Part shown: piece after piece, positions 1 to 64,000 of the stretch | Layout of the letters: the number at the start of each line of letters is the position of its first letter | How positions within the stretch are numbered: position 1 is the stretch's first letter | Source: Runella sp. | GTDB taxonomy: Bacteria > Bacteroidota > Bacteroidia > Cytophagales > Spirosomataceae | Length of the DNA: 64,000 nt | Assembly (NCBI GenBank): GCA_023254175.1 | Contig: JALQYJ010000020.1 | Span: forward strand, 1 to 64,000 | Direction: 5' to 3' | The notes under the pieces: model-generated | The model's input: the letters and a program-made list of their open reading frames with translations, nothing else | Told to the model about the DNA's origin: nothing | The model's database searches: none | Program-made: the position numbers and the translations under genes

Positions 1-1125
<1,125 letters not shown>

Positions 1126-1292
1126 TAAATATCTAAAAATTGACTTTCGTCTAATTGTACTGTACGCGTCCTGTCGTTTTTGTTATTTTCTCACCATTCT
1201 GTCAAAGAACTCTTGCTTAAGTCGCTCTTAAGCATCGTGTTAACTTAATATCTGTTAACTCTCTTTCTTATCTCTCTCTCAGTTTTGGGTTG

Positions 1293-1533
1293 CAAAGGTC
1301 TGACTTTCTTTTCTAATTTCCAAAAAAATTTAAAACTTTTTTTTCAATCTCTTTTCTCGTCAAACTCTCAATTCCCACATCCCATCGTTTGGGGTTGCAA
1401 AACTCTTACTTTTTATTTTAATATCCAAAATTATTTTTTGATTTTTTTTAATTCTCAAAATTTTATTTGGACTTTCTTGCCCTCCCTCGTCGTTTGGGAG
1501 TGCAAAAGTCCCCCTTTTTCCCACAATTTCCAA
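1293..1533 (-). promoter_or_regulatory. Three tandem rRNA promoter-like units (TTG-N20-GAnnTTTGCA) spaced 105 bp apart
   Basis: -7-like caaaggtc 1293-1300, caaaactc 1398-1405, caaaagtc 1503-1510; each has caa (TTG on minus) exactly 20 nt further upstream (1321, 1426, 1531). Confidence 0.7.
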
Positions 1534-2000
1534 CTGTTCTGTGAAAAAAAATATAAAATATTTCGCAATTAACTGATAACCACATTCTTATAACTATAAA
1601 AAAATACCCGACTCCTCCGCAAAATATCGCAAAACGTGCTCCCGTATGAACGTTTGATTCATTTATTGCCCTTTGAGTATTTCAAAGGTTCTCAAAATTA
1701 TACTACTTATTCTCAAATAAGGTTTATTTAAGTTGTGGTGAAGTATTGTCCGTCATCAAGTCACAGGATTTTCTAGCAGATAATAAGTTTTATATATTTG
1801 ATTTATTGACATACGGTTAAACTTTTTATCAATAGTTTAGAACAAGCAAAACCTTTTGATATACGTATGTAGCAGGCAACGTTGTGGATTGAAATATCTT
1901 TACTCTAATGGGGTGCAAGTCGAATACGCACCATGTTGCGACCCATATTTAGGGCTATTAGTTAACTTAACTTGGATAAGGGTCTAACTATTAGACTCCT

Positions 2001-2139
2001 ATGAAAGGCAAGACCAAGCGCAAATTTACCAGCGACCGCTCAGGCGGCCCTGCTCAAACTGAAAGTCGTTCTTGAAGTTCTTAAAGAAAAGGACACATTA
2101 GCTGTTGTTAGTAAACGGCATGAAGAACAAGCTGGTTAG
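2001..2139 (+). pseudogene. Frameshifted IS3-type transposase OrfA remnant
   Basis: MKGKTKRKFTSD then, after a frame change, AQAALLKLKVVLEVLKEKDTLAVVSKRHEEQ; resembles the IS3/IS911 OrfA N-terminus (KRRKFT..FKAKVALEALKEKDTLAELAKRHEV). Confidence 0.6.
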
Positions 2140-2291
2140 ACTTATTTTTTCTTTAGCCAAGCAGGGTAAAAAATATGACGAAAATTATACATATTCTCTG
2201 AATCATAGAAATCCCGTGCGGAGTACAGAAAACCAATTACATTGGCATCTGGATGTAGAAACCATATCATAACACACATCTATTTTGAAGC

Positions 2292-4337
2292 TTAACGCTT
2301 AAACTTTGAAAGTCCAGAATCCAGAAATTGCACAAATTCTTCGGTGCTTGCGTAGCCAATAGGCTTGGTGAGTAGCTCACCGTTGGGGCTAATGACGCAG
2401 TAAAAAGGTTGGGCGTTGTTGTTAAACTTCGTAATTTGTAAATCCGCGTTTTTGTCACCAATGGTTGTTTTTTCGCGCTTATCGTAAGTCGATACAAACT
2501 GTTTTTCTTTAGGAAGTTCAGTTTTGTCATCCACGTAAAGCGAAGCAATCACAAACTCTTTCTTGAGGCGCTCCAACACTTCAGGTTGAGGCCAAACGTT
2601 GGCTTCCATTTTGCGGCAGTTGGCGCAGTTGAAACCTGTAAAGTCTACAAAAACGGGCTTTCCAGTGGCTTTTGCTTCTGCCAAGGCTTGTTCGTAATCA
2701 AAAAAGCCTTCGAGACCATGTGGTAAGTGAGGTTTGCTGCGGTCAAGTTTGGCCGTACTTCCCGTACTTGTTGCACCAACGGCATTGGTCAAGAAAAAGT
2801 CTTGGGTTTGCTCAGGAGGCAACCAACCCGATAACGCCCGAAGAGGGGCTCCAAACATCCCAGGAAGCATATATACTACGAAAGCGAAAGTCGATGACGA
2901 AATCAATAAACGTGGAATTGTTACTCCTTTCACAGGAGAGTCTTTGTCCATACGGAGTTTTCCGAGTACATAGAAACCAATAATGGTGAATAGCACAATC
3001 CAAATCGCAAGGAAGATTTCACGGTCGAGGATGTTCCAACGGTAGGCTAAGTCGATATTACTCAAAAATTTGAGGGCTAATGCAAATTCCAATAACCCAA
3101 ACACGACCTTAAATTCGTTGAGCCATCCACCTGATTTAGGAAGGCTTTTTAAGAATTTTGGGAACATGGCCAAACCCGTAAACACCACGGCGAAAGGCAT
3201 CGAGAAAGCAATCATGCCAAGTACAGGGCGCATCAATTCATTGCCTTTGGAAGCTAAAATAAGAAGCGAACCTGCAATCGGTGCTGTACACGAAAACGAA
3301 ACCACAACAAGCGTAAGGGCCATGAAGAAAATCCCGATGAGGCCGCCTTTATCGGCTTGTTTGTCCACATTATTCACAAATGAACTTGGCAAAACGATTT
3401 CGAACAACCCCAAAAACGACAACCCAAATAAGATAAATACCACAAAGAAAATCGCGTTGGGTGCCCAGTGAGTACTGATAAAGTTGGCCGCTTGTGCGCC
3501 TCCAATACGTGATACTAAGAAACCCAGTAAGGTAAAAATAGAAACGATAGAAAGGCCATACAACAAAGCCTTGCTAGTGCCGTGTTCTTGTTTGGTAAAA
3601 TAACTCACCGTCATGGGCATGATGGGGTAAATACACGGCATAAAAATAGACGCCAAACCGCCTAAGAAACAAGCCAATAAGAAGCTCCACAACGATTCCT
3701 CTTCGGCGGGCTCTGGGGTAGTGATGGTTTCTGAAGATTCAACGACCGCCTCCGACGTTGCTTCAGGAGCGGTAGTTGGCGTTGCGGCAACAGTGTTGCT
3801 GTCTTTGGTTGGCGTTGCCGTGAGTTGCTCTGTTGGCTGGCTCGCCGTAGGCTGAATCGTCGCAGCTGCGTCGGCAGCTACTGTAATATCGGTAATTTTA
3901 AAATCAGCACTTCCCATGGTGCATAGACCATCGTTTTGGCAGGTCTGATAATCAACGGCAACGTTGATTAGGGGATTGGTCTTGAGAATCTTTACTTTTT
4001 GGACAAAAGAACCTGTACCTTCTGCTACGCTTGTATTACCTCCCCAAACTTCTTCGTAAAAGTTATGAAAACCAACAGGTTTTATTTTACCTACCAATTG
4101 ATACGTATCATTGGGCTTGAACTTAAACTCGGTAGGGTTAGGGCCATCTTTTACCTCAAATTCCGTTGAGTATAAATGCCAAGTGGGGTCAATAACCGCA
4201 ATAAACTTAATCTCGACAACGTCGCCTATTTTGACTTCTTTTTTGGGAGCCTCAAAACTCCATTTGGCGTGATTTTGTACTTGACCAAAGGCCGTTAAGG
4301 TCAAGAATACTAAAAGAGTACTGATTACACTTTTCAT
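2292..4337 (-). CDS. dsbD: DsbD/ScsB-like thiol:disulfide interchange protein with C-terminal thioredoxin-like domain
   Basis: 681 aa: signal peptide, N-terminal DsbD-alpha-like domain, polytopic membrane domain with FMPCIYPIMPMT, C-terminal FTGFNCANCRKMEANVW. Confidence 0.9.
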   Translation of the reverse strand: MKSVISTLLVFLTLTAFGQVQNHAKWSFEAPKKEVKIGDVVEIKFIAVIDPTWHLYSTEFEVKDGPNPTEFKFKPNDTYQLVGKIKPVGFHNFYEEVWGGNTSVAEGTGSFVQKVKILKTNPLINVAVDYQTCQNDGLCTMGSADFKITDITVAADAAATIQPTASQPTEQLTATPTKDSNTVAATPTTAPEATSEAVVESSETITTPEPAEEESLWSFLLACFLGGLASIFMPCIYPIMPMTVSYFTKQEHGTSKALLYGLSIVSIFTLLGFLVSRIGGAQAANFISTHWAPNAIFFVVFILFGLSFLGLFEIVLPSSFVNNVDKQADKGGLIGIFFMALTLVVVSFSCTAPIAGSLLILASKGNELMRPVLGMIAFSMPFAVVFTGLAMFPKFLKSLPKSGGWLNEFKVVFGLLEFALALKFLSNIDLAYRWNILDREIFLAIWIVLFTIIGFYVLGKLRMDKDSPVKGVTIPRLLISSSTFAFVVYMLPGMFGAPLRALSGWLPPEQTQDFFLTNAVGATSTGSTAKLDRSKPHLPHGLEGFFDYEQALAEAKATGKPVFVDFTGFNCANCRKMEANVWPQPEVLERLKKEFVIASLYVDDKTELPKEKQFVSTYDKREKTTIGDKNADLQITKFNNNAQPFYCVISPNGELLTKPIGYASTEEFVQFLDSGLSKFKR

Positions 4338-4358
4338 AAAATACGTTACAGATAACGG

Positions 4359-4958
4359 TTAGTTTTGCTTAATTTTTGCCAACGACTTTGCGTTGACTTT
4401 TCGTATGACTTCGTTTCTTTTAAACTTTACGCGCCAAACCGCCAAATGTGTGGCATCTTCTGCAAAACATTTGTGACAAATGCTACTTTGCAGCGGAATA
4501 GGTGCATTATATACCAAAGCAGTATCCCCAAGTTTTTGAATATTAGGAATTTGAGAAATCTTGTTTTCGGCATTGTATACGTAGGCATCAAGAATTTGTT
4601 GCTCCTTAACCGACAAGGAAGGATTTGTAACATCTTTTGTACCAAGAAGGTCAATTTCTACGGTATATAATTTCTCTAAGGAGTCAATCGGTGGAAGCTT
4701 TTTCAATTGACATAAACTTGCCGTTTCAGTGGAAGGGGTGGCTAATGCCTTTTCGAGGTTTGCCTGAGCTTGCTTTACGATTTTTTGCCCCCAATCATCG
4801 ACGATAGTCACTACTTGTTGGGTAGTCACGCGTTTTATTTGCATACTTTTTACTTTTTCCACGGCCTCCTTGGACCCACTGACTCGTCCCTCCATATTGC
4901 ATCCAGTAAAAAATAGGCCAACAAAAAAAATGAGCGTAAGTGACGAAAAGTAGTTCAC
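4359..4958 (-). CDS. Conserved hypothetical lipoprotein with a CxxC near the C-terminus
   Basis: 199 aa; lipobox-like LFFTGCN; C-terminal ICHKCF. Confidence 0.6.
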   Translation of the reverse strand: MNYFSSLTLIFFVGLFFTGCNMEGRVSGSKEAVEKVKSMQIKRVTTQQVVTIVDDWGQKIVKQAQANLEKALATPSTETASLCQLKKLPPIDSLEKLYTVEIDLLGTKDVTNPSLSVKEQQILDAYVYNAENKISQIPNIQKLGDTALVYNAPIPLQSSICHKCFAEDATHLAVWRVKFKRNEVIRKVNAKSLAKIKQN

Positions 4959-5154
4959 AAGAAAATAGATTTAGAATACAAAACTATCGTTATTCGGATG
5001 TAAAGCAAAAACGTCTCAACTGCGGGTTTGGTTCAGTAAAAAGCGTAGTGTGAAAAGCGTTCGGGTGGAAAAAGCAAAGATGGGGCTAGGTGTTAGGCAG
5101 CTATACAAGGGCTTTTACTACGATGAATTGTATATAAAGTACTATTTTGATTAC

Positions 5155-5882
5155 AATGCGAGTATTGGGTTATACAAATGAGAGGTAGTAATTTTATAAG
5201 TCAGTAAATTTGTGTTGCCAAACATTTATTAAACTGATTATGAGACAATTAGAGCTAATTCAATTTTATTACTACCTCTGTGAGTGCTATGATGATGAAC
5301 TTTGACTATCTATTTTTACTGCCGTCGCTACGAAAATAAGCATAAAAAAAGCGAAATTTATGACTATGCAAATCGTTACATTAAGCCTTATTTTCCTCAA
5401 TTGCCTAATTATGCCAATTTTAACACACGCATCAATGCAATGCATTATCTTATGTTAGCTCTACTACCAATTATGCTACAAGATATTGTGAAAAATATTA
5501 GCCAAGAAATCGCCCTTGTCGACATCAGTTTTAAGCCTATCCTACCAAAACTCGCAGGCAAGGCTATATTTGCCGATAAAGCTTACTGTGATACGGAACT
5601 CAATAAGTAAATTCTCCATCAGTATGATGCTTATATCTTCACCCCAGTCAAGCTGATAAAAGGACCAAGTCAAACCCAAAGGCAGTTTAAAAAAGCCGCT
5701 GATGACCTGTTTTCAATGGCTGTTTTCAGAGTTAGAGAGCTTCGTTATTCAATTGGATAAACGAAAAAACAGGTTTGCAAAATCCTTCCAAAGTCAGAGC
5801 AACAAATAGACTTTTTGTGCACATATTTGGCGCATTAGCTACTTCTCTTTTTTACTATATGTTCTAACCCAATGTTCGCATT
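5155..5882 (+). mobile_element. Decayed IS982-family insertion sequence with recognisable terminal inverted repeats
   Basis: Ends AATGCGAGTATTGGGTTATA (5155-5174) and revcomp AATGCGAACATTGGGTTAGA (5863-5882); internal frames KKSEIYDYANRYIKPYFPQLPNYANFNTRIN, IFADKAYCDTELNK and KVRATNRLFVHIFGALATSLF are IS982-like. Confidence 0.7.
5302..5610 (+). pseudogene. IS982-like transposase fragment
   Basis: Truncated 102-aa ORF; similarity to the N-terminus and ADKAY region of IS982 transposases; continues in other frames to about 5860. Confidence 0.65.
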
Positions 5883-5905
5883 AATAACAAATGTGTTCTT
5901 ATACA

Positions 5906-7282
5906 CTACTTTTTCTGTAACAGCTGTACTGAGCTGTCGTTAATCTCAAATTGCTTGTTTTTCAGTAAATTAATTACTTCTGATCCCGCCAAAATCACAG
6001 GCCCATAGCCGTGAGCTGCAAATGGGCTAATGGGGCGATGATAGTAAAATGCGGGGTCAAAGCCCATACCTGTGCCTACGCAAGTACCTTCGACTTGGCC
6101 TTTTTGGTTGACTTTGGTCGAGACGGCGTTCCAGCCTAGTAAGGCCATGGGAGCATACGCAAGGCCATCAATCCAGCCTTTGTTGATGGCGTGCGCGATG
6201 GCATAAGTGTAAATGGCCGTCGCTGAGGTTTCTAAGTAAGAATCTTCGCGGTCGAGTAATTGGTGCCAAAACCCAGAACCTGATTGGTACGATGCCAAGC
6301 CTTTGACATGGGCTTTTAACAAAGCGATGATTTCAGGGCGGGCAGGATGGTTTTCGGGGAGAACATCGAGTACTTCTACTTTGGTAAGTAGCCCCCAGCC
6401 ATTTGCCCTTGCCCAGTGGAATTGTGGATGTTCGGTCATGCCTTCTACCCATCCGTGCATGTATACACCTTTCTCTTTGTTGAACATTCGCTTGGCAAAC
6501 TGTAAAATTTGCTTGGCAGCTTCGTCGTAGTATTTTTTATCGCCTGTGAGTTTTCCCATTTGAGCTAGGGCAGGTACTCCCATAAACATGTCATCGAGCC
6601 AAAGGGTGTTGGGTTGAGGGCGGTTCCGAGCGAGTGTACCGTCGCTGAGGCGGTGTTCTTTGGTTAAAATATAGTTGATGTGATTGTCGATGAGGGGGCG
6701 TAGGTTAGAGGTATTTCCACCGCGCGTTGCTTTAATCATGGCCGCACACATGGCACCACAGTCGTCGAGGGCATGAGGTGTTAATAAGCCGCGAAGTGGG
6801 CCTTTTGTACCCCAGTCAGCGTGTTCTTCGGTCGTTTTTTTGAAGTAGGGAGCGGCGTTGGCGATAAAGTCTAAGCGTTTGTCCACGTATTCTTTGTAAC
6901 GACCATCGCCTGTGATTTGACTAGCCCAAAGCATAGCGCCGTAGGTAACACCCCATTCGTAGCTGACCAAGCGAAAATCGCCTTTTTGCAAGGCAGTATT
7001 TTCATCAATTTTTGACAAATCACTGACGATTTCGCCCGTTTTGGAGTTGACAAACGCAGTAGGGGTGACATTATTCAAATACCCATGAATACGGTCTAAC
7101 GTTCCCTTGATGTCATTGGCTTTTGAGATTCCATAAGGAACAGGGTAGTCGGGTTGAAGCAAATGCAAAGGCGTATTGGAGTCGTTGGCGTTGGTTACGT
7201 TTCGTTGAGCCGATGAAGTTATCGAAAAACAAGCTGCAACGAGTGTAGAAGCGGCAAGTGAGCAAATGATGGAAGGTTTCAT
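5906..7282 (-). CDS. Glycoside hydrolase family 88/105-like (unsaturated rhamnogalacturonyl hydrolase type), secreted
   Basis: 458 aa; signal peptide; YEWGVTYGAMLWASQITGD, LDDCGAMCAAMIKA, HWARANGWGLLTKVEVLDVLP typical of GH105. Confidence 0.88.
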   Translation of the reverse strand: MKPSIICSLAASTLVAACFSITSSAQRNVTNANDSNTPLHLLQPDYPVPYGISKANDIKGTLDRIHGYLNNVTPTAFVNSKTGEIVSDLSKIDENTALQKGDFRLVSYEWGVTYGAMLWASQITGDGRYKEYVDKRLDFIANAAPYFKKTTEEHADWGTKGPLRGLLTPHALDDCGAMCAAMIKATRGGNTSNLRPLIDNHINYILTKEHRLSDGTLARNRPQPNTLWLDDMFMGVPALAQMGKLTGDKKYYDEAAKQILQFAKRMFNKEKGVYMHGWVEGMTEHPQFHWARANGWGLLTKVEVLDVLPENHPARPEIIALLKAHVKGLASYQSGSGFWHQLLDREDSYLETSATAIYTYAIAHAINKGWIDGLAYAPMALLGWNAVSTKVNQKGQVEGTCVGTGMGFDPAFYYHRPISPFAAHGYGPVILAGSEVINLLKNKQFEINDSSVQLLQKK

Positions 7283-7412
7283 AAGTAATAGGTTTGGTAC
7301 AAAATTGGTAAGGTTTGGGTTTATAACATTCCCGTACCCACCTGTGAAATAAAAACATATGGGAAGAATATACTCACAGGAAGAACTACTGTAGTAAATT
7401 TTACTGGCAAAA

Positions 7413-7446
7413 ATGAACCCTCAACTTGTAAAAGCTGAGGGTTCAT
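7413..7446 (-). terminator. Intrinsic terminator after cysN
   Basis: ATGAACCCTCA/TGAGGGTTCAT 11-bp stem followed on the minus strand by TTTTTG. Confidence 0.75.
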
Positions 7447-7465
7447 GAAATGAGGAAAAAACTTT

Positions 7466-8713
7466 TTATGCTTCTACCATGCAAGCCCCTACGGTTACGT
7501 TAGAGGTTTCGTCAATCAAAATGGCCGCACCGTTGGCGCGGTTGGTTTGATAGGCGTCGTAAGCGATTGGTTTGGCCGTACGAAGAACAATCTTAGCAAC
7601 ATCGTTGAGCTTGAGGCTTTCGATGTCTTCCAATTGGTCGTAATTGCTGATATCCACGCGGTATTCGATGCCTTTTACCGAACAACGAACCCGAGTCGTA
7701 CCGTGTTGAAGGGTATATTTATTCCCAACTTTTAGTTCTTTGCGGTCATCCATCCAGCAAATCATTGCCTCCACATCTTGGCTCAATACAGGGGCATTGC
7801 CCGTACCACTAATCAAGTCTCCACGGCTAATGTCAACGTCGGTTTCGAGTAATATAGTTGCTGATTGAGGCGCCGAAACTTCCTCTACTTCTTGACCATA
7901 TACTTCAATTTTAGCGATTGTTGACGTTTGTTCGGAGGGGAAAACGGTGATGGTATCCCCTTTGCGAAATACGCCACTCTGTACACGTCCTGCGTAGCCA
8001 CGGTAATCGTGCAATTCTTCCGTTTGAGGACGAATCACGTATTGTACCGAGAAACGAGCGTCGTTGAGGTTTAAATCATGCTGCACATCTACATTTTCCA
8101 AGAAATGAAGCATCGTTTCGCCCGTGTACCAAGGCATCGCATCCGACTTATCCACAATGTTATCCCCTGCCAAGGCGCTTACAGGAATGATTTTGAGGTC
8201 TTTAATGGCCAATTTGTCAGCGAGTTTTTGGTATTCTTGCGCAATTTGCAAGAATGTATCTTCCGAATACCCCACCAAGTCCATTTTATTGACAGCCACT
8301 ACGATGTGCGGAATGCCCAACATCGACGCAATCAACGAGTGGCGGCGAGTTTGTTCGACGACTCCTTGGCGGGCATCAATCAAAATAATGGCCAAATCGG
8401 CATTGGAAGCACCCGTCACCATATTGCGGGTGTACTGAATATGCCCTGGGGCATCAATGCTGATAAACTTACGGTTAGGCGTTTGGAAGTACTTGTAGGC
8501 AACGTCGATGGTAATGCCTTGTTCGCGTTCCGAGCGCAAGCCGTCAGTCAACAGCGCAAGGTCGATTTCTCCATCGCCCCGTGTTTTGCTAGCTTTTTCG
8601 ACGGCCTCTAGTTGGTCAGCCAAAATACTTTTTGTATCGTAAAGCAAGCGTCCGATGAGGGTACTTTTCCCGTCATCAACACTACCTGCGGTTATAAATC
8701 TTAGAATGTCCAT
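7466..8713 (-). CDS. cysN: Sulfate adenylyltransferase subunit 1
   Basis: 415 aa; GTPase motifs TAGSVDDGKSTLIGRLLYD, DAPGHIQYTRNMVTGAS, VNKMDLVGY. Confidence 0.96.
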   Translation of the reverse strand: MDILRFITAGSVDDGKSTLIGRLLYDTKSILADQLEAVEKASKTRGDGEIDLALLTDGLRSEREQGITIDVAYKYFQTPNRKFISIDAPGHIQYTRNMVTGASNADLAIILIDARQGVVEQTRRHSLIASMLGIPHIVVAVNKMDLVGYSEDTFLQIAQEYQKLADKLAIKDLKIIPVSALAGDNIVDKSDAMPWYTGETMLHFLENVDVQHDLNLNDARFSVQYVIRPQTEELHDYRGYAGRVQSGVFRKGDTITVFPSEQTSTIAKIEVYGQEVEEVSAPQSATILLETDVDISRGDLISGTGNAPVLSQDVEAMICWMDDRKELKVGNKYTLQHGTTRVRCSVKGIEYRVDISNYDQLEDIESLKLNDVAKIVLRTAKPIAYDAYQTNRANGAAILIDETSNVTVGACMVEA

Positions 8714-8776
8714 AAGCCCCTAAATCCCCGTAACGGCGGACCGTCAATGGGGAATTTTTTTATTGGTTTTAATATT

Positions 8777-8815
8777 AATCTGTGCTAATCTGTACTGAGG
8801 GTTGCTCACAACCCG
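8777..8815. repeat. REP-like dispersed repeat copy 1 (core GGGTTGTGAGCAACCC, then TCAGTACAGATT)
   Basis: Revcomp CGGGTTGTGAGCAACCCTCAGTACAGATTAGCACAGATT; related copies at 20635 and 23481. Confidence 0.6.
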
Positions 8816-8842
8816 AATATTGAGTATAAAGTGTCGAGGTAC

Positions 8843-8888
8843 GAGTACAGAATGTCGAATAGTTTCTCTTATTCGTCATTCTGTACTC
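8843..8888. repeat. 19-bp inverted repeat (1 mismatch) in the cysD-cysN intergenic region
   Basis: GAGTACAGAATGTCGAATA - gtttctct - TATTCGTCATTCTGTACTC. Confidence 0.8.
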
Positions 8889-8902
8889 AAAAATTCGACA
8901 TT

Positions 8903-9835
8903 CTAAAAATATCCTCCCTTTTTGCGGTCTTCCATGGCAGCTTCGGTTTGCTGGTCGTCGATACGCGTTTCGCCGCGTTCGCTGATGCGCGTAGCCTTAA
9001 TTTCGGCCACCACTTGTTCAATGGTACTGGCTTCTGATTCAACGGCAGCCGTACAAGTCATGTCGCCTACGGTACGGAAACGGACAGTTTTGGTAACAAT
9101 CACGTCGGAGTCGTCTTTATAGATAAAATCGGCGTTGGCGAGCAAGTTCCCGTCGCGCAAAATCATTTCGCGTTGGTGCGAGAAATAGATGCTTGGAAGC
9201 GGGATTTTTTCGCGCTCAATGTACGCCCACACATCCAGTTCGGTCCAGTTAGAGATAGGGAAACAACGTACGTTTTCGCCTTTGCTAATTTTTCCGTTGA
9301 ACAAATTCCAAAGTTCAGGACGCTGACGTTTAGGATCCCACTGTCCAAACTCATCGCGGAAAGAGAAAATACGCTCTTTGGCGCGGGCTTTTTCTTCGTC
9401 GCGACGAGCACCACCGATACAAGCATCAAACTCAAACTCTTCGATGGTATCGAGCAACGTAAAGGTTTGAAGCCAGTTTCGGCTGGCGTTTTTACCCGTT
9501 GGTTCTTTTAAGCCTTTGGCTTTGATGGTATCTTCTACTTGGCGAACAATCAACTTCGCTCCTACTTCATTGGCCATCCAATCGCGGTATTGAATTGCTT
9601 CGGGGAAGTTGTGGCCTGTATCGATATGAACCAAGGGGAAAGGAATTTTGCCTGGCGCAAATGCCTTTTGAGCAAGGCGAACTAGCGTAATCGAATCTTT
9701 ACCGCCCGAAAACAACAATGCTGGACGCTCAAATTGGCCCGCTACTTCGCGCATGATGTAGATGGCTTCCGATTCGAGTTGGTCTAGGTAATCCTGACGT
9801 TGGGCGTCGGAGGATAGACTTTGAATATTTGACAT
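8903..9835 (-). CDS. cysD: Sulfate adenylyltransferase subunit 2
   Basis: 310 aa; LLFSGGKDSITLVRLAQKAF, ACIGGARRDEEKARAKERIFSFRDEFGQWDPKRQRPELW. Confidence 0.97.
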   Translation of the reverse strand: MSNIQSLSSDAQRQDYLDQLESEAIYIMREVAGQFERPALLFSGGKDSITLVRLAQKAFAPGKIPFPLVHIDTGHNFPEAIQYRDWMANEVGAKLIVRQVEDTIKAKGLKEPTGKNASRNWLQTFTLLDTIEEFEFDACIGGARRDEEKARAKERIFSFRDEFGQWDPKRQRPELWNLFNGKISKGENVRCFPISNWTELDVWAYIEREKIPLPSIYFSHQREMILRDGNLLANADFIYKDDSDVIVTKTVRFRTVGDMTCTAAVESEASTIEQVVAEIKATRISERGETRIDDQQTEAAMEDRKKGGYF

Positions 9836-9887
9836 GATGTATCGTGTCTGAATTGAATAATTTACGTTTAAATCGAAGAGCGTTTAG

Positions 9888-10601
9888 TTATCTGGCGTGT
9901 AACCCACACTCTTTTTTACTTTCGTCTTCCCACCACCAACGGCCAGCGCGGAAGTCTTCTCCTTCGAGAATAGCGCGGGTACAAGGGGCACAGCCGATGC
10001 TCACAAACCCTTTGTCATGCAGCGGGTTATAGGGAACATTGTGGACTTTTACGTATTGCTTTACTTCGTCAAAACTCCAAGCAAGCAAAGGGTTGTATTT
10101 GAACAACTCATGCCCTCCATCCCACTCAATGGCTTGCATTCCTGTACGGTTGTTTGACTGCTCGGCACGAATACCTGTTACCCACACTTTTACGCCTTTG
10201 AGCGCGCGATTAAGAGGCTCAACTTTACGAATAAAACAGCACTCTTTGCGGTTTTCGATGGATTCGTAGAAGCTAAGTGGACCTTTTTCGGTCAGTAATT
10301 TCTCAACACCTGCGCTCTGAGGGAAATATACCTCCAGCTTCGTGTCGTAGCGATTGTTGGTTTTTTGCAATGTCGTGTAGCTTTCGGGAAACATCCGCCC
10401 CGTATCAAGGGTAAAAATGCGAATGTCGATGCCATTGGCCAAAATCATGTCGGTAATGACTTGGTCTTCGTAGCCTAAGCTGCTCGAAAACGCCACTTTT
10501 CCAGGAAAAAGCTCCGACAAAAGTCGAAGAGCTTCGACTTCTGTTTTGCCTTCAATTTGATGTAGCAACGATTCGCTACTATGTGTTTCGGTGGGTGTCA
10601 T
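9888..10601 (-). CDS. cysH: Assimilatory adenylyl-sulfate (APS-type) reductase
   Basis: 237 aa; SSLGYEDQVITDMIL; CC (KECCFIRKVEPL) and CxxC (GCAPC) pairs of Fe-S APS reductases; C-terminal ECGLH. Confidence 0.93.
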   Translation of the reverse strand: MTPTETHSSESLLHQIEGKTEVEALRLLSELFPGKVAFSSSLGYEDQVITDMILANGIDIRIFTLDTGRMFPESYTTLQKTNNRYDTKLEVYFPQSAGVEKLLTEKGPLSFYESIENRKECCFIRKVEPLNRALKGVKVWVTGIRAEQSNNRTGMQAIEWDGGHELFKYNPLLAWSFDEVKQYVKVHNVPYNPLHDKGFVSIGCAPCTRAILEGEDFRAGRWWWEDESKKECGLHAR

Positions 10602-10609
10602 GGTAATAA

Positions 10610-11800
10610 CTATATTTTTTCAGCCAGTACTTCTGCACTTACTACTGCTGCTTGTGAAAAGTCTTCAATCAAATCTTCTATCGACTCCAAACCAACTGAA
10701 ATGCGAATTAACCCTTCGGTAATTCCCAAGGCTGCTTTTTCGTCGGGTTTTAATTTAGAGTGCGTAGTAGTAAATGGATTGGTGATAATAGTACGCGTGT
10801 CTCCTAAGTTTGACGACAAGGTCGGAATTTGGAGGGCTTTCATAAATGCGCTTACTCGCTCAAAACCACCTTCAAGTTCTATCGTTACAATAGCTCCACC
10901 TGCATTCATTTGCGCTTTGGCCAGTGTATATTGAGGATGGCTCGGTAAAAAAGGATAGTTCACCTTCTTTACTTCGGGCAAGGCCTCCAACGCTTGTGCC
11001 AATTTGAGGGCGTTTTGTGAGTGGCGTTCCATTCTCAACTCCAACGTTTCGAGGCTTTTGCTCAATGTCCAAGCGTTAAACGGTGACATCGACGGCCCCG
11101 TGTGGCGACAGAAGAAGCGGATAGGAGCGATATATTCGGCTTTCCCAACCACTACTCCACCCAATACACGTCCTTGTCCGTCCATGAATTTGGTGGCTGA
11201 GTGAACCACTAAATCGGCACCAAAGTCAATCGGCGTTTGGATGATAGGAGTCGCAAAACAGTTGTCAACGTTGAATATCAAATTGTGCTTTTTGCACAAA
11301 CGGCCAATCATCGCTAAATCCACCAATTCCAAACCAGGATTGGAGGGGGTTTCTAAGTAAACCATGCGGCTGTTTGTCTGTACGGCTGCTTCCCACTGTT
11401 CTTCGGTGGCATCGGCGTCCAAGTAGGTATAAGTAATCCCCCATTTGGCAAAAATTTGGGTGATGATTTGGTGTGCCGACCCAAACAAGGCCCGACAGGC
11501 AATAATATGATCGCCAGACTTCAGAATGCCTGCCATACTTGCGAAAACGGCTGCCATACCTGTAGCGGTGGCAAGCCCCTCTTCCGCTCCTTCGAGCATA
11601 CACACTTTGTCCACAAATTCTTGAACGCTAGGGTTAGAGAAGCGGCTGTAGATATTGCCTTCTTCTGTTTCGTCAAACAATGCCTTACCTTGTTCTGCCG
11701 ACTCAAATGAAAAACTTGAGGTAAGAAAAAGGGGCGTTGAATGTTCGCGGTACTGCGTTTTTTTAGTTTGCGTGCGAATCGCTTTCGTCTGACGTTTCAT
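10610..11800 (-). CDS. metZ: Cys/Met metabolism PLP enzyme, O-succinylhomoserine sulfhydrylase-like
   Basis: 396 aa; SRFSNPSVQEFVDKVCMLEGAEEGLATATGMAAVFA, SATKFMDGQGRVLGGVVV, LGDTRTIITNPFTTTH. Confidence 0.88.
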   Translation of the reverse strand: MKRQTKAIRTQTKKTQYREHSTPLFLTSSFSFESAEQGKALFDETEEGNIYSRFSNPSVQEFVDKVCMLEGAEEGLATATGMAAVFASMAGILKSGDHIIACRALFGSAHQIITQIFAKWGITYTYLDADATEEQWEAAVQTNSRMVYLETPSNPGLELVDLAMIGRLCKKHNLIFNVDNCFATPIIQTPIDFGADLVVHSATKFMDGQGRVLGGVVVGKAEYIAPIRFFCRHTGPSMSPFNAWTLSKSLETLELRMERHSQNALKLAQALEALPEVKKVNYPFLPSHPQYTLAKAQMNAGGAIVTIELEGGFERVSAFMKALQIPTLSSNLGDTRTIITNPFTTTHSKLKPDEKAALGITEGLIRISVGLESIEDLIEDFSQAAVVSAEVLAEKI

Positions 11801-11893
11801 GATTTTCTTCGAAATTAGGGTAGTAAAACGAGTGGGTGTTTGGCTACCAGTAAAAAGACCTTTTTGAATGAGATCGCAAAATTACATATTATA

Positions 11894-12802
11894 CTACAAT
11901 ATCGCTTTTAAAACTACGCGTAAGCCCAAGAAGATAACCAAACAACCTACAATGACCATCAACGGTTTACGGTTGACTTTGTTGACCAAATAAGCCCCAA
12001 GAGGTGCAGCTAAAACGCCTCCTAGCACTAAACCTAACACCACTTGCCAGCTGTTGATTCCTTCAAAAAGTAAAAAAGTAATACCACTGGCGAAGGCCAC
12101 CGCAAACTCGGCGGCATTGACTGAACCAATGGTGTAGCGAGGGTCACGCCCACGACCGATGAGTGTGGAGGTTACGATAGGTCCCCAACCACCGCCCCCA
12201 ACGGCGTCCATAAATCCGCCAAAAAGAGCTAATCCTCCTAGGCGCTTGGTAGGTTTTTTGACCGTGTTTTTCTTGAGACCTTTGCTGACAATGATGCAAC
12301 CCAGTACCACCATGTAGGCCGAGATATAGGGTTTTATGATGTTGCCGTCAATGACATCAGATAGTAAGTAAGCTCCTAATATAGAACCAATTATGCCTGG
12401 GATAAGTAGCGTATGAAAAAGCTTTTTATTGATGTTTTTAAACTTAAAATGCGAGATGGCAGATGCCCCCGTGGTAAACATTTCTGATAAGTGAACACTC
12501 GTACTACTCACGGCGGGGGGCACTCCTAAAGTTAGTAAAAAAGAGGTCGCACTAGCTCCATAACCCATTCCTAATGCTCCGTCGACGAGCTGGGCAAAAA
12601 TCCCAACCAACAAGAAAAACGCAAAATCAGAGTTAAATCCAGCCTTGAAGTTTTCAAAAGAGAATTCAGAGCCGTGCTTAATAAGGAGATACCCAAAGGT
12701 GAGAGTGAGCAGCGTCACAGGAATCCCAATCCACATCCATTTTTCGAGGTCAATTTGGGACTTTTTGGTTGAAATAGGCGCTGTTTTCGTGGCAGTGTTC
12801 AT
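11894..12802 (-). CDS. TauE/SafE family sulfite exporter-like permease
   Basis: 302 aa polytopic; GALGMGYGASATSFLLTLGVPPAVSSTSVHLSEMFTTGASAISHFKFKNIN; GGFMDAVGGGGWGPIVTSTLIGRG. Confidence 0.92.
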   Translation of the reverse strand: MNTATKTAPISTKKSQIDLEKWMWIGIPVTLLTLTFGYLLIKHGSEFSFENFKAGFNSDFAFFLLVGIFAQLVDGALGMGYGASATSFLLTLGVPPAVSSTSVHLSEMFTTGASAISHFKFKNINKKLFHTLLIPGIIGSILGAYLLSDVIDGNIIKPYISAYMVVLGCIIVSKGLKKNTVKKPTKRLGGLALFGGFMDAVGGGGWGPIVTSTLIGRGRDPRYTIGSVNAAEFAVAFASGITFLLFEGINSWQVVLGLVLGGVLAAPLGAYLVNKVNRKPLMVIVGCLVIFLGLRVVLKAIL

Positions 12803-13578
12803 TAGTTGTATCTATTAATTCGGTGGTATATCGTTAATCTTGTTATGTTTCGGCTAAAAAACTGATAACCTGTGTTTCTTTGCTGGTACCAGTGTAAATA
12901 GCCTAGTTCGATAGCTAATTTTTTCCCTAGGTTTTGCTCAAATCCAATGTAAATCCGGTTCTGGTCAAATTGATTTAATAAGGTGCCTCCGCCTGCATTG
13001 ACCATCAGTTCGTTGGCTAGCTTCAAAGACGAGTTGTAGAGAGTGTTTTTCCTCGACAGTGATAGGAGAGCTTGCGTCCGAAGGCGCATCCGAAAATTAA
13101 AATCATATCCCTCTAATAAGATTTTTCCATTGTTTTTGTGAATAAACCGTTCGTCTATTCTCAATCGTTGGGCTAAAACAAACCATTTCCCAAAGGGAAT
13201 GTTTAGATTCACTTCTTGAAAAGGACGTAGCTCAGGTATTACCAAATCGACAGTTGCGTCGGGGTTTTGGGGACTTTGCCGTGAATAGGTAAAGCCTCCA
13301 GCTAGGTCTACGTTGGGCAAAACTTTGTAATGAAGATGGCTATGTATAATTAAGTGATGCTGTTTGTTGGCCTGCAAAAACCGACGATTGTCGATTTCGT
13401 TATGCCAAGTCCACTTTGGATGAAAACTCAATTGGTTGTAATAGCGCGTCCAATACAACGTCTGGTACGTGACTTCTTTTGTTTGTGCTGTCGTTTTATA
13501 AACTATCACTTGAAGGGTTATGGTAATAATAATCCTAAAAGTAGATATAGTATATAATTTATATAGACTTATTTGCAT
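12802..13578 (-). CDS. DUF2490-like outer-membrane beta-barrel protein
   Basis: 258 aa; beta-rich; WHNEIDNRRF.., GFEQNLGKKLAIELGYLHWYQQR; stop overlaps the next start (TAATG). Confidence 0.7.
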   Translation of the reverse strand: MQISLYKLYTISTFRIIITITLQVIVYKTTAQTKEVTYQTLYWTRYYNQLSFHPKWTWHNEIDNRRFLQANKQHHLIIHSHLHYKVLPNVDLAGGFTYSRQSPQNPDATVDLVIPELRPFQEVNLNIPFGKWFVLAQRLRIDERFIHKNNGKILLEGYDFNFRMRLRTQALLSLSRKNTLYNSSLKLANELMVNAGGGTLLNQFDQNRIYIGFEQNLGKKLAIELGYLHWYQQRNTGYQFFSRNITRLTIYHRINRYN

Positions 13579-13585
13579 AAATTAA

Positions 13586-13608
13586 ATGCCGCCCTTTCGG
13601 AACGGCAT
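13586..13608 (-). promoter_or_regulatory. 5'-UTR hairpin with GAAA loop in the sulfur operon leader
   Basis: AUGCCGUUCCGAAAGGGCGGCAU ends 7 nt from the start codon. Confidence 0.65.
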
Positions 13609-13610
13609 GA

Positions 13611-13641
13611 CAAAAGTAGGTTCTCTATTTGAATAGTCCAA
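13611..13641 (-). promoter_or_regulatory. Bacteroidetes-type promoter TTG-N20-TACTTTTG for the sulfur operon
   Basis: Perfect TAnnTTTG (revcomp of caaaagta 13611-13618) with TTG (caa 13639-13641) at 20-nt spacing. Confidence 0.8.
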
Positions 13642-13661
13642 AAAGAAGCGTAAAAATCTGA

Positions 13662-14843
13662 TTAAATTCTTACAAAAATCCGATTTTTATGCATCCAGTA
13701 CAAAATTGCCCACTCCACAAAAAGAATAAGCCCCCCGCGTACAAGCGATTCGTAGGTTGTTCCAAAAACTTGGTCGTAGGTTTTAGAGATATGAATTTGA
13801 ATAGAGTGATGAATAAACTCTACTATCGTGTGGGAGATTATATAGGCTGCAATGGAGTTCATACCAATCACAATCAACCAAAAGAATGCCTTTCGATAAC
13901 CCTGAATATCGACCAGCCAAAAGAAAGCGGCTAATAGAATAAAGCACCAGCCTCCGCTGAACAATACCCACGTGGGAGTCCAAATGCGTTTTACATTGGG
14001 GCAAATGCCCAACCAGTTGAATGTGAGTCCAATAACCAGTAAACTAACGCCCATCGCTACAAATTTCAGGGCTTTTTCTTTGGGGGCGGTATCATCTTTA
14101 AGCCATTGTCCTGCCAATAGTCCCAGTGTCATAGTCCCAAGGGTAGGAATAAAACTTAGCGTAGAGTAACCCCCTCCGTTACGAATAAAGGGTTTCTCGC
14201 GTGGGAAAAGGTTCATAAACCATTGGTCAAATGCCCAAGCAGCATTGGTGTTTTTGTTCCAATGAGCGGCCAATCCTTTCAAATTGTGTTCCCAATCGGG
14301 CGTAACACCCACTGCGGCGTAGTCAAAATTGGCATCGGGGAGCGGATACAGGAAAAAAAAGAGCCAGTAGCCTACTAAAATAGTAGCCAATGCTGTCAGT
14401 TGCGTCCGAACTGATTTGAAGCCAAACCAAAACAAAAATGGGTACCCCATTCCGATTTGTGAAAGGGTATCTTCAAACGTGAAGTTGGTTTGCTCTCGGT
14501 GCATAGAGCGCAAAAACACCCCCAAGAAAATGAGAATGAGCGACCGCTGAAGCGTGTGGCCAAACAATTCGCGGAAGGTTTGGCCTTGGGCTACCCGACT
14601 GGCAACGGAATATGGTAGTGCCACCCCTACCAAAAAAGAAAACGACGGCTGGATAAGGTCGTGAAGCGAACAGCCCACCCACTCGACGTGGTCTTGGTTA
14701 AACGCTAAAAAGGTCCAAAATGAGCTTTCGGGAAGAGCTCTGGAAATGTGACCAAATTCGAGGACTTCGGCCATCATCAGAAACATCACAAAGCCACGGT
14801 ACGCATCTACGGAAGAAATTCGGTTAGGTATAGTTTGTGCCAT
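13662..14843 (-). CDS. DUF5009/heparan-alpha-glucosaminide N-acetyltransferase-like membrane acyltransferase
   Basis: 393 aa polytopic; RISSVDAYRGFVMFLMM, LHDLIQPSFSFLVGVALPYS. Confidence 0.85.
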   Translation of the reverse strand: MAQTIPNRISSVDAYRGFVMFLMMAEVLEFGHISRALPESSFWTFLAFNQDHVEWVGCSLHDLIQPSFSFLVGVALPYSVASRVAQGQTFRELFGHTLQRSLILIFLGVFLRSMHREQTNFTFEDTLSQIGMGYPFLFWFGFKSVRTQLTALATILVGYWLFFFLYPLPDANFDYAAVGVTPDWEHNLKGLAAHWNKNTNAAWAFDQWFMNLFPREKPFIRNGGGYSTLSFIPTLGTMTLGLLAGQWLKDDTAPKEKALKFVAMGVSLLVIGLTFNWLGICPNVKRIWTPTWVLFSGGWCFILLAAFFWLVDIQGYRKAFFWLIVIGMNSIAAYIISHTIVEFIHHSIQIHISKTYDQVFGTTYESLVRGGLILFVEWAILYWMHKNRIFVRI

Positions 14844-14988
14844 GAGAGAAAAGGGTTTGGTACAAAAAGGGAATACAAAGAGTTTTATAATCTTGCCGAA
14901 CTATGAACTTATCAAGGGTGTTTCTGATACTACTAATTCTTTGTGCTTTGGTACCTTTTCTTTGGTCAAAAAAAATGGTGATAACCCA

Positions 14989-15046
14989 GTATGAAAAAGC
15001 CACAACGGCGAAGGGAATCTCCTTCGCCGTTGTGGCTTTTTCATAC
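14989..15046. terminator. 26-bp perfect hairpin, probable bidirectional terminator downstream of glycogen synthase
   Basis: GTATGAAAAAGCCACAACGGCGAAGG - gaatct - CCTTCGCCGTTGTGGCTTTTTCATAC. Confidence 0.85.
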
Positions 15047-15088
15047 TCACCTCTTAGTGGCGGGTCACGGTTAACAATTAACTGTGCT

Positions 15089-16930
15089 CTAGCTAACTCT
15101 TGTTTTATGGGCTTTTTTTGCGGCCAAGTCGTGGGCGGTGTCGTAGTACGAACGGAGGTTGTTCCAATCGAATACTTCAGAGATATTTTCTACTTTATTG
15201 CGCTGTTGAATACGTTCGCGGAGGTTCATCTTCACAAACTTGAACAAAATGTTGGCAAGCTGATCGGCGGCTTGGTCAAAATCTTGCGTTTTACGGTTGA
15301 TAACATAAATTCCACGGTTTTCGTAGTCGCGCATGATTTGCATGATAAAGTCCCCAAAACCAGACAAATCACTCGTTACAGTCGGAATCCCGCGCACTAC
15401 ACATTCAAGCGGCGTGTAGCCCCACGGTTCGTAGTAGCTTGGAAAAATGCCTAAATGGCATCCCCGCACAAATTGCCCATAATCTAACCCGAAGAGTGGA
15501 TTAGTAGAGGCAATAAAGTCGGGGTGATAGACAATCTTCACGCGGTCTTGCTCGTGGTTTTTGAGCCCGGAACGCTCGCAGTATTCGGTAATCGAATCGG
15601 GCGTTTTTAAATCGTGCGTTACGTACGGAGGAAGGCGTTTGGTTTTCCACGTCTGAATCGTACGGCGTAATCGTAAACGCCAGTATTCGTCCACAAACTG
15701 GTTCAAATCAGGTAAGTTATGGTCACTAGATGCCGCCGAGGCCATGTACAGTTTTTCGCCAATTTGTTTTTCAATGGCACTGCACGTGTCCTGAATTTCC
15801 CCTAAAACGGCTCGCGATTGGAGTACATCGGGATTGATGGAATGATACGGCTGCTTGGTCACGATAAACATCACGACCGTCATATCCATTTTGGCCTGCA
15901 CCATTTTCCAGTTGAGTCGAGCGAGAGCTTCGAGGGTAATGTCGTAGCCTTTGTTGACAAACTCATAACGCCCTGACGTGAAAAAATAGAGCGTTTTATC
16001 AAGATTGAAGGAATAACTTTGGAAGAAATGCCCCATCACGAAATCATGGATATTTTCTTTGTACTTCATGTGGAGGTTTTGGAACTCGTGTACCGCGGCA
16101 AAACGCTGAATATTTAAGCCATTGGGAAGTACCAAATCGGGATATTTACCCAAAAATACCTCACATTCTCGCGCGGTCACATCGCTGACTGTCGTTCCAA
16201 CGTGGGCGCTTAGGTAAGCAAGTCGCTCAATAGTGGCTTGTGCTTCAATACCATAGTGGCGAGCTTCGTGTTTCCAGTCAAAAAAGGGAAGCTTATGGTA
16301 AAAATCCCGCTCGTTGGAAGCAATATAACGTCCCAGCATGGTGGCGTGGGTAGTAAACACGGTCGCTACCCGTACATCGTCGCGGCGGAGGTCAGGCAAG
16401 CCTGAACTTGCCATCCACTCGTGGAAGTGAGCCGTAATGTCAAACTTGCGAGCATAGTCTTGGGCGTAATAGGTCAAAAACATCCGCACCATTTCCCCAA
16501 AGCAGAGGGTTTGGTTGACCAAATCTTCGATGTTGACGGTAGAGATTTGGTGACGTTCCCACAAACCATATTTGATGGCATCTAGGCGCGGCATCATACT
16601 ACGAATATCAAACAAAACTACGCGCGGTTTACCTGTGATGAGCCAATATCCGTATTCGACAACCAAACCTTCCTCACGCATTTTTTGAACAACTTGGTAA
16701 AGACCCGAGCCGTCGTCCGACGTGATAGGTTCATATTCGGTAAGTGCGCGTTGTGGAAAGTACGGGCCAAGGCACACATATTCGTCGCCCCATTGGTCAA
16801 CCATGGCAGGTACCTTGCTTCTTATCACGGTATAAATCCCTCCTACTTGGTTACAAACCTCCCAAGCAACTTCAAAGAGGAGACTCTTTTTTTGTTTTTT
16901 TTCCACGGTTAAGTGCGGGTTAATGTACAA
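15089..16930 (-). CDS. Glycogen synthase, eukaryote-like GT3 family
   Basis: 613 aa; LLFEVAWEVCNQVGGIYTVIRSKVPAM, FTTHATMLGRYIAS, FPSYYEPWGYTPLECVVRGIPTVTSDLSGFG. Confidence 0.93.
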   Translation of the reverse strand: MYINPHLTVEKKQKKSLLFEVAWEVCNQVGGIYTVIRSKVPAMVDQWGDEYVCLGPYFPQRALTEYEPITSDDGSGLYQVVQKMREEGLVVEYGYWLITGKPRVVLFDIRSMMPRLDAIKYGLWERHQISTVNIEDLVNQTLCFGEMVRMFLTYYAQDYARKFDITAHFHEWMASSGLPDLRRDDVRVATVFTTHATMLGRYIASNERDFYHKLPFFDWKHEARHYGIEAQATIERLAYLSAHVGTTVSDVTARECEVFLGKYPDLVLPNGLNIQRFAAVHEFQNLHMKYKENIHDFVMGHFFQSYSFNLDKTLYFFTSGRYEFVNKGYDITLEALARLNWKMVQAKMDMTVVMFIVTKQPYHSINPDVLQSRAVLGEIQDTCSAIEKQIGEKLYMASAASSDHNLPDLNQFVDEYWRLRLRRTIQTWKTKRLPPYVTHDLKTPDSITEYCERSGLKNHEQDRVKIVYHPDFIASTNPLFGLDYGQFVRGCHLGIFPSYYEPWGYTPLECVVRGIPTVTSDLSGFGDFIMQIMRDYENRGIYVINRKTQDFDQAADQLANILFKFVKMNLRERIQQRNKVENISEVFDWNNLRSYYDTAHDLAAKKAHKTRVS

Positions 16931-17258
16931 TTCAAGGTAAAAAATAAATTATTTCAAGAATGTATTTTGCAATAATAATGGATATTTAGGCTTCCACCAA
17001 AAAATGAAACTCCTAAGTAGCTTTATGAAAATTAAACACGATTTGGTGGAAATACAGCTGCCTCAGTGCGTCTACTTATTATCCTACAAATACCGCGACT
17101 TTTGAACGCAATGACTTGAAATAAGCCAAAAATAGGTTTTTGGGAAAAGAATATTTAGAGTTTTACTAACAATTGTAGCGAACAATACTAAAGAAAAATT
17201 GAATAAAAAACTATGGAGACGTCAAAGGAAAGTAATAATTTATTGACAAAGAGTAGGG

Positions 17259-17954
17259 TTAAGCTTTAAAAAGATAGCCAACTCCTTTGAGAGTAATGAT
17301 TTCGAGGGTAGAGTCATCGCGAAAGTAGTCGCGGAGGCGGGTGATGTAGACGTCGAGGTTGCGCGAATTAAAAAAGGAGTCGTCGCCCCAAACGCCCAAA
17401 AGAATGTCACGACGTTGTACGGTAAAGTTGAGATTTTTGGCCAAAATGGAAAGTAACTCGGTTTCGCGGTGGGAAAGTTTGCGAACGTTTCCAGCTTGGT
17501 GGAGTTCGTATCGGTGAGGCAAAAATTGGTACTGACCGAGTACGATGGCTTGATTGGGAGCAGAAGCCGTAGGAGTACTGGTTTTTTGTTGAGTAAGGAA
17601 AAGTAAATTTTGGATACGGACAATGAGTTCTTCCATACTGAATGGTTTTCGGATAAAATCATTGCCACCTACTTGAAAGCCCTTCAAAACGTCTTCGGTT
17701 TGGGTTTTGGCCGTCAAAAAAATAATGGGCATTTCAGGTTGTAACTGCCGAATATCCTGCGCTAATGCGTATCCGTCGCGATAAGGTAGCATAATGTCGA
17801 ATACACAAATGGTCGGACGAAAGGACTTAAATTGGGCAATAACCCCGCTTCCATCGGCAACCATACAGACCTCAAACCCGCGACTTTCGAGGCTTTCTTT
17901 TACAATTTTTCCTAAAAATAGTTCGTCTTCGACGTAGAGAATTTTGGTTGACAT
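17259..17954 (-). CDS. OmpR/PhoB-family response regulator
   Basis: 231 aa; ILYVEDELFLG, VFDIMLPYRDGYALA, winged-helix LSHRETELLSILAKNLNFTVQRRDILLGVWGDDSFFNSRNLDVYITRLRDYF. Confidence 0.95.
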   Translation of the reverse strand: MSTKILYVEDELFLGKIVKESLESRGFEVCMVADGSGVIAQFKSFRPTICVFDIMLPYRDGYALAQDIRQLQPEMPIIFLTAKTQTEDVLKGFQVGGNDFIRKPFSMEELIVRIQNLLFLTQQKTSTPTASAPNQAIVLGQYQFLPHRYELHQAGNVRKLSHRETELLSILAKNLNFTVQRRDILLGVWGDDSFFNSRNLDVYITRLRDYFRDDSTLEIITLKGVGYLFKA

Positions 17955-17957
17955 AGC

Positions 17958-19796
17958 TTACGCTTTGGGTAATGTAATGGTAAATGTACTGCCTTTTCCT
18001 GCTTCACTTTCTACAGAAATAGTTCCTTGATGCTGTTGTATCACCGAAGCAACGTAATTGAGCCCCAAACCGTAGCCTTTGACATTGTGGGTGTCGCCCG
18101 TCGGCACGCGGAAAAATTTATCGAAAACACGGGTTTGGTATTCAGCAGAGATGCCAATACCTTCATCGCTGACGGTGAGTGTAAACTGGGTTGGTGTTTC
18201 GGATAATTGCAGTATGATTTTAGGGGTATTTTCGCTGTATTTCAGGGCGTTGTCTAATAAATTGTAAATGACATTAGTCAAATGAACGCGGTCGGCCATG
18301 AGCAAAAAGTCGCTGCCTTGGGTTGTAAACTGCACGTTGGCTCGAAACTTCTCAAATTGAATTTTCATGGATTGAAGCACCTGATTGACCAGTTGAACGG
18401 TATCCAACTCCTCTTGGTTTAGCTGCAAACCTTGTTGTTCAAAGGTGGCCATTTTTAGTACTTTATCTACCAAAAGCGTCAGCCTACTAAGCTCATTTTT
18501 AGAGATTTTGAGGTATTCTTGGGTTAATTTTGGGTTTTGGGCGGCTCCAAAATTTTGCAATGCTTCGATGGCGACGCTCACCGTGGCAATGGGTGTTTTT
18601 AGCTCGTGCGTCATGTTGCTGATAAAATCATTTTTCAGTTCGGTCAATCGGCGTTGCTGCTGCAAGTTTTGGTAAATAGCTCCAAAAGCTAAGCCCGTGA
18701 TGGCTAACAGAAGGAGCGAGAATAGACTTTGTGGAATGATTTTTTTTAATAAATATCCTTGATAATCAGCAAAAACAGCGCGATAGATACTTCCCATCGA
18801 CAGGGCTGTTTTTACGGCCGACGTAGCGAGAGAGGCGAGCGAATCGGAGGTAGCCGTGGTATCGGTTGTGTTTTTACGAATGACTTCAAACGTCAAAGGA
18901 AGGTACACTTGCCGAATTTGACGGCCATAGACTTTCTTGATATCGTTGAGTTGGAGAGAATCTTGGTCGAGACGAATGACGAACTGTTTTTCAGAGGTAG
19001 TTGTATTTTTAACGGTAGTGCTTCCCAGTTCGTGGGTTTTGTTTTCGGTATTAGTTTTCTGAATTGATATTTTGATGTTTCCGATTTGCTTAAAATTGGA
19101 AAGTTGGCGAATACTATCTTTTGGAACATTGAGACGAATAAACGCCCTTGCGACTTTTCTCACCATGTCTTGGAGGGTATCTGTTTTTGGCAAAGAACGC
19201 ACAAACATAATGTCCGACTTCCCTGCCACAGTAGAGTCTTGAACAGTCATGGTGGTAATCGTAATATTTCCAACTTGATTGACTCGAATAGCGCGTATGT
19301 CCTTCGGTTTAGTATTCATCAAAATTTCATGAAACTTATCTTTTGTAAAAACACTACTGTCTTTGAGTTGAGGAGCACTGAGATGGGAGGTATAATGGTA
19401 AACAAAAGTGCTGCTGTCTTTAATCGTTTTATTAGATTTAACGACAGGATGGGAGGGTTTTAGAAAAGTAAGGTTTTCTACGGTAGGGGAGTATTTTAGA
19501 GTCGTTTTAGAAATAAGCTTTTTGGGGGTAGTCTTTTTTGTAGTAGTTGGAGCTTTGATAGAGTTAATAGGCGCAGAAAGTTTCTGCTGAATGACCGAAT
19601 CCTCCATACTTTGAATGGTGGTTCGGAAGAGAATGTCGGTTTCTTTTTGGAGAATACTTTTTTGCTCTTGGTATTCTTTACGCAACCAAAATACCAGAAA
19701 AGCCGCTAGTAATAGCATACTAGCGACCATAAGCAACCCTTCTGTGGGGGTAGCGTACGACCCCGACGGTAACGTATTTTTCGTGCCTTTACCCAT
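17958..19796 (-). CDS. Sensor histidine kinase with large extracytoplasmic region
   Basis: 612 aa; two TM segments; NMTHELKTPIATVSVAIEAL; HATPase motifs NVIYNLLDNALKYSE, DEGIGIS, GYGLGLNYV. Confidence 0.95.
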   Translation of the reverse strand: MGKGTKNTLPSGSYATPTEGLLMVASMLLLAAFLVFWLRKEYQEQKSILQKETDILFRTTIQSMEDSVIQQKLSAPINSIKAPTTTKKTTPKKLISKTTLKYSPTVENLTFLKPSHPVVKSNKTIKDSSTFVYHYTSHLSAPQLKDSSVFTKDKFHEILMNTKPKDIRAIRVNQVGNITITTMTVQDSTVAGKSDIMFVRSLPKTDTLQDMVRKVARAFIRLNVPKDSIRQLSNFKQIGNIKISIQKTNTENKTHELGSTTVKNTTTSEKQFVIRLDQDSLQLNDIKKVYGRQIRQVYLPLTFEVIRKNTTDTTATSDSLASLATSAVKTALSMGSIYRAVFADYQGYLLKKIIPQSLFSLLLLAITGLAFGAIYQNLQQQRRLTELKNDFISNMTHELKTPIATVSVAIEALQNFGAAQNPKLTQEYLKISKNELSRLTLLVDKVLKMATFEQQGLQLNQEELDTVQLVNQVLQSMKIQFEKFRANVQFTTQGSDFLLMADRVHLTNVIYNLLDNALKYSENTPKIILQLSETPTQFTLTVSDEGIGISAEYQTRVFDKFFRVPTGDTHNVKGYGLGLNYVASVIQQHQGTISVESEAGKGSTFTITLPKA

Positions 19797-19832
19797 TTTT
19801 GCCTACTTGTCTCTTGTTGGAGCGGGAGCTTT

Positions 19833-20573
19833 TCAATTTCGAATAATTCGAATACCTCCTCCCGAAGCGCCCATTTCTTTCATGTATTCATCCCGCTTCT
19901 TGTTAAACTCGGCATTGGTAATTTTCTTGCCGCCCGATGGCGTTTTTAAGTCGTTACCTGTGAGGCTTTTGAAGTCAATTTTGGTGGTTTGGTACACCAT
20001 GTCACCATCGTTGACATCAACTTCCAAAATTAAGCCAGGAAGTCCACCAAAACCAGCGGGGCCACTTGGAACGGGTATCGCTTCCGTAAACCATGCTACA
20101 ATCGGCTGATTGTTAGCTTTGTTAATCATTGTCGCTTTCATGCAATCGTAGTTCTGGATTTTCTTGGTTTCACCCGTCAATTTCCAGGGCATTCGTTTGA
20201 GGGTATCTTCTACCAAAAACTTTTGCCCAGCCAATTCACGAATTTCAACGTTTTTTTGCAAATCATAATTGCGGTAGGTCTCATTTTGAGGAACCCGAAT
20301 CACCATCCGAACGGTATTGCCATTGCCGTCGCTATTGTCTGATTCTTCGTTGGCTGGTTGTTCGGCGGCTTTGTAAAGGGATTCGCTGCCTCTAAAACTA
20401 AGCTGCATTTTGTTGGTACGAAACTCAGGAATCATCGCTTTCATCGACTCGTCTTGGAGGCGTTTGTGCATGTTGATTTTTTGGTCGTACGACACTATTC
20501 CTTCATTGTGCTGGGCTGTGGCGGTCACAAACGGACTCACCGCCAAAAGAAATAATAAGAGTTGTTTTTTCAT
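19833..20573 (-). CDS. GLPGLI family secreted protein
   Basis: 246 aa; signal peptide; PAGFGGLPGLILEVDVNDGD; C-terminal GASGGGIRIIRN. Confidence 0.93.
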   Translation of the reverse strand: MKKQLLLFLLAVSPFVTATAQHNEGIVSYDQKINMHKRLQDESMKAMIPEFRTNKMQLSFRGSESLYKAAEQPANEESDNSDGNGNTVRMVIRVPQNETYRNYDLQKNVEIRELAGQKFLVEDTLKRMPWKLTGETKKIQNYDCMKATMINKANNQPIVAWFTEAIPVPSGPAGFGGLPGLILEVDVNDGDMVYQTTKIDFKSLTGNDLKTPSGGKKITNAEFNKKRDEYMKEMGASGGGIRIIRN

Positions 20574-20634
20574 TGGGTTTGATGGTTAAAGTTGATTATT
20601 CGTTTTAATGTCGAATTGGGAATTGTTGTACACT

Positions 20635-20663
20635 CGGGTTGTGGGCAACCCTCAGCATGGATT
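20635..20663. repeat. REP-like dispersed repeat copy 2
   Basis: CGGGTTGTGGGCAACCCTCAGCATGGATT. Confidence 0.6.
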
Positions 20664-20674
20664 TGACACTCTCT

Positions 20675-23470
20675 CTATCCTTGCTGAATCACTCGAATAC
20701 CACCCGAAGGCGCGCCTCCTAACAAGTTTTTGAGGCTGTAAGTGAAACTGACCAAGTAGTAGCGTCCGAGCGAACGAATGCGCTCGTCTTGAACAAAATT
20801 CGCCTGCGCCGTTCGGTTGATGCTCACGTTGCGATTGAGCATATCTACGACCGAAAACTTAAGCTCACCCCGTTTGTTCTTCAAGAAAAACTGCGAGATA
20901 GAGGCGTTCCAAATGGGTACTTTTTGGTTGAAGGATGATCCCGCAAAGTTATAAATGCTATAGTCGAGCGACGAGCTTAGGTTGAGCGATTTGGTGAGCT
21001 TAAAATTTCCTTCTACGTCGTAGCGCTGGTTGACAAACGATTGGTTTAGAGCGCTATTGAGCGAGTAGGCGGTTTGGTTGTATGTGATACTTCCGCTGCT
21101 CGAAATGTCAAAAAACTCTTTAAAGCGGTATTCCAAACGGAGGGTGTTACGACTTTCGAGGCGGCGCGTGCGATTATCGATGTCGTTGATGGGAGTTATG
21201 CCACGATTGAGGAGCAAATTGGTGCTAAAATTCACCCGCGTATTGAGCACTTTAATCCGAAACCCTTTCGATAAGTTAGCGTTGAAGGTGTAGTCGTCTT
21301 TGACATTGACGGGGCGGTAAGTTCGGACCAAGTTGACGTCTACTTGCTGGGCATTAGTAATGCGGTTGGCGGTGTAGGTAAAATTGGCAAACGCAAAGAA
21401 GTTGCTAAAGTTTAACTGGTTGAAATTGAAAAAGTTGAGATTCACCCGATGGTTGTATTCAGGACGCAAATTAGGGTTTCCTATGACAATGTTAAGCGGG
21501 TCGCTGTTATCGACAATTGGTGAAAGTTGCTGAATGCTAGGCTCACGCACGTCGGCATCATAGGTGAGGTTGAGATTACGACTGGTTGAAAAATTATATT
21601 GGTAACGGAGGTTTGGTAAAAGGTTCGTAAACGAGCGTTTGATTTGGGCATTTTGTAAAATCAACTCCCCATCCAAGGTCGATTGTTGTACGCTTAGCCC
21701 CGTCGAAAAGTTGTATTTTGTGCCGTTGAAACGCAGGTTAAAACCGCCTCGTTGATAGATAAAATCATTACGGAATTGATTACTCAACAGCGTATTAAAA
21801 CGAGGCGAGCGGCCGTCCCCATTGACGTCAAAAACTTGGCGATTAACGTCGCTTTGGGTCAAATTGAGGGCATAATTTACTTCCAAAAAGCGGCGTTTTC
21901 CCAAAGGCTCCGTGTAAGAAGCCGTCAGGCCATAACTTTGGCGTTCGTTGGTTTGCGTATTGGTTTGGCGCAGGGTATCCACGCGGTTTTTAGCTCCCGA
22001 AGGTGCATAGAACGAATTGACAGCTTGCAGGTTGCCGTTGCGGTCGCTTTGCTCTAGGCCGATGGTAAGGTTGGTAGAGAGCGTACGACCTTTTTTTGCA
22101 AACTTATGCCGCCACAATAACTCCGAGTTCAGACGGAAGGTATTGCCTTTGGAAAAAGATTGGCGAGTGCCCTCGTTTTCCAATAACCCATTGGCGTTGG
22201 TGGTATTGGCACTACTACCTGTGTTGGCACTATTTTGGGCGTAGTTGGCATTGTTTGTCCATTTGAGGGAGTTGAGGGAATCAATTTTATGGTCAATCGT
22301 CCAACTGGCACGGTGGGTGTTGTTGGTGGTATTTTGGGCGGTGTTCTGTTTCGATATAAAACTACCCGTAGGGAGGAAAGATTCTCTATTGGTTTCTCTG
22401 TCAATGAGTTGGTCGAGCTGGTTGTAGAAATAACTGCTTTGAAGCTCCGTTTTTTTGCTGAGCTGGTCGTTGTAATTGAGTCCTGCTCCACCCGATTTAA
22501 CAAAACCATTGTTACGGCCATTAAAATTGAGGGGAATGATGGCGTCGTCGTCGGAGTTAAATTGTAGTCGAATTCCTCCACCTGTCATCATTTTTTGGGC
22601 AGCCCCCGTGAAATTCATATAATCGTCGATGGAAAAACCTTGCTGATTGATGTTGTTGGCCATTCCCAAAAAGGAAAACTGACGTTTTTTACTAAATCGG
22701 TTGAGATTGGCTTTCACCGAATAGCGACTGTCGGGGCCTAAACCCGCCGTAGCCATCCCAAACATTCCTTTTTTCTTCTCTTCCTTTAGTGTCAGGTTGA
22801 TGGTTTTTTCGCGTTGGCCGTCGTCGATTCCCGTAAACTGCGATTGATCTGACTTGCGGTCATAGACTTGTACTTTGTCCACGGCGTCGGCGGGGAGGTT
22901 TTTAGTCGCCATTTTGGGATCACGGCCAAAAAACTCCTTGCCGTCTACGGTCACGCGGCGGACTTGTTGGCCTTGGGCTTTTACTGTTCCGTCGCGTTCG
23001 ACTTCTACCCCAGGAAGGCGTTTGAGTAAATCTTCCACAACGGCATTGGGTTGTACCTTAAACGACCCCGCATTGTATTCAATCGTATCTTGTTTGATTT
23101 TGACGGGGTCACGTTCTCCTTTCACCACCACCTCGTTGAGGTCTTTGGGAATGGGTAACATTTTAATAAAACCAAGGTCAAGTATTTCGCCTTTCTGGGG
23201 GGCAATGTTTTGCTGAACAGGCTGTAAGCCTATGTACGTTATTTTGAGAAAATAGGCTTCGTTTGCAAGGTTTTTAAACTCAAAAACCCCCGTACTTTGA
23301 GAGCGAGCAAAGGAAACCAACGACGTGTCTTTTCCGTCGAGGAGCATCACTGTAGCCCCGTCTAATGGTCGGTTGGCTGAGTCGCGCAAGGCGCCTTTGA
23401 TACTGATTCTTTGGGCAAAAGCAGCACTTGAAATCAGAACAAGTACTAAAGCATTTACATAGTTTTTCAT
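20675..23470 (-). CDS. TonB-dependent-receptor-like outer-membrane beta-barrel protein with CarboxypepD_reg-like N-terminus
   Basis: About 930 aa; start placed at internal Met (MKNYVNALVLVLISSAAFAQ); IKGALRDSANRPLDGATVML, LLKRLPGVEVERDGTVKAQGQQVRRVTVDGKEFFG; C-terminal GGAPSGGIRVIQQG. Confidence 0.9.
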   Translation of the reverse strand: MKNYVNALVLVLISSAAFAQRISIKGALRDSANRPLDGATVMLLDGKDTSLVSFARSQSTGVFEFKNLANEAYFLKITYIGLQPVQQNIAPQKGEILDLGFIKMLPIPKDLNEVVVKGERDPVKIKQDTIEYNAGSFKVQPNAVVEDLLKRLPGVEVERDGTVKAQGQQVRRVTVDGKEFFGRDPKMATKNLPADAVDKVQVYDRKSDQSQFTGIDDGQREKTINLTLKEEKKKGMFGMATAGLGPDSRYSVKANLNRFSKKRQFSFLGMANNINQQGFSIDDYMNFTGAAQKMMTGGGIRLQFNSDDDAIIPLNFNGRNNGFVKSGGAGLNYNDQLSKKTELQSSYFYNQLDQLIDRETNRESFLPTGSFISKQNTAQNTTNNTHRASWTIDHKIDSLNSLKWTNNANYAQNSANTGSSANTTNANGLLENEGTRQSFSKGNTFRLNSELLWRHKFAKKGRTLSTNLTIGLEQSDRNGNLQAVNSFYAPSGAKNRVDTLRQTNTQTNERQSYGLTASYTEPLGKRRFLEVNYALNLTQSDVNRQVFDVNGDGRSPRFNTLLSNQFRNDFIYQRGGFNLRFNGTKYNFSTGLSVQQSTLDGELILQNAQIKRSFTNLLPNLRYQYNFSTSRNLNLTYDADVREPSIQQLSPIVDNSDPLNIVIGNPNLRPEYNHRVNLNFFNFNQLNFSNFFAFANFTYTANRITNAQQVDVNLVRTYRPVNVKDDYTFNANLSKGFRIKVLNTRVNFSTNLLLNRGITPINDIDNRTRRLESRNTLRLEYRFKEFFDISSSGSITYNQTAYSLNSALNQSFVNQRYDVEGNFKLTKSLNLSSSLDYSIYNFAGSSFNQKVPIWNASISQFFLKNKRGELKFSVVDMLNRNVSINRTAQANFVQDERIRSLGRYYLVSFTYSLKNLLGGAPSGGIRVIQQG

Positions 23471-23480
23471 ATAAAATAGC

Positions 23481-23502
23481 TGAGCAACCCTCAGCACGGA
23501 TT
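23481..23502. repeat. REP-like dispersed repeat copy 3 (partial)
   Basis: TGAGCAACCCTCAGCACGGATT. Confidence 0.55.
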
Positions 23503-23680
23503 ATAAAAAATAGCTGTTGGGTGAATGGTAATTTTTAAAATTCATGGCTGTAAGGATTTTGATGGGACAAAGCTAGGGCAGTATGCGGAAGAAGTAGGTT
23601 AAAGGCCGTTGAAAGAATGTTAATTAAGGTTAAAGCCAAATTCCTATCTTTGTGAATCCTCATCTTATCCTCTAAAAACC

Positions 23681-24505
23681 ATGCATTGTTACTTCAACGG
23701 CGCTATCATGCCTGCCGAGCAGGCTTCTGTCAAAATCAACGATTTGGGACTGTTGCGCGGCTACGGTCTTTTTGATTATTTCCGTACCTACAACGGTGTT
23801 CCTTTTCAGTGGGACGGATACTGGGCGCGTTTTGTCAGCTCGGCGGAGGTATTACACTTGGGCGTGCCATTGTCCCAAGCCCAAACGTCCGAAATTTTGA
23901 CAGAACTCCATCGCTTATCGGGACAACCCGACGTTGCGTTTCGCTTTGTGCTGACGGGCGGTTATTCACCTGATAGCGTGAGTGTTATTGAGCCTAATTG
24001 GGTGATTATTGCCGAAAATTTACCCAAAGATAATCCAGAAGGACGGGTACGGGGTATCAAGGTACTTCCCTTTGAATTTGTGCGTGATTTGCCTGAGCTT
24101 AAAAGCACCAATTACCTGCATATGATTCGCTTGGCGGCCGAGATGAAGTCGCAAGGAGCGGCGGATTTGCTTTACTACAAAGACGGAGAAGTAAGTGAGT
24201 TGACGCGCAGTAACTTCTTTATTTTCAAGGGAGATACGTTGGTGACGGCCGATAAAAATATCCTGCACGGCATCACGCGCAAGGTGGTACTTGAGCTTGC
24301 CCAAAAAGAGTTTAAGGTAGAGATTCGCCCGTTGTTGGTATCGGAGTTGGAAGAGGCCGATGAGGCCTTCACGACGAGCACGACCAAATGGGTTATGCCT
24401 GTGGTACAAATTGGGCGCCAGATAGTGGGCGAGGGCAAACCTGGGTCACGTACGCTCAAACTACTAGCTCAGTTTGAAGCATTGGTCAACGGCTACGGGA
24501 AATAA
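23681..24505 (+). CDS. Class IV aminotransferase (branched-chain/D-amino acid aminotransferase-like)
   Basis: 274 aa; FNGAIMPAEQASVKINDLGLLRGYGLFDYFRTYNGVPF, VSELTRSNFFIFKGDTLVTA, ILHGITRKVVLELA. Confidence 0.9.
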   Translation: MHCYFNGAIMPAEQASVKINDLGLLRGYGLFDYFRTYNGVPFQWDGYWARFVSSAEVLHLGVPLSQAQTSEILTELHRLSGQPDVAFRFVLTGGYSPDSVSVIEPNWVIIAENLPKDNPEGRVRGIKVLPFEFVRDLPELKSTNYLHMIRLAAEMKSQGAADLLYYKDGEVSELTRSNFFIFKGDTLVTADKNILHGITRKVVLELAQKEFKVEIRPLLVSELEEADEAFTTSTTKWVMPVVQIGRQIVGEGKPGSRTLKLLAQFEALVNGYGK

Positions 24506-24511
24506 TCGATT

Positions 24512-24540
24512 TCTTCACGCAGAGACGCGGAGTCGCAGAT
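24512..24540. repeat. Dispersed 'CGCAGAGACGCGGAGTCGCAGA' type repeat
   Basis: TCTTCACGCAGAGACGCGGAGTCGCAGAT in the intergenic gap; related to 38030-38100. Confidence 0.5.
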
Positions 24541-24574
24541 TTTGTATCTTAGCGTTCAATCAAATTTGTATGTA

Positions 24575-25075
24575 ATGAAATTAGCGAGTTATTGGATTGA
24601 AAAGTACAACATGTTGTCACATCCCGAAGGCGGTTTTTTTGCCGAAACCTACCGTTCAGCAGAAGTAATTTCACAAGCGGCATTGCCTCCCCGTTTTAGA
24701 GGCGACCGCAGCTTCAGTACGGGCATTTATTTTTTGCTCGAAAACCACCATTTTTCGACGTTGCACCGCATTCAGGCCGACGAAATGTGGCATTTTTATG
24801 CAGGAGGCCCGCTGGATGTGTACGTCATTTACCCCGACGGACGCTTGGAAATCATTCAATTAGGCGATAACCCCGACGCGGGCGAAGTGTTTCAGGCCGT
24901 AGTACCTGCGGGAACGTGGTTTGGTTCCAAACCCAAGGCCCAAAGCGCGTATTCGTTGGTAGGGTGTACGGTGGCACCTGGTTTCGACTTTGCTGATTTT
25001 GAGTTGGGAGAACGTTCGCAATTGTTGGCGCTTTTTCCCCAACACCAAGACGTAATTCACTTACTGACACACTAG
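24575..25075 (+). CDS. Cupin family protein (DUF985-like)
   Basis: Start placed at MKLASYWIEKYNMLSHPEGGFFAETYRS; FSTGIYFLLENHHFSTLHRIQADEMWHFYAGGPLDVY. Confidence 0.88.
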   Translation: MKLASYWIEKYNMLSHPEGGFFAETYRSAEVISQAALPPRFRGDRSFSTGIYFLLENHHFSTLHRIQADEMWHFYAGGPLDVYVIYPDGRLEIIQLGDNPDAGEVFQAVVPAGTWFGSKPKAQSAYSLVGCTVAPGFDFADFELGERSQLLALFPQHQDVIHLLTH

Positions 25076-25746
25076 TGCCGAATGATGCGCCCGTCCGACA
25101 TTTCGATGATGCGGTCGCTTCCGTTGGCAAAGTCAGGGTCGTGAGTGACGGTGATGATGGTTTGTCCGTTTTCGTGAGAAATTTGGCGAAAAATATCAAA
25201 AACCAGTCCCGAATTGGCTTTGTCGAGGTTGCCCGTTGGTTCATCGCCCATGATGATGGTGGGGTCGTTGATGAGCGCCCGTGCAATGGCCACCCGCTGC
25301 TGCTGTCCTCCCGAAAGTTTGGAAGACTGCTTGCGGGTGTGTTCGACCATGTTGACAAGCCGTAATTTTTCGTAGGCTCTTTCCTCAATCTCTTTGTTGG
25401 AATATTTTCCCAATTTCAGCGCGGGCAACATCACGTTTTGCAAAACCGTAAACTCGGGCAGCAAAAAGTGAAATTGAAAAACAAAGCCTAAATGTTCGTT
25501 GCGAAAAGCGGCTAGGGTGTCTTGCGGCAATCCCGTAAGGCGTTGGCCGTTTACTTCGAGCGTTCCTTCGTAGTCAGTATCCATGGTCGAAAGGATGTAC
25601 AAAAGCGTAGATTTTCCACAACCCGACTTGCCAATGATGGATAAAAATTCGCCTTTCTTTACCTCAAAATTCACGTCTTGCAACACCTGAAATTTTTCAG
25701 GTTCAAAGAAGTATTTGTTAATATGAGAAGCACTGAGGACGTTCAT
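25072..25746 (-). CDS. ABC transporter ATP-binding protein (LolD/MacB type)
   Basis: 224 aa; [40 protein letters not shown]. Confidence 0.96.
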
Positions 25747-25769
25747 AGTAATAGGGTTTGAAGAACTTT

Positions 25770-27026
25770 TTAGCCTCTCAATATCGCCACAGGGTCGATT
25801 TTGGCGGCTTTGCGTGAAGGGAAATAACCTGCTAAAATAGTGGTAATGACGCCAAACGTCAGTCCCATAAGGTAGTATTCGGTTTTGAAAATAACGGGAA
25901 AAGTCTTGAGACTTAGCATGTCGCCAGCATCAAAAGGAGTAATAGAAAGAGCATAACTGATACCAAAGCCTATGAGTAATCCTAAAACGCCACCCAAAAC
26001 CCCAATGATAATGGCTTGGAGCAAAAACACGGACACAACGTCGCTACTGCCAAAACCCGTTGCTTTCAGAATCGCAATGTCTTTGAGTTTGTTGATGACG
26101 TTCATGTTCATAATGTTATAAATCCCAAATCCTGCCACTACGAGCAAAGTTATCGAAATTACGAAGGTCATCACGTTCCGAATTTTCTTGCCTGCCAAAA
26201 TCGCTTGGTTGGCCGTGCCCCAGTCTTCGGTATGGATACCAAACTGCTTTTGGAGTGTTTGCCCAAAATCCAATGCCAGGAGCGGGTCGGTCATTTTGAT
26301 GTGAATGTCGGTGAGGTAACTGGCATCTTTTCCCAAAATTTCCTGTACTGTACTGATGCTGGTGTAGCAGCGGATGTTATCAATGGTACCAATCCCGAAC
26401 CCAAAAATACCTACTACCCGAAGGGTAAGATTGCCGCCCATTGGGGTCGTAACACTGACCTTGTCACCGACGTTGACGTTGAGTTTTTTAGCTAAATTGG
26501 CACCTACCACAATGCCCTTGGGGTTGGTTAATAGCGCCTGAAAACTTCCCGATTTGATGCGGCTATCTAGGTTATACAGGCGGTTTTCGCGCGGGTAGTC
26601 GATTCCTGCCATACTTCCCGAAATCTGAATGGGGCCGTTGTTGAAAAAAGCTTGTGAGCTTACTTCAGGCGAGACGCCCAGAACACCCTTCATTTTTTCG
26701 ATGAGTCGCACCATTTGTAGCCCATTTTTGATGCGGGGAAGTTGCTGCTTGGGTTTTTGATGATAAACGACATTGACGCTGCTATCGGACGAACGATTTT
26801 GGTCTAAAATACTGGGTCGCTGGGTATTGACTTCATTATAAATCCGAACGTGCGGGCTGGCGTCAAGCGCCGAATCTTCCAAAAACTGGTTGACGCCCTG
26901 CATGAAACTAATCATGACGATAAACATCGCAATCCCAAACGTAACGCCGAGCATGGCCACGAGGGTTTGGCGTTTTTTTGCCAAAAGGTGGGTTTGGGCT
27001 ATCTGGAAAGAGAGTTTGAGGTTCAT
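25770..27026 (-). CDS. ABC transporter permease, FtsX/MacB family
   Basis: 418 aa; N-terminal TM with periplasmic MacB-PCD-like domain, three C-terminal TMs, ending GYFPSRKAAKIDPVAILRG. Confidence 0.93.
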   Translation of the reverse strand: MNLKLSFQIAQTHLLAKKRQTLVAMLGVTFGIAMFIVMISFMQGVNQFLEDSALDASPHVRIYNEVNTQRPSILDQNRSSDSSVNVVYHQKPKQQLPRIKNGLQMVRLIEKMKGVLGVSPEVSSQAFFNNGPIQISGSMAGIDYPRENRLYNLDSRIKSGSFQALLTNPKGIVVGANLAKKLNVNVGDKVSVTTPMGGNLTLRVVGIFGFGIGTIDNIRCYTSISTVQEILGKDASYLTDIHIKMTDPLLALDFGQTLQKQFGIHTEDWGTANQAILAGKKIRNVMTFVISITLLVVAGFGIYNIMNMNVINKLKDIAILKATGFGSSDVVSVFLLQAIIIGVLGGVLGLLIGFGISYALSITPFDAGDMLSLKTFPVIFKTEYYLMGLTFGVITTILAGYFPSRKAAKIDPVAILRG

Positions 27027-28123
27027 GGCTTTACAAGGATGCTTTTTTCGGTGAGGCCATTTTTGATTTCTACGATTTCAAAATTTTCCGCGCCTTTGGT
27101 TATTTTGATTTTTTGCTTGTCTTTGTCGGTACTTACCCACACGCTGTCTTGCCCCACTAAATAGGCTTTGGGAATCGTCAAGGCTTGGGGATTGTGAGAA
27201 ATAACAATGTTGGCTTCGACCGTCAGGCCATAATAGGCTTGCGGAACTTCGCCAACAAAATCGGCATCGACCCGAAACGATTGATCCACCTTGTTAAGCT
27301 TGGGGTAAATCTTTGTTATTTGGGCGTTGAACACTTTGTCGCCGTAGGCGTCCATTTTTACTACAATGGCTTGCCCAACGCGGAGTTTTGAAAAATCGGT
27401 TTCGTCCACCGCCAATTGAAGATAAACGTCTTGAGGGTTTCCCAACAAAGCCACTGCTTCTCCTCGGCGCACCAGTTCTCCCACTTTTTTATATACTTCA
27501 TATACCCGAGCCGCTTCGATGCTTTTGATGCGGTAGTTGTCGCCTTCGCGGGCGTTGACTCGAAAGTTAGAGCGGGAATTTTGGAGGTCAACGTATAATT
27601 GATTTTTGGTACGTTGCCACGTTTTTTGGCGGGCCGCTACGTCATTTTTGGACGTGCGATAGGCCAATTCGGCTCGTTCTACCTCGACTTTAGCCGTGGC
27701 GTTTTGGTCGTAGAGGACTTTGTACCGAAAATAATTGACCGAGTCGTTTTCTAGTTTGGTACGGGCATTGCGAAGCGCAGCTTCTAACTCAGCCAACACG
27801 GGCGAACTGTCCGAGAAATTTACTTCGGATTGGCGGTAAATATTGGCAGCGGCTTCGGCACGGGCATCTTGCGACAGACTTTCCAGCGAAAACAACAGTT
27901 GGCCACCTTTTACCACATCGCCTTCCGTGACCAGTTGTTTTTGGAGGTAGGCATCGGCATTGGCCACAACCTTGTATTCATTTTTGGGAAAAACGTTGCC
28001 TGAGGCATACACGGCTTCGGTGAGGTCTTTGTAGGTAGGTGAGGTAGTTTCGGATTTGGAAGAACAGGCCGCAATAAACAGCAAAAGGCTCAAAGCGACT
28101 GAAGAAAGGATATAGCGTTTCAT
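27023..28123 (-). CDS. HlyD-type periplasmic adaptor lipoprotein
   Basis: 366 aa; lipobox LLFIAACSS; coiled-coil hairpin; AYLVGQDSVWVS. Confidence 0.9.
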   Translation of the reverse strand: MKRYILSSVALSLLLFIAACSSKSETTSPTYKDLTEAVYASGNVFPKNEYKVVANADAYLQKQLVTEGDVVKGGQLLFSLESLSQDARAEAAANIYRQSEVNFSDSSPVLAELEAALRNARTKLENDSVNYFRYKVLYDQNATAKVEVERAELAYRTSKNDVAARQKTWQRTKNQLYVDLQNSRSNFRVNAREGDNYRIKSIEAARVYEVYKKVGELVRRGEAVALLGNPQDVYLQLAVDETDFSKLRVGQAIVVKMDAYGDKVFNAQITKIYPKLNKVDQSFRVDADFVGEVPQAYYGLTVEANIVISHNPQALTIPKAYLVGQDSVWVSTDKDKQKIKITKGAENFEIVEIKNGLTEKSILVKP

Positions 28124-28151
28124 GGTAAATTCAGTGTTAATGGGGTATTGG

Positions 28152-29450
28152 TTAGTTTCTCAACTCTAGCAATTTTCCGTTAATCATCACATCGGCCAAC
28201 GTGCGCAGGTACTTATTTTGGGCGTTTAAGGCTTCATTAAATACGTTGAGGTACTGGTCGTAGCTCAAAATTCCGCCTTGGTACTTAATAAGCACCAATT
28301 GCAAATTCTGTTGGCTCAGTTGATAAGCTTCTTCGTTGGTTTTCAGCGAACTAACGGCTTGACGGTAGTTGAGTAAAAGCTCATCGGTTTCAGATTGAAA
28401 CTTCCGTTTTTCGTTGTCAAGTTGAAGTTTGGCGATGTCTGCATTGACTTGCGCGCGTCCGATGGCGCTTTCGCGGAGGCGGGCGGTGTAGATGGGCACT
28501 TCAAAGCGAAGACCCGCAACGCCGATACCGTACCATTTTTCGTTGAAATTTAGAAAGTTAAACGTAGAACGTTGCGCTTGTTCTTGGTAGCGAGTAAAGG
28601 CCGATAAGGTGGGCAGGCGGAGCAGTTTCTCTTTTTTGAGTTGCGCTTGTGCTACCACCAGTTGCTGAGCACAAAGCTGCAATTTGGGGTGGCCTTCTCC
28701 CACGGTTTCTTTGGCTGCTGGTAACGAAGCAGGAAGAATATACGGAGCCAACGTGAAGTCTTGGGTATGAAGCAGCAACCGCAGTTGGTTGAGATTTTTG
28801 GCGTACGCCAATTCATTTTGCCTCAACACATCCTCCACGTTAAGGCGGGTGGCTCGGCTGCGGTTGTATTCGAGCTGGTCAATGAGCCCCTTGTCTTTTC
28901 GTGCTCGCGCAATCGCCACAATGCTGTCGGCGTTGGCTAAGTTCTGTTGGAGCAGGCGGAGGTACTGTTGGGTAAACACCGTAGCAAAGTACAAACGAGC
29001 GACTTGCGTACTGAGGTCGTCGGAGAGGACAAGCGTTTGTAAATCAGTTAGTTTTTGATTTTGTTGGGCAAGCTGAATATCTTGTTTTAATCCTGCATTC
29101 CAAAGCGGAACGCTGGCTTCGAGCCCAGCGGTGAGGTTGAAAGGCACCCCAAACTGAACGCCCCGAAACTCTCCTTCTTTTCCTCCAAAAAACTGCGCAG
29201 GAATAAGCTGCGTGGGCAACACAAAATTGTAGTCTAAGGCGGTTGTAAATTTAAGTTGCGGAATGCGCGTACTTTGGGTAGCGGTGACGTTCCACGACTG
29301 TATGCGGGCATTTTGTTGGGAAATCTGGAGGTCGGCGTTTTGCTTTTTGGCCAGCTCAATGGCTTCGTTGACCGTCGAAATGACCGTTTGGCTGAAGACA
29401 TGAGGAGACCCTAACAACAATAAAATACAGGCAAGAATGAGCTTTTTCAT
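28152..29450 (-). CDS. TolC-family outer-membrane efflux protein
   Basis: 432 aa; signal peptide; duplicated TolC-like coiled-coil halves (AIELAKKQNADLQISQQN; NLQLVLIKYQGGILSYDQYLN). Confidence 0.9.
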   Translation of the reverse strand: MKKLILACILLLLGSPHVFSQTVISTVNEAIELAKKQNADLQISQQNARIQSWNVTATQSTRIPQLKFTTALDYNFVLPTQLIPAQFFGGKEGEFRGVQFGVPFNLTAGLEASVPLWNAGLKQDIQLAQQNQKLTDLQTLVLSDDLSTQVARLYFATVFTQQYLRLLQQNLANADSIVAIARARKDKGLIDQLEYNRSRATRLNVEDVLRQNELAYAKNLNQLRLLLHTQDFTLAPYILPASLPAAKETVGEGHPKLQLCAQQLVVAQAQLKKEKLLRLPTLSAFTRYQEQAQRSTFNFLNFNEKWYGIGVAGLRFEVPIYTARLRESAIGRAQVNADIAKLQLDNEKRKFQSETDELLLNYRQAVSSLKTNEEAYQLSQQNLQLVLIKYQGGILSYDQYLNVFNEALNAQNKYLRTLADVMINGKLLELRN

Positions 29451-29610
29451 ACGGCTCTAAGTTTCAGTATCTGAGGTGTAGTGATTACATTTGGTAAAAA
29501 TCACGGAACAAAGCAAAAGTATCCATGACGAATGTCACCTACGAAGGTGAATGAAGCGGAAAAAAAGCTGCTGAAAACGGAAAATTTGAAAGCAAAACCT
29601 TTAACTCGTA

Positions 29611-30747
29611 ATGAATTCTCTCTACATCTTGACGATGCTCTGTGCCAATGTAGCATTGGCCGAATGGCTGACCAAATTTCCCTACCTGCGTTCGATGGGA
29701 GCGGCGTTGCTGGTGATTATCACCACGGCCATCACCGCCAATCTGGGCCTGATTCCGTCGTCGAGTGAGCAAGTGCCCGTGTATGATGGCATTTTTTCGT
29801 ACCTAGCGCCGCTATCTATTTTCTTTTTGATGCTCAAAGCCAACTTACGCAGCCTCCGGAAAGCAGGAGGTGTCATGCTTTCGTTGTTTTTATTGGGGTC
29901 AATCGGGACAATTTTGGGAGTTATTGTAAGCCTACAACTTTTTGATGCTCCCCGCTCTTTGGGCGAGCTTCATTATGCCATTGCGGGAATGCTTACGGGA
30001 ACGTACATCGGAGGAAGTGTCAATTTCAATGCCGTTGCGCTGCATTATGGGGTTTCCAAAGCAGGAACGTTATACGCCGCGACTACGGCAGCCGATAATA
30101 TCATTACGGCTATTTGGATGGTGGGAACGCTGGCCATTCCCCAATTTTTGAATCGCTTGTATCCTCGTCAAAAGCGTCAAGAAGCGGTTTCGTTGGTGGA
30201 ATTGGAAGAAGAATTAAGTGAAAACGAAACCGTAGGCCCCAAAAATGTAGCGTTGTTGGTCGGGCTAGGGATTTTGAGCATTTACCTGTCGCAGCAGATC
30301 GCCCAGTGGATTCCTTCTATCCCTGTGGTGCTGATTCAAACAACTTTAGCGTTAGGTTTGGCCCAAATTCCCGCTATCAATCAATTGGCTGGGTCGCGAA
30401 TGTTGGGGCTGTTGTGTGTCTATTTGTTTTTGGCGGTCATTGGCGCCTATTGTGACATTCCAGCCCTCGTTCACGATGGAAAATTAGCGTTTACTTTGTT
30501 GGGTATTATTACTGTCTTAGTGGTGATTCACGGAAGTATTATTTTTGGTATAGGTGCATTGTTAAAACAAGATTGGGACATGTTAGGCATTGCTTCTCAG
30601 GCCAATATCGGGGGCGCAAGTTCGGCGTTGGCCTTGGCCAAAAGTCTGCATCGTCCCGATTTACAGCTCCCTGCGGTACTCATTGGCGTGCTCGGAAATG
30701 CTATTGGAACGTATTTCGGGATTTGGATTGCCGAATGGATGAGATAA
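29611..30747 (+). CDS. DUF819 family membrane protein
   Basis: 378 aa polytopic; MLTGTYIGGSVNFNAVALHYGV, ASQANIGGASSALALAKSLHRPDLQLPAVLIGVLGNAIGTYFG. Confidence 0.9.
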   Translation: MNSLYILTMLCANVALAEWLTKFPYLRSMGAALLVIITTAITANLGLIPSSSEQVPVYDGIFSYLAPLSIFFLMLKANLRSLRKAGGVMLSLFLLGSIGTILGVIVSLQLFDAPRSLGELHYAIAGMLTGTYIGGSVNFNAVALHYGVSKAGTLYAATTAADNIITAIWMVGTLAIPQFLNRLYPRQKRQEAVSLVELEEELSENETVGPKNVALLVGLGILSIYLSQQIAQWIPSIPVVLIQTTLALGLAQIPAINQLAGSRMLGLLCVYLFLAVIGAYCDIPALVHDGKLAFTLLGIITVLVVIHGSIIFGIGALLKQDWDMLGIASQANIGGASSALALAKSLHRPDLQLPAVLIGVLGNAIGTYFGIWIAEWMR

Positions 30748-30781
30748 TCGGTAAATTTGACCCAAAATTTACACCGAAAGA

Positions 30782-31654
30782 ATGCACGTTACGGGTTTTA
30801 CCTTTATTCGCAATGCCGTTAAGTTCGACTTCCCAATTGTGGAAGCCATCACCTCTATCCTACCCATTTGTGATGAGTTTGTGGTGGCTGTAGGAAAAAG
30901 CGAAGATGAAACGCTGGAACTCGTGCGGCAGATTGACCCCCAGAAAATCCGTATCATCGAAACGGTATGGGACGAATCGCTGAAAGACGGGGGCGTGGTG
31001 TATGCCAAAGAAACGGACAAAGCATTTGAAGCCATTTCGGCTCAAAGCGATTGGGCATTTTATATTCAAGGCGATGAGGTGGTACATGAAAACGATTTGC
31101 CCAAAATCAAAGCCGCTATGGAACATTGGAAAGACGACAAAAATGTGGACGGGCTGTTGTTTCACTACACCCATTTTTACGGCTCGTACGACTACATCGG
31201 CGATTCTCCCACGTGGTACCGCCACGAAATCAGGGTAGTGCGGAACAACAAACGCATTTATTCGTACCGCGATGCCCAAGGGTTTCGGAAAAATAACAAC
31301 GAAAAGCTACGGGTGAAACTAATAGATGCTCGTATTTATCACTACGGTTGGGTCAAAGACCCGCGCGTGATGCAAGAAAAATACGTACATATTCACCAAT
31401 ACTGGCACGGAGGAGACGTAGAAAGTCACGTAAATGTATCGGCTGAAGGGTTTGACTACTCCCAAATTGACTCGTTGGCCAAGTTTACGGGAAGCCATCC
31501 CCGCGTGATGCTGCACCGTATTAAGCGCCAAAATTGGCAGTTTAGCCACGATATTTCGCATAAAAACCTCCGTTTTAAGTACCGCCTCAAAATGTGGGTA
31601 GCACGCCTGACGGGTTGGTACATTGGCGAATACAAAAATTACAAGTTGCTCTAA
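30782..31654 (+). CDS. Glycosyltransferase family 2-like protein
   Basis: 290 aa; GFTFIRNAVKFDFPIVEAITSILPICDEFVVAVGKSEDETLELV, WAFYIQGDEVVHE. Confidence 0.85.
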   Translation: MHVTGFTFIRNAVKFDFPIVEAITSILPICDEFVVAVGKSEDETLELVRQIDPQKIRIIETVWDESLKDGGVVYAKETDKAFEAISAQSDWAFYIQGDEVVHENDLPKIKAAMEHWKDDKNVDGLLFHYTHFYGSYDYIGDSPTWYRHEIRVVRNNKRIYSYRDAQGFRKNNNEKLRVKLIDARIYHYGWVKDPRVMQEKYVHIHQYWHGGDVESHVNVSAEGFDYSQIDSLAKFTGSHPRVMLHRIKRQNWQFSHDISHKNLRFKYRLKMWVARLTGWYIGEYKNYKLL

Positions 31655-31702
31655 AAAGAAACCCATCCGACATTCTCCCCTCCTAAACTCGACACTTAAA
31701 AA

Positions 31703-32119
31703 ATGGTTGAATACGCCGATGCCGACGATTTTTTGGCCAACCAAACCCCCGAAATTCGGCAGTTGTTGTCGTACGTTCGGCAGTTGGTGATGGTGGCGCA
31801 CCCCAAAATGAGAGAGCGGTTTATGTACAACAATACGCTCTTTTTTATGTGCCTAGATTACGTTTGTTACTTTGGCAAAATTCAAAAAACCAAAGGTGTC
31901 GAGATTGCGTTTGTGAAAGGGTTTTTGCTCAAAGACGAAGCGGGAGTATTGGAATCGAAAGGCCGAAAAATCATTCGTGGCATGACGTTTCAGAACTTGA
32001 AAGACTTTCAGGCGCGGGAGGAAGCATTCTTGGAAGTGTTGCAAGAAGCCATTTTATTGAACGAAACCCAGCCCCAAAAAACCTTCGCAAAAATTATGTT
32101 TGAGCGTCGCAAAAAATAA
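31703..32119 (+). CDS. DUF1801-like protein
   Basis: 138 aa; SYVRQLVMVAHPKMRERFMYNNTLFFMCLDYVCYFGKIQ. Confidence 0.65.
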   Translation: MVEYADADDFLANQTPEIRQLLSYVRQLVMVAHPKMRERFMYNNTLFFMCLDYVCYFGKIQKTKGVEIAFVKGFLLKDEAGVLESKGRKIIRGMTFQNLKDFQAREEAFLEVLQEAILLNETQPQKTFAKIMFERRKK

Positions 32120-32154
32120 GGGCTGCCCAAAAGCCTTTGCTTTCAGACAGCCCT
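32119..32154. terminator. Hairpin between convergent genes (possible bidirectional terminator)
   Basis: AGGGCTG ... CAGCCCT between the 32119 stop and the 32175 stop. Confidence 0.5.
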
Positions 32155-32174
32155 AAAAGAGAAGGACTCCGTTG

Positions 32175-34979
32175 TTATTTTTTCTCAGGAAGCAACACTG
32201 CTTTGATAAAGTTGGCATCGTTGAGGTACTTGTTAGCAGTTGCTTTAGTACTCTCTACGGTTACTTTATTCAATTGTTTTTCCCAACCCAAAATATCCGC
32301 AGGGTTTTCGCCAATGCTGTACGCTCCAATCAATTGGTTTTGCCAAAATCCATTTTCTTTCATCTGAACTTCCATTGAGCGGCGGGTTTCGGCTTTAAAC
32401 TTGTCAATATCGACTTGGGTTGCGCCGTTTTTCTTGATTTCGTCCAAAACAGCCAACGTCTTAGTCGCCAATTCTTCTACCCGCTCAGGGCCTGTGCCGT
32501 ACCCGATACGAACTGTGTAGCGAGGAGCAGGAGTTTTGCTGTAAGAAGCGCGTGCACCAATACCATACACACCACTTTCTTTCTCACGAATAACTTCGAT
32601 AAGCTTGATGTTCAGGATTTCTTCGAGGGCGTCGAGTTGCCAGTTGTTATCGTCGTTGTAAACGTAATCGCCGCTGAAAATCAACGAAGCTTGGCTTTTT
32701 TGCTCAATTCCTTTATAGACTTTCTTGTCAAGACGTCCCGACGGAGTGCGGATGCCTAAGTCGCGGAAGCTTTCTTTTTTGTTTTGAGACGGAAGCGCGC
32801 CTAAGTATTTCTCCAACAACGGCTTTATTTCGTCTACTTTGAAACTTCCTGTGAAGAAGAACGTAAAGTCAGAGGCATCGGCAAAGCGCTCTTTGTAGAT
32901 TTGGTACGCGCGGTCGGCGTTAATCATGTCCCAACGCTCTACCGAAATAGGCTGACGGCGGAAGTTGTTGTTCCCCAAAATACGGCTCAACGAATCTTGG
33001 AACACCACTTCGGGAGCAGGGGAAGCATTGCGGTTTTGGATGGCAGAGCGCTGCGACGTCAAGAAACCTTTGATGATATCGTCGTCTTTGCGAGGTTTGG
33101 TAAAGTATCCATACACCAACTGCAAAGCCGTTTCGAGGTCTTTAGGGCTACAGTTTCCGCTAAATCCTTCTTCGTTTTCACCCACAAATGGGCTAACGTT
33201 GGCAACTTTACCCGTAAGGTATTTTTTCAACGCAGGCGTATTGAACTCGCCAATCCCACTTTCTTCTACCACTGCATCGGCCATACCTGCACTCATATAG
33301 TCTTTGTCCTCGTAGAGTGACGTACCCCCTTGGCTACGAGCGCCAATCAAAATTTCGTCGTTTTTGAAATCAGTAGGCTTCAAAACTACTTTTACGCCGT
33401 TGCTCAAGGTCAATTCCGTCACGCCGATTTCTGGTACTTGTTTCGTCGAAACCGTGCGACCAGCAGCAGGAAGTCTCTCGATAAGTGGTTTGTTAACTAC
33501 TTTGTCTACGTAGGCAGTTACATCTTTACCTGCGCCGTTAATCCATTCCAAAATAGTAGCTTCGGTCGGCAATTTTGCTTTGTCTTTTTCAGACGCAAGC
33601 ACCAATACTGTGCGGTTGTCAGGAATCAAGTACTTGTTGGCAAGAGCATTGATTTCGTTTATAGTGATACCGTCGAGCTGTCCTTGTACAAACTCAAATT
33701 GAAACTCGATGCCAGGAATGGGAGAATCTTCAAGGAAGTTACCCATATATTCGTTGACATAAGAGGCCGATTTGGTTTTGTCTCTTTCTTTGAAACGTTT
33801 TTCGGTAGCAGTCAATAATTGTTTTTTTGAACGTTCCAACTCTGTATCTGTAAAGCCGAATTTCTTCACGCGGGCACCTTCGTCCAGTACCGCCTTAACG
33901 GCGCGTTCTAGGTTGCCATCTTTTGCTACGGCGATGTTGATAAACGAATCATAGTCGCCAATGAAGCCACCATAACCCGCACCCCCAAACAAGAAAGGAG
34001 GGTTGGCTTGCTGCGTTTGCTCTTGCAAACGAGCTTGAAGCATTTGGTTAAACAAGTTACGCTTGATGCTTTCGCGCGAGTCACCCAGGGTTTTTTCTTC
34101 CGCTTTTGGCAGCTTCGTAATTATCTGCGCCATCATGTACGGTTGCTCGGGGTCGGTTACGATGGCTACGCGGGTTCCTTTAAAATCGGCTACAGGAAAT
34201 TTGCCCAACGGACGAGGTTTAGTAGCCTTTGGAATTGTGCCAAAGCGCTCTTTAATCATTTTTTCTACCTGGTCGATGTCAAAATCCCCTACAGCAGCAA
34301 TCGCTTGCAAGTCGGGGCGATACCACGTTTTGTAGAAATTACGGATGGTCTCGTGGCTGAAGTTTTTCAAAATATCTTCGGTACCAATCACGTTGCGTTT
34401 ACCGTATTTTGAATCACCCACCAGAATAGGAAGCCACTTGTCGCGCATCCGTTGTTGTGCGCCTTTTCCACCACGGAGTTCTTCCAAAATGACGCCGCGT
34501 TCTTTGTCGATTTCGGCACCTTCAAAGGTGATGTTATGCGCCCAGTCTTCCAAAACGACGAATGCTTTGTTAAAAATATCAGCTGAGTCAGTGGGAACTG
34601 GTAATTGATAAACCGTTTGGTCTTGCCCTGTGAAGGCGTTGAGGTCATCCCCAAACTTCACCCCTGCGCGTTGGAGGTAGCTCACTAGCTCATTTTTGGG
34701 GAAGTTTTTGGTGCCGTTAAACGCCATGTGCTCCGTGAAGTGGGCGAGTCCGTTTTCTTTGTCTTCTTCCTGAATCGCCCCTACTTTGTTAATAAGGTAC
34801 AATTCCGCGCGTTTTTTGGGTTCTTCGTTTTTACGGATGTAATAAGTCATACCGTTGGGAAGTTTGCCGTAGCGAACTTTGGGATCCATCGGAATGGGTT
34901 TCTTGAGGTCGGTTTGGGCATTGGCTGCGGTTGCCCAGCCGAAAGCTACAGTAAGAAAGAGTAGTTTGGCTTGTTTCAT
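32175..34979 (-). CDS. M16 family (pitrilysin-type) zinc metallopeptidase, secreted
   Basis: Start placed at MKQAKLLFLTVAFGWATAANAQ; HFTEHMAFNGTKNFPKNELVSYLQ (HxxEH), second inactive-type domain. Confidence 0.95.
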   Translation of the reverse strand: MKQAKLLFLTVAFGWATAANAQTDLKKPIPMDPKVRYGKLPNGMTYYIRKNEEPKKRAELYLINKVGAIQEEDKENGLAHFTEHMAFNGTKNFPKNELVSYLQRAGVKFGDDLNAFTGQDQTVYQLPVPTDSADIFNKAFVVLEDWAHNITFEGAEIDKERGVILEELRGGKGAQQRMRDKWLPILVGDSKYGKRNVIGTEDILKNFSHETIRNFYKTWYRPDLQAIAAVGDFDIDQVEKMIKERFGTIPKATKPRPLGKFPVADFKGTRVAIVTDPEQPYMMAQIITKLPKAEEKTLGDSRESIKRNLFNQMLQARLQEQTQQANPPFLFGGAGYGGFIGDYDSFINIAVAKDGNLERAVKAVLDEGARVKKFGFTDTELERSKKQLLTATEKRFKERDKTKSASYVNEYMGNFLEDSPIPGIEFQFEFVQGQLDGITINEINALANKYLIPDNRTVLVLASEKDKAKLPTEATILEWINGAGKDVTAYVDKVVNKPLIERLPAAGRTVSTKQVPEIGVTELTLSNGVKVVLKPTDFKNDEILIGARSQGGTSLYEDKDYMSAGMADAVVEESGIGEFNTPALKKYLTGKVANVSPFVGENEEGFSGNCSPKDLETALQLVYGYFTKPRKDDDIIKGFLTSQRSAIQNRNASPAPEVVFQDSLSRILGNNNFRRQPISVERWDMINADRAYQIYKERFADASDFTFFFTGSFKVDEIKPLLEKYLGALPSQNKKESFRDLGIRTPSGRLDKKVYKGIEQKSQASLIFSGDYVYNDDNNWQLDALEEILNIKLIEVIREKESGVYGIGARASYSKTPAPRYTVRIGYGTGPERVEELATKTLAVLDEIKKNGATQVDIDKFKAETRRSMEVQMKENGFWQNQLIGAYSIGENPADILGWEKQLNKVTVESTKATANKYLNDANFIKAVLLPEKK

Positions 34980-35200
34980 AGATGTTTGAAGTCTATTTGA
35001 GAGATTGATTTGGAGGTAAAACAACTTATTTACGGAAGTGTTCATAAATTATTGTGATAAACGGTCTGAAACGAGGTTTAGCTAATCAAAAACCTTGCAG
35101 GTTTTTTTATCTGTAAGGTTTGTAATAATGATTGTATTACTTTTGAGTATTTTATTAGAACGATTGTGTTCGTTATTTTTTAAAAAGAAATATTCCTAAA

Positions 35201-35815
35201 ATGTTATTTGACGATAGTTATAAAACCATTGAGGCTTCCTCGGAAGGCTTTTTTCGTGATCGAGGTAGTAAATTTTTGGCCTACGCATACCCCATTAAGA
35301 CCGAAGAAGACGCCAAAGTTTACTTAAACGAACTGTATGAACTGCATCCCAAGGCAGTACATCATTGCTACGCCTACCGATTGGGGCTAGACCGTACCCA
35401 ATTCCGCGCCAACGACGACGGTGAGCCTTCGGGGTCGGCGGGAAAACCGATTTTGAACACCATTTATGCCCACGACCTCACCAATGTATTGGTCGTAGTG
35501 GTGCGGTATTTTGGGGGAACCTTGCTGGGCGTCCCAGGCCTTATCAATGCCTACAAAGTCGCCACCGACGAAGCCCTCAAGGTAGCAAAAGTGGTGACAT
35601 TGCACCTGCGTGATGTTTATACCTTGATATATCCTTATGAACAAATGAACGATGTTATGAAAGTCATCAAGGCGTTTGACCTAGTGCCACAACGGCAGCA
35701 ATTTGACAACGAATGTAGCCTACAACTCGAAATCCGAAAAACGATGCTGAACCAGGTGCTTGGCAAACTAGAAAAAATCGACTCGTTACGATTAGAGTTT
35801 GAAGGAACTATTTAG
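35201..35815 (+). CDS. YigZ/IMPACT family protein
   Basis: 204 aa; DRGSKFLAYAYPI, HHCYAYRLG, DDGEPSGSAGKPILNTI, VVVRYFGGTLLGVPGLI. Confidence 0.95.
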   Translation: MLFDDSYKTIEASSEGFFRDRGSKFLAYAYPIKTEEDAKVYLNELYELHPKAVHHCYAYRLGLDRTQFRANDDGEPSGSAGKPILNTIYAHDLTNVLVVVVRYFGGTLLGVPGLINAYKVATDEALKVAKVVTLHLRDVYTLIYPYEQMNDVMKVIKAFDLVPQRQQFDNECSLQLEIRKTMLNQVLGKLEKIDSLRLEFEGTI

Positions 35816-36070
35816 GAATTTAGTTTTTTGACAGTAATGGCTTACAAAATAGTTTATCCACCAAAATTTTTTTGAAAAAATTTAGTTTACCCATATATTT
35901 AAGAAACAATTTTTTAGCTTTACTTTGATAAAGCTTTGTTGTGTGTTTGAATAAAATTTAATTGACTTAGAGTCCAAAAACAAAAATTTTATTTGATTTA
36001 TTAGAAAATTTTAGTCAATTTACTTAATTATTTAATTGTAAATTTATTGTTTGTTAATGTAGTTTTTTAT

Positions 36071-36151
36071 TCATTCAAAAAATCGGACGCTAATTATCAA
36101 ATTGTAGGGGCTGGTGATGGCGAAGAAGGTTTAGAAAAAGCCATTAAATAA
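36071..36151 (+). pseudogene. Remnant of a response-regulator receiver domain
   Basis: SFKKSDANYQIVGAGDGEEGLEKAIK* with no intact flanking ORF. Confidence 0.5.
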
Positions 36152-36396
36152 CGGTTTGTGAACTATTTATCCAAAACAGTTGACGACAAATACTACTTGC
36201 ATCTGGTAGGTTGTATTAACTTTATTTCCCAGTAAGCGTCCTTTGTTTATAGTTAACTTTATAATTTCTACCCATGAGTTCATTACGAGCATCGCATTTC
36301 GCGATACAATTATAATAGATTGCTTCAGATTACTGGTGAGATTTTTTCACGGCCATTTTGAACTACTTCGGCGCAAAGCTATGAGTGGGTAGAGGT

Positions 36397-36463
36397 AAAA
36401 AAAACCTACCAAATGAATTTTCTCTTTATTGCTATTAGAGGCCTCACTTTTGGTAGGTTTTTG
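36397..36463 (-). terminator. Terminator-like hairpin at the end of the GH10 operon
   Basis: AAAAACCTACCAAA ... TTTTGGTAGGTTTTT flanking a loop of about 34 nt, immediately after the xylanase stop. Confidence 0.6.
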
Positions 36464-36464
36464 C

Positions 36465-37565
36465 TTATTTCTTTAATCCGATAACCGAATAAAAAGCGGG
36501 TTTAGGTTGGTTGTTGCGGTCAAAGAGCAGCGGGTAATTTGTGCGCCCGCGCACAGGCCAGCCATTTAGCCAGCTGTTACCGTCGTTGACTCCCCAGAAC
36601 GTAACACGGGTTACTTTATCTTTGTGCTTTAGGAATAGCTTAAAAAGCGCCTCATAATCGGCAGCTAATTGTTTTTGCACATCGTCGGGTAAACCTGCTG
36701 TGTAAGGGTTTAGGCTTGGATTAACGCCCATACGCTGGTTAACATCGGCCCCCTGAAAATTACGGGGCAGCACTTCAATGTCAAGTTCAGTAAACATCAC
36801 TTTCAGACCTAGCGCAGCGTATTGCAAAATACTTTCTTCAATCTCTTTAAACGGTATTTTTCCCACATGCCAGTGTCCCTGAATACCGACGCCATCAATG
36901 CGCGCGCCCGAAGCTTGTACTTTTTTGATGAGATTGATACAGCCCGCGCGTTTGGCAGGTTGTTCGTTGTTGTAATCGTTGTAGTACAATTCCACATTTG
37001 GCGCGGCCTGTTGCGTGAGGCGGAAAGCTTCGGCAATGTAGCCTTCACCCAGATAATCTAGGAAAACAGTTTTGCGTAGCGTACCATCTTCGTTTAGGGC
37101 TTCGTTGACCACATCCCACGAAAAGATATTGTCCTTATATCGGCCTGCCACGGTTTTAATGTGGTCGTTAAAAAACGTTTGAATGGAGTCCTTGTTGTGA
37201 ATACCACGAATAAACGACGGCAACTGACTGTGCCAAATCAGGGTATGCCCGTTGATTTTGATGTTGTGTTTTTTGCCAAAGTCTACCAATTTGTCAGGAA
37301 CCACAAAATCGTAGGTGTCCCATTTTGGATGAATCAGGGCCGATTTCATCACGTTTTCGGGTGTCGCCATATTAAACTGCCTCACAATGAATTGAGTCAT
37401 TGCTGGGTCACGTTCTTCTATCTGGCTGTTGTTTAAAGCTGTTCCGATCCCGAAATCGTTTTTGAAGGTGTCTTTTAACGACGGAATGGATTGGGCAAAA
37501 CCAGTGGTTACTCCCGTCATCAGTAGGGTAGTACCGACAGCTCTGAAAGTTTTATATAAACTCAT
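36465..37565 (-). CDS. GH10 endo-1,4-beta-xylanase, secreted
   Basis: 366 aa; INGHTLIWHSQLPSF, FSWDVVNEALNEDG, VMFTELDIEVLP, VTFWGVNDGNSWL. Confidence 0.96.
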   Translation of the reverse strand: MSLYKTFRAVGTTLLMTGVTTGFAQSIPSLKDTFKNDFGIGTALNNSQIEERDPAMTQFIVRQFNMATPENVMKSALIHPKWDTYDFVVPDKLVDFGKKHNIKINGHTLIWHSQLPSFIRGIHNKDSIQTFFNDHIKTVAGRYKDNIFSWDVVNEALNEDGTLRKTVFLDYLGEGYIAEAFRLTQQAAPNVELYYNDYNNEQPAKRAGCINLIKKVQASGARIDGVGIQGHWHVGKIPFKEIEESILQYAALGLKVMFTELDIEVLPRNFQGADVNQRMGVNPSLNPYTAGLPDDVQKQLAADYEALFKLFLKHKDKVTRVTFWGVNDGNSWLNGWPVRGRTNYPLLFDRNNQPKPAFYSVIGLKK

Positions 37566-37637
37566 TGACGTATTGGGTTAAGGAGAAAAAGTTCAGTTTA
37601 CCAAACTAGATAAGGTTGGATAAACGGAACAAATCAT

Positions 37638-37973
37638 TTACTGTTTAGCAAGTTTCATTTCGCCGCGTTCGCTTTTTACAACCAGTTCTTTTTCCGAAAC
37701 CAGTTCGCCTGTATAGCTCATTTTACGGTCGTTGAATGAGATGGAATAAGAGATTTTTTTACCTTCAACTTTACCTTCTTCAATCGTGGCTTCGCCAAAT
37801 TGCGTTTTCCACGTACCAGTCAATTTACCACCTTCTACTTTAAAGGTATAATTGACCTCAAACGTGCCGTTAGGCGTTTCGCGGCTGCCTTTCCAGTTGC
37901 CATCAATAGGGTTTTGCGCAAATGCGACCAGACTGACAACGGATAAAATCAGAGAGAGGAATAAGGTTTTCAT
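37638..37973 (-). CDS. Small secreted hypothetical protein (beta-rich, DUF-type)
   Basis: 111 aa; signal peptide AFAQ; NPIDGNWKGSRETPNGTFEVNYTFKVEGGKLTGTW. Confidence 0.75.
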   Translation of the reverse strand: MKTLFLSLILSVVSLVAFAQNPIDGNWKGSRETPNGTFEVNYTFKVEGGKLTGTWKTQFGEATIEEGKVEGKKISYSISFNDRKMSYTGELVSEKELVVKSERGEMKLAKQ

Positions 37974-38025
37974 TGTACTGATTGGGTGTTTTGGTTAGAA
38001 AATTGATTGAATTTCAGGAAACGAT

Positions 38026-38100
38026 TTTTAACCACGGAGTAGCACAGAGTCGTGAGCACTGAGTTTAACGGCGTATTCTTCGTGCAACTCCGTGGTTAAA
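38026..38100. repeat. Dispersed-repeat-like element with 14-bp terminal inverted repeat (TTTAACCACGGAGT ... ACTCCGTGGTTAAA)
   Basis: TTTAACCACGGAGTAGCACAGAGTCGTGAGCACTGAG...GTGCAACTCCGTGGTTAAA between two secreted CDSs. Confidence 0.65.
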
Positions 38101-38105
38101 CTACA

Positions 38106-43419
<5,314 letters not shown>

Positions 43420-43454
43420 TGGTTTACTGATTGGTTAAGGGTGTATTGGGGTAC

Positions 43455-43700
43455 TATTTAAAAAGCTTAGGCGCAATGACACTCAGATAGTGTTTTACAT
43501 TCATCCACTTGGTCGGTGTTGTTCAGGCCAAAGTACAGCGTGGTGCCTCCTCCGCCCGAAAAACCTGCGATGGCGCGGTTGTTTTTGTCGTTGAGGGTGC
43601 GGTAATTTCTTTCAATAAACGGCCTTGAGGCAGGCTGTCCCACGGCAATACTCGTGATGAGGATGGCAAACAAAAGCAAGTAAATCGGTTGGGTTTTCAT
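43455..43700 (-). pseudogene. Internally deleted, frameshifted esterase paralogue
   Basis: Signal peptide fused to FIERNYRTLNDKNNRAIAGFSGGGGTTLYFGLNNTD; alternate frame then reads KWMNVKHYLSVIAPKLFK*, matching the C-terminus of the upstream paralogue. Confidence 0.88.
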
Positions 43701-43724
43701 CGGTTAAAGGTTGGTTATTGGGTT

Positions 43725-46088
43725 CTATTTCGCCCATTCTTTACCTTCGGGCGTTCGTCTCCATTCAAAATATTTATCGAGTACTTTCATGGCATCTTCG
43801 CTCGGAACAGGCCCCATAAACGCCTTTTGCTGGAAATACATAACCGCAGGTTTTTTGGCAGAAAATGCCTCCCATTGCGGCACATTTCTACCATTTGGAT
43901 TGCCGTTTTTGGCAAAATTTGTCCAGTAGGTCATGATAGTTTCCGACATCTCTCCGTCCGTTGGCGTACGGTTCTGGTCGGCGGGATTGAGGTTCCCAAA
44001 TACAAAAGCCACGTCCTGTGCGTGGGGCGATCCGTACCCAAACTTAGCCGAGCCTGCGGGATGTTGGGGGTGTTGGTCAAAGTAATAGTAATAAACCTTA
44101 TTTTTGGATGTTTGGGACTGGAGGTTAGCCCATGCCCACGTTTGCCAGCCAAAAGCCGCATCACGGGTCAAATCCCGTGCCGTTTTGGGAACGCTGTTGT
44201 CGTCAATGGGGTAGGCTTTTATTAGTTTTTCGGCAAACGGCCCGTAGCGTTTGGTGGTGCTTTCGATGTAGTCTTTCGGCGTTTTGGGCGGCATAAAGCT
44301 TGCGCCTTCGTCGGAGTTGTAGCCAATCAACACAGGCGTATGGTTAAACTTGCCCGTTTGGTATAAAACATGTTGGTCGTCGGGAACAACGTAGCCATCG
44401 ACGATAGGCCAGCCTCCGGGGTTGCCAAAACCTGATGGGAGCTTGTCGGCGGGCAAGGCACGAAGTTCGGCCAATGACGATGCACCTGCTTTCTGCATAA
44501 ACTCAACGCCCTGTTTTTCGGCCAACGCCAACAGTTTCATGTTTTCGCCTGGATAGGTGGTGAGTCGGTGGGGGCCAAACGAGCCGCCGCTTTGCGAAAT
44601 CGCTCCGTGAAAAAGCCCTTTAGCCAATGGCGATGCGCACAGCATACTCACCGCAATGCCTCCCGCAGATTCACCGAAAATGGTCACTTTAGCGGGGTTG
44701 CCACCAAAAGCTTTGATGTTTTTCTGCACCCATTGCAGGCCCGCAATCATATCGAGCAACCCATAGTTCCCTGACGTTTTTTGGGGCGTTTCGGCACTCA
44801 GTTCGGGATGCGCCAAAAAGCCCATTTGATTGACCCGATAGGCGATGCTGACGAGTACTACGCCCTTTTTGGCCAGTTTTTCGCCGCTCGTTACGGGTTC
44901 AGAGGTAGCGCCAAAGCTGAAACCGCCGCCATAAATCCAGACCATCACGGGTAGGTTTTCATTGGCGGTTTTGGCAGGCGACCAGATGTTTAAATATAAA
45001 CAATCTTCGCTCTTGCCCGAAGGCGGATTACCACCCTGATATGGGGCTGGGGCAAATTGGGTTGCTTGCTTTACGCCTTCCCACTTGGCGGCGGGTTGCG
45101 GTGCTTTCCAGCGGAGGGCTCCCACGGGTGGGGCGGCAAACGGAATGCCTTTATAAACCGACAAACCGTTTTCGGTACTTCCTTGGAGCAAACCCTCTTG
45201 TACTTTTACGGGAGCGGGCGGTGCAATGCTGCTTTCGTCGATGTCGATTTTTTTACCTTGTGAGGCCAACAGGACCGCCGCGTAGCGCTTGCCAAAAATG
45301 CGGATACCTTCGCTGCTGAAATGTAGTTTGTCAGGAACAGCGGGCAGCCCTTTTGACGAAACCACCATGGCGTTGGGAATCACCTGCGGCAAGGTGGCGA
45401 TAATGGGGTTCATGCTTGCACATTTGCCGCCCTGATCGGCATTGACCAGCTCACCCGCCAGCAACGGCAATGAGTTGGCGGGTAAGTTGAGGTCGGTCAG
45501 CAAATCGTCGTAGATTTTTTTGACCTTCATCGGCCAACCTTTATCGCCTGTGTTGGATTCGCCCTGATGCAGCAAAATGCCCTTGATAACCCCCGTTCTT
45601 TGCGCCAAACGCGCCATTTCGACCAATTTTTCGTACGGATTGCCGCCGTATTGGTTGGCCATATTAATCATCCACGGCCTTTCTTTGGCCGAGGTATCGA
45701 GGTACATTTTATAGTCTTTCTTATCAAAAATCTCAATTTTACTCCCTGCCACAGCCACGTGCACAAAACCAACTTTGATGTTTTGCGGCAGATTTGCCAC
45801 CAACGTCCGACCGAAATAATCGGCGGGCGAAAGGCGGGTATTGCAGCGGCAAAGCGGTGGTTTGGCCGTGTACCAGTTGCCTTTTGTGCGACCTAGTTCA
45901 GGACAATCCACGGCGGCCAGTAACCGAAGTCGGTTGTCAACGGTCGTATCCTGCGGCTCAATTTTGGCAGGCCCTTCCATGTTCGACTGCCCGATGCAGA
46001 GGTAGATGTGGAAGTTGGGGTCCTGAGCGTGGGCGCTGAAATTTAGCAGTAAACACGTAACCAAGAGGGTTAATAAACTCTTCATCAT
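43725..46088 (-). CDS. Two-domain acetylesterase: SASA/CE6-like N-terminal domain fused to type-B carboxylesterase
   Basis: 787 aa; LCIGQSNMEGPA, GILLHQGESNTGDKGWP; then KGIPFAAPPVGALRWKAPQP, SEDCLYLNIWSP, TIFGESAGGIAVSML. Confidence 0.92.
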   Translation of the reverse strand: MMKSLLTLLVTCLLLNFSAHAQDPNFHIYLCIGQSNMEGPAKIEPQDTTVDNRLRLLAAVDCPELGRTKGNWYTAKPPLCRCNTRLSPADYFGRTLVANLPQNIKVGFVHVAVAGSKIEIFDKKDYKMYLDTSAKERPWMINMANQYGGNPYEKLVEMARLAQRTGVIKGILLHQGESNTGDKGWPMKVKKIYDDLLTDLNLPANSLPLLAGELVNADQGGKCASMNPIIATLPQVIPNAMVVSSKGLPAVPDKLHFSSEGIRIFGKRYAAVLLASQGKKIDIDESSIAPPAPVKVQEGLLQGSTENGLSVYKGIPFAAPPVGALRWKAPQPAAKWEGVKQATQFAPAPYQGGNPPSGKSEDCLYLNIWSPAKTANENLPVMVWIYGGGFSFGATSEPVTSGEKLAKKGVVLVSIAYRVNQMGFLAHPELSAETPQKTSGNYGLLDMIAGLQWVQKNIKAFGGNPAKVTIFGESAGGIAVSMLCASPLAKGLFHGAISQSGGSFGPHRLTTYPGENMKLLALAEKQGVEFMQKAGASSLAELRALPADKLPSGFGNPGGWPIVDGYVVPDDQHVLYQTGKFNHTPVLIGYNSDEGASFMPPKTPKDYIESTTKRYGPFAEKLIKAYPIDDNSVPKTARDLTRDAAFGWQTWAWANLQSQTSKNKVYYYYFDQHPQHPAGSAKFGYGSPHAQDVAFVFGNLNPADQNRTPTDGEMSETIMTYWTNFAKNGNPNGRNVPQWEAFSAKKPAVMYFQQKAFMGPVPSEDAMKVLDKYFEWRRTPEGKEWAK

Positions 46089-47662
46089 TACTTTGGTAAA
46101 ATTTTGTCATCTATTCGGAAATAGTCAAAATCGGCAAAACCGCCTGTGTTTTGAGTGGCGTAGTTGAACAACCCGAAACGGTAGCCCATAAAATGCGGAA
46201 TGGTATACGGCATTTTCAGCGGCTCACCGATTTTCATCCAAACCTTGCCGTCGAGGCTATAAAAGAAATGGGCGATGTCTGCACGTTTATTAAAATTACA
46301 TTCCGCCTTGACGTACAGCGTGTTTTGGATAAGCGGGATATTCTCAATCTCAACGGGTTTGCCTGTGTTGGCACTGACCATGACGATTGATTTTTGTCCT
46401 TTACCCACTTTTACCCCCACCAAACCAAAATTCTTTTGTAACAAACCCAAGCCCGCGAAGTCGCCTTCTTTCATGTTTGAGGCATCGAGCAAGGTCGAAC
46501 CCGTCGATTCGGGGCCGATGGTGCGCTGGGTTAGTGTGTTGCGGGCGAGTACAAACGAGCTGTCGATTCGTCCCGTTTTTAAGCGTAAAAATCCTTTTCG
46601 TTCGGATACCGACCAGAGTGAATTATCGGGGTTGTGGTTCCATTGCCAGACCAAGGGCAAGGCCGCGTCGCTCTTCTTGCGTGCAAATTCATCGGAGGCT
46701 ACAATATTGGGAATGAGCGATTTATTGGCAGGTAAATCCAGTGTTTCGGGGACTTTCCCGTTAATACCCAGCACAGGCCAGTCGTTTTCCCATGTTACAG
46801 GTACCAAATACGGAATGCGTCCAACCCCGCCATAATCGCGGAACAGGTACGAGAACCAGCGGCCGTCGGGGGTGTCAATCAGGCCGCCCTGCGCCACGCC
46901 CAAATCCTGCAACGCCACGCGGCCTTCCCACGGCCCCGTGAGCTTGTCGGCGCGGTGGATAATCACCGTCCGCATGCCGCCTCTTGGCCAGCAAATATTG
47001 AACAAATAGTATTTTCCGTTCACCTTAAACAGCTGCGAGCCTTCTGCTCCGAGCATGATGTTGTTCCCCGCTGGTGCGCTGCCGTTTTCGATGATGGTTT
47101 GGTTGAGTCCTCCTTTTTTGATGCCAGATACATCGCTCGTCAGCTCAATGATTTTGATTTTTCCGTTGCCATAAATCATATATACCCTGCCATCGTCGTC
47201 GAAATACAAACTGTGGTCGTGGAGGCTTGGCGCGAACGAAACCGATTTCCAAGGGCCTTTTTCGATGTTTTTGGTGGAATAAATGTGGGTTTTACCTGTT
47301 GTCTGGGCAAACGTGGTGACGTAAAAAAGTCCGTTGTGGTACTTGATGCAGCTCGCCCAAGAACCCCGCCCGTAAGTACCTTTGCCGTCGGTGAGGTTGA
47401 GCGAAGGCACATTGGCCAGCGTGTCATAGACATAACCAAACAGTTGCCAATTCACCAAATCCGTCGATTTCATCAGAGGCACGCCGGGGCTCATGTGCAT
47501 GGTGGTACTGCTCATGTAGTACGTTTTCCCGACGCGAATCATCGACAAGTCGGGTACGTCGGCATAAATGATGGGATTATGGGCGGTTTGTGCCATGACT
47601 TCTGTGGTCAACAAAAGCCCCAGAATCCACCGAAAAACACAATGAAAATTACATCTTAACAT
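46088..47662 (-). CDS. GH43 family glycosidase with C-terminal beta-sandwich (DUF1349-like)
   Basis: 524 aa; NPIIYADVPDLSMIRVGKTYYMSSTTMHMSPGVPLMKSTDLVNWQLFGYVYD; GLIDTPDGRWFSYLFRD. Confidence 0.92.
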   Translation of the reverse strand: MLRCNFHCVFRWILGLLLTTEVMAQTAHNPIIYADVPDLSMIRVGKTYYMSSTTMHMSPGVPLMKSTDLVNWQLFGYVYDTLANVPSLNLTDGKGTYGRGSWASCIKYHNGLFYVTTFAQTTGKTHIYSTKNIEKGPWKSVSFAPSLHDHSLYFDDDGRVYMIYGNGKIKIIELTSDVSGIKKGGLNQTIIENGSAPAGNNIMLGAEGSQLFKVNGKYYLFNICWPRGGMRTVIIHRADKLTGPWEGRVALQDLGVAQGGLIDTPDGRWFSYLFRDYGGVGRIPYLVPVTWENDWPVLGINGKVPETLDLPANKSLIPNIVASDEFARKKSDAALPLVWQWNHNPDNSLWSVSERKGFLRLKTGRIDSSFVLARNTLTQRTIGPESTGSTLLDASNMKEGDFAGLGLLQKNFGLVGVKVGKGQKSIVMVSANTGKPVEIENIPLIQNTLYVKAECNFNKRADIAHFFYSLDGKVWMKIGEPLKMPYTIPHFMGYRFGLFNYATQNTGGFADFDYFRIDDKILPK

Positions 47663-47685
47663 ACGTTTATACTAATAGTCCGTGT

Positions 47686-47702
47686 TAAATTGACACAATT
47701 TA
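47686..47702. promoter_or_regulatory. 17-bp palindrome, candidate operator
   Basis: TAAATTGACACAATTTA upstream of the 47662 GH43 start. Confidence 0.45.
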
Positions 47703-47755
47703 GTTTGCGATTTATCTCGTTATTATTTTGCAATTCCTACTCTGGTAGCTTACTT

Positions 47756-50038
47756 CTATTTTACCAATCTTATCTGAAAAAACCGTGGCGTCGGCCTGCC
47801 GTTTTCGGACGTAATTTTCAGCCTAATAAGCGCTTTATCATCCGCTTTTACAGTAATCACTTTATCTTTCACCGCGATAACCTCCGCCGCCCGATCATTG
47901 ATAAAAATACCCACCTCCTCCGTTTTCAGATTCCCCGAAAAATGAATGTCAAGCGTTTTTCCAGTCAGTTCCTTATTTTGTAATTGGTAGGAGATATACG
48001 AGCGGGTATTTCGCCAAAAACGGCCGTCGTCGTCGTAGCCCGAGTCGCTTTTTTCGCCCTTATACGCATGATCTACTTCGGGTTGTTGTTCGCCGCAATT
48101 AATCTTATCAATCGTTCGGGCTTCCAAGGCCAATGCCTCGGCTTCCTGCTGACGTCGGGTTGCTTTTTGAGCGTCGAAATCAGCCTGTGTAAAGGTCTGG
48201 AAATACATCTGGTAACGGGCATCGTGGATTTCGTAGAACGGTTGTAGCGTCAGCGAGTCGAGCGTAAAGGTCAGATTACCAGCTGGCTTTACCTTTGAAA
48301 GATAGGAGTCGGCATTGCCAATCAACGCATACGCTTTGTCGATGGGGTACAGCTTCCCTTTCGTTTCGTGTCCCATGCGGCTGTCGTCGGCAAACAGCCC
48401 TACCAGGTCTGTTTTAGCGGTTTGCGCCGCCAATACAATGGGCCCGTGCACAAACGCCGCCCAAGTGGAGTTGTCGGGCAGGTATTCCAGCTTGGTTGAC
48501 GTCGAAAAACGCACTGTCACTTTATCACCCGATTTCCATTTTTTCTCAATGCCCATGTACTGTGCGGGTTGGGCGTTGACAAGATACGGTTTTCCATTGA
48601 CCAGTACCTCAACGTTTTTCGCCCATTTCGGGTAACGAATTTGTAAGGCAAACGTCTGTGATTTAGCTAGTTTCAGTACCAGTTCTGTCTGGTTTTTGTA
48701 CGGAAACTCAGTGCTTTGGGTGAGTTGAATATGCTTTTCTTTCCAGTCTAAGGTGGAAGGGATAAACAGGTTGACAAATAGGTTATTGGGCGAATGGCTG
48801 TAAATCAATTCGCCATATTTTGTATGGTTTTCGATGCCCGAACCAACGCAGCACCACATACTGGTTTCGGGTTGGGAATAGACCCGATAATGGTTGGGCC
48901 GAATGGGCGTAAAATACACAAAACCACCCTTTTGTGGATGCTGACTCGACAGGATGTGGTTGTACAAAACCCGTTCGTAAAAGTCGAGGTACGTCGGGTC
49001 GTTTTTGTCCAGAAACAGTGCTTTGCTTAGCCTAAGCATGTTAAACGAATTGCAGGTTTCGGGTCCCTGATTCGATTTGAGCATCGAACTGAAATCATTC
49101 GTCGGGTTAAAATGCTCACGCACGCTGTTTCCTCCGAAGGCCACGCTGCGGGTTTGAGATACATTTTGCCAGAAAAAACGCGCTGCTTCCGACCAGTCGG
49201 CATTGCCTGTTAGTTGTGCAATCTTTTCAAACCCAATCACCTTCGGAATCTGCGTATTGGCATGTAAACCAGTTAGTTTGTCTTGTTTTTGGAGTAACGG
49301 ATTCAGTATCGCGCGGTGCGAAATGCGCTGGGCGGTGGTCAGGTATTTTTGATTTTTGGTCAACAGGTACAGGTCGGCAAAAACCTCGTTCATGCCCCCG
49401 TGTTCGGTACGGAGGATTTGTTGGATTTGGTCGTCTGAAAGCGGCTGAATGAGTTCGATAAACCAGTTCCCCAAACCGACCAATACCTGTTTGGCTTGCT
49501 GATTACCCGCAAATTCGTAGGCATCCCGTAAGCCTGCAAACAACTTATGAATGTTGTAGAGGGGCACCCAAGTGTTGTTCAGGCCAAAACTGCTGCCGTC
49601 GATGTCGCCTTTGTGAATCCGTTCCCAAAATACTTTTCCCTGCGGAATACCGCCCACGTAGCCGTTCCCATTTTTAGTCTGACACTGAGCCAGTTGGTTC
49701 ACCATATAATCGAGCCGTTTTTTGAGTTCGGCATTGCCCGTCGAGGCGTACATCATGGCCAGTGCCGATAGGTAGTGCCCACCGATGTGGCCGTCCAGCC
49801 CTGAGCTTTCCCAGTTTCCATAGCGCTCGGCTTTCAAGGGCAAACCCGCGTCGATGAGGTACGGCGCCAGTAGCTTATCGGGGTTCAGCGACAGGATGTA
49901 CCGCATGTCCACATCCTGCGCGTTTTTGAAAGCGCCATTCGTTACCTTCACCTCCTGAAGGGCAAACGGTTGCATCTGCCCGAATGCCGAAAAGCTGAGT
50001 AGGAAGGCGGTTAGGCTATGTAGTAGTGTTGTTCGCAA
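47756..50038 (-). CDS. GH127-like (beta-L-arabinofuranosidase/DUF1680) protein
   Basis: 760 aa; NWESSGLDGHIGGHYLSALAMMYASTGNAELKKRLDYMV, SMWCCVGSGIENHTKYGELIY. Confidence 0.94.
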   Translation of the reverse strand: MRTTLLHSLTAFLLSFSAFGQMQPFALQEVKVTNGAFKNAQDVDMRYILSLNPDKLLAPYLIDAGLPLKAERYGNWESSGLDGHIGGHYLSALAMMYASTGNAELKKRLDYMVNQLAQCQTKNGNGYVGGIPQGKVFWERIHKGDIDGSSFGLNNTWVPLYNIHKLFAGLRDAYEFAGNQQAKQVLVGLGNWFIELIQPLSDDQIQQILRTEHGGMNEVFADLYLLTKNQKYLTTAQRISHRAILNPLLQKQDKLTGLHANTQIPKVIGFEKIAQLTGNADWSEAARFFWQNVSQTRSVAFGGNSVREHFNPTNDFSSMLKSNQGPETCNSFNMLRLSKALFLDKNDPTYLDFYERVLYNHILSSQHPQKGGFVYFTPIRPNHYRVYSQPETSMWCCVGSGIENHTKYGELIYSHSPNNLFVNLFIPSTLDWKEKHIQLTQSTEFPYKNQTELVLKLAKSQTFALQIRYPKWAKNVEVLVNGKPYLVNAQPAQYMGIEKKWKSGDKVTVRFSTSTKLEYLPDNSTWAAFVHGPIVLAAQTAKTDLVGLFADDSRMGHETKGKLYPIDKAYALIGNADSYLSKVKPAGNLTFTLDSLTLQPFYEIHDARYQMYFQTFTQADFDAQKATRRQQEAEALALEARTIDKINCGEQQPEVDHAYKGEKSDSGYDDDGRFWRNTRSYISYQLQNKELTGKTLDIHFSGNLKTEEVGIFINDRAAEVIAVKDKVITVKADDKALIRLKITSENGRPTPRFFQIRLVK

Positions 50039-50053
50039 GGCATCTTTCTTTAT

Positions 50054-50082
50054 CCATGGAAAGGTTTTGAACCTTTCTATGG
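50054..50082. other. Intergenic hairpin between GH43 and GH127 genes
   Basis: CCATGGAAAGGTT ttg AACCTTTCTATGG. Confidence 0.6.
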
Positions 50083-50092
50083 GTACACGTTT

Positions 50093-51769
50093 TTATTTCA
50101 AGACGGCATCGTTGCCGCTGTATTTCAGGAATTTAAACGAGGCGGAGTTGTCTGATTTTTCTCCCGACGAAGTCGCATACAACCCATACACGCAGCCAAT
50201 GAAACTGTTGGCCACTTTGGTGCTCAGGAACTTACCATCCACCTGCTCTTTCACCAGTTTCCAGTTGTTTCCATCGGTCGAGTAGTAAAAGCTGTAAAGC
50301 GCACCTTCTGACTGTATTTTGAAAAACACTTTGGCCGTAGGAGCTTCTAAAGGCAGTTCAGTCACCAACTCAACCGTTTTATCTTTGCTCTTCAATAATT
50401 GAATGACGTCTTTGCCTTCGTTCTGCGTTTTGGCTAAAAAGTAAAAATGGCGTTCGTCCTGAAAAGTGACCAACCCTGCTTTCTCATTGGCCTTTTTAGG
50501 TGAAAAATTTACTTCCGTTTCGGCGCTGCTGGTCAAATGCTGCTGGCGTTTCCCGACAAATGAAGGGTTACCCATTTCCGAAATGGTTTCGGGTTTTAGT
50601 TTGAACGTCAGGCCGTTGGCTTTGGATGTTTTGAACGAACTGCTGTCTACCGTTCTCAAAAATAGCATTGATAAATCCAGTCCTTTGTCGAAGGTCATGG
50701 TGTAGGTAAAGTTGCCGTTTTGTGGTAACGCACCTTTTTGTTTTACCTCCTTGATGTTGGTGGCATACTTGTATTCAATGGCTTTTTCGCCGTGCTCAAT
50801 CATCGGCCAATCGTTTACCCACGTGAGTGGTGCAATGAACATTTCGCGACCTGTGTTGTAAAAATCACCTTCGTATGGACGAACGGCTAAGAAAATCGAG
50901 TACCAATTCCCGTCGGGGCCTTCGATAAACTGGGCGTGTCCTGCCGACGTAATTGGGTTGGGACGGTCGGCAGGTAAACCTCGCTGTGTCAATACAGGGT
51001 TACCCTCAAACGGCACGTACGGCCCCCAAACGTCGCGGCTACGCAAAGCCACCTGCGAGTGATTAACGGACGTTCCTCCTTCGGCACAATAAAGAATATA
51101 CCAATCATTACGTTTCAAAATGTGCGGCCCTTCTATCCAAACGGGTTTTTTGGTAATGTCCACTCCACCGTTTATCAATTGCTTTTGCTCTCCGATGGTT
51201 TTTAAATTTTTGTAATCAAACTCATACATTCGCACGGTGCGATGGCCAGGGTAAAGCGGCTTATTATCAGGTGCATCGCTGTTGTAAACGATGTATGCTT
51301 TATCGGTAGCTTCGTCAAAATAAATGGATGGGTCGATGCCCCTGACTTGTGGTAGTTTTACAGGGTTGCTGTACGGCCCTGCTGGATTGGTGGCGGTTAC
51401 GACAAAATTGCCATCGTGGTCAATATCGGTACAGGTAACGTAATAGACACCTTTGTAATAACTGATGGCGGGGGCAAACAACCCGCGCGTCATGCGCTCG
51501 CCCATAAAATCCATTTGCGACGGACGGCTGATGACGTTCCCGATTTGTTTCCAGTTTTTCAGGTCACGGCTGTGCATGATAGGCAGCCCTGGAAAGTACG
51601 AAAACGTAGAATGCACGCTGTAATAATCAGCACCGACTTTAACAATGCTCGGGTCAGGATAAAAACCCGTCAGAATTGGGTTATTTAAAGTAACTTTCTG
51701 GGCCTGAGCTAAAGGGCTCAAGGCCATTAAGCAAGCCAGACAAAAGGTAGTGAATGCGTTTTTCAACAT
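50093..51769 (-). CDS. GH43 family glycosidase with C-terminal beta-sandwich
   Basis: 558 aa; NPILTGFYPDPSIVKVGADYYSVHSTFSYFPGLPIMHSRDLKNWKQIG; IEGPHILKRNDWYILYCAEGGT. Confidence 0.95.
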   Translation of the reverse strand: MLKNAFTTFCLACLMALSPLAQAQKVTLNNPILTGFYPDPSIVKVGADYYSVHSTFSYFPGLPIMHSRDLKNWKQIGNVISRPSQMDFMGERMTRGLFAPAISYYKGVYYVTCTDIDHDGNFVVTATNPAGPYSNPVKLPQVRGIDPSIYFDEATDKAYIVYNSDAPDNKPLYPGHRTVRMYEFDYKNLKTIGEQKQLINGGVDITKKPVWIEGPHILKRNDWYILYCAEGGTSVNHSQVALRSRDVWGPYVPFEGNPVLTQRGLPADRPNPITSAGHAQFIEGPDGNWYSIFLAVRPYEGDFYNTGREMFIAPLTWVNDWPMIEHGEKAIEYKYATNIKEVKQKGALPQNGNFTYTMTFDKGLDLSMLFLRTVDSSSFKTSKANGLTFKLKPETISEMGNPSFVGKRQQHLTSSAETEVNFSPKKANEKAGLVTFQDERHFYFLAKTQNEGKDVIQLLKSKDKTVELVTELPLEAPTAKVFFKIQSEGALYSFYYSTDGNNWKLVKEQVDGKFLSTKVANSFIGCVYGLYATSSGEKSDNSASFKFLKYSGNDAVLK

Positions 51770-51799
51770 GGTTATTAGTAAAATATTCTTTCTGTTAAT

Positions 51800-54274
51800 T
51801 TATTGGGCAACAAACACATACGATTTTCCTGCCTGCGTTGGCACATCGTATAGCATCGTTTCTTTCAACGAAAGAGGAGCCACGTTGGCTTTAGCCGAAA
51901 TGACAGGGGTTGCTGTTTTTTGGGTCACATAAAACATATTCGGATTCTCACCCGTTGCGGGCTTTAAACTACCGCCACTGGTAAGTTTGAGAGCATTCGG
52001 CGTACGTACCCTTAGGTTACCTCCCAAGGTTGATTTTACGGTCAGTTTGGTCAGTTTACCGTCTTTCCACTGCATATCTGTCACTTCAAAACCGCCGATG
52101 GCACGCAAGCCGCCCACGTTGCCAGCAGGCCACACATCGGGTAGTGCAGGCAGCAGGTGTACGGCACCGTCAGCACTTTGCATTAGCATTTCGGTGATGC
52201 CCGACGTACAGCCAAAATTGCCGTCAATCTGGAACGGTGGGTGTGCGTCAAACAGGTTGTTATATGTACCGCCGCCTTCCTTGATGATACCAAGGGGCGT
52301 TAACTGATTCTGAATCAATGCATAGGCGTGGTTGCCGTCCTGTAACTTTGCCCACCAGTTTACTTTCCAGCCCATGCTCCAGCCCGTCGAAACATCGCCA
52401 CGGTGGATGAGGGTAGTCCGCGACGCACTGAATAATTCGGGCGTGCGGTAAGGGGAAATCTGGTTAGATGGGAACAGGCCGTACAGGTGCGACACGTGGC
52501 GGTGGTGGTCGTTGGGGTCGTCCACGTCGTCGAGCCATTCCTGCAACTGACCGTATTGACCCACGTGCATCGGTGCCAGTTTATTCCGTAATTGTTTGAG
52601 TGTATCAGCAAAAGCAACGTCTTTTTTCAGGATTTCCGTGGCTCGAATCACCGTACTGAAGGCATCAAATACAATCTGGTTGTCCATCGTCGTACCTGCA
52701 TCCAGCGACGAACCGTCGTGGGCTTGCGGGGCGTTCTCGGGGGAGCTACCAGGGTTGATCACCAGCCATTTGTATTTAGGGTGTTCAATCAGAAAATCGG
52801 CGTAGAAAAGGGCTGCACCTTTCAGAATGGGGTAAGTTTTTGTCAGATACGCTTTGTCGCCACTGTACAGATAATGCTCCCACAAATGTTGGGCTGTCCA
52901 ACCACCGCCGCCGAGCCACATCCCCCAGAAAGCCCCGTCGATGGCACCCGTTGCCCGCCAGATGTCGGTATTGTGATGCGCCATCCAGCCACGGGTGTGG
53001 TACATTTTGCGCGCCGTTTCCTGACCTGTTTCCGATAGCTCCGTTATCATTCTCAAAAACGGTTCGTGCAGCTCCGACAGGTTGGTTTTTTCGGCAGGCC
53101 AGTAGTTCATCTGGGCATTGATGTTGATGGTGTATTTGCTGTCCCACGGTGGTTTCATACGGTGGTTCCAGATGCCTTGTAAATTGGCAGGTTGTCCCGA
53201 TTCACCGTTGGCCGATGGCTGCGAAGACGAAATAAGCAAATAGCGACCATATTGGTAATAGAGCGTAACCAGCTGAGGTTCATTGACCGAGCGGAAGTTT
53301 TTAAGCCGTTCATTCGTCGGGCGCTTGGCGGCATCTGTAGTGCCAAGATCCAGTTTAACCCGATTAAAATAGCGTTGGTAGGCGGCAATGTGTTGCGCCA
53401 GTAGGGCGGCGTACGGTTTAGAAAATGCCTTATTCAGGTAGTCGTAAGCGCGGGCTTTTTCATTACCTGAAATGTCTTTATAATTGATGAAGTTGGTCGC
53501 AATCGAAATATAGATGGTAGCCGACGTAGCTCCTTGTACGGTCAGGCTGGTATCGTTGGCGGCGATTGTGCCGCCGTTGGTTTTGATTTTCGTGATACCC
53601 ATGTATTTCACCATGCCTTTCACCCCTTCGTGGTCGGAGGTAGTGCCTGCAATGGTAAGCTCGTTGGCATTGGTGCTGATGACAGGTTTTGCCTGAGGGG
53701 TAGTATAGGAAGCGCGGAACGAAAGCGCACTTGGTTTGCTTGCCGTGAGCTGTACCACCAATACGCGCTCTGGCAACGACGCAAACAGTTCGCGGGTGTA
53801 GGTCACCCCATTAGTGGTATAATTTGTTTTTGCAACGGCTCGCTCAATGTCGAGGTCACGGTAATAATCGGTGTAATTGTCGTGGCCGTCAAACGTAAGC
53901 TGCAAACTACCAACGGGCTGAAACATCTGCCCGTGCGATTTTTTGGTGATAATGGTTTTATTGGCGAGTTTTTCGGCGTCTTTTTGTTTTCCGTCAAAAA
54001 TCAGCTGGCGGATTTGGGGCAACGACGCCCACGCGTCGGGGTTATCGTTGCGGTTAGGGCTACCCGACCAGGCGGTGTGTTCATTCAGCTGAATCGTTTC
54101 TTTGCCAACATTGCCATAGACCATACCGCCCAACCGCCCGTTGCCAATCGGCAGGGCATTTTCCCAGACGGTTCCCGCAGGTTGGTTGTACCAGAGTTTG
54201 AGGTTACCAGCATTTTGACAAAAACTCATTGTCGAAAAAATTATCAATGCGCAAAACGAAAAACACTGGTTCAT
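51800..54274 (-). CDS. GH95-like alpha-L-fucosidase/galactosidase
   Basis: 824 aa; [98 protein letters not shown]. Confidence 0.95.
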
Positions 54275-54340
54275 TTCTTTAAATATTTTGGTCGGAACTT
54301 ACTTTTTGGCTACTTCCTTCGTGGAAATTAGATAAATGTG

Positions 54341-54357
54341 TAAATGTGACACATTTA
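54341..54357. promoter_or_regulatory. 17-bp palindrome upstream of GH95, candidate operator
   Basis: TAAATGTGACACATTTA. Confidence 0.5.
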
Positions 54358-54503
54358 AGATTATAAAAAAAATAGTGATGGTAACACTACCGATTTGGTA
54401 TACAAAATAATATTGGATACAATAATGCAGGCTGATTTGAGTAGCCATTAAATATAAAAAGAGTTCAATTTATTTTATTTAACGTACAAACAATGTAAAA
54501 ATC

Positions 54504-54538
54504 AAAAAAGATGTAAGTGACAACTGCCACTTACATCT
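54504..54538 (-). terminator. Intrinsic terminator on the minus strand with no intact CDS upstream
   Basis: AGATGTAAGTG gcagttgt CACTTACATCT then TTTTT (minus strand). Confidence 0.8.
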
Positions 54539-54583
54539 CGGCATTCCATCTATCTATTGTTCTACTTCATTCATTTGTTAAAA

Positions 54584-54613
54584 TTAGTAACCTGGGTTTT
54601 GCGTAAACAAGCC
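54584..54613 (-). pseudogene. Candidate SusD C-terminal scar (GLFTQNPGY*)
   Basis: Minus strand GGC TTG TTT ACG CAA AAC CCA GGT TAC TAA followed 45 nt later by an intrinsic terminator; no ATG-initiated ORF in frame. Confidence 0.45.
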
Positions 54614-54680
54614 ATAATAAATTAGTATTAATATAACCAAACAAAGAATTATTGTGAATAGTCTAACAAAAGTACTAAAT

Positions 54681-54719
54681 TCTGCTATCTTATGGTAATT
54701 ATTACAATAAGATAGCAGA
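54681..54719. promoter_or_regulatory. 39-nt near-perfect palindrome (18 of 19 pairs)
   Basis: TCTGCTATCTTATgGTAATtATTACaATAAGATAGCAGA; on the plus strand followed by TATTTTTTT. Confidence 0.75.
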
Positions 54720-54813
54720 TATTTTTTTAACGCTAAAAAAAAGCAAATACATTATAGTAAATAATACCATAAGTCCGCTTATGCCTCTGATTAACCTTTA
54801 ATAGACACCTCCT

Positions 54814-56277
54814 ATGAATTCGAGCAATCAGCGACTCTCGGTCACCGAAAAAATCGGTTATAGCCTTGGCGATTTGGCAGCTAACCTTATTTTTCAGACG
54901 TTGATGACGTTTTTGGCGTATTTCTATACCGATGTTTATAAAATCCCTGCGGGTACGGCGAGTGTCATCATTTTTGTGGGGGGAATTCTGGGCGCTTTTT
55001 TTAACGTATTGATGGGAATTATCGCTGACCGTACCAATACGCGGTGGGGAAAATTTCGTCCGTGGGTGGTATGGACTTCTCTTCCATTTGGAGTGATTTC
55101 GTTGTTGGCTTTCTCGACGCCCGATTTCAGCGAAACGGGTAAAGTTATCTATGCCTTGACGACATATCTTTTACTTGTGATTACTTATTCGGCCAATAAT
55201 TTGCCCTATTCGGCGCTAAGTGGAGTCATTACGGGTGATATGAAGGAGCGAAATAGCCTTTCTTCGTACCGTTTTGTGGCAGTTATGGTGGCTCAGTTTA
55301 TCATTCAGTCGTTGTTGTTACCTTTGGCGTTGTCGCTGGGGCATGGAAATAAAGCCGTTGGGTTTGAGAAAGTAATGCTCTTTTTTGCCATTGTAGGGGT
55401 GATTTGTTTTTGGATTACTTTTTTAACCACCAAAGAGCGTATAGTTCCTCCCGTCGAAGAGAAAAACTCGATAAAACAAGATTTAACTGACCTTCTTAAA
55501 AATAAGCCTTGGGTTATTATGCTGGTCGTGACTATTTTGGTATTTGTTACGTTGGCCCTTAAAGGGGGGATGTATATCTACTATTTTAAGTATTATCTTG
55601 ACCCTGCTGCCCAAGCGAACTACCTAGAGTCCATTGGTTTTAATCGTTTTATTGGAGGCCTCAATGAAACCATTACGAGTATAGGATTAGGTAAATTTGA
55701 GTGGCCCGAAGATGCGCCTACGTCAGCCAATAGCGTTTTTAATGCCGGAGGAATTATTTTCATGATTGTTGGCATCATGTTTTCAAAACCACTGGCTGAC
55801 CGCTTTGGTAAGCGAAATATCTTCGGAATTTTCTTGGCATTGTCGGCGCTGTGTTTATTAATGTTTAATTTTTATGCCAAAGAGAGCATTGGTCTCGTGT
55901 TTTTCACTCAAATCTTACACGGATTTACTTATGGCGTCACTATTCCATTGCTTTGGGCGATGATTGCTGACGTCGCTGACTATTCAGAATGGAAAAACAA
56001 TCGCCGCGCCACTGCTATTATCTTTTCTGCCATGATTTTTGGGTTAAAAGCTGGACTTAGTATTGGTGGATCACTTGGGGCAGCAATCCTGTCTAATTAT
56101 GGATATGTAGCTGAGCAATCAGAACAGACAGCAGAGGCTGTCAACGGAATTAAAATGGCAGTAAGCATCTATCCTGGATTGATTTTTCTCGTGGGTGTCG
56201 CATTGTTATTTTTGTATGAAATCAATAAAACGATGGAGGTACAAATTGAAGCTGAATTGAAAGAAAAACGTCAATAG
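54814..56277 (+). CDS. GPH-family MFS sugar:cation symporter
   Basis: 487 aa; VTEKIGYSLGDLAANLIFQTLMTFLAYFYTDVYKIPAG, MGIIADRTNTRWGKFRPWVVW, WAMIADVADYSEWKNNRRATAIIFSAMIFGLKAGLSIGG. Confidence 0.96.
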   Translation: MNSSNQRLSVTEKIGYSLGDLAANLIFQTLMTFLAYFYTDVYKIPAGTASVIIFVGGILGAFFNVLMGIIADRTNTRWGKFRPWVVWTSLPFGVISLLAFSTPDFSETGKVIYALTTYLLLVITYSANNLPYSALSGVITGDMKERNSLSSYRFVAVMVAQFIIQSLLLPLALSLGHGNKAVGFEKVMLFFAIVGVICFWITFLTTKERIVPPVEEKNSIKQDLTDLLKNKPWVIMLVVTILVFVTLALKGGMYIYYFKYYLDPAAQANYLESIGFNRFIGGLNETITSIGLGKFEWPEDAPTSANSVFNAGGIIFMIVGIMFSKPLADRFGKRNIFGIFLALSALCLLMFNFYAKESIGLVFFTQILHGFTYGVTIPLLWAMIADVADYSEWKNNRRATAIIFSAMIFGLKAGLSIGGSLGAAILSNYGYVAEQSEQTAEAVNGIKMAVSIYPGLIFLVGVALLFLYEINKTMEVQIEAELKEKRQ

Positions 56278-56366
56278 TAGGTATTGGACTACTGCTTCGT
56301 TGAAGTGACCAAAGTTTCATACATGCCCCAAAAAATTGATTACTACAGTTAATAAAAATTAAAAAA

Positions 56367-57413
56367 ATGCCAGAAGAAAGCATTGAACACATTGATTTCG
56401 CAGAACTTAACGAGCGAGCAATCTCTCAACCATTGGTTTCGCATTTGTTTACGGCCGATCCATCGGCGCATGTTTTTAACGGAAAAATTTACATTTATCC
56501 TTCCCACGACATTGATGCAGGGATTCCGTTTAACGACAACGGCGACCATTTTGGAATGGAAGACTACCACGTTTTTTCAATGGAATCGGTGGGAAGTGAA
56601 GTTATTGACAATGGAGTAGCCCTTCATGTAAATGATGTTCCGTGGGCCGAACGACAGCTATGGGCACCTGACGCCGCACACAAAGACGGCAAGTATTACC
56701 TTTATTTTCCTGCCAAAAATTACGAAGGAATTTTTCAAATCGGAGTTGCTGTTTCAACCTCACCAACGGGTCCTTTTGTAGCTGAAAAATCACCAATAAA
56801 AGGTAGTTATAGTATTGATCCTGCGGTATTTGAAGACACCGATGGAAGTTATTATTTGTACTTTGGTGGAATTTGGGGGGGACAACTACAAAAGTACCGC
56901 AATAATGTCTATGGTGCTGATAATCAGGAGCCATCAGCACACGAAATAGCACTGTGTCCAAAAATTGCCAAACTAACCGATAACTTATTGGAGTTTGCTG
57001 AAAGCCCAAGGGATGTGCAAATTTTGGATGAAGCAGGGAATTTGTTGTTAGCTGGCGACAATGAGCGTCGTTTTTTTGAAGCGCCTTGGTTGCATCGTTA
57101 TAATGGTAAGTACTATTTCTCGTATTCGACTGGAGACACGCATTATATCTGCTATGCCACGGGTGATTCGCCCTATGGGCCTTTTACCTACCAAGGCCGA
57201 ATTCTTCAACCCGTAGTAGGTTGGACAACCCATCACTCAATTTGTGAAGTAGAAGGGAAATGGTACCTTTTTTACCATGATTCGAGCCTCTCAGAAGGGG
57301 TTACTCACCTTAGAAGCATCAAAATGACGGAAATTTTTTACGATGCTGAAGGTAAAATTCAACTGATTGCGCCGTACACTCGGTCAGACGATAGTCAGAT
57401 CGAAGCACAATAG
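56367..57413 (+). CDS. GH43 family glycosidase without signal peptide (predicted cytoplasmic)
   Basis: 348 aa; FTADPSAHVFNGKIYIYPSHDIDAG, WAPDAAHKDGKYYLYFPAKN, SIDPAVFEDTDGSYYLYFGG. Confidence 0.93.
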   Translation: MPEESIEHIDFAELNERAISQPLVSHLFTADPSAHVFNGKIYIYPSHDIDAGIPFNDNGDHFGMEDYHVFSMESVGSEVIDNGVALHVNDVPWAERQLWAPDAAHKDGKYYLYFPAKNYEGIFQIGVAVSTSPTGPFVAEKSPIKGSYSIDPAVFEDTDGSYYLYFGGIWGGQLQKYRNNVYGADNQEPSAHEIALCPKIAKLTDNLLEFAESPRDVQILDEAGNLLLAGDNERRFFEAPWLHRYNGKYYFSYSTGDTHYICYATGDSPYGPFTYQGRILQPVVGWTTHHSICEVEGKWYLFYHDSSLSEGVTHLRSIKMTEIFYDAEGKIQLIAPYTRSDDSQIEAQ

Positions 57414-57445
57414 TAACAGTCAGAATATATTGCTTAATTGTAAGG

Positions 57446-57473
57446 TTTCGGTCTGACGATCGTCAGGCCGAAA
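57446..57473. terminator. Bidirectional hairpin between convergent GH43 and Nudix regulator genes
   Basis: TTTCGGTCTGACGATCGTCAGGCCGAAA. Confidence 0.75.
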
Positions 57474-57477
57474 AGGG

Positions 57478-58164
57478 CTATACTTCAAAAGTAAATCCTT
57501 TTTCTAAGAGTTTATTATACACATTTTCGTCGAATCTGTACAAGGTGGCAGCGCGATGCGAAACGTCTTGTTGACGCTCTTGCGTATCTACCAATAGGTT
57601 CATTTTCAGAAACTTTTTTCTAAAATTCGATTTGTCGAGTTTTTGTCCCAGAATCGCTTCGTAGAGTTCGAGCAATTGTAAAAGTGTAAATTTTGCAGGT
57701 AGTAAATTGAATCCAATGGGTTCGTGCTGAAGTTTATGTTTTAAAAAATTAAGGCAATCCTCAAAAATTTTATTGTGGTCAAAAGGCATTGCTGGCACTT
57801 CTTGAATGTTAAACCACGATACATCGGCTTCAGTAGGGCCTGGATGTAGCTCAAATTTTTCGATATTAACCAACGCATAATAGGCAATGGTAATGACTCT
57901 TCGATTGGGAAATCGACGAACCTGCCCGAAAGTCTTAAACTGCTCTAAATAAATATTTTCCACAGAAGTTTGCGATGACAAAATTCGACCAGCAGCTTCA
58001 TCGATACTTTCATTATATTTTATCCAACTGCCTGGCAAAGCCCATTGACCGAGGGTGGGGCCAATGCCATGTTTGACCAAAAGAATAGAAAGCTGCGCAT
58101 CCTTAAATCCAAAAATAAGGCAATCAATAGACAGAGCGTCAATAATCTCGTCGGTGAAGTTCAA
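57478..58164 (-). CDS. Nudix-domain transcriptional regulator with C-terminal wHTH (NrtR/AraR-like)
   Basis: 228 aa; IDCLIFGFKDAQLSILLVKHGIGPTLGQWALPGSWIKYNESIDEAAGRIL; C-terminal FTLLQLLELYEAILGQKLDKSNFRKKFLKMNLLVDTQERQ. Confidence 0.88.
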   Translation of the reverse strand: MNFTDEIIDALSIDCLIFGFKDAQLSILLVKHGIGPTLGQWALPGSWIKYNESIDEAAGRILSSQTSVENIYLEQFKTFGQVRRFPNRRVITIAYYALVNIEKFELHPGPTEADVSWFNIQEVPAMPFDHNKIFEDCLNFLKHKLQHEPIGFNLLPAKFTLLQLLELYEAILGQKLDKSNFRKKFLKMNLLVDTQERQQDVSHRAATLYRFDENVYNKLLEKGFTFEV

Positions 58165-58361
58165 GAGGAATGATGATTTGATGAAACAACTTCATTAGTG
58201 ATAGTAAAGATAGTACGGCTAATTGATAACATTCCCTTAATTTCTCTTGTTTTATTTTTGGCACAAATAAAAACGGGCTCAATAGGACACTTTCCGTTTT
58301 AAAACGTATTAAATCCACATCCGTCATTTCTTGTCTATTCTTGTCTAACTTAACCATTTAT

Positions 58362-59348
58362 ATGAAAAACAGATTTATTTCCCTCTATGCCGTTATTTTA
58401 TTTATCATCTCTGCCGTTCAGGCCCAAGAATTAAAATTCCGTTCTGATAGTACTTTTCGTATTGTGCAGTTTACCGATTTGCACTACAAGGCGGGAGCGG
58501 AGCCTTCCAAAAAATCTATTTCGATGATGCGTACTACCCTCGACGAACAGAAGCCTGATTTAGTAGTTTTTACGGGCGATGTGGTAGTCAGTGCTCCTAC
58601 TAAAAAGGGCTGGGACGAAGTACTTGAAGTGGTGATTTCGCGCAAAATCCCTTACATAGTTACGTTGGGAAATCATGACGATGAAAGCGAAATGAATCGT
58701 GCTGAAGTGGCTGCTTACGTAGCAACAAAACCTTATCTTTTGAATAAAGCCCCATCAATTCCTGGGGTAGATGGCTATTTGAATGCGGCAATAACCATAA
58801 AGGGAAAATCGGGTGCCAATACAGCTATTCTTTATGCGATGGATTCGCACGCGTATTCAAAAATGAAACATCGGGTAGAAGGCTACGGCTGGTTTAGTCA
58901 TAATCAGGTAGATTGGTTTCGGAAGACCAGTGCCCAATTTAAAGTAGCCCAGAAAGATACCTTACCCGCTTTGGCCTTTTTTCACATTCCATTACCTGAG
59001 TACCGAATGGCGTTTGATAATATTAAAAACCGTCGCCGTGGCGTACGTTACGAAAATGAGTGCCCGCCAAGTGTCAATTCGGGGATGTTTACGGCGATGG
59101 TAGAATCGGGTGATGTGCTAGGGACTTTTGTAGGGCATGACCACGTCAATGATTATTTGGTAGAATATTACGGTATTGCCTTGACCTACGGCTGCTTTTC
59201 TGGAAGCGAAAATACTTATTTGCGCACCAAAAATGGCGCTCGCATCATTGAGTTAAAAGAAGGTAAAAAACAGTTTTCGACTTTTATTCGGGAGTTTGAC
59301 GGAGCTATTTTGTATCCCGTTACGTTTCCATTTGCAACCAAAAAATAG
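58362..59348 (+). CDS. Secreted calcineurin-like metallophosphoesterase
   Basis: Start placed at MKNRFISLYAVILFIISAVQAQ; IVQFTDLHYK, LVVFTGDVV, VTLGNHDDE, FVGHDHVND. Confidence 0.93.
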   Translation: MKNRFISLYAVILFIISAVQAQELKFRSDSTFRIVQFTDLHYKAGAEPSKKSISMMRTTLDEQKPDLVVFTGDVVVSAPTKKGWDEVLEVVISRKIPYIVTLGNHDDESEMNRAEVAAYVATKPYLLNKAPSIPGVDGYLNAAITIKGKSGANTAILYAMDSHAYSKMKHRVEGYGWFSHNQVDWFRKTSAQFKVAQKDTLPALAFFHIPLPEYRMAFDNIKNRRRGVRYENECPPSVNSGMFTAMVESGDVLGTFVGHDHVNDYLVEYYGIALTYGCFSGSENTYLRTKNGARIIELKEGKKQFSTFIREFDGAILYPVTFPFATKK

Positions 59349-59383
59349 AAAAAAAATAACGAAGTACGAGTAAACGAATATCT

Positions 59384-59423
59384 AAAGGGATGTTGGAGTC
59401 GAAACAGCTCACAACATCCCTTT
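59384..59423. terminator. Bidirectional terminator between convergent genes
   Basis: AAAGGGATGTTG / CAACATCCCTTT, perfect 12-bp stem. Confidence 0.75.
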
Positions 59424-59427
59424 CTTG

Positions 59428-61161
59428 TTATCTAGCCTTGCGCGAAAAGCCTACGACTTTGTAAAGTTTTCCGTCGGCTTTGGTGAAAACGTACATTTCA
59501 TTATCTAAACCAACACCGATATGAGGATCGGGTTTGGCGGGAGAAAGCAATTGAAAAAAGCCCGTAGGCTGGTTGTCAATCAAAAGCTCAATTTCTTGAA
59601 TATGAGCTTCTTTTCCTTGAATAAATTGTGCATTTTCTGCAAAGAAAATCCGCCCGTTGTTGATGTCAGTAAATACATACTTGCCTTGTAAATCAGGATT
59701 GGCTTTGCCCTGATACACAAAACCTCCTGCAATGGCCTTGCCCTCGTCGTGGTCGTATTGCATAATGGGATACGTATATTTTTGAGGAGGTTCGTTGGCG
59801 GGCAATGGAAAAACTTTGTCCATTCGTCCGCGCGGATTAATCATAAATGTTCCTTCGCGGTCGGGCCAGCCGTAATCTGCGCCCGCTTTCCCAAGGTTCA
59901 ACTCTTCGATGTTGGTTTGTCCAATGTCAGTAATGAGCATTTTTCCGTCAGGACTCCAGGCGATACGGTTGGGATTGCGAAATCCTCGACAAAACACCTC
60001 TTTGACGGTAGTTGGAGAGGTTGCGTTGGCATAAGGGTTACTTTCTGGAATACCATATCGACCGTTTCGGCTATTTTTTCCGAGGGGATCGATACGCAAC
60101 ACCGAACTCCACGCTCCGTTGGTACTGTTGCAAATGTGAGGAAAACCGTTTTCGGAAGCCCCGCCATCCCCAATACCGATGTACATCAAACCGTATTCTT
60201 TATCTCCTGCTTTGGCAAGGGGATTGAAGGTGATTTCTTGCATTCCGTGAATGGGCGAAACCATGTTGATACGAAATAACTCCCGCCCTTTAACCGAAAA
60301 AGGAATCGTGCCCGAATTGGCGATTTTCCACTCCGTGACTACCCATTGCAAAGTGACTTTGATGGAATCAGCATATCGAAAATCGGCCAAAGCACTGTTT
60401 GCTTTTTCGGTGTGCGTGGTATATAACAAGCCATTTTGGGAAAAATCAGGATGAAAAGCATAGCTTCCGAAGCCTGTTGCCAAGCCCGGAGAGGCAATAA
60501 ACTGAGGCCGTTCTTTACGAATATCGAAAGCAATATTCCACTGATTATTAATAAGTTCGTATAAGATTCCTTGCAAATCAGAGACAAAAACGCGGTCTTT
60601 TTCGCCTTTCAATACAAGCATTTTGTTGATGCGTGCCAATGGGGCTTTAGGGCCTGTGGCAGGAGCGGTTGAGAGGTAGTGAAGTTGTATTTGCCAACCT
60701 TCCTTTTTGATTTTGTTGGGCAAAGGGTCTAACACCGCTCCTATCGCTTCTTTATCGCGGGCTAGTTCCTTTTGATTTTTATGAATAAAAGCCAAGATAG
60801 CCTCAATTTCAGCTCTTTTAAGTTGAGTGAAGGGAGGCATGATTTGTTTATACTCTTCAAAAAGTTTGGTCAGGCGGGCATCTCCGCTGGCAAGCACCTC
60901 GGGGGCATTATGGATGACTTTTTTCAACCACTCGGCGGGTAATTCGGTCGTGGCTCGTTCTAAACTTGGCCCTATTCCTTTTTGAAGGAAATTATGACAA
61001 GTGGAGCAATTGGCCTGAAAAAGTTGCTGCCCTTTGGCCAGTATTTTGGTATCAGTAGTATAGGATGTTTGGGCAAATACATTCCATTGACTTAAGGAAA
61101 TGGCAAAAAATAGCCAATAAAAACGCTTTTTAAAAAAGAGTGTGAGGGGTTTTTGAAGCAT
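59428..61161 (-). CDS. Cytochrome c domain plus PQQ-dependent sugar dehydrogenase-like beta-propeller
   Basis: 577 aa; CSTCHNFLQKGIGPSL heme motif; GLATGFGSYAFHPDFSQNGLLYTTHTEK, FCRGFRNPNRIAWSPDGKMLITDIGQTNIEELN. Confidence 0.92.
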   Translation of the reverse strand: MLQKPLTLFFKKRFYWLFFAISLSQWNVFAQTSYTTDTKILAKGQQLFQANCSTCHNFLQKGIGPSLERATTELPAEWLKKVIHNAPEVLASGDARLTKLFEEYKQIMPPFTQLKRAEIEAILAFIHKNQKELARDKEAIGAVLDPLPNKIKKEGWQIQLHYLSTAPATGPKAPLARINKMLVLKGEKDRVFVSDLQGILYELINNQWNIAFDIRKERPQFIASPGLATGFGSYAFHPDFSQNGLLYTTHTEKANSALADFRYADSIKVTLQWVVTEWKIANSGTIPFSVKGRELFRINMVSPIHGMQEITFNPLAKAGDKEYGLMYIGIGDGGASENGFPHICNSTNGAWSSVLRIDPLGKNSRNGRYGIPESNPYANATSPTTVKEVFCRGFRNPNRIAWSPDGKMLITDIGQTNIEELNLGKAGADYGWPDREGTFMINPRGRMDKVFPLPANEPPQKYTYPIMQYDHDEGKAIAGGFVYQGKANPDLQGKYVFTDINNGRIFFAENAQFIQGKEAHIQEIELLIDNQPTGFFQLLSPAKPDPHIGVGLDNEMYVFTKADGKLYKVVGFSRKAR

Positions 61162-61306
61162 ATCGTGAACAGATTTTCCTTAAAAAGAAAACAGATGGTA
61201 GGTCTATACTCAACTAGATTGAATTGGCTTCATTCTCTATAAAAATTTAATTTCAACGCTTGCTTCGCTTATTTTTTATGAAAAATCAAAATTCAATTTT
61301 TGGTTT

Positions 61307-61683
61307 TCAGGGGATGTACGAATAAATAAAGGATTCGGTAGCATTCTTTTTAAAACACATAGAGAAAACTAGAATAAACATAATCTGGTTAGATAAGCTT
61401 TCGAGTGCTTTGGCATCGGCCTCATGGTGCCCTGCTTTCTTAAAATCGTAGTCACGCAAGTTGACGTGTACAACTGGCTTTTCGGAAATGGAGGGAGTTG
61501 GCCGATTAAGCAATCGATACTCACCCAATTGCAACTATGTTATGTATTGGCGGTTTCCGATAGAAGTGTGCTAACTCATGACTTAAAATCACGGCTAAGG
61601 TATTGGTAGAATCTTTACCAAACTCACGAAAAATATCAATTGCTTTCTGAACTAAAAGGAATATTCTACGTCTTGCATTCATC
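61307..61683 (-). pseudogene. Decayed metalloprotease-like gene (HExxH in one frame, downstream part in another)
   Basis: MNARRRIFLLVQKAIDIFREFGKDSTNTLAVILSHELAHFYRKPP.. then a frame change to ..RDYDFKKAGHHEADAKALESLSNQ. Confidence 0.45.
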
Positions 61684-61686
61684 CCG

Positions 61687-64000
61687 TTATTTCATCTGAA
61701 CAATCGTCACTCCCGCACCGCCACGGTCGGGGTGTTCATCGGTCATTTTTCCTACTTGTTTGAATGTTTTGAGGTAATTACGAACCAATTGCCTCAAAAT
61801 ACCGTCACCTTTTCCGTGCACAATTCGTAATTCGTCGTAGCCCAGCATGATGGCGTTATTGATAAGTTCATCAAGCTCAATCATCGCTTCTTCACCCCGT
61901 TTTCCTCGAATATCAAGGTTGAAACTAAAATTGAGCATTTTCTCGTTCATGTCAATTCCTCCAAGGCGGATGCCCGCGCTTTTTTCGCCCGTAGCTTCTT
62001 TAAACGCCTTCTTTGACACCTTTTCCAAACGGTTTAATTTCACGTTTGATTTTAGGTCGCCAATCCGAATTTCGGCATCTTTCCCTTTCAACGCCAACAC
62101 CTCTCCTACCGTCGTTTGGCCTTTGATTCGGACAAAGCTACCAACGGCAATTTCTCCTTTTTCGGGTAAAAACTCCTCTTTTTCGGGTTCATTTACGGGT
62201 TGAAGCACGAGTTCTTTCTCCTCAAATTTTTCCAGTTCTTGGCGGACTTGCTTGGTAGGTTCGCGCTCGGCTTTGTTCTCCTTGATTTCACGAATTGTAT
62301 TCTCAATGCGTTGGTTAGTATCGGCCAACAATTGCTTCGCTTTCTGCTTGGCGTCGTTCAAAATTTTCTTTTGGTCGTTATCCAAACGTTGTTGCAAGGC
62401 TGTCGTTTCGGCCAATTGCTGGGCCAGTTTTCGTTCTTTGATACCCACTTCGAGGTTTTTTTCCGAAAAGACCTTTTTCTCAATTTCCAGTTCTTTAATC
62501 AACTTTTCAAAGTTGACCTGCTGAGAACCTAGTTTACCTTTTGCCCGCTGCACTACGGCCTTGGGCAATCCAATTTTTGAGGCAATTTCAAAGGCAAACG
62601 AACTCCCTGGTTTTCCTATTTCGAGTTCATAAAGTGGCTCTAAATGCTCCCCATCGTAACGCATCGCACCGTTGACCAATCCCTGCGTTTTATCGGCGTA
62701 GGTTTTGAGGTTGGTATAGTGGGTATTGATAACCCCGTACGCGCCTGATTTGGTCAAATCTTCCAGAATCGCTTCGGCAATCGCTCCTCCCAAACTTGGC
62801 TCGGTTCCTGTCCCAAATTCGTCAATCAAAAACAGTGTTTTTTTCTGGCTAAAGTTCAAGAAGTACTTCATATTGGTGAGGTGGCTACTGTACGTACTCA
62901 GGTCATTATCAAGGTTTTGCTCGTCACCAATATCAATGAACAGATGTTGGAAAAGTCCGATGGTTGAATCTTCCCGCATAGGAACCAACAGCCCGCACTG
63001 AAACATATATTGTACCAAACCAATGGTTTTTAGCGATACCGATTTTCCACCTGCGTTTGGGCCTGAAACGACCAAAATTCGTTGCTGCTGCGACAGTTGA
63101 ATAGTCAATGGTACTACCTTTCGGCCTTGTTTTTGGAATGATAAATACAACAAGGGGTGCCGCGCTTGCCGCCAATCTACCACGGGTTGATTCACAAATC
63201 TAGGCTGCGAGGCATCCAATAGCGACGCTAGTTTGGCCTTGGCTCTAATGAAATCAATCATGCCTAAAAACTGATACGCCCGCTGCAAATCGCTCAAATG
63301 TGGACGAATTTGGTTAGCTAATTGAATCAGAATACGGTTGACTTCGCGGCGCTCTGCATATTCCAACTCACGAATTTCGTTATTGGCGTCCAGTACTTCG
63401 GCAGGTTCCATAAAGAGCGTTTGACCCGTCGCTGATTCATCGTGGACAAACCCTTTTAATTTGCGCTTGTGCTCTGCAGAAATCGGAATCACCATGCGAC
63501 CATTACGCACCGTAAACGACACGTCATCGTTGACCCAGCCACTATTTTTGGCGTGTTTGAGGATAGATTCCAATTTTTTACGCACCGTTGCCGCCTCAGA
63601 AATCAGCCGTCGCCGAATATCTGCTAACTCAGGCGAGGCGTTGTCTTTCACCAAACCACGGTCATCAATAATGCGGTCGATAGAATCACTGACCGATTTC
63701 TCCACCTTCACATTCCCTGCTAACTCCCGTAAAAACGGGAAACGGTGATCTTCTTGGTCAGCCAAAAATTTTAACACCTGGCGAATCGTACGAAGTGATA
63801 ATTTCAGGTCATAAAACTCTTCCAAAGAAAGCAACATGCCTTCGATACGAATTTTGTCGAGGGCACTAGTCACGTCTAAGTAATTTTGGGCAGGAAACTC
63901 GCCCGAAGTTTCCTCCATAATCGCCTTCATCTCGGCGGTTTGGCGGGTAAGTTTATCAATGACGGCAAAATTGTCCGAAAAGCGAATCTTCTGCACGAAT
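61687..64000 (-). CDS. mutS2: Endonuclease MutS2 (N-terminus runs off the window)
   Basis: VVSGPNAGGKSVSLKTIGLVQYM, FLIDEFGTGTEPSLGGAIAEAIL, C-terminal Smr domain LDIRGKRGEEAMIELDELINNAIMLGYDELRIVHGKGDGIL. Confidence 0.96.
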   Translation of the reverse strand, partial: FVQKIRFSDNFAVIDKLTRQTAEMKAIMEETSGEFPAQNYLDVTSALDKIRIEGMLLSLEEFYDLKLSLRTIRQVLKFLADQEDHRFPFLRELAGNVKVEKSVSDSIDRIIDDRGLVKDNASPELADIRRRLISEAATVRKKLESILKHAKNSGWVNDDVSFTVRNGRMVIPISAEHKRKLKGFVHDESATGQTLFMEPAEVLDANNEIRELEYAERREVNRILIQLANQIRPHLSDLQRAYQFLGMIDFIRAKAKLASLLDASQPRFVNQPVVDWRQARHPLLYLSFQKQGRKVVPLTIQLSQQQRILVVSGPNAGGKSVSLKTIGLVQYMFQCGLLVPMREDSTIGLFQHLFIDIGDEQNLDNDLSTYSSHLTNMKYFLNFSQKKTLFLIDEFGTGTEPSLGGAIAEAILEDLTKSGAYGVINTHYTNLKTYADKTQGLVNGAMRYDGEHLEPLYELEIGKPGSSFAFEIASKIGLPKAVVQRAKGKLGSQQVNFEKLIKELEIEKKVFSEKNLEVGIKERKLAQQLAETTALQQRLDNDQKKILNDAKQKAKQLLADTNQRIENTIREIKENKAEREPTKQVRQELEKFEEKELVLQPVNEPEKEEFLPEKGEIAVGSFVRIKGQTTVGEVLALKGKDAEIRIGDLKSNVKLNRLEKVSKKAFKEATGEKSAGIRLGGIDMNEKMLNFSFNLDIRGKRGEEAMIELDELINNAIMLGYDELRIVHGKGDGILRQLVRNYLKTFKQVGKMTDEHPDRGGAGVTIVQMK

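Follow-up and report, generated by a model that had tools for sequence, protein, structure and literature searches.

The window, a 64-kb stretch of a Runella genome, begins with part of an rRNA operon on the minus strand. It contains the 5′ part of the 16S rRNA gene, the leader of the operon and, upstream of these, three promoter-like units that read toward 16S. The same-genus sequences used for comparison match contigs of R. aurantiaca, R. limosa, R. defluvii and R. zeae. The features are given below by their positions in the window.

1..1126, minus strand: 5′ part of the 16S rRNA gene, ending at the contig edge (Rfam RF00177, 1073 bits)
1127..1288, minus strand: rRNA leader, 3′ of the proximal promoter, from the sequence; its probable extent is set by the predicted start
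1201..1210, minus strand: GTTCTTTGAC within the leader, which we take to be a boxA-like element
1291..1323, minus strand: candidate promoter unit 1 (proximal), with TTGG at 1320-1323, a 19-nt spacer and the -7 box GACCTTTG at 1293-1300
1325..1348, minus strand: A/T tract of unit 1, at -37 to -60, a putative UP-like element conserved in the orthologous operons of R. limosa and R. defluvii
1396..1428, minus strand: candidate promoter unit 2, with TTGG at 1425-1428 and the -7 box GAGTTTTG at 1398-1405
1430..1453, minus strand: A/T tract of unit 2, from the sequence and comparison with orthologues
1501..1533, minus strand: candidate promoter unit 3 (distal), with TTGG at 1530-1533 and the -7 box GACTTTTG at 1503-1510
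1535..1558, minus strand: A/T tract of unit 3, from the sequence and comparison with orthologues

Within the 64-kb window, TTGG-N19-GANNTTTGCA was found at only three places, those of the three units, against an average of 0.01 copies in dinucleotide shuffles. The periods between the units are exactly 105 and 105 bp. A first-pass annotation of this DNA had described the motif, its coordinates (the TTGG elements and the GANNTTTG boxes, at the positions listed) and the 105-bp period, and all of these proved exact on re-reading. Further upstream of the operon, at 1999-2140 on the plus strand, lies a short, disrupted open reading frame similar to the beginning of a transposase OrfA; a hand-joined 47-aa guess at this frame gave no Pfam match.

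The Bacteroidota promoter consensus is TTTG / TANNTTTG, in which the -7 element spans -12 to -5 and the start lies 4-5 nt beyond it (PMC6847099), and T at -12 is nearly invariant (PMC6847099; see also PMC9723704 and PMC7366714). In the window, the -33 box is TTTGG in units 1 and 2 and GTTGG, with the first T missing, in unit 3, which also has a G-rich spacer. All three units carry the A-11 and the TTTG at -8 to -5 of primary-sigma promoters, and all three have G at -12. Because the T-12 of these promoters is absent, we file the window units as a variant that would work like Bacteroidota primary-sigma promoters, and not as standard members. The 4-5 nt rule of PMC6847099 places the predicted start of unit 1 at about 1287-1288, and those of units 2 and 3 are predicted at about 1392-1393 and 1497-1498. 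The three candidate units lie in series on the 16S strand within about 500 bp. The earlier suggestion of rRNA promoters is supported by the sequence: the units look like tandem promoters of the Bacteroidota primary-sigma type, which would drive the rRNA operon. No study of Bacteroidota rRNA promoters was found in the literature searched, whose coverage did not extend to subscription papers.

Similarity between the units reaches beyond the boxes. Units 1 and 2 match at 76% over 70 nt, and the boxes of the units sit inside a 44-nt repeat of 73-77% identity; the first-pass description of the inter-unit sequence as diverged needs correcting in this respect. Sister operons also contain units that are tandem duplicates, with identities of 100% over 116 nt, 87-93% over 112 nt and 94% over 77 nt, and similarity over 112-116 nt spans 76-100%. 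Equal successive spacings were seen in three operons: 105/105 in the window, 112/112 in R. limosa and 116/116 in R. aurantiaca. In the R. limosa and R. aurantiaca operons the units are nearly identical tandem copies, and the equal period therefore follows from duplication. Sequence comparison thus points to tandem promoters for the rRNA operon made by duplication of one module, a reading to which we give a probability of about 0.82.

Selection on exact 105-bp phasing had also been proposed, and a comparison of spacing in related genomes had been named beforehand as the test that could refute it. Spacing in the relatives is variable. Adjacent spacings in Runella range from 100 to 121 bp, falling into two groups, 100-106 and 111-121, and leaving 107-110 empty, and the two closest orthologous operons have 104/106 where the window has 105/105. 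Other orthologue sets drift too (112/111 against 115/111 and 115/112), by 1-3 nt, and among pairs in the class up to 160 bp apart the spacing is 81-157 bp in all but one. Exact 105-bp phasing as proposed is not supported by the Runella range, the 104/106 orthologues and the spread in the class.

In a helically phased array, 105 bp would have been selected to hold the three promoters on one helix face, where polymerases or a shared DNA-bending protein would cooperate. This idea draws on the equivalence of 105 bp to 10 helical turns and on the two groups of Runella spacings, which lie about one turn apart. A Rayleigh test at 10.5 bp on 17 Runella orthologue-group means gave p ~0.014, a hint only, as the group means and the list of other genera were assembled by hand, several periods were tried and p is uncorrected. 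The other genera of the family gave R 0.54 but are not independent, and an independent class sample gave p 0.09. When each distinct Runella spacing was entered once, however, p was 0.33; the class pairs range widely, with a best period nearer 11 than 10.5, and clustering is expected from the descent of a few duplicated modules. Together with the drift of 1-3 nt between orthologues, this makes a helically phased array improbable, and a weak preference for whole turns is at most weakly hinted at.

Seventeen Runella rrn operons were read in a survey of the genus. Tandem promoters, two to four in number, lie directly before 16S in 17/17, and in every one the 16S-proximal promoter has a GA box and a TTG-to-TTTG distance of 27. 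Overall, G-12 was found in 35 of 49 Runella rRNA promoters, and the number of GA units varies from 1 to 3 among operons. A distal T-12 promoter, with a TTG-to-TTTG distance of 26-28, is present within the scanned stretch in 14 of the 17 operons and just outside it in a fifteenth (L014). All three units are of the GA kind, with T-12 units absent from the scanned stretch, in the window operon and its orthologues from R. defluvii and R. limosa; the CACTCCC tail of unit 3 is that of most distal T-12 promoters in the other Runella operons. The genome contains a second rrn operon (G000:C11), whose three units are spaced at 112 and 111 bp and of which the distal one is T-12. The 16S fragment at G000:C11:1-64 (L003) differs from the window 16S (88% over 121 nt, in the first variable region), which reflects either an assembly chimera or real heterogeneity between operons.

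Conservation was assessed by aligning the orthologous operon from three species. Identical columns made up 93% of the -33 box, 96% of the -7 box and 79% of the spacer. The A/T-rich stretch before each -33 box was better conserved than the transcribed side, with 71% column identity over -37 to -60 and 50% over +11 to +26. Such a pattern is expected of functional promoters that have A/T elements upstream. The retention of the -33 and -7 boxes of all three units, next to flanks that have diverged, argues against the units being leftovers of duplication of which only the proximal one matters, as does the recurrence of tandem promoters across the class. Such leftovers would accord with the tandem duplicates of many operons and the varying number of GA units, and a single proximal promoter would suffice, yet we hold this explanation to be unlikely.

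Upstream regions from across the class Bacteroidia were searched with a promoter caller that required TTG and A-11 and left -12 free, so that T-12 was not built in. Promoters were called in 48/53 regions, the caller not being exhaustive (5/53 were without a call), and 30/53 had two or three. Of the 85 called promoters, 82 had T at -12, 2 had G and 1 had C. Tandem -33/-7 promoters before 16S are thus usual across Bacteroidia, and G-12 is not ordinary there; the 82/85 count rules it out as a phylum-wide rRNA mark.

We also searched for G-12 promoters elsewhere in this genome. TTTG-N19..21-ANNTTTGCA gave 50 matches, and at the widest gap the -12 base was T in 13, G in 5, C in 5 and A in 3. Four of the five G-12 matches at this gap belong to rrn operons and the fifth to rplC, with no others, and the T-12 matches precede various genes and tRNAs. 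The looser TTGG-N19-GANNTTTGCA has nine exact-spacing matches, seven of them at rrn or rplC; the remaining two are at C100:87402, before an open reading frame, and at C143:1835, probably coding. The identities of L3 and L4 were confirmed. The L3 operon of this genome may have tandem promoters as well: its rplC promoter is preceded, at a distance of 217 bp, by a second GACCTTTGCA promoter (L157, G000:C151:47500-52500). Several tRNA genes of the genome (L294, L298, L241, L285 and L239) have the same -33/-7 architecture, with C-12 at tRNA-Phe and T-12 at the others. G-12 as a general mark of ribosomal-protein genes is ruled out by the candidates of this genome, which are T-12 at rplM, rpsH and rpmG and C-12 at rpmB, the names rplM, rpsH and rpmG being our own reading of the sequences.

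A search of 84,980 genomes with TTTGG-N19-GANNTTTGCAACCC returned 69 stretches. Fifteen are Runella contigs before 16S, at least one of which (L167) stops short of the gene, and 22, almost all labelled Bacteroidales or Bacteroidetes, lie before rpmB (L28), identified by profile in one case and by eye in the rest. One stretch precedes rpsP and one tRNA-Arg. The other ~30 are near the ~30 that we estimate would be expected by chance from length alone. In the 22 genomes (L172, L197, L203 and 19 other loci) the GATATTTGCAACCC promoter is 28-45 nt before rpmB and has the spacing of the Runella rRNA units; a phylum-wide survey of rpmB gave mixed boxes and no clear rule. The -7 box beginning with GA, which had been put forward as a possible rRNA-specific variant, is real and concentrated at rRNA genes, but it is shared with Runella rplC and Bacteroidales rpmB.

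At rplC, G-12 was present in 7/7 Runella sequences checked, and the promoter distance of 27 is kept across most genera of the family. The -12 base is G in Runella, g2, g6, g10, g13, g18, g20, g24, g29 and g30 and T elsewhere, close genera included, as in g15, g23, g26, g3 and g5; in the family rplC survey no promoter box of this kind was found in g12 and g27. On a partly unresolved tree of L3 and L4, at least four changes at -12 of rplC are needed. A non-T base at some rRNA promoter was found in 7/7 genera with G-12 at rplC, against 2/11 with T-12 (Fisher p 0.002 over 18 genera, with -12 states read by eye). Co-evolution of rrn and rplC at -12 is nevertheless not established, because, once shared ancestry is allowed for, the tree has two well-supported independent pairs. 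Thirty primary sigma proteins, drawn from genera of both -12 types, showed no difference in the region 2.3-2.4 stretch, and a changed sigma behind G-12 was rejected on this ground. From these distributions we read G-12 as a lineage-specific promoter variant common to ribosome-synthesis operons.

It is also unlikely that the GA units serve an alternative sigma, or bind a regulator as its operators, with only a canonical TA promoter elsewhere driving the operon: G-12 does depart from a position that PMC6847099 gives as nearly invariant, and most Runella operons do have a distal T-12 promoter, but the window operon and its orthologues have only GA units in the scanned stretch, each unit otherwise agrees with primary-sigma promoters, and between genera T and G replace one another at the same rplC element with the rest kept.

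In the favoured reading, the three units would be tandem promoters for the rRNA operon, read by the Bacteroidota primary sigma through TTTG at about -33 and NANNTTTG at -12 to -5. A single promoter module of ~105 bp would have been duplicated in tandem to give three units at equal spacing, each predicted to start transcription ~4-5 nt past TTTG by the rule of PMC6847099. The A/T tract upstream of each unit probably contacts the RNA polymerase alpha subunits, as an UP element does, and the outputs of the units would add, together raising the rate of polymerase loading onto the operon. Two of the three units could instead be inactive copies, and some might be weak or decaying, G-12 being a departure from a nearly invariant position.

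In the proximal promoters of Runella, T at -12 would have changed to G at a constant spacing of 27 nt between the first bases of TTG and TTTG, and likewise in the main ribosomal-protein operon, that of rplC, with the sigma factor unchanged. G-12 may weaken a contact with sigma, so that open-complex formation becomes the limiting step at these strong promoters and their output responds to growth-rate signals. This regulatory reading is tentative, drawing on the distribution of G-12 with few independent cases. An equally speculative generalization is that a class of primary-sigma promoters set aside for ribosome synthesis is marked by G (or C) at -12, that rRNA and ribosomal-protein operons switch together in evolution, and that G-12 was gained more than once (in Runella, in other lineages of the family and at Bacteroidales rpmB), promoter-encoded growth-rate control replacing the E. 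coli discriminator.

The general promoter consensus of Bacteroidota has been published, but the control of rRNA output in the phylum is poorly described. If the proposal is true, a single-base class mark at -12, common to the rRNA and L3 operons and read by an unchanged sigma, would provide a simple entry to growth-rate control in these bacteria. The window units resemble the promoters of the Bacteroidota primary sigma (sigma-ABfr) in the TTTG at -33, A-11, the TTTG at -8 to -5, the A/T-rich flanks and the position before genes, and differ from them in having G, not T, at -12. Their TTG-to-TTTG distance is 27, whereas 26 is more frequent among the rRNA promoters of the class. They share TTGG-N19-GANNTTTGCA at equal spacing with the promoters of Runella rplC and Bacteroidales rpmB, neither of which is associated with 16S; rplC has one conserved unit, apart from the second one upstream in this genome, and rpmB has one. 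In E. coli, rrn operons have tandem P1 and P2 promoters before 16S, with A/T-rich upstream elements. The Runella arrangement is similar in placing several promoters in series before 16S, with A/T-rich elements upstream, but it follows another sigma consensus and consists of near-identical duplicates where E. coli has two unlike promoters.
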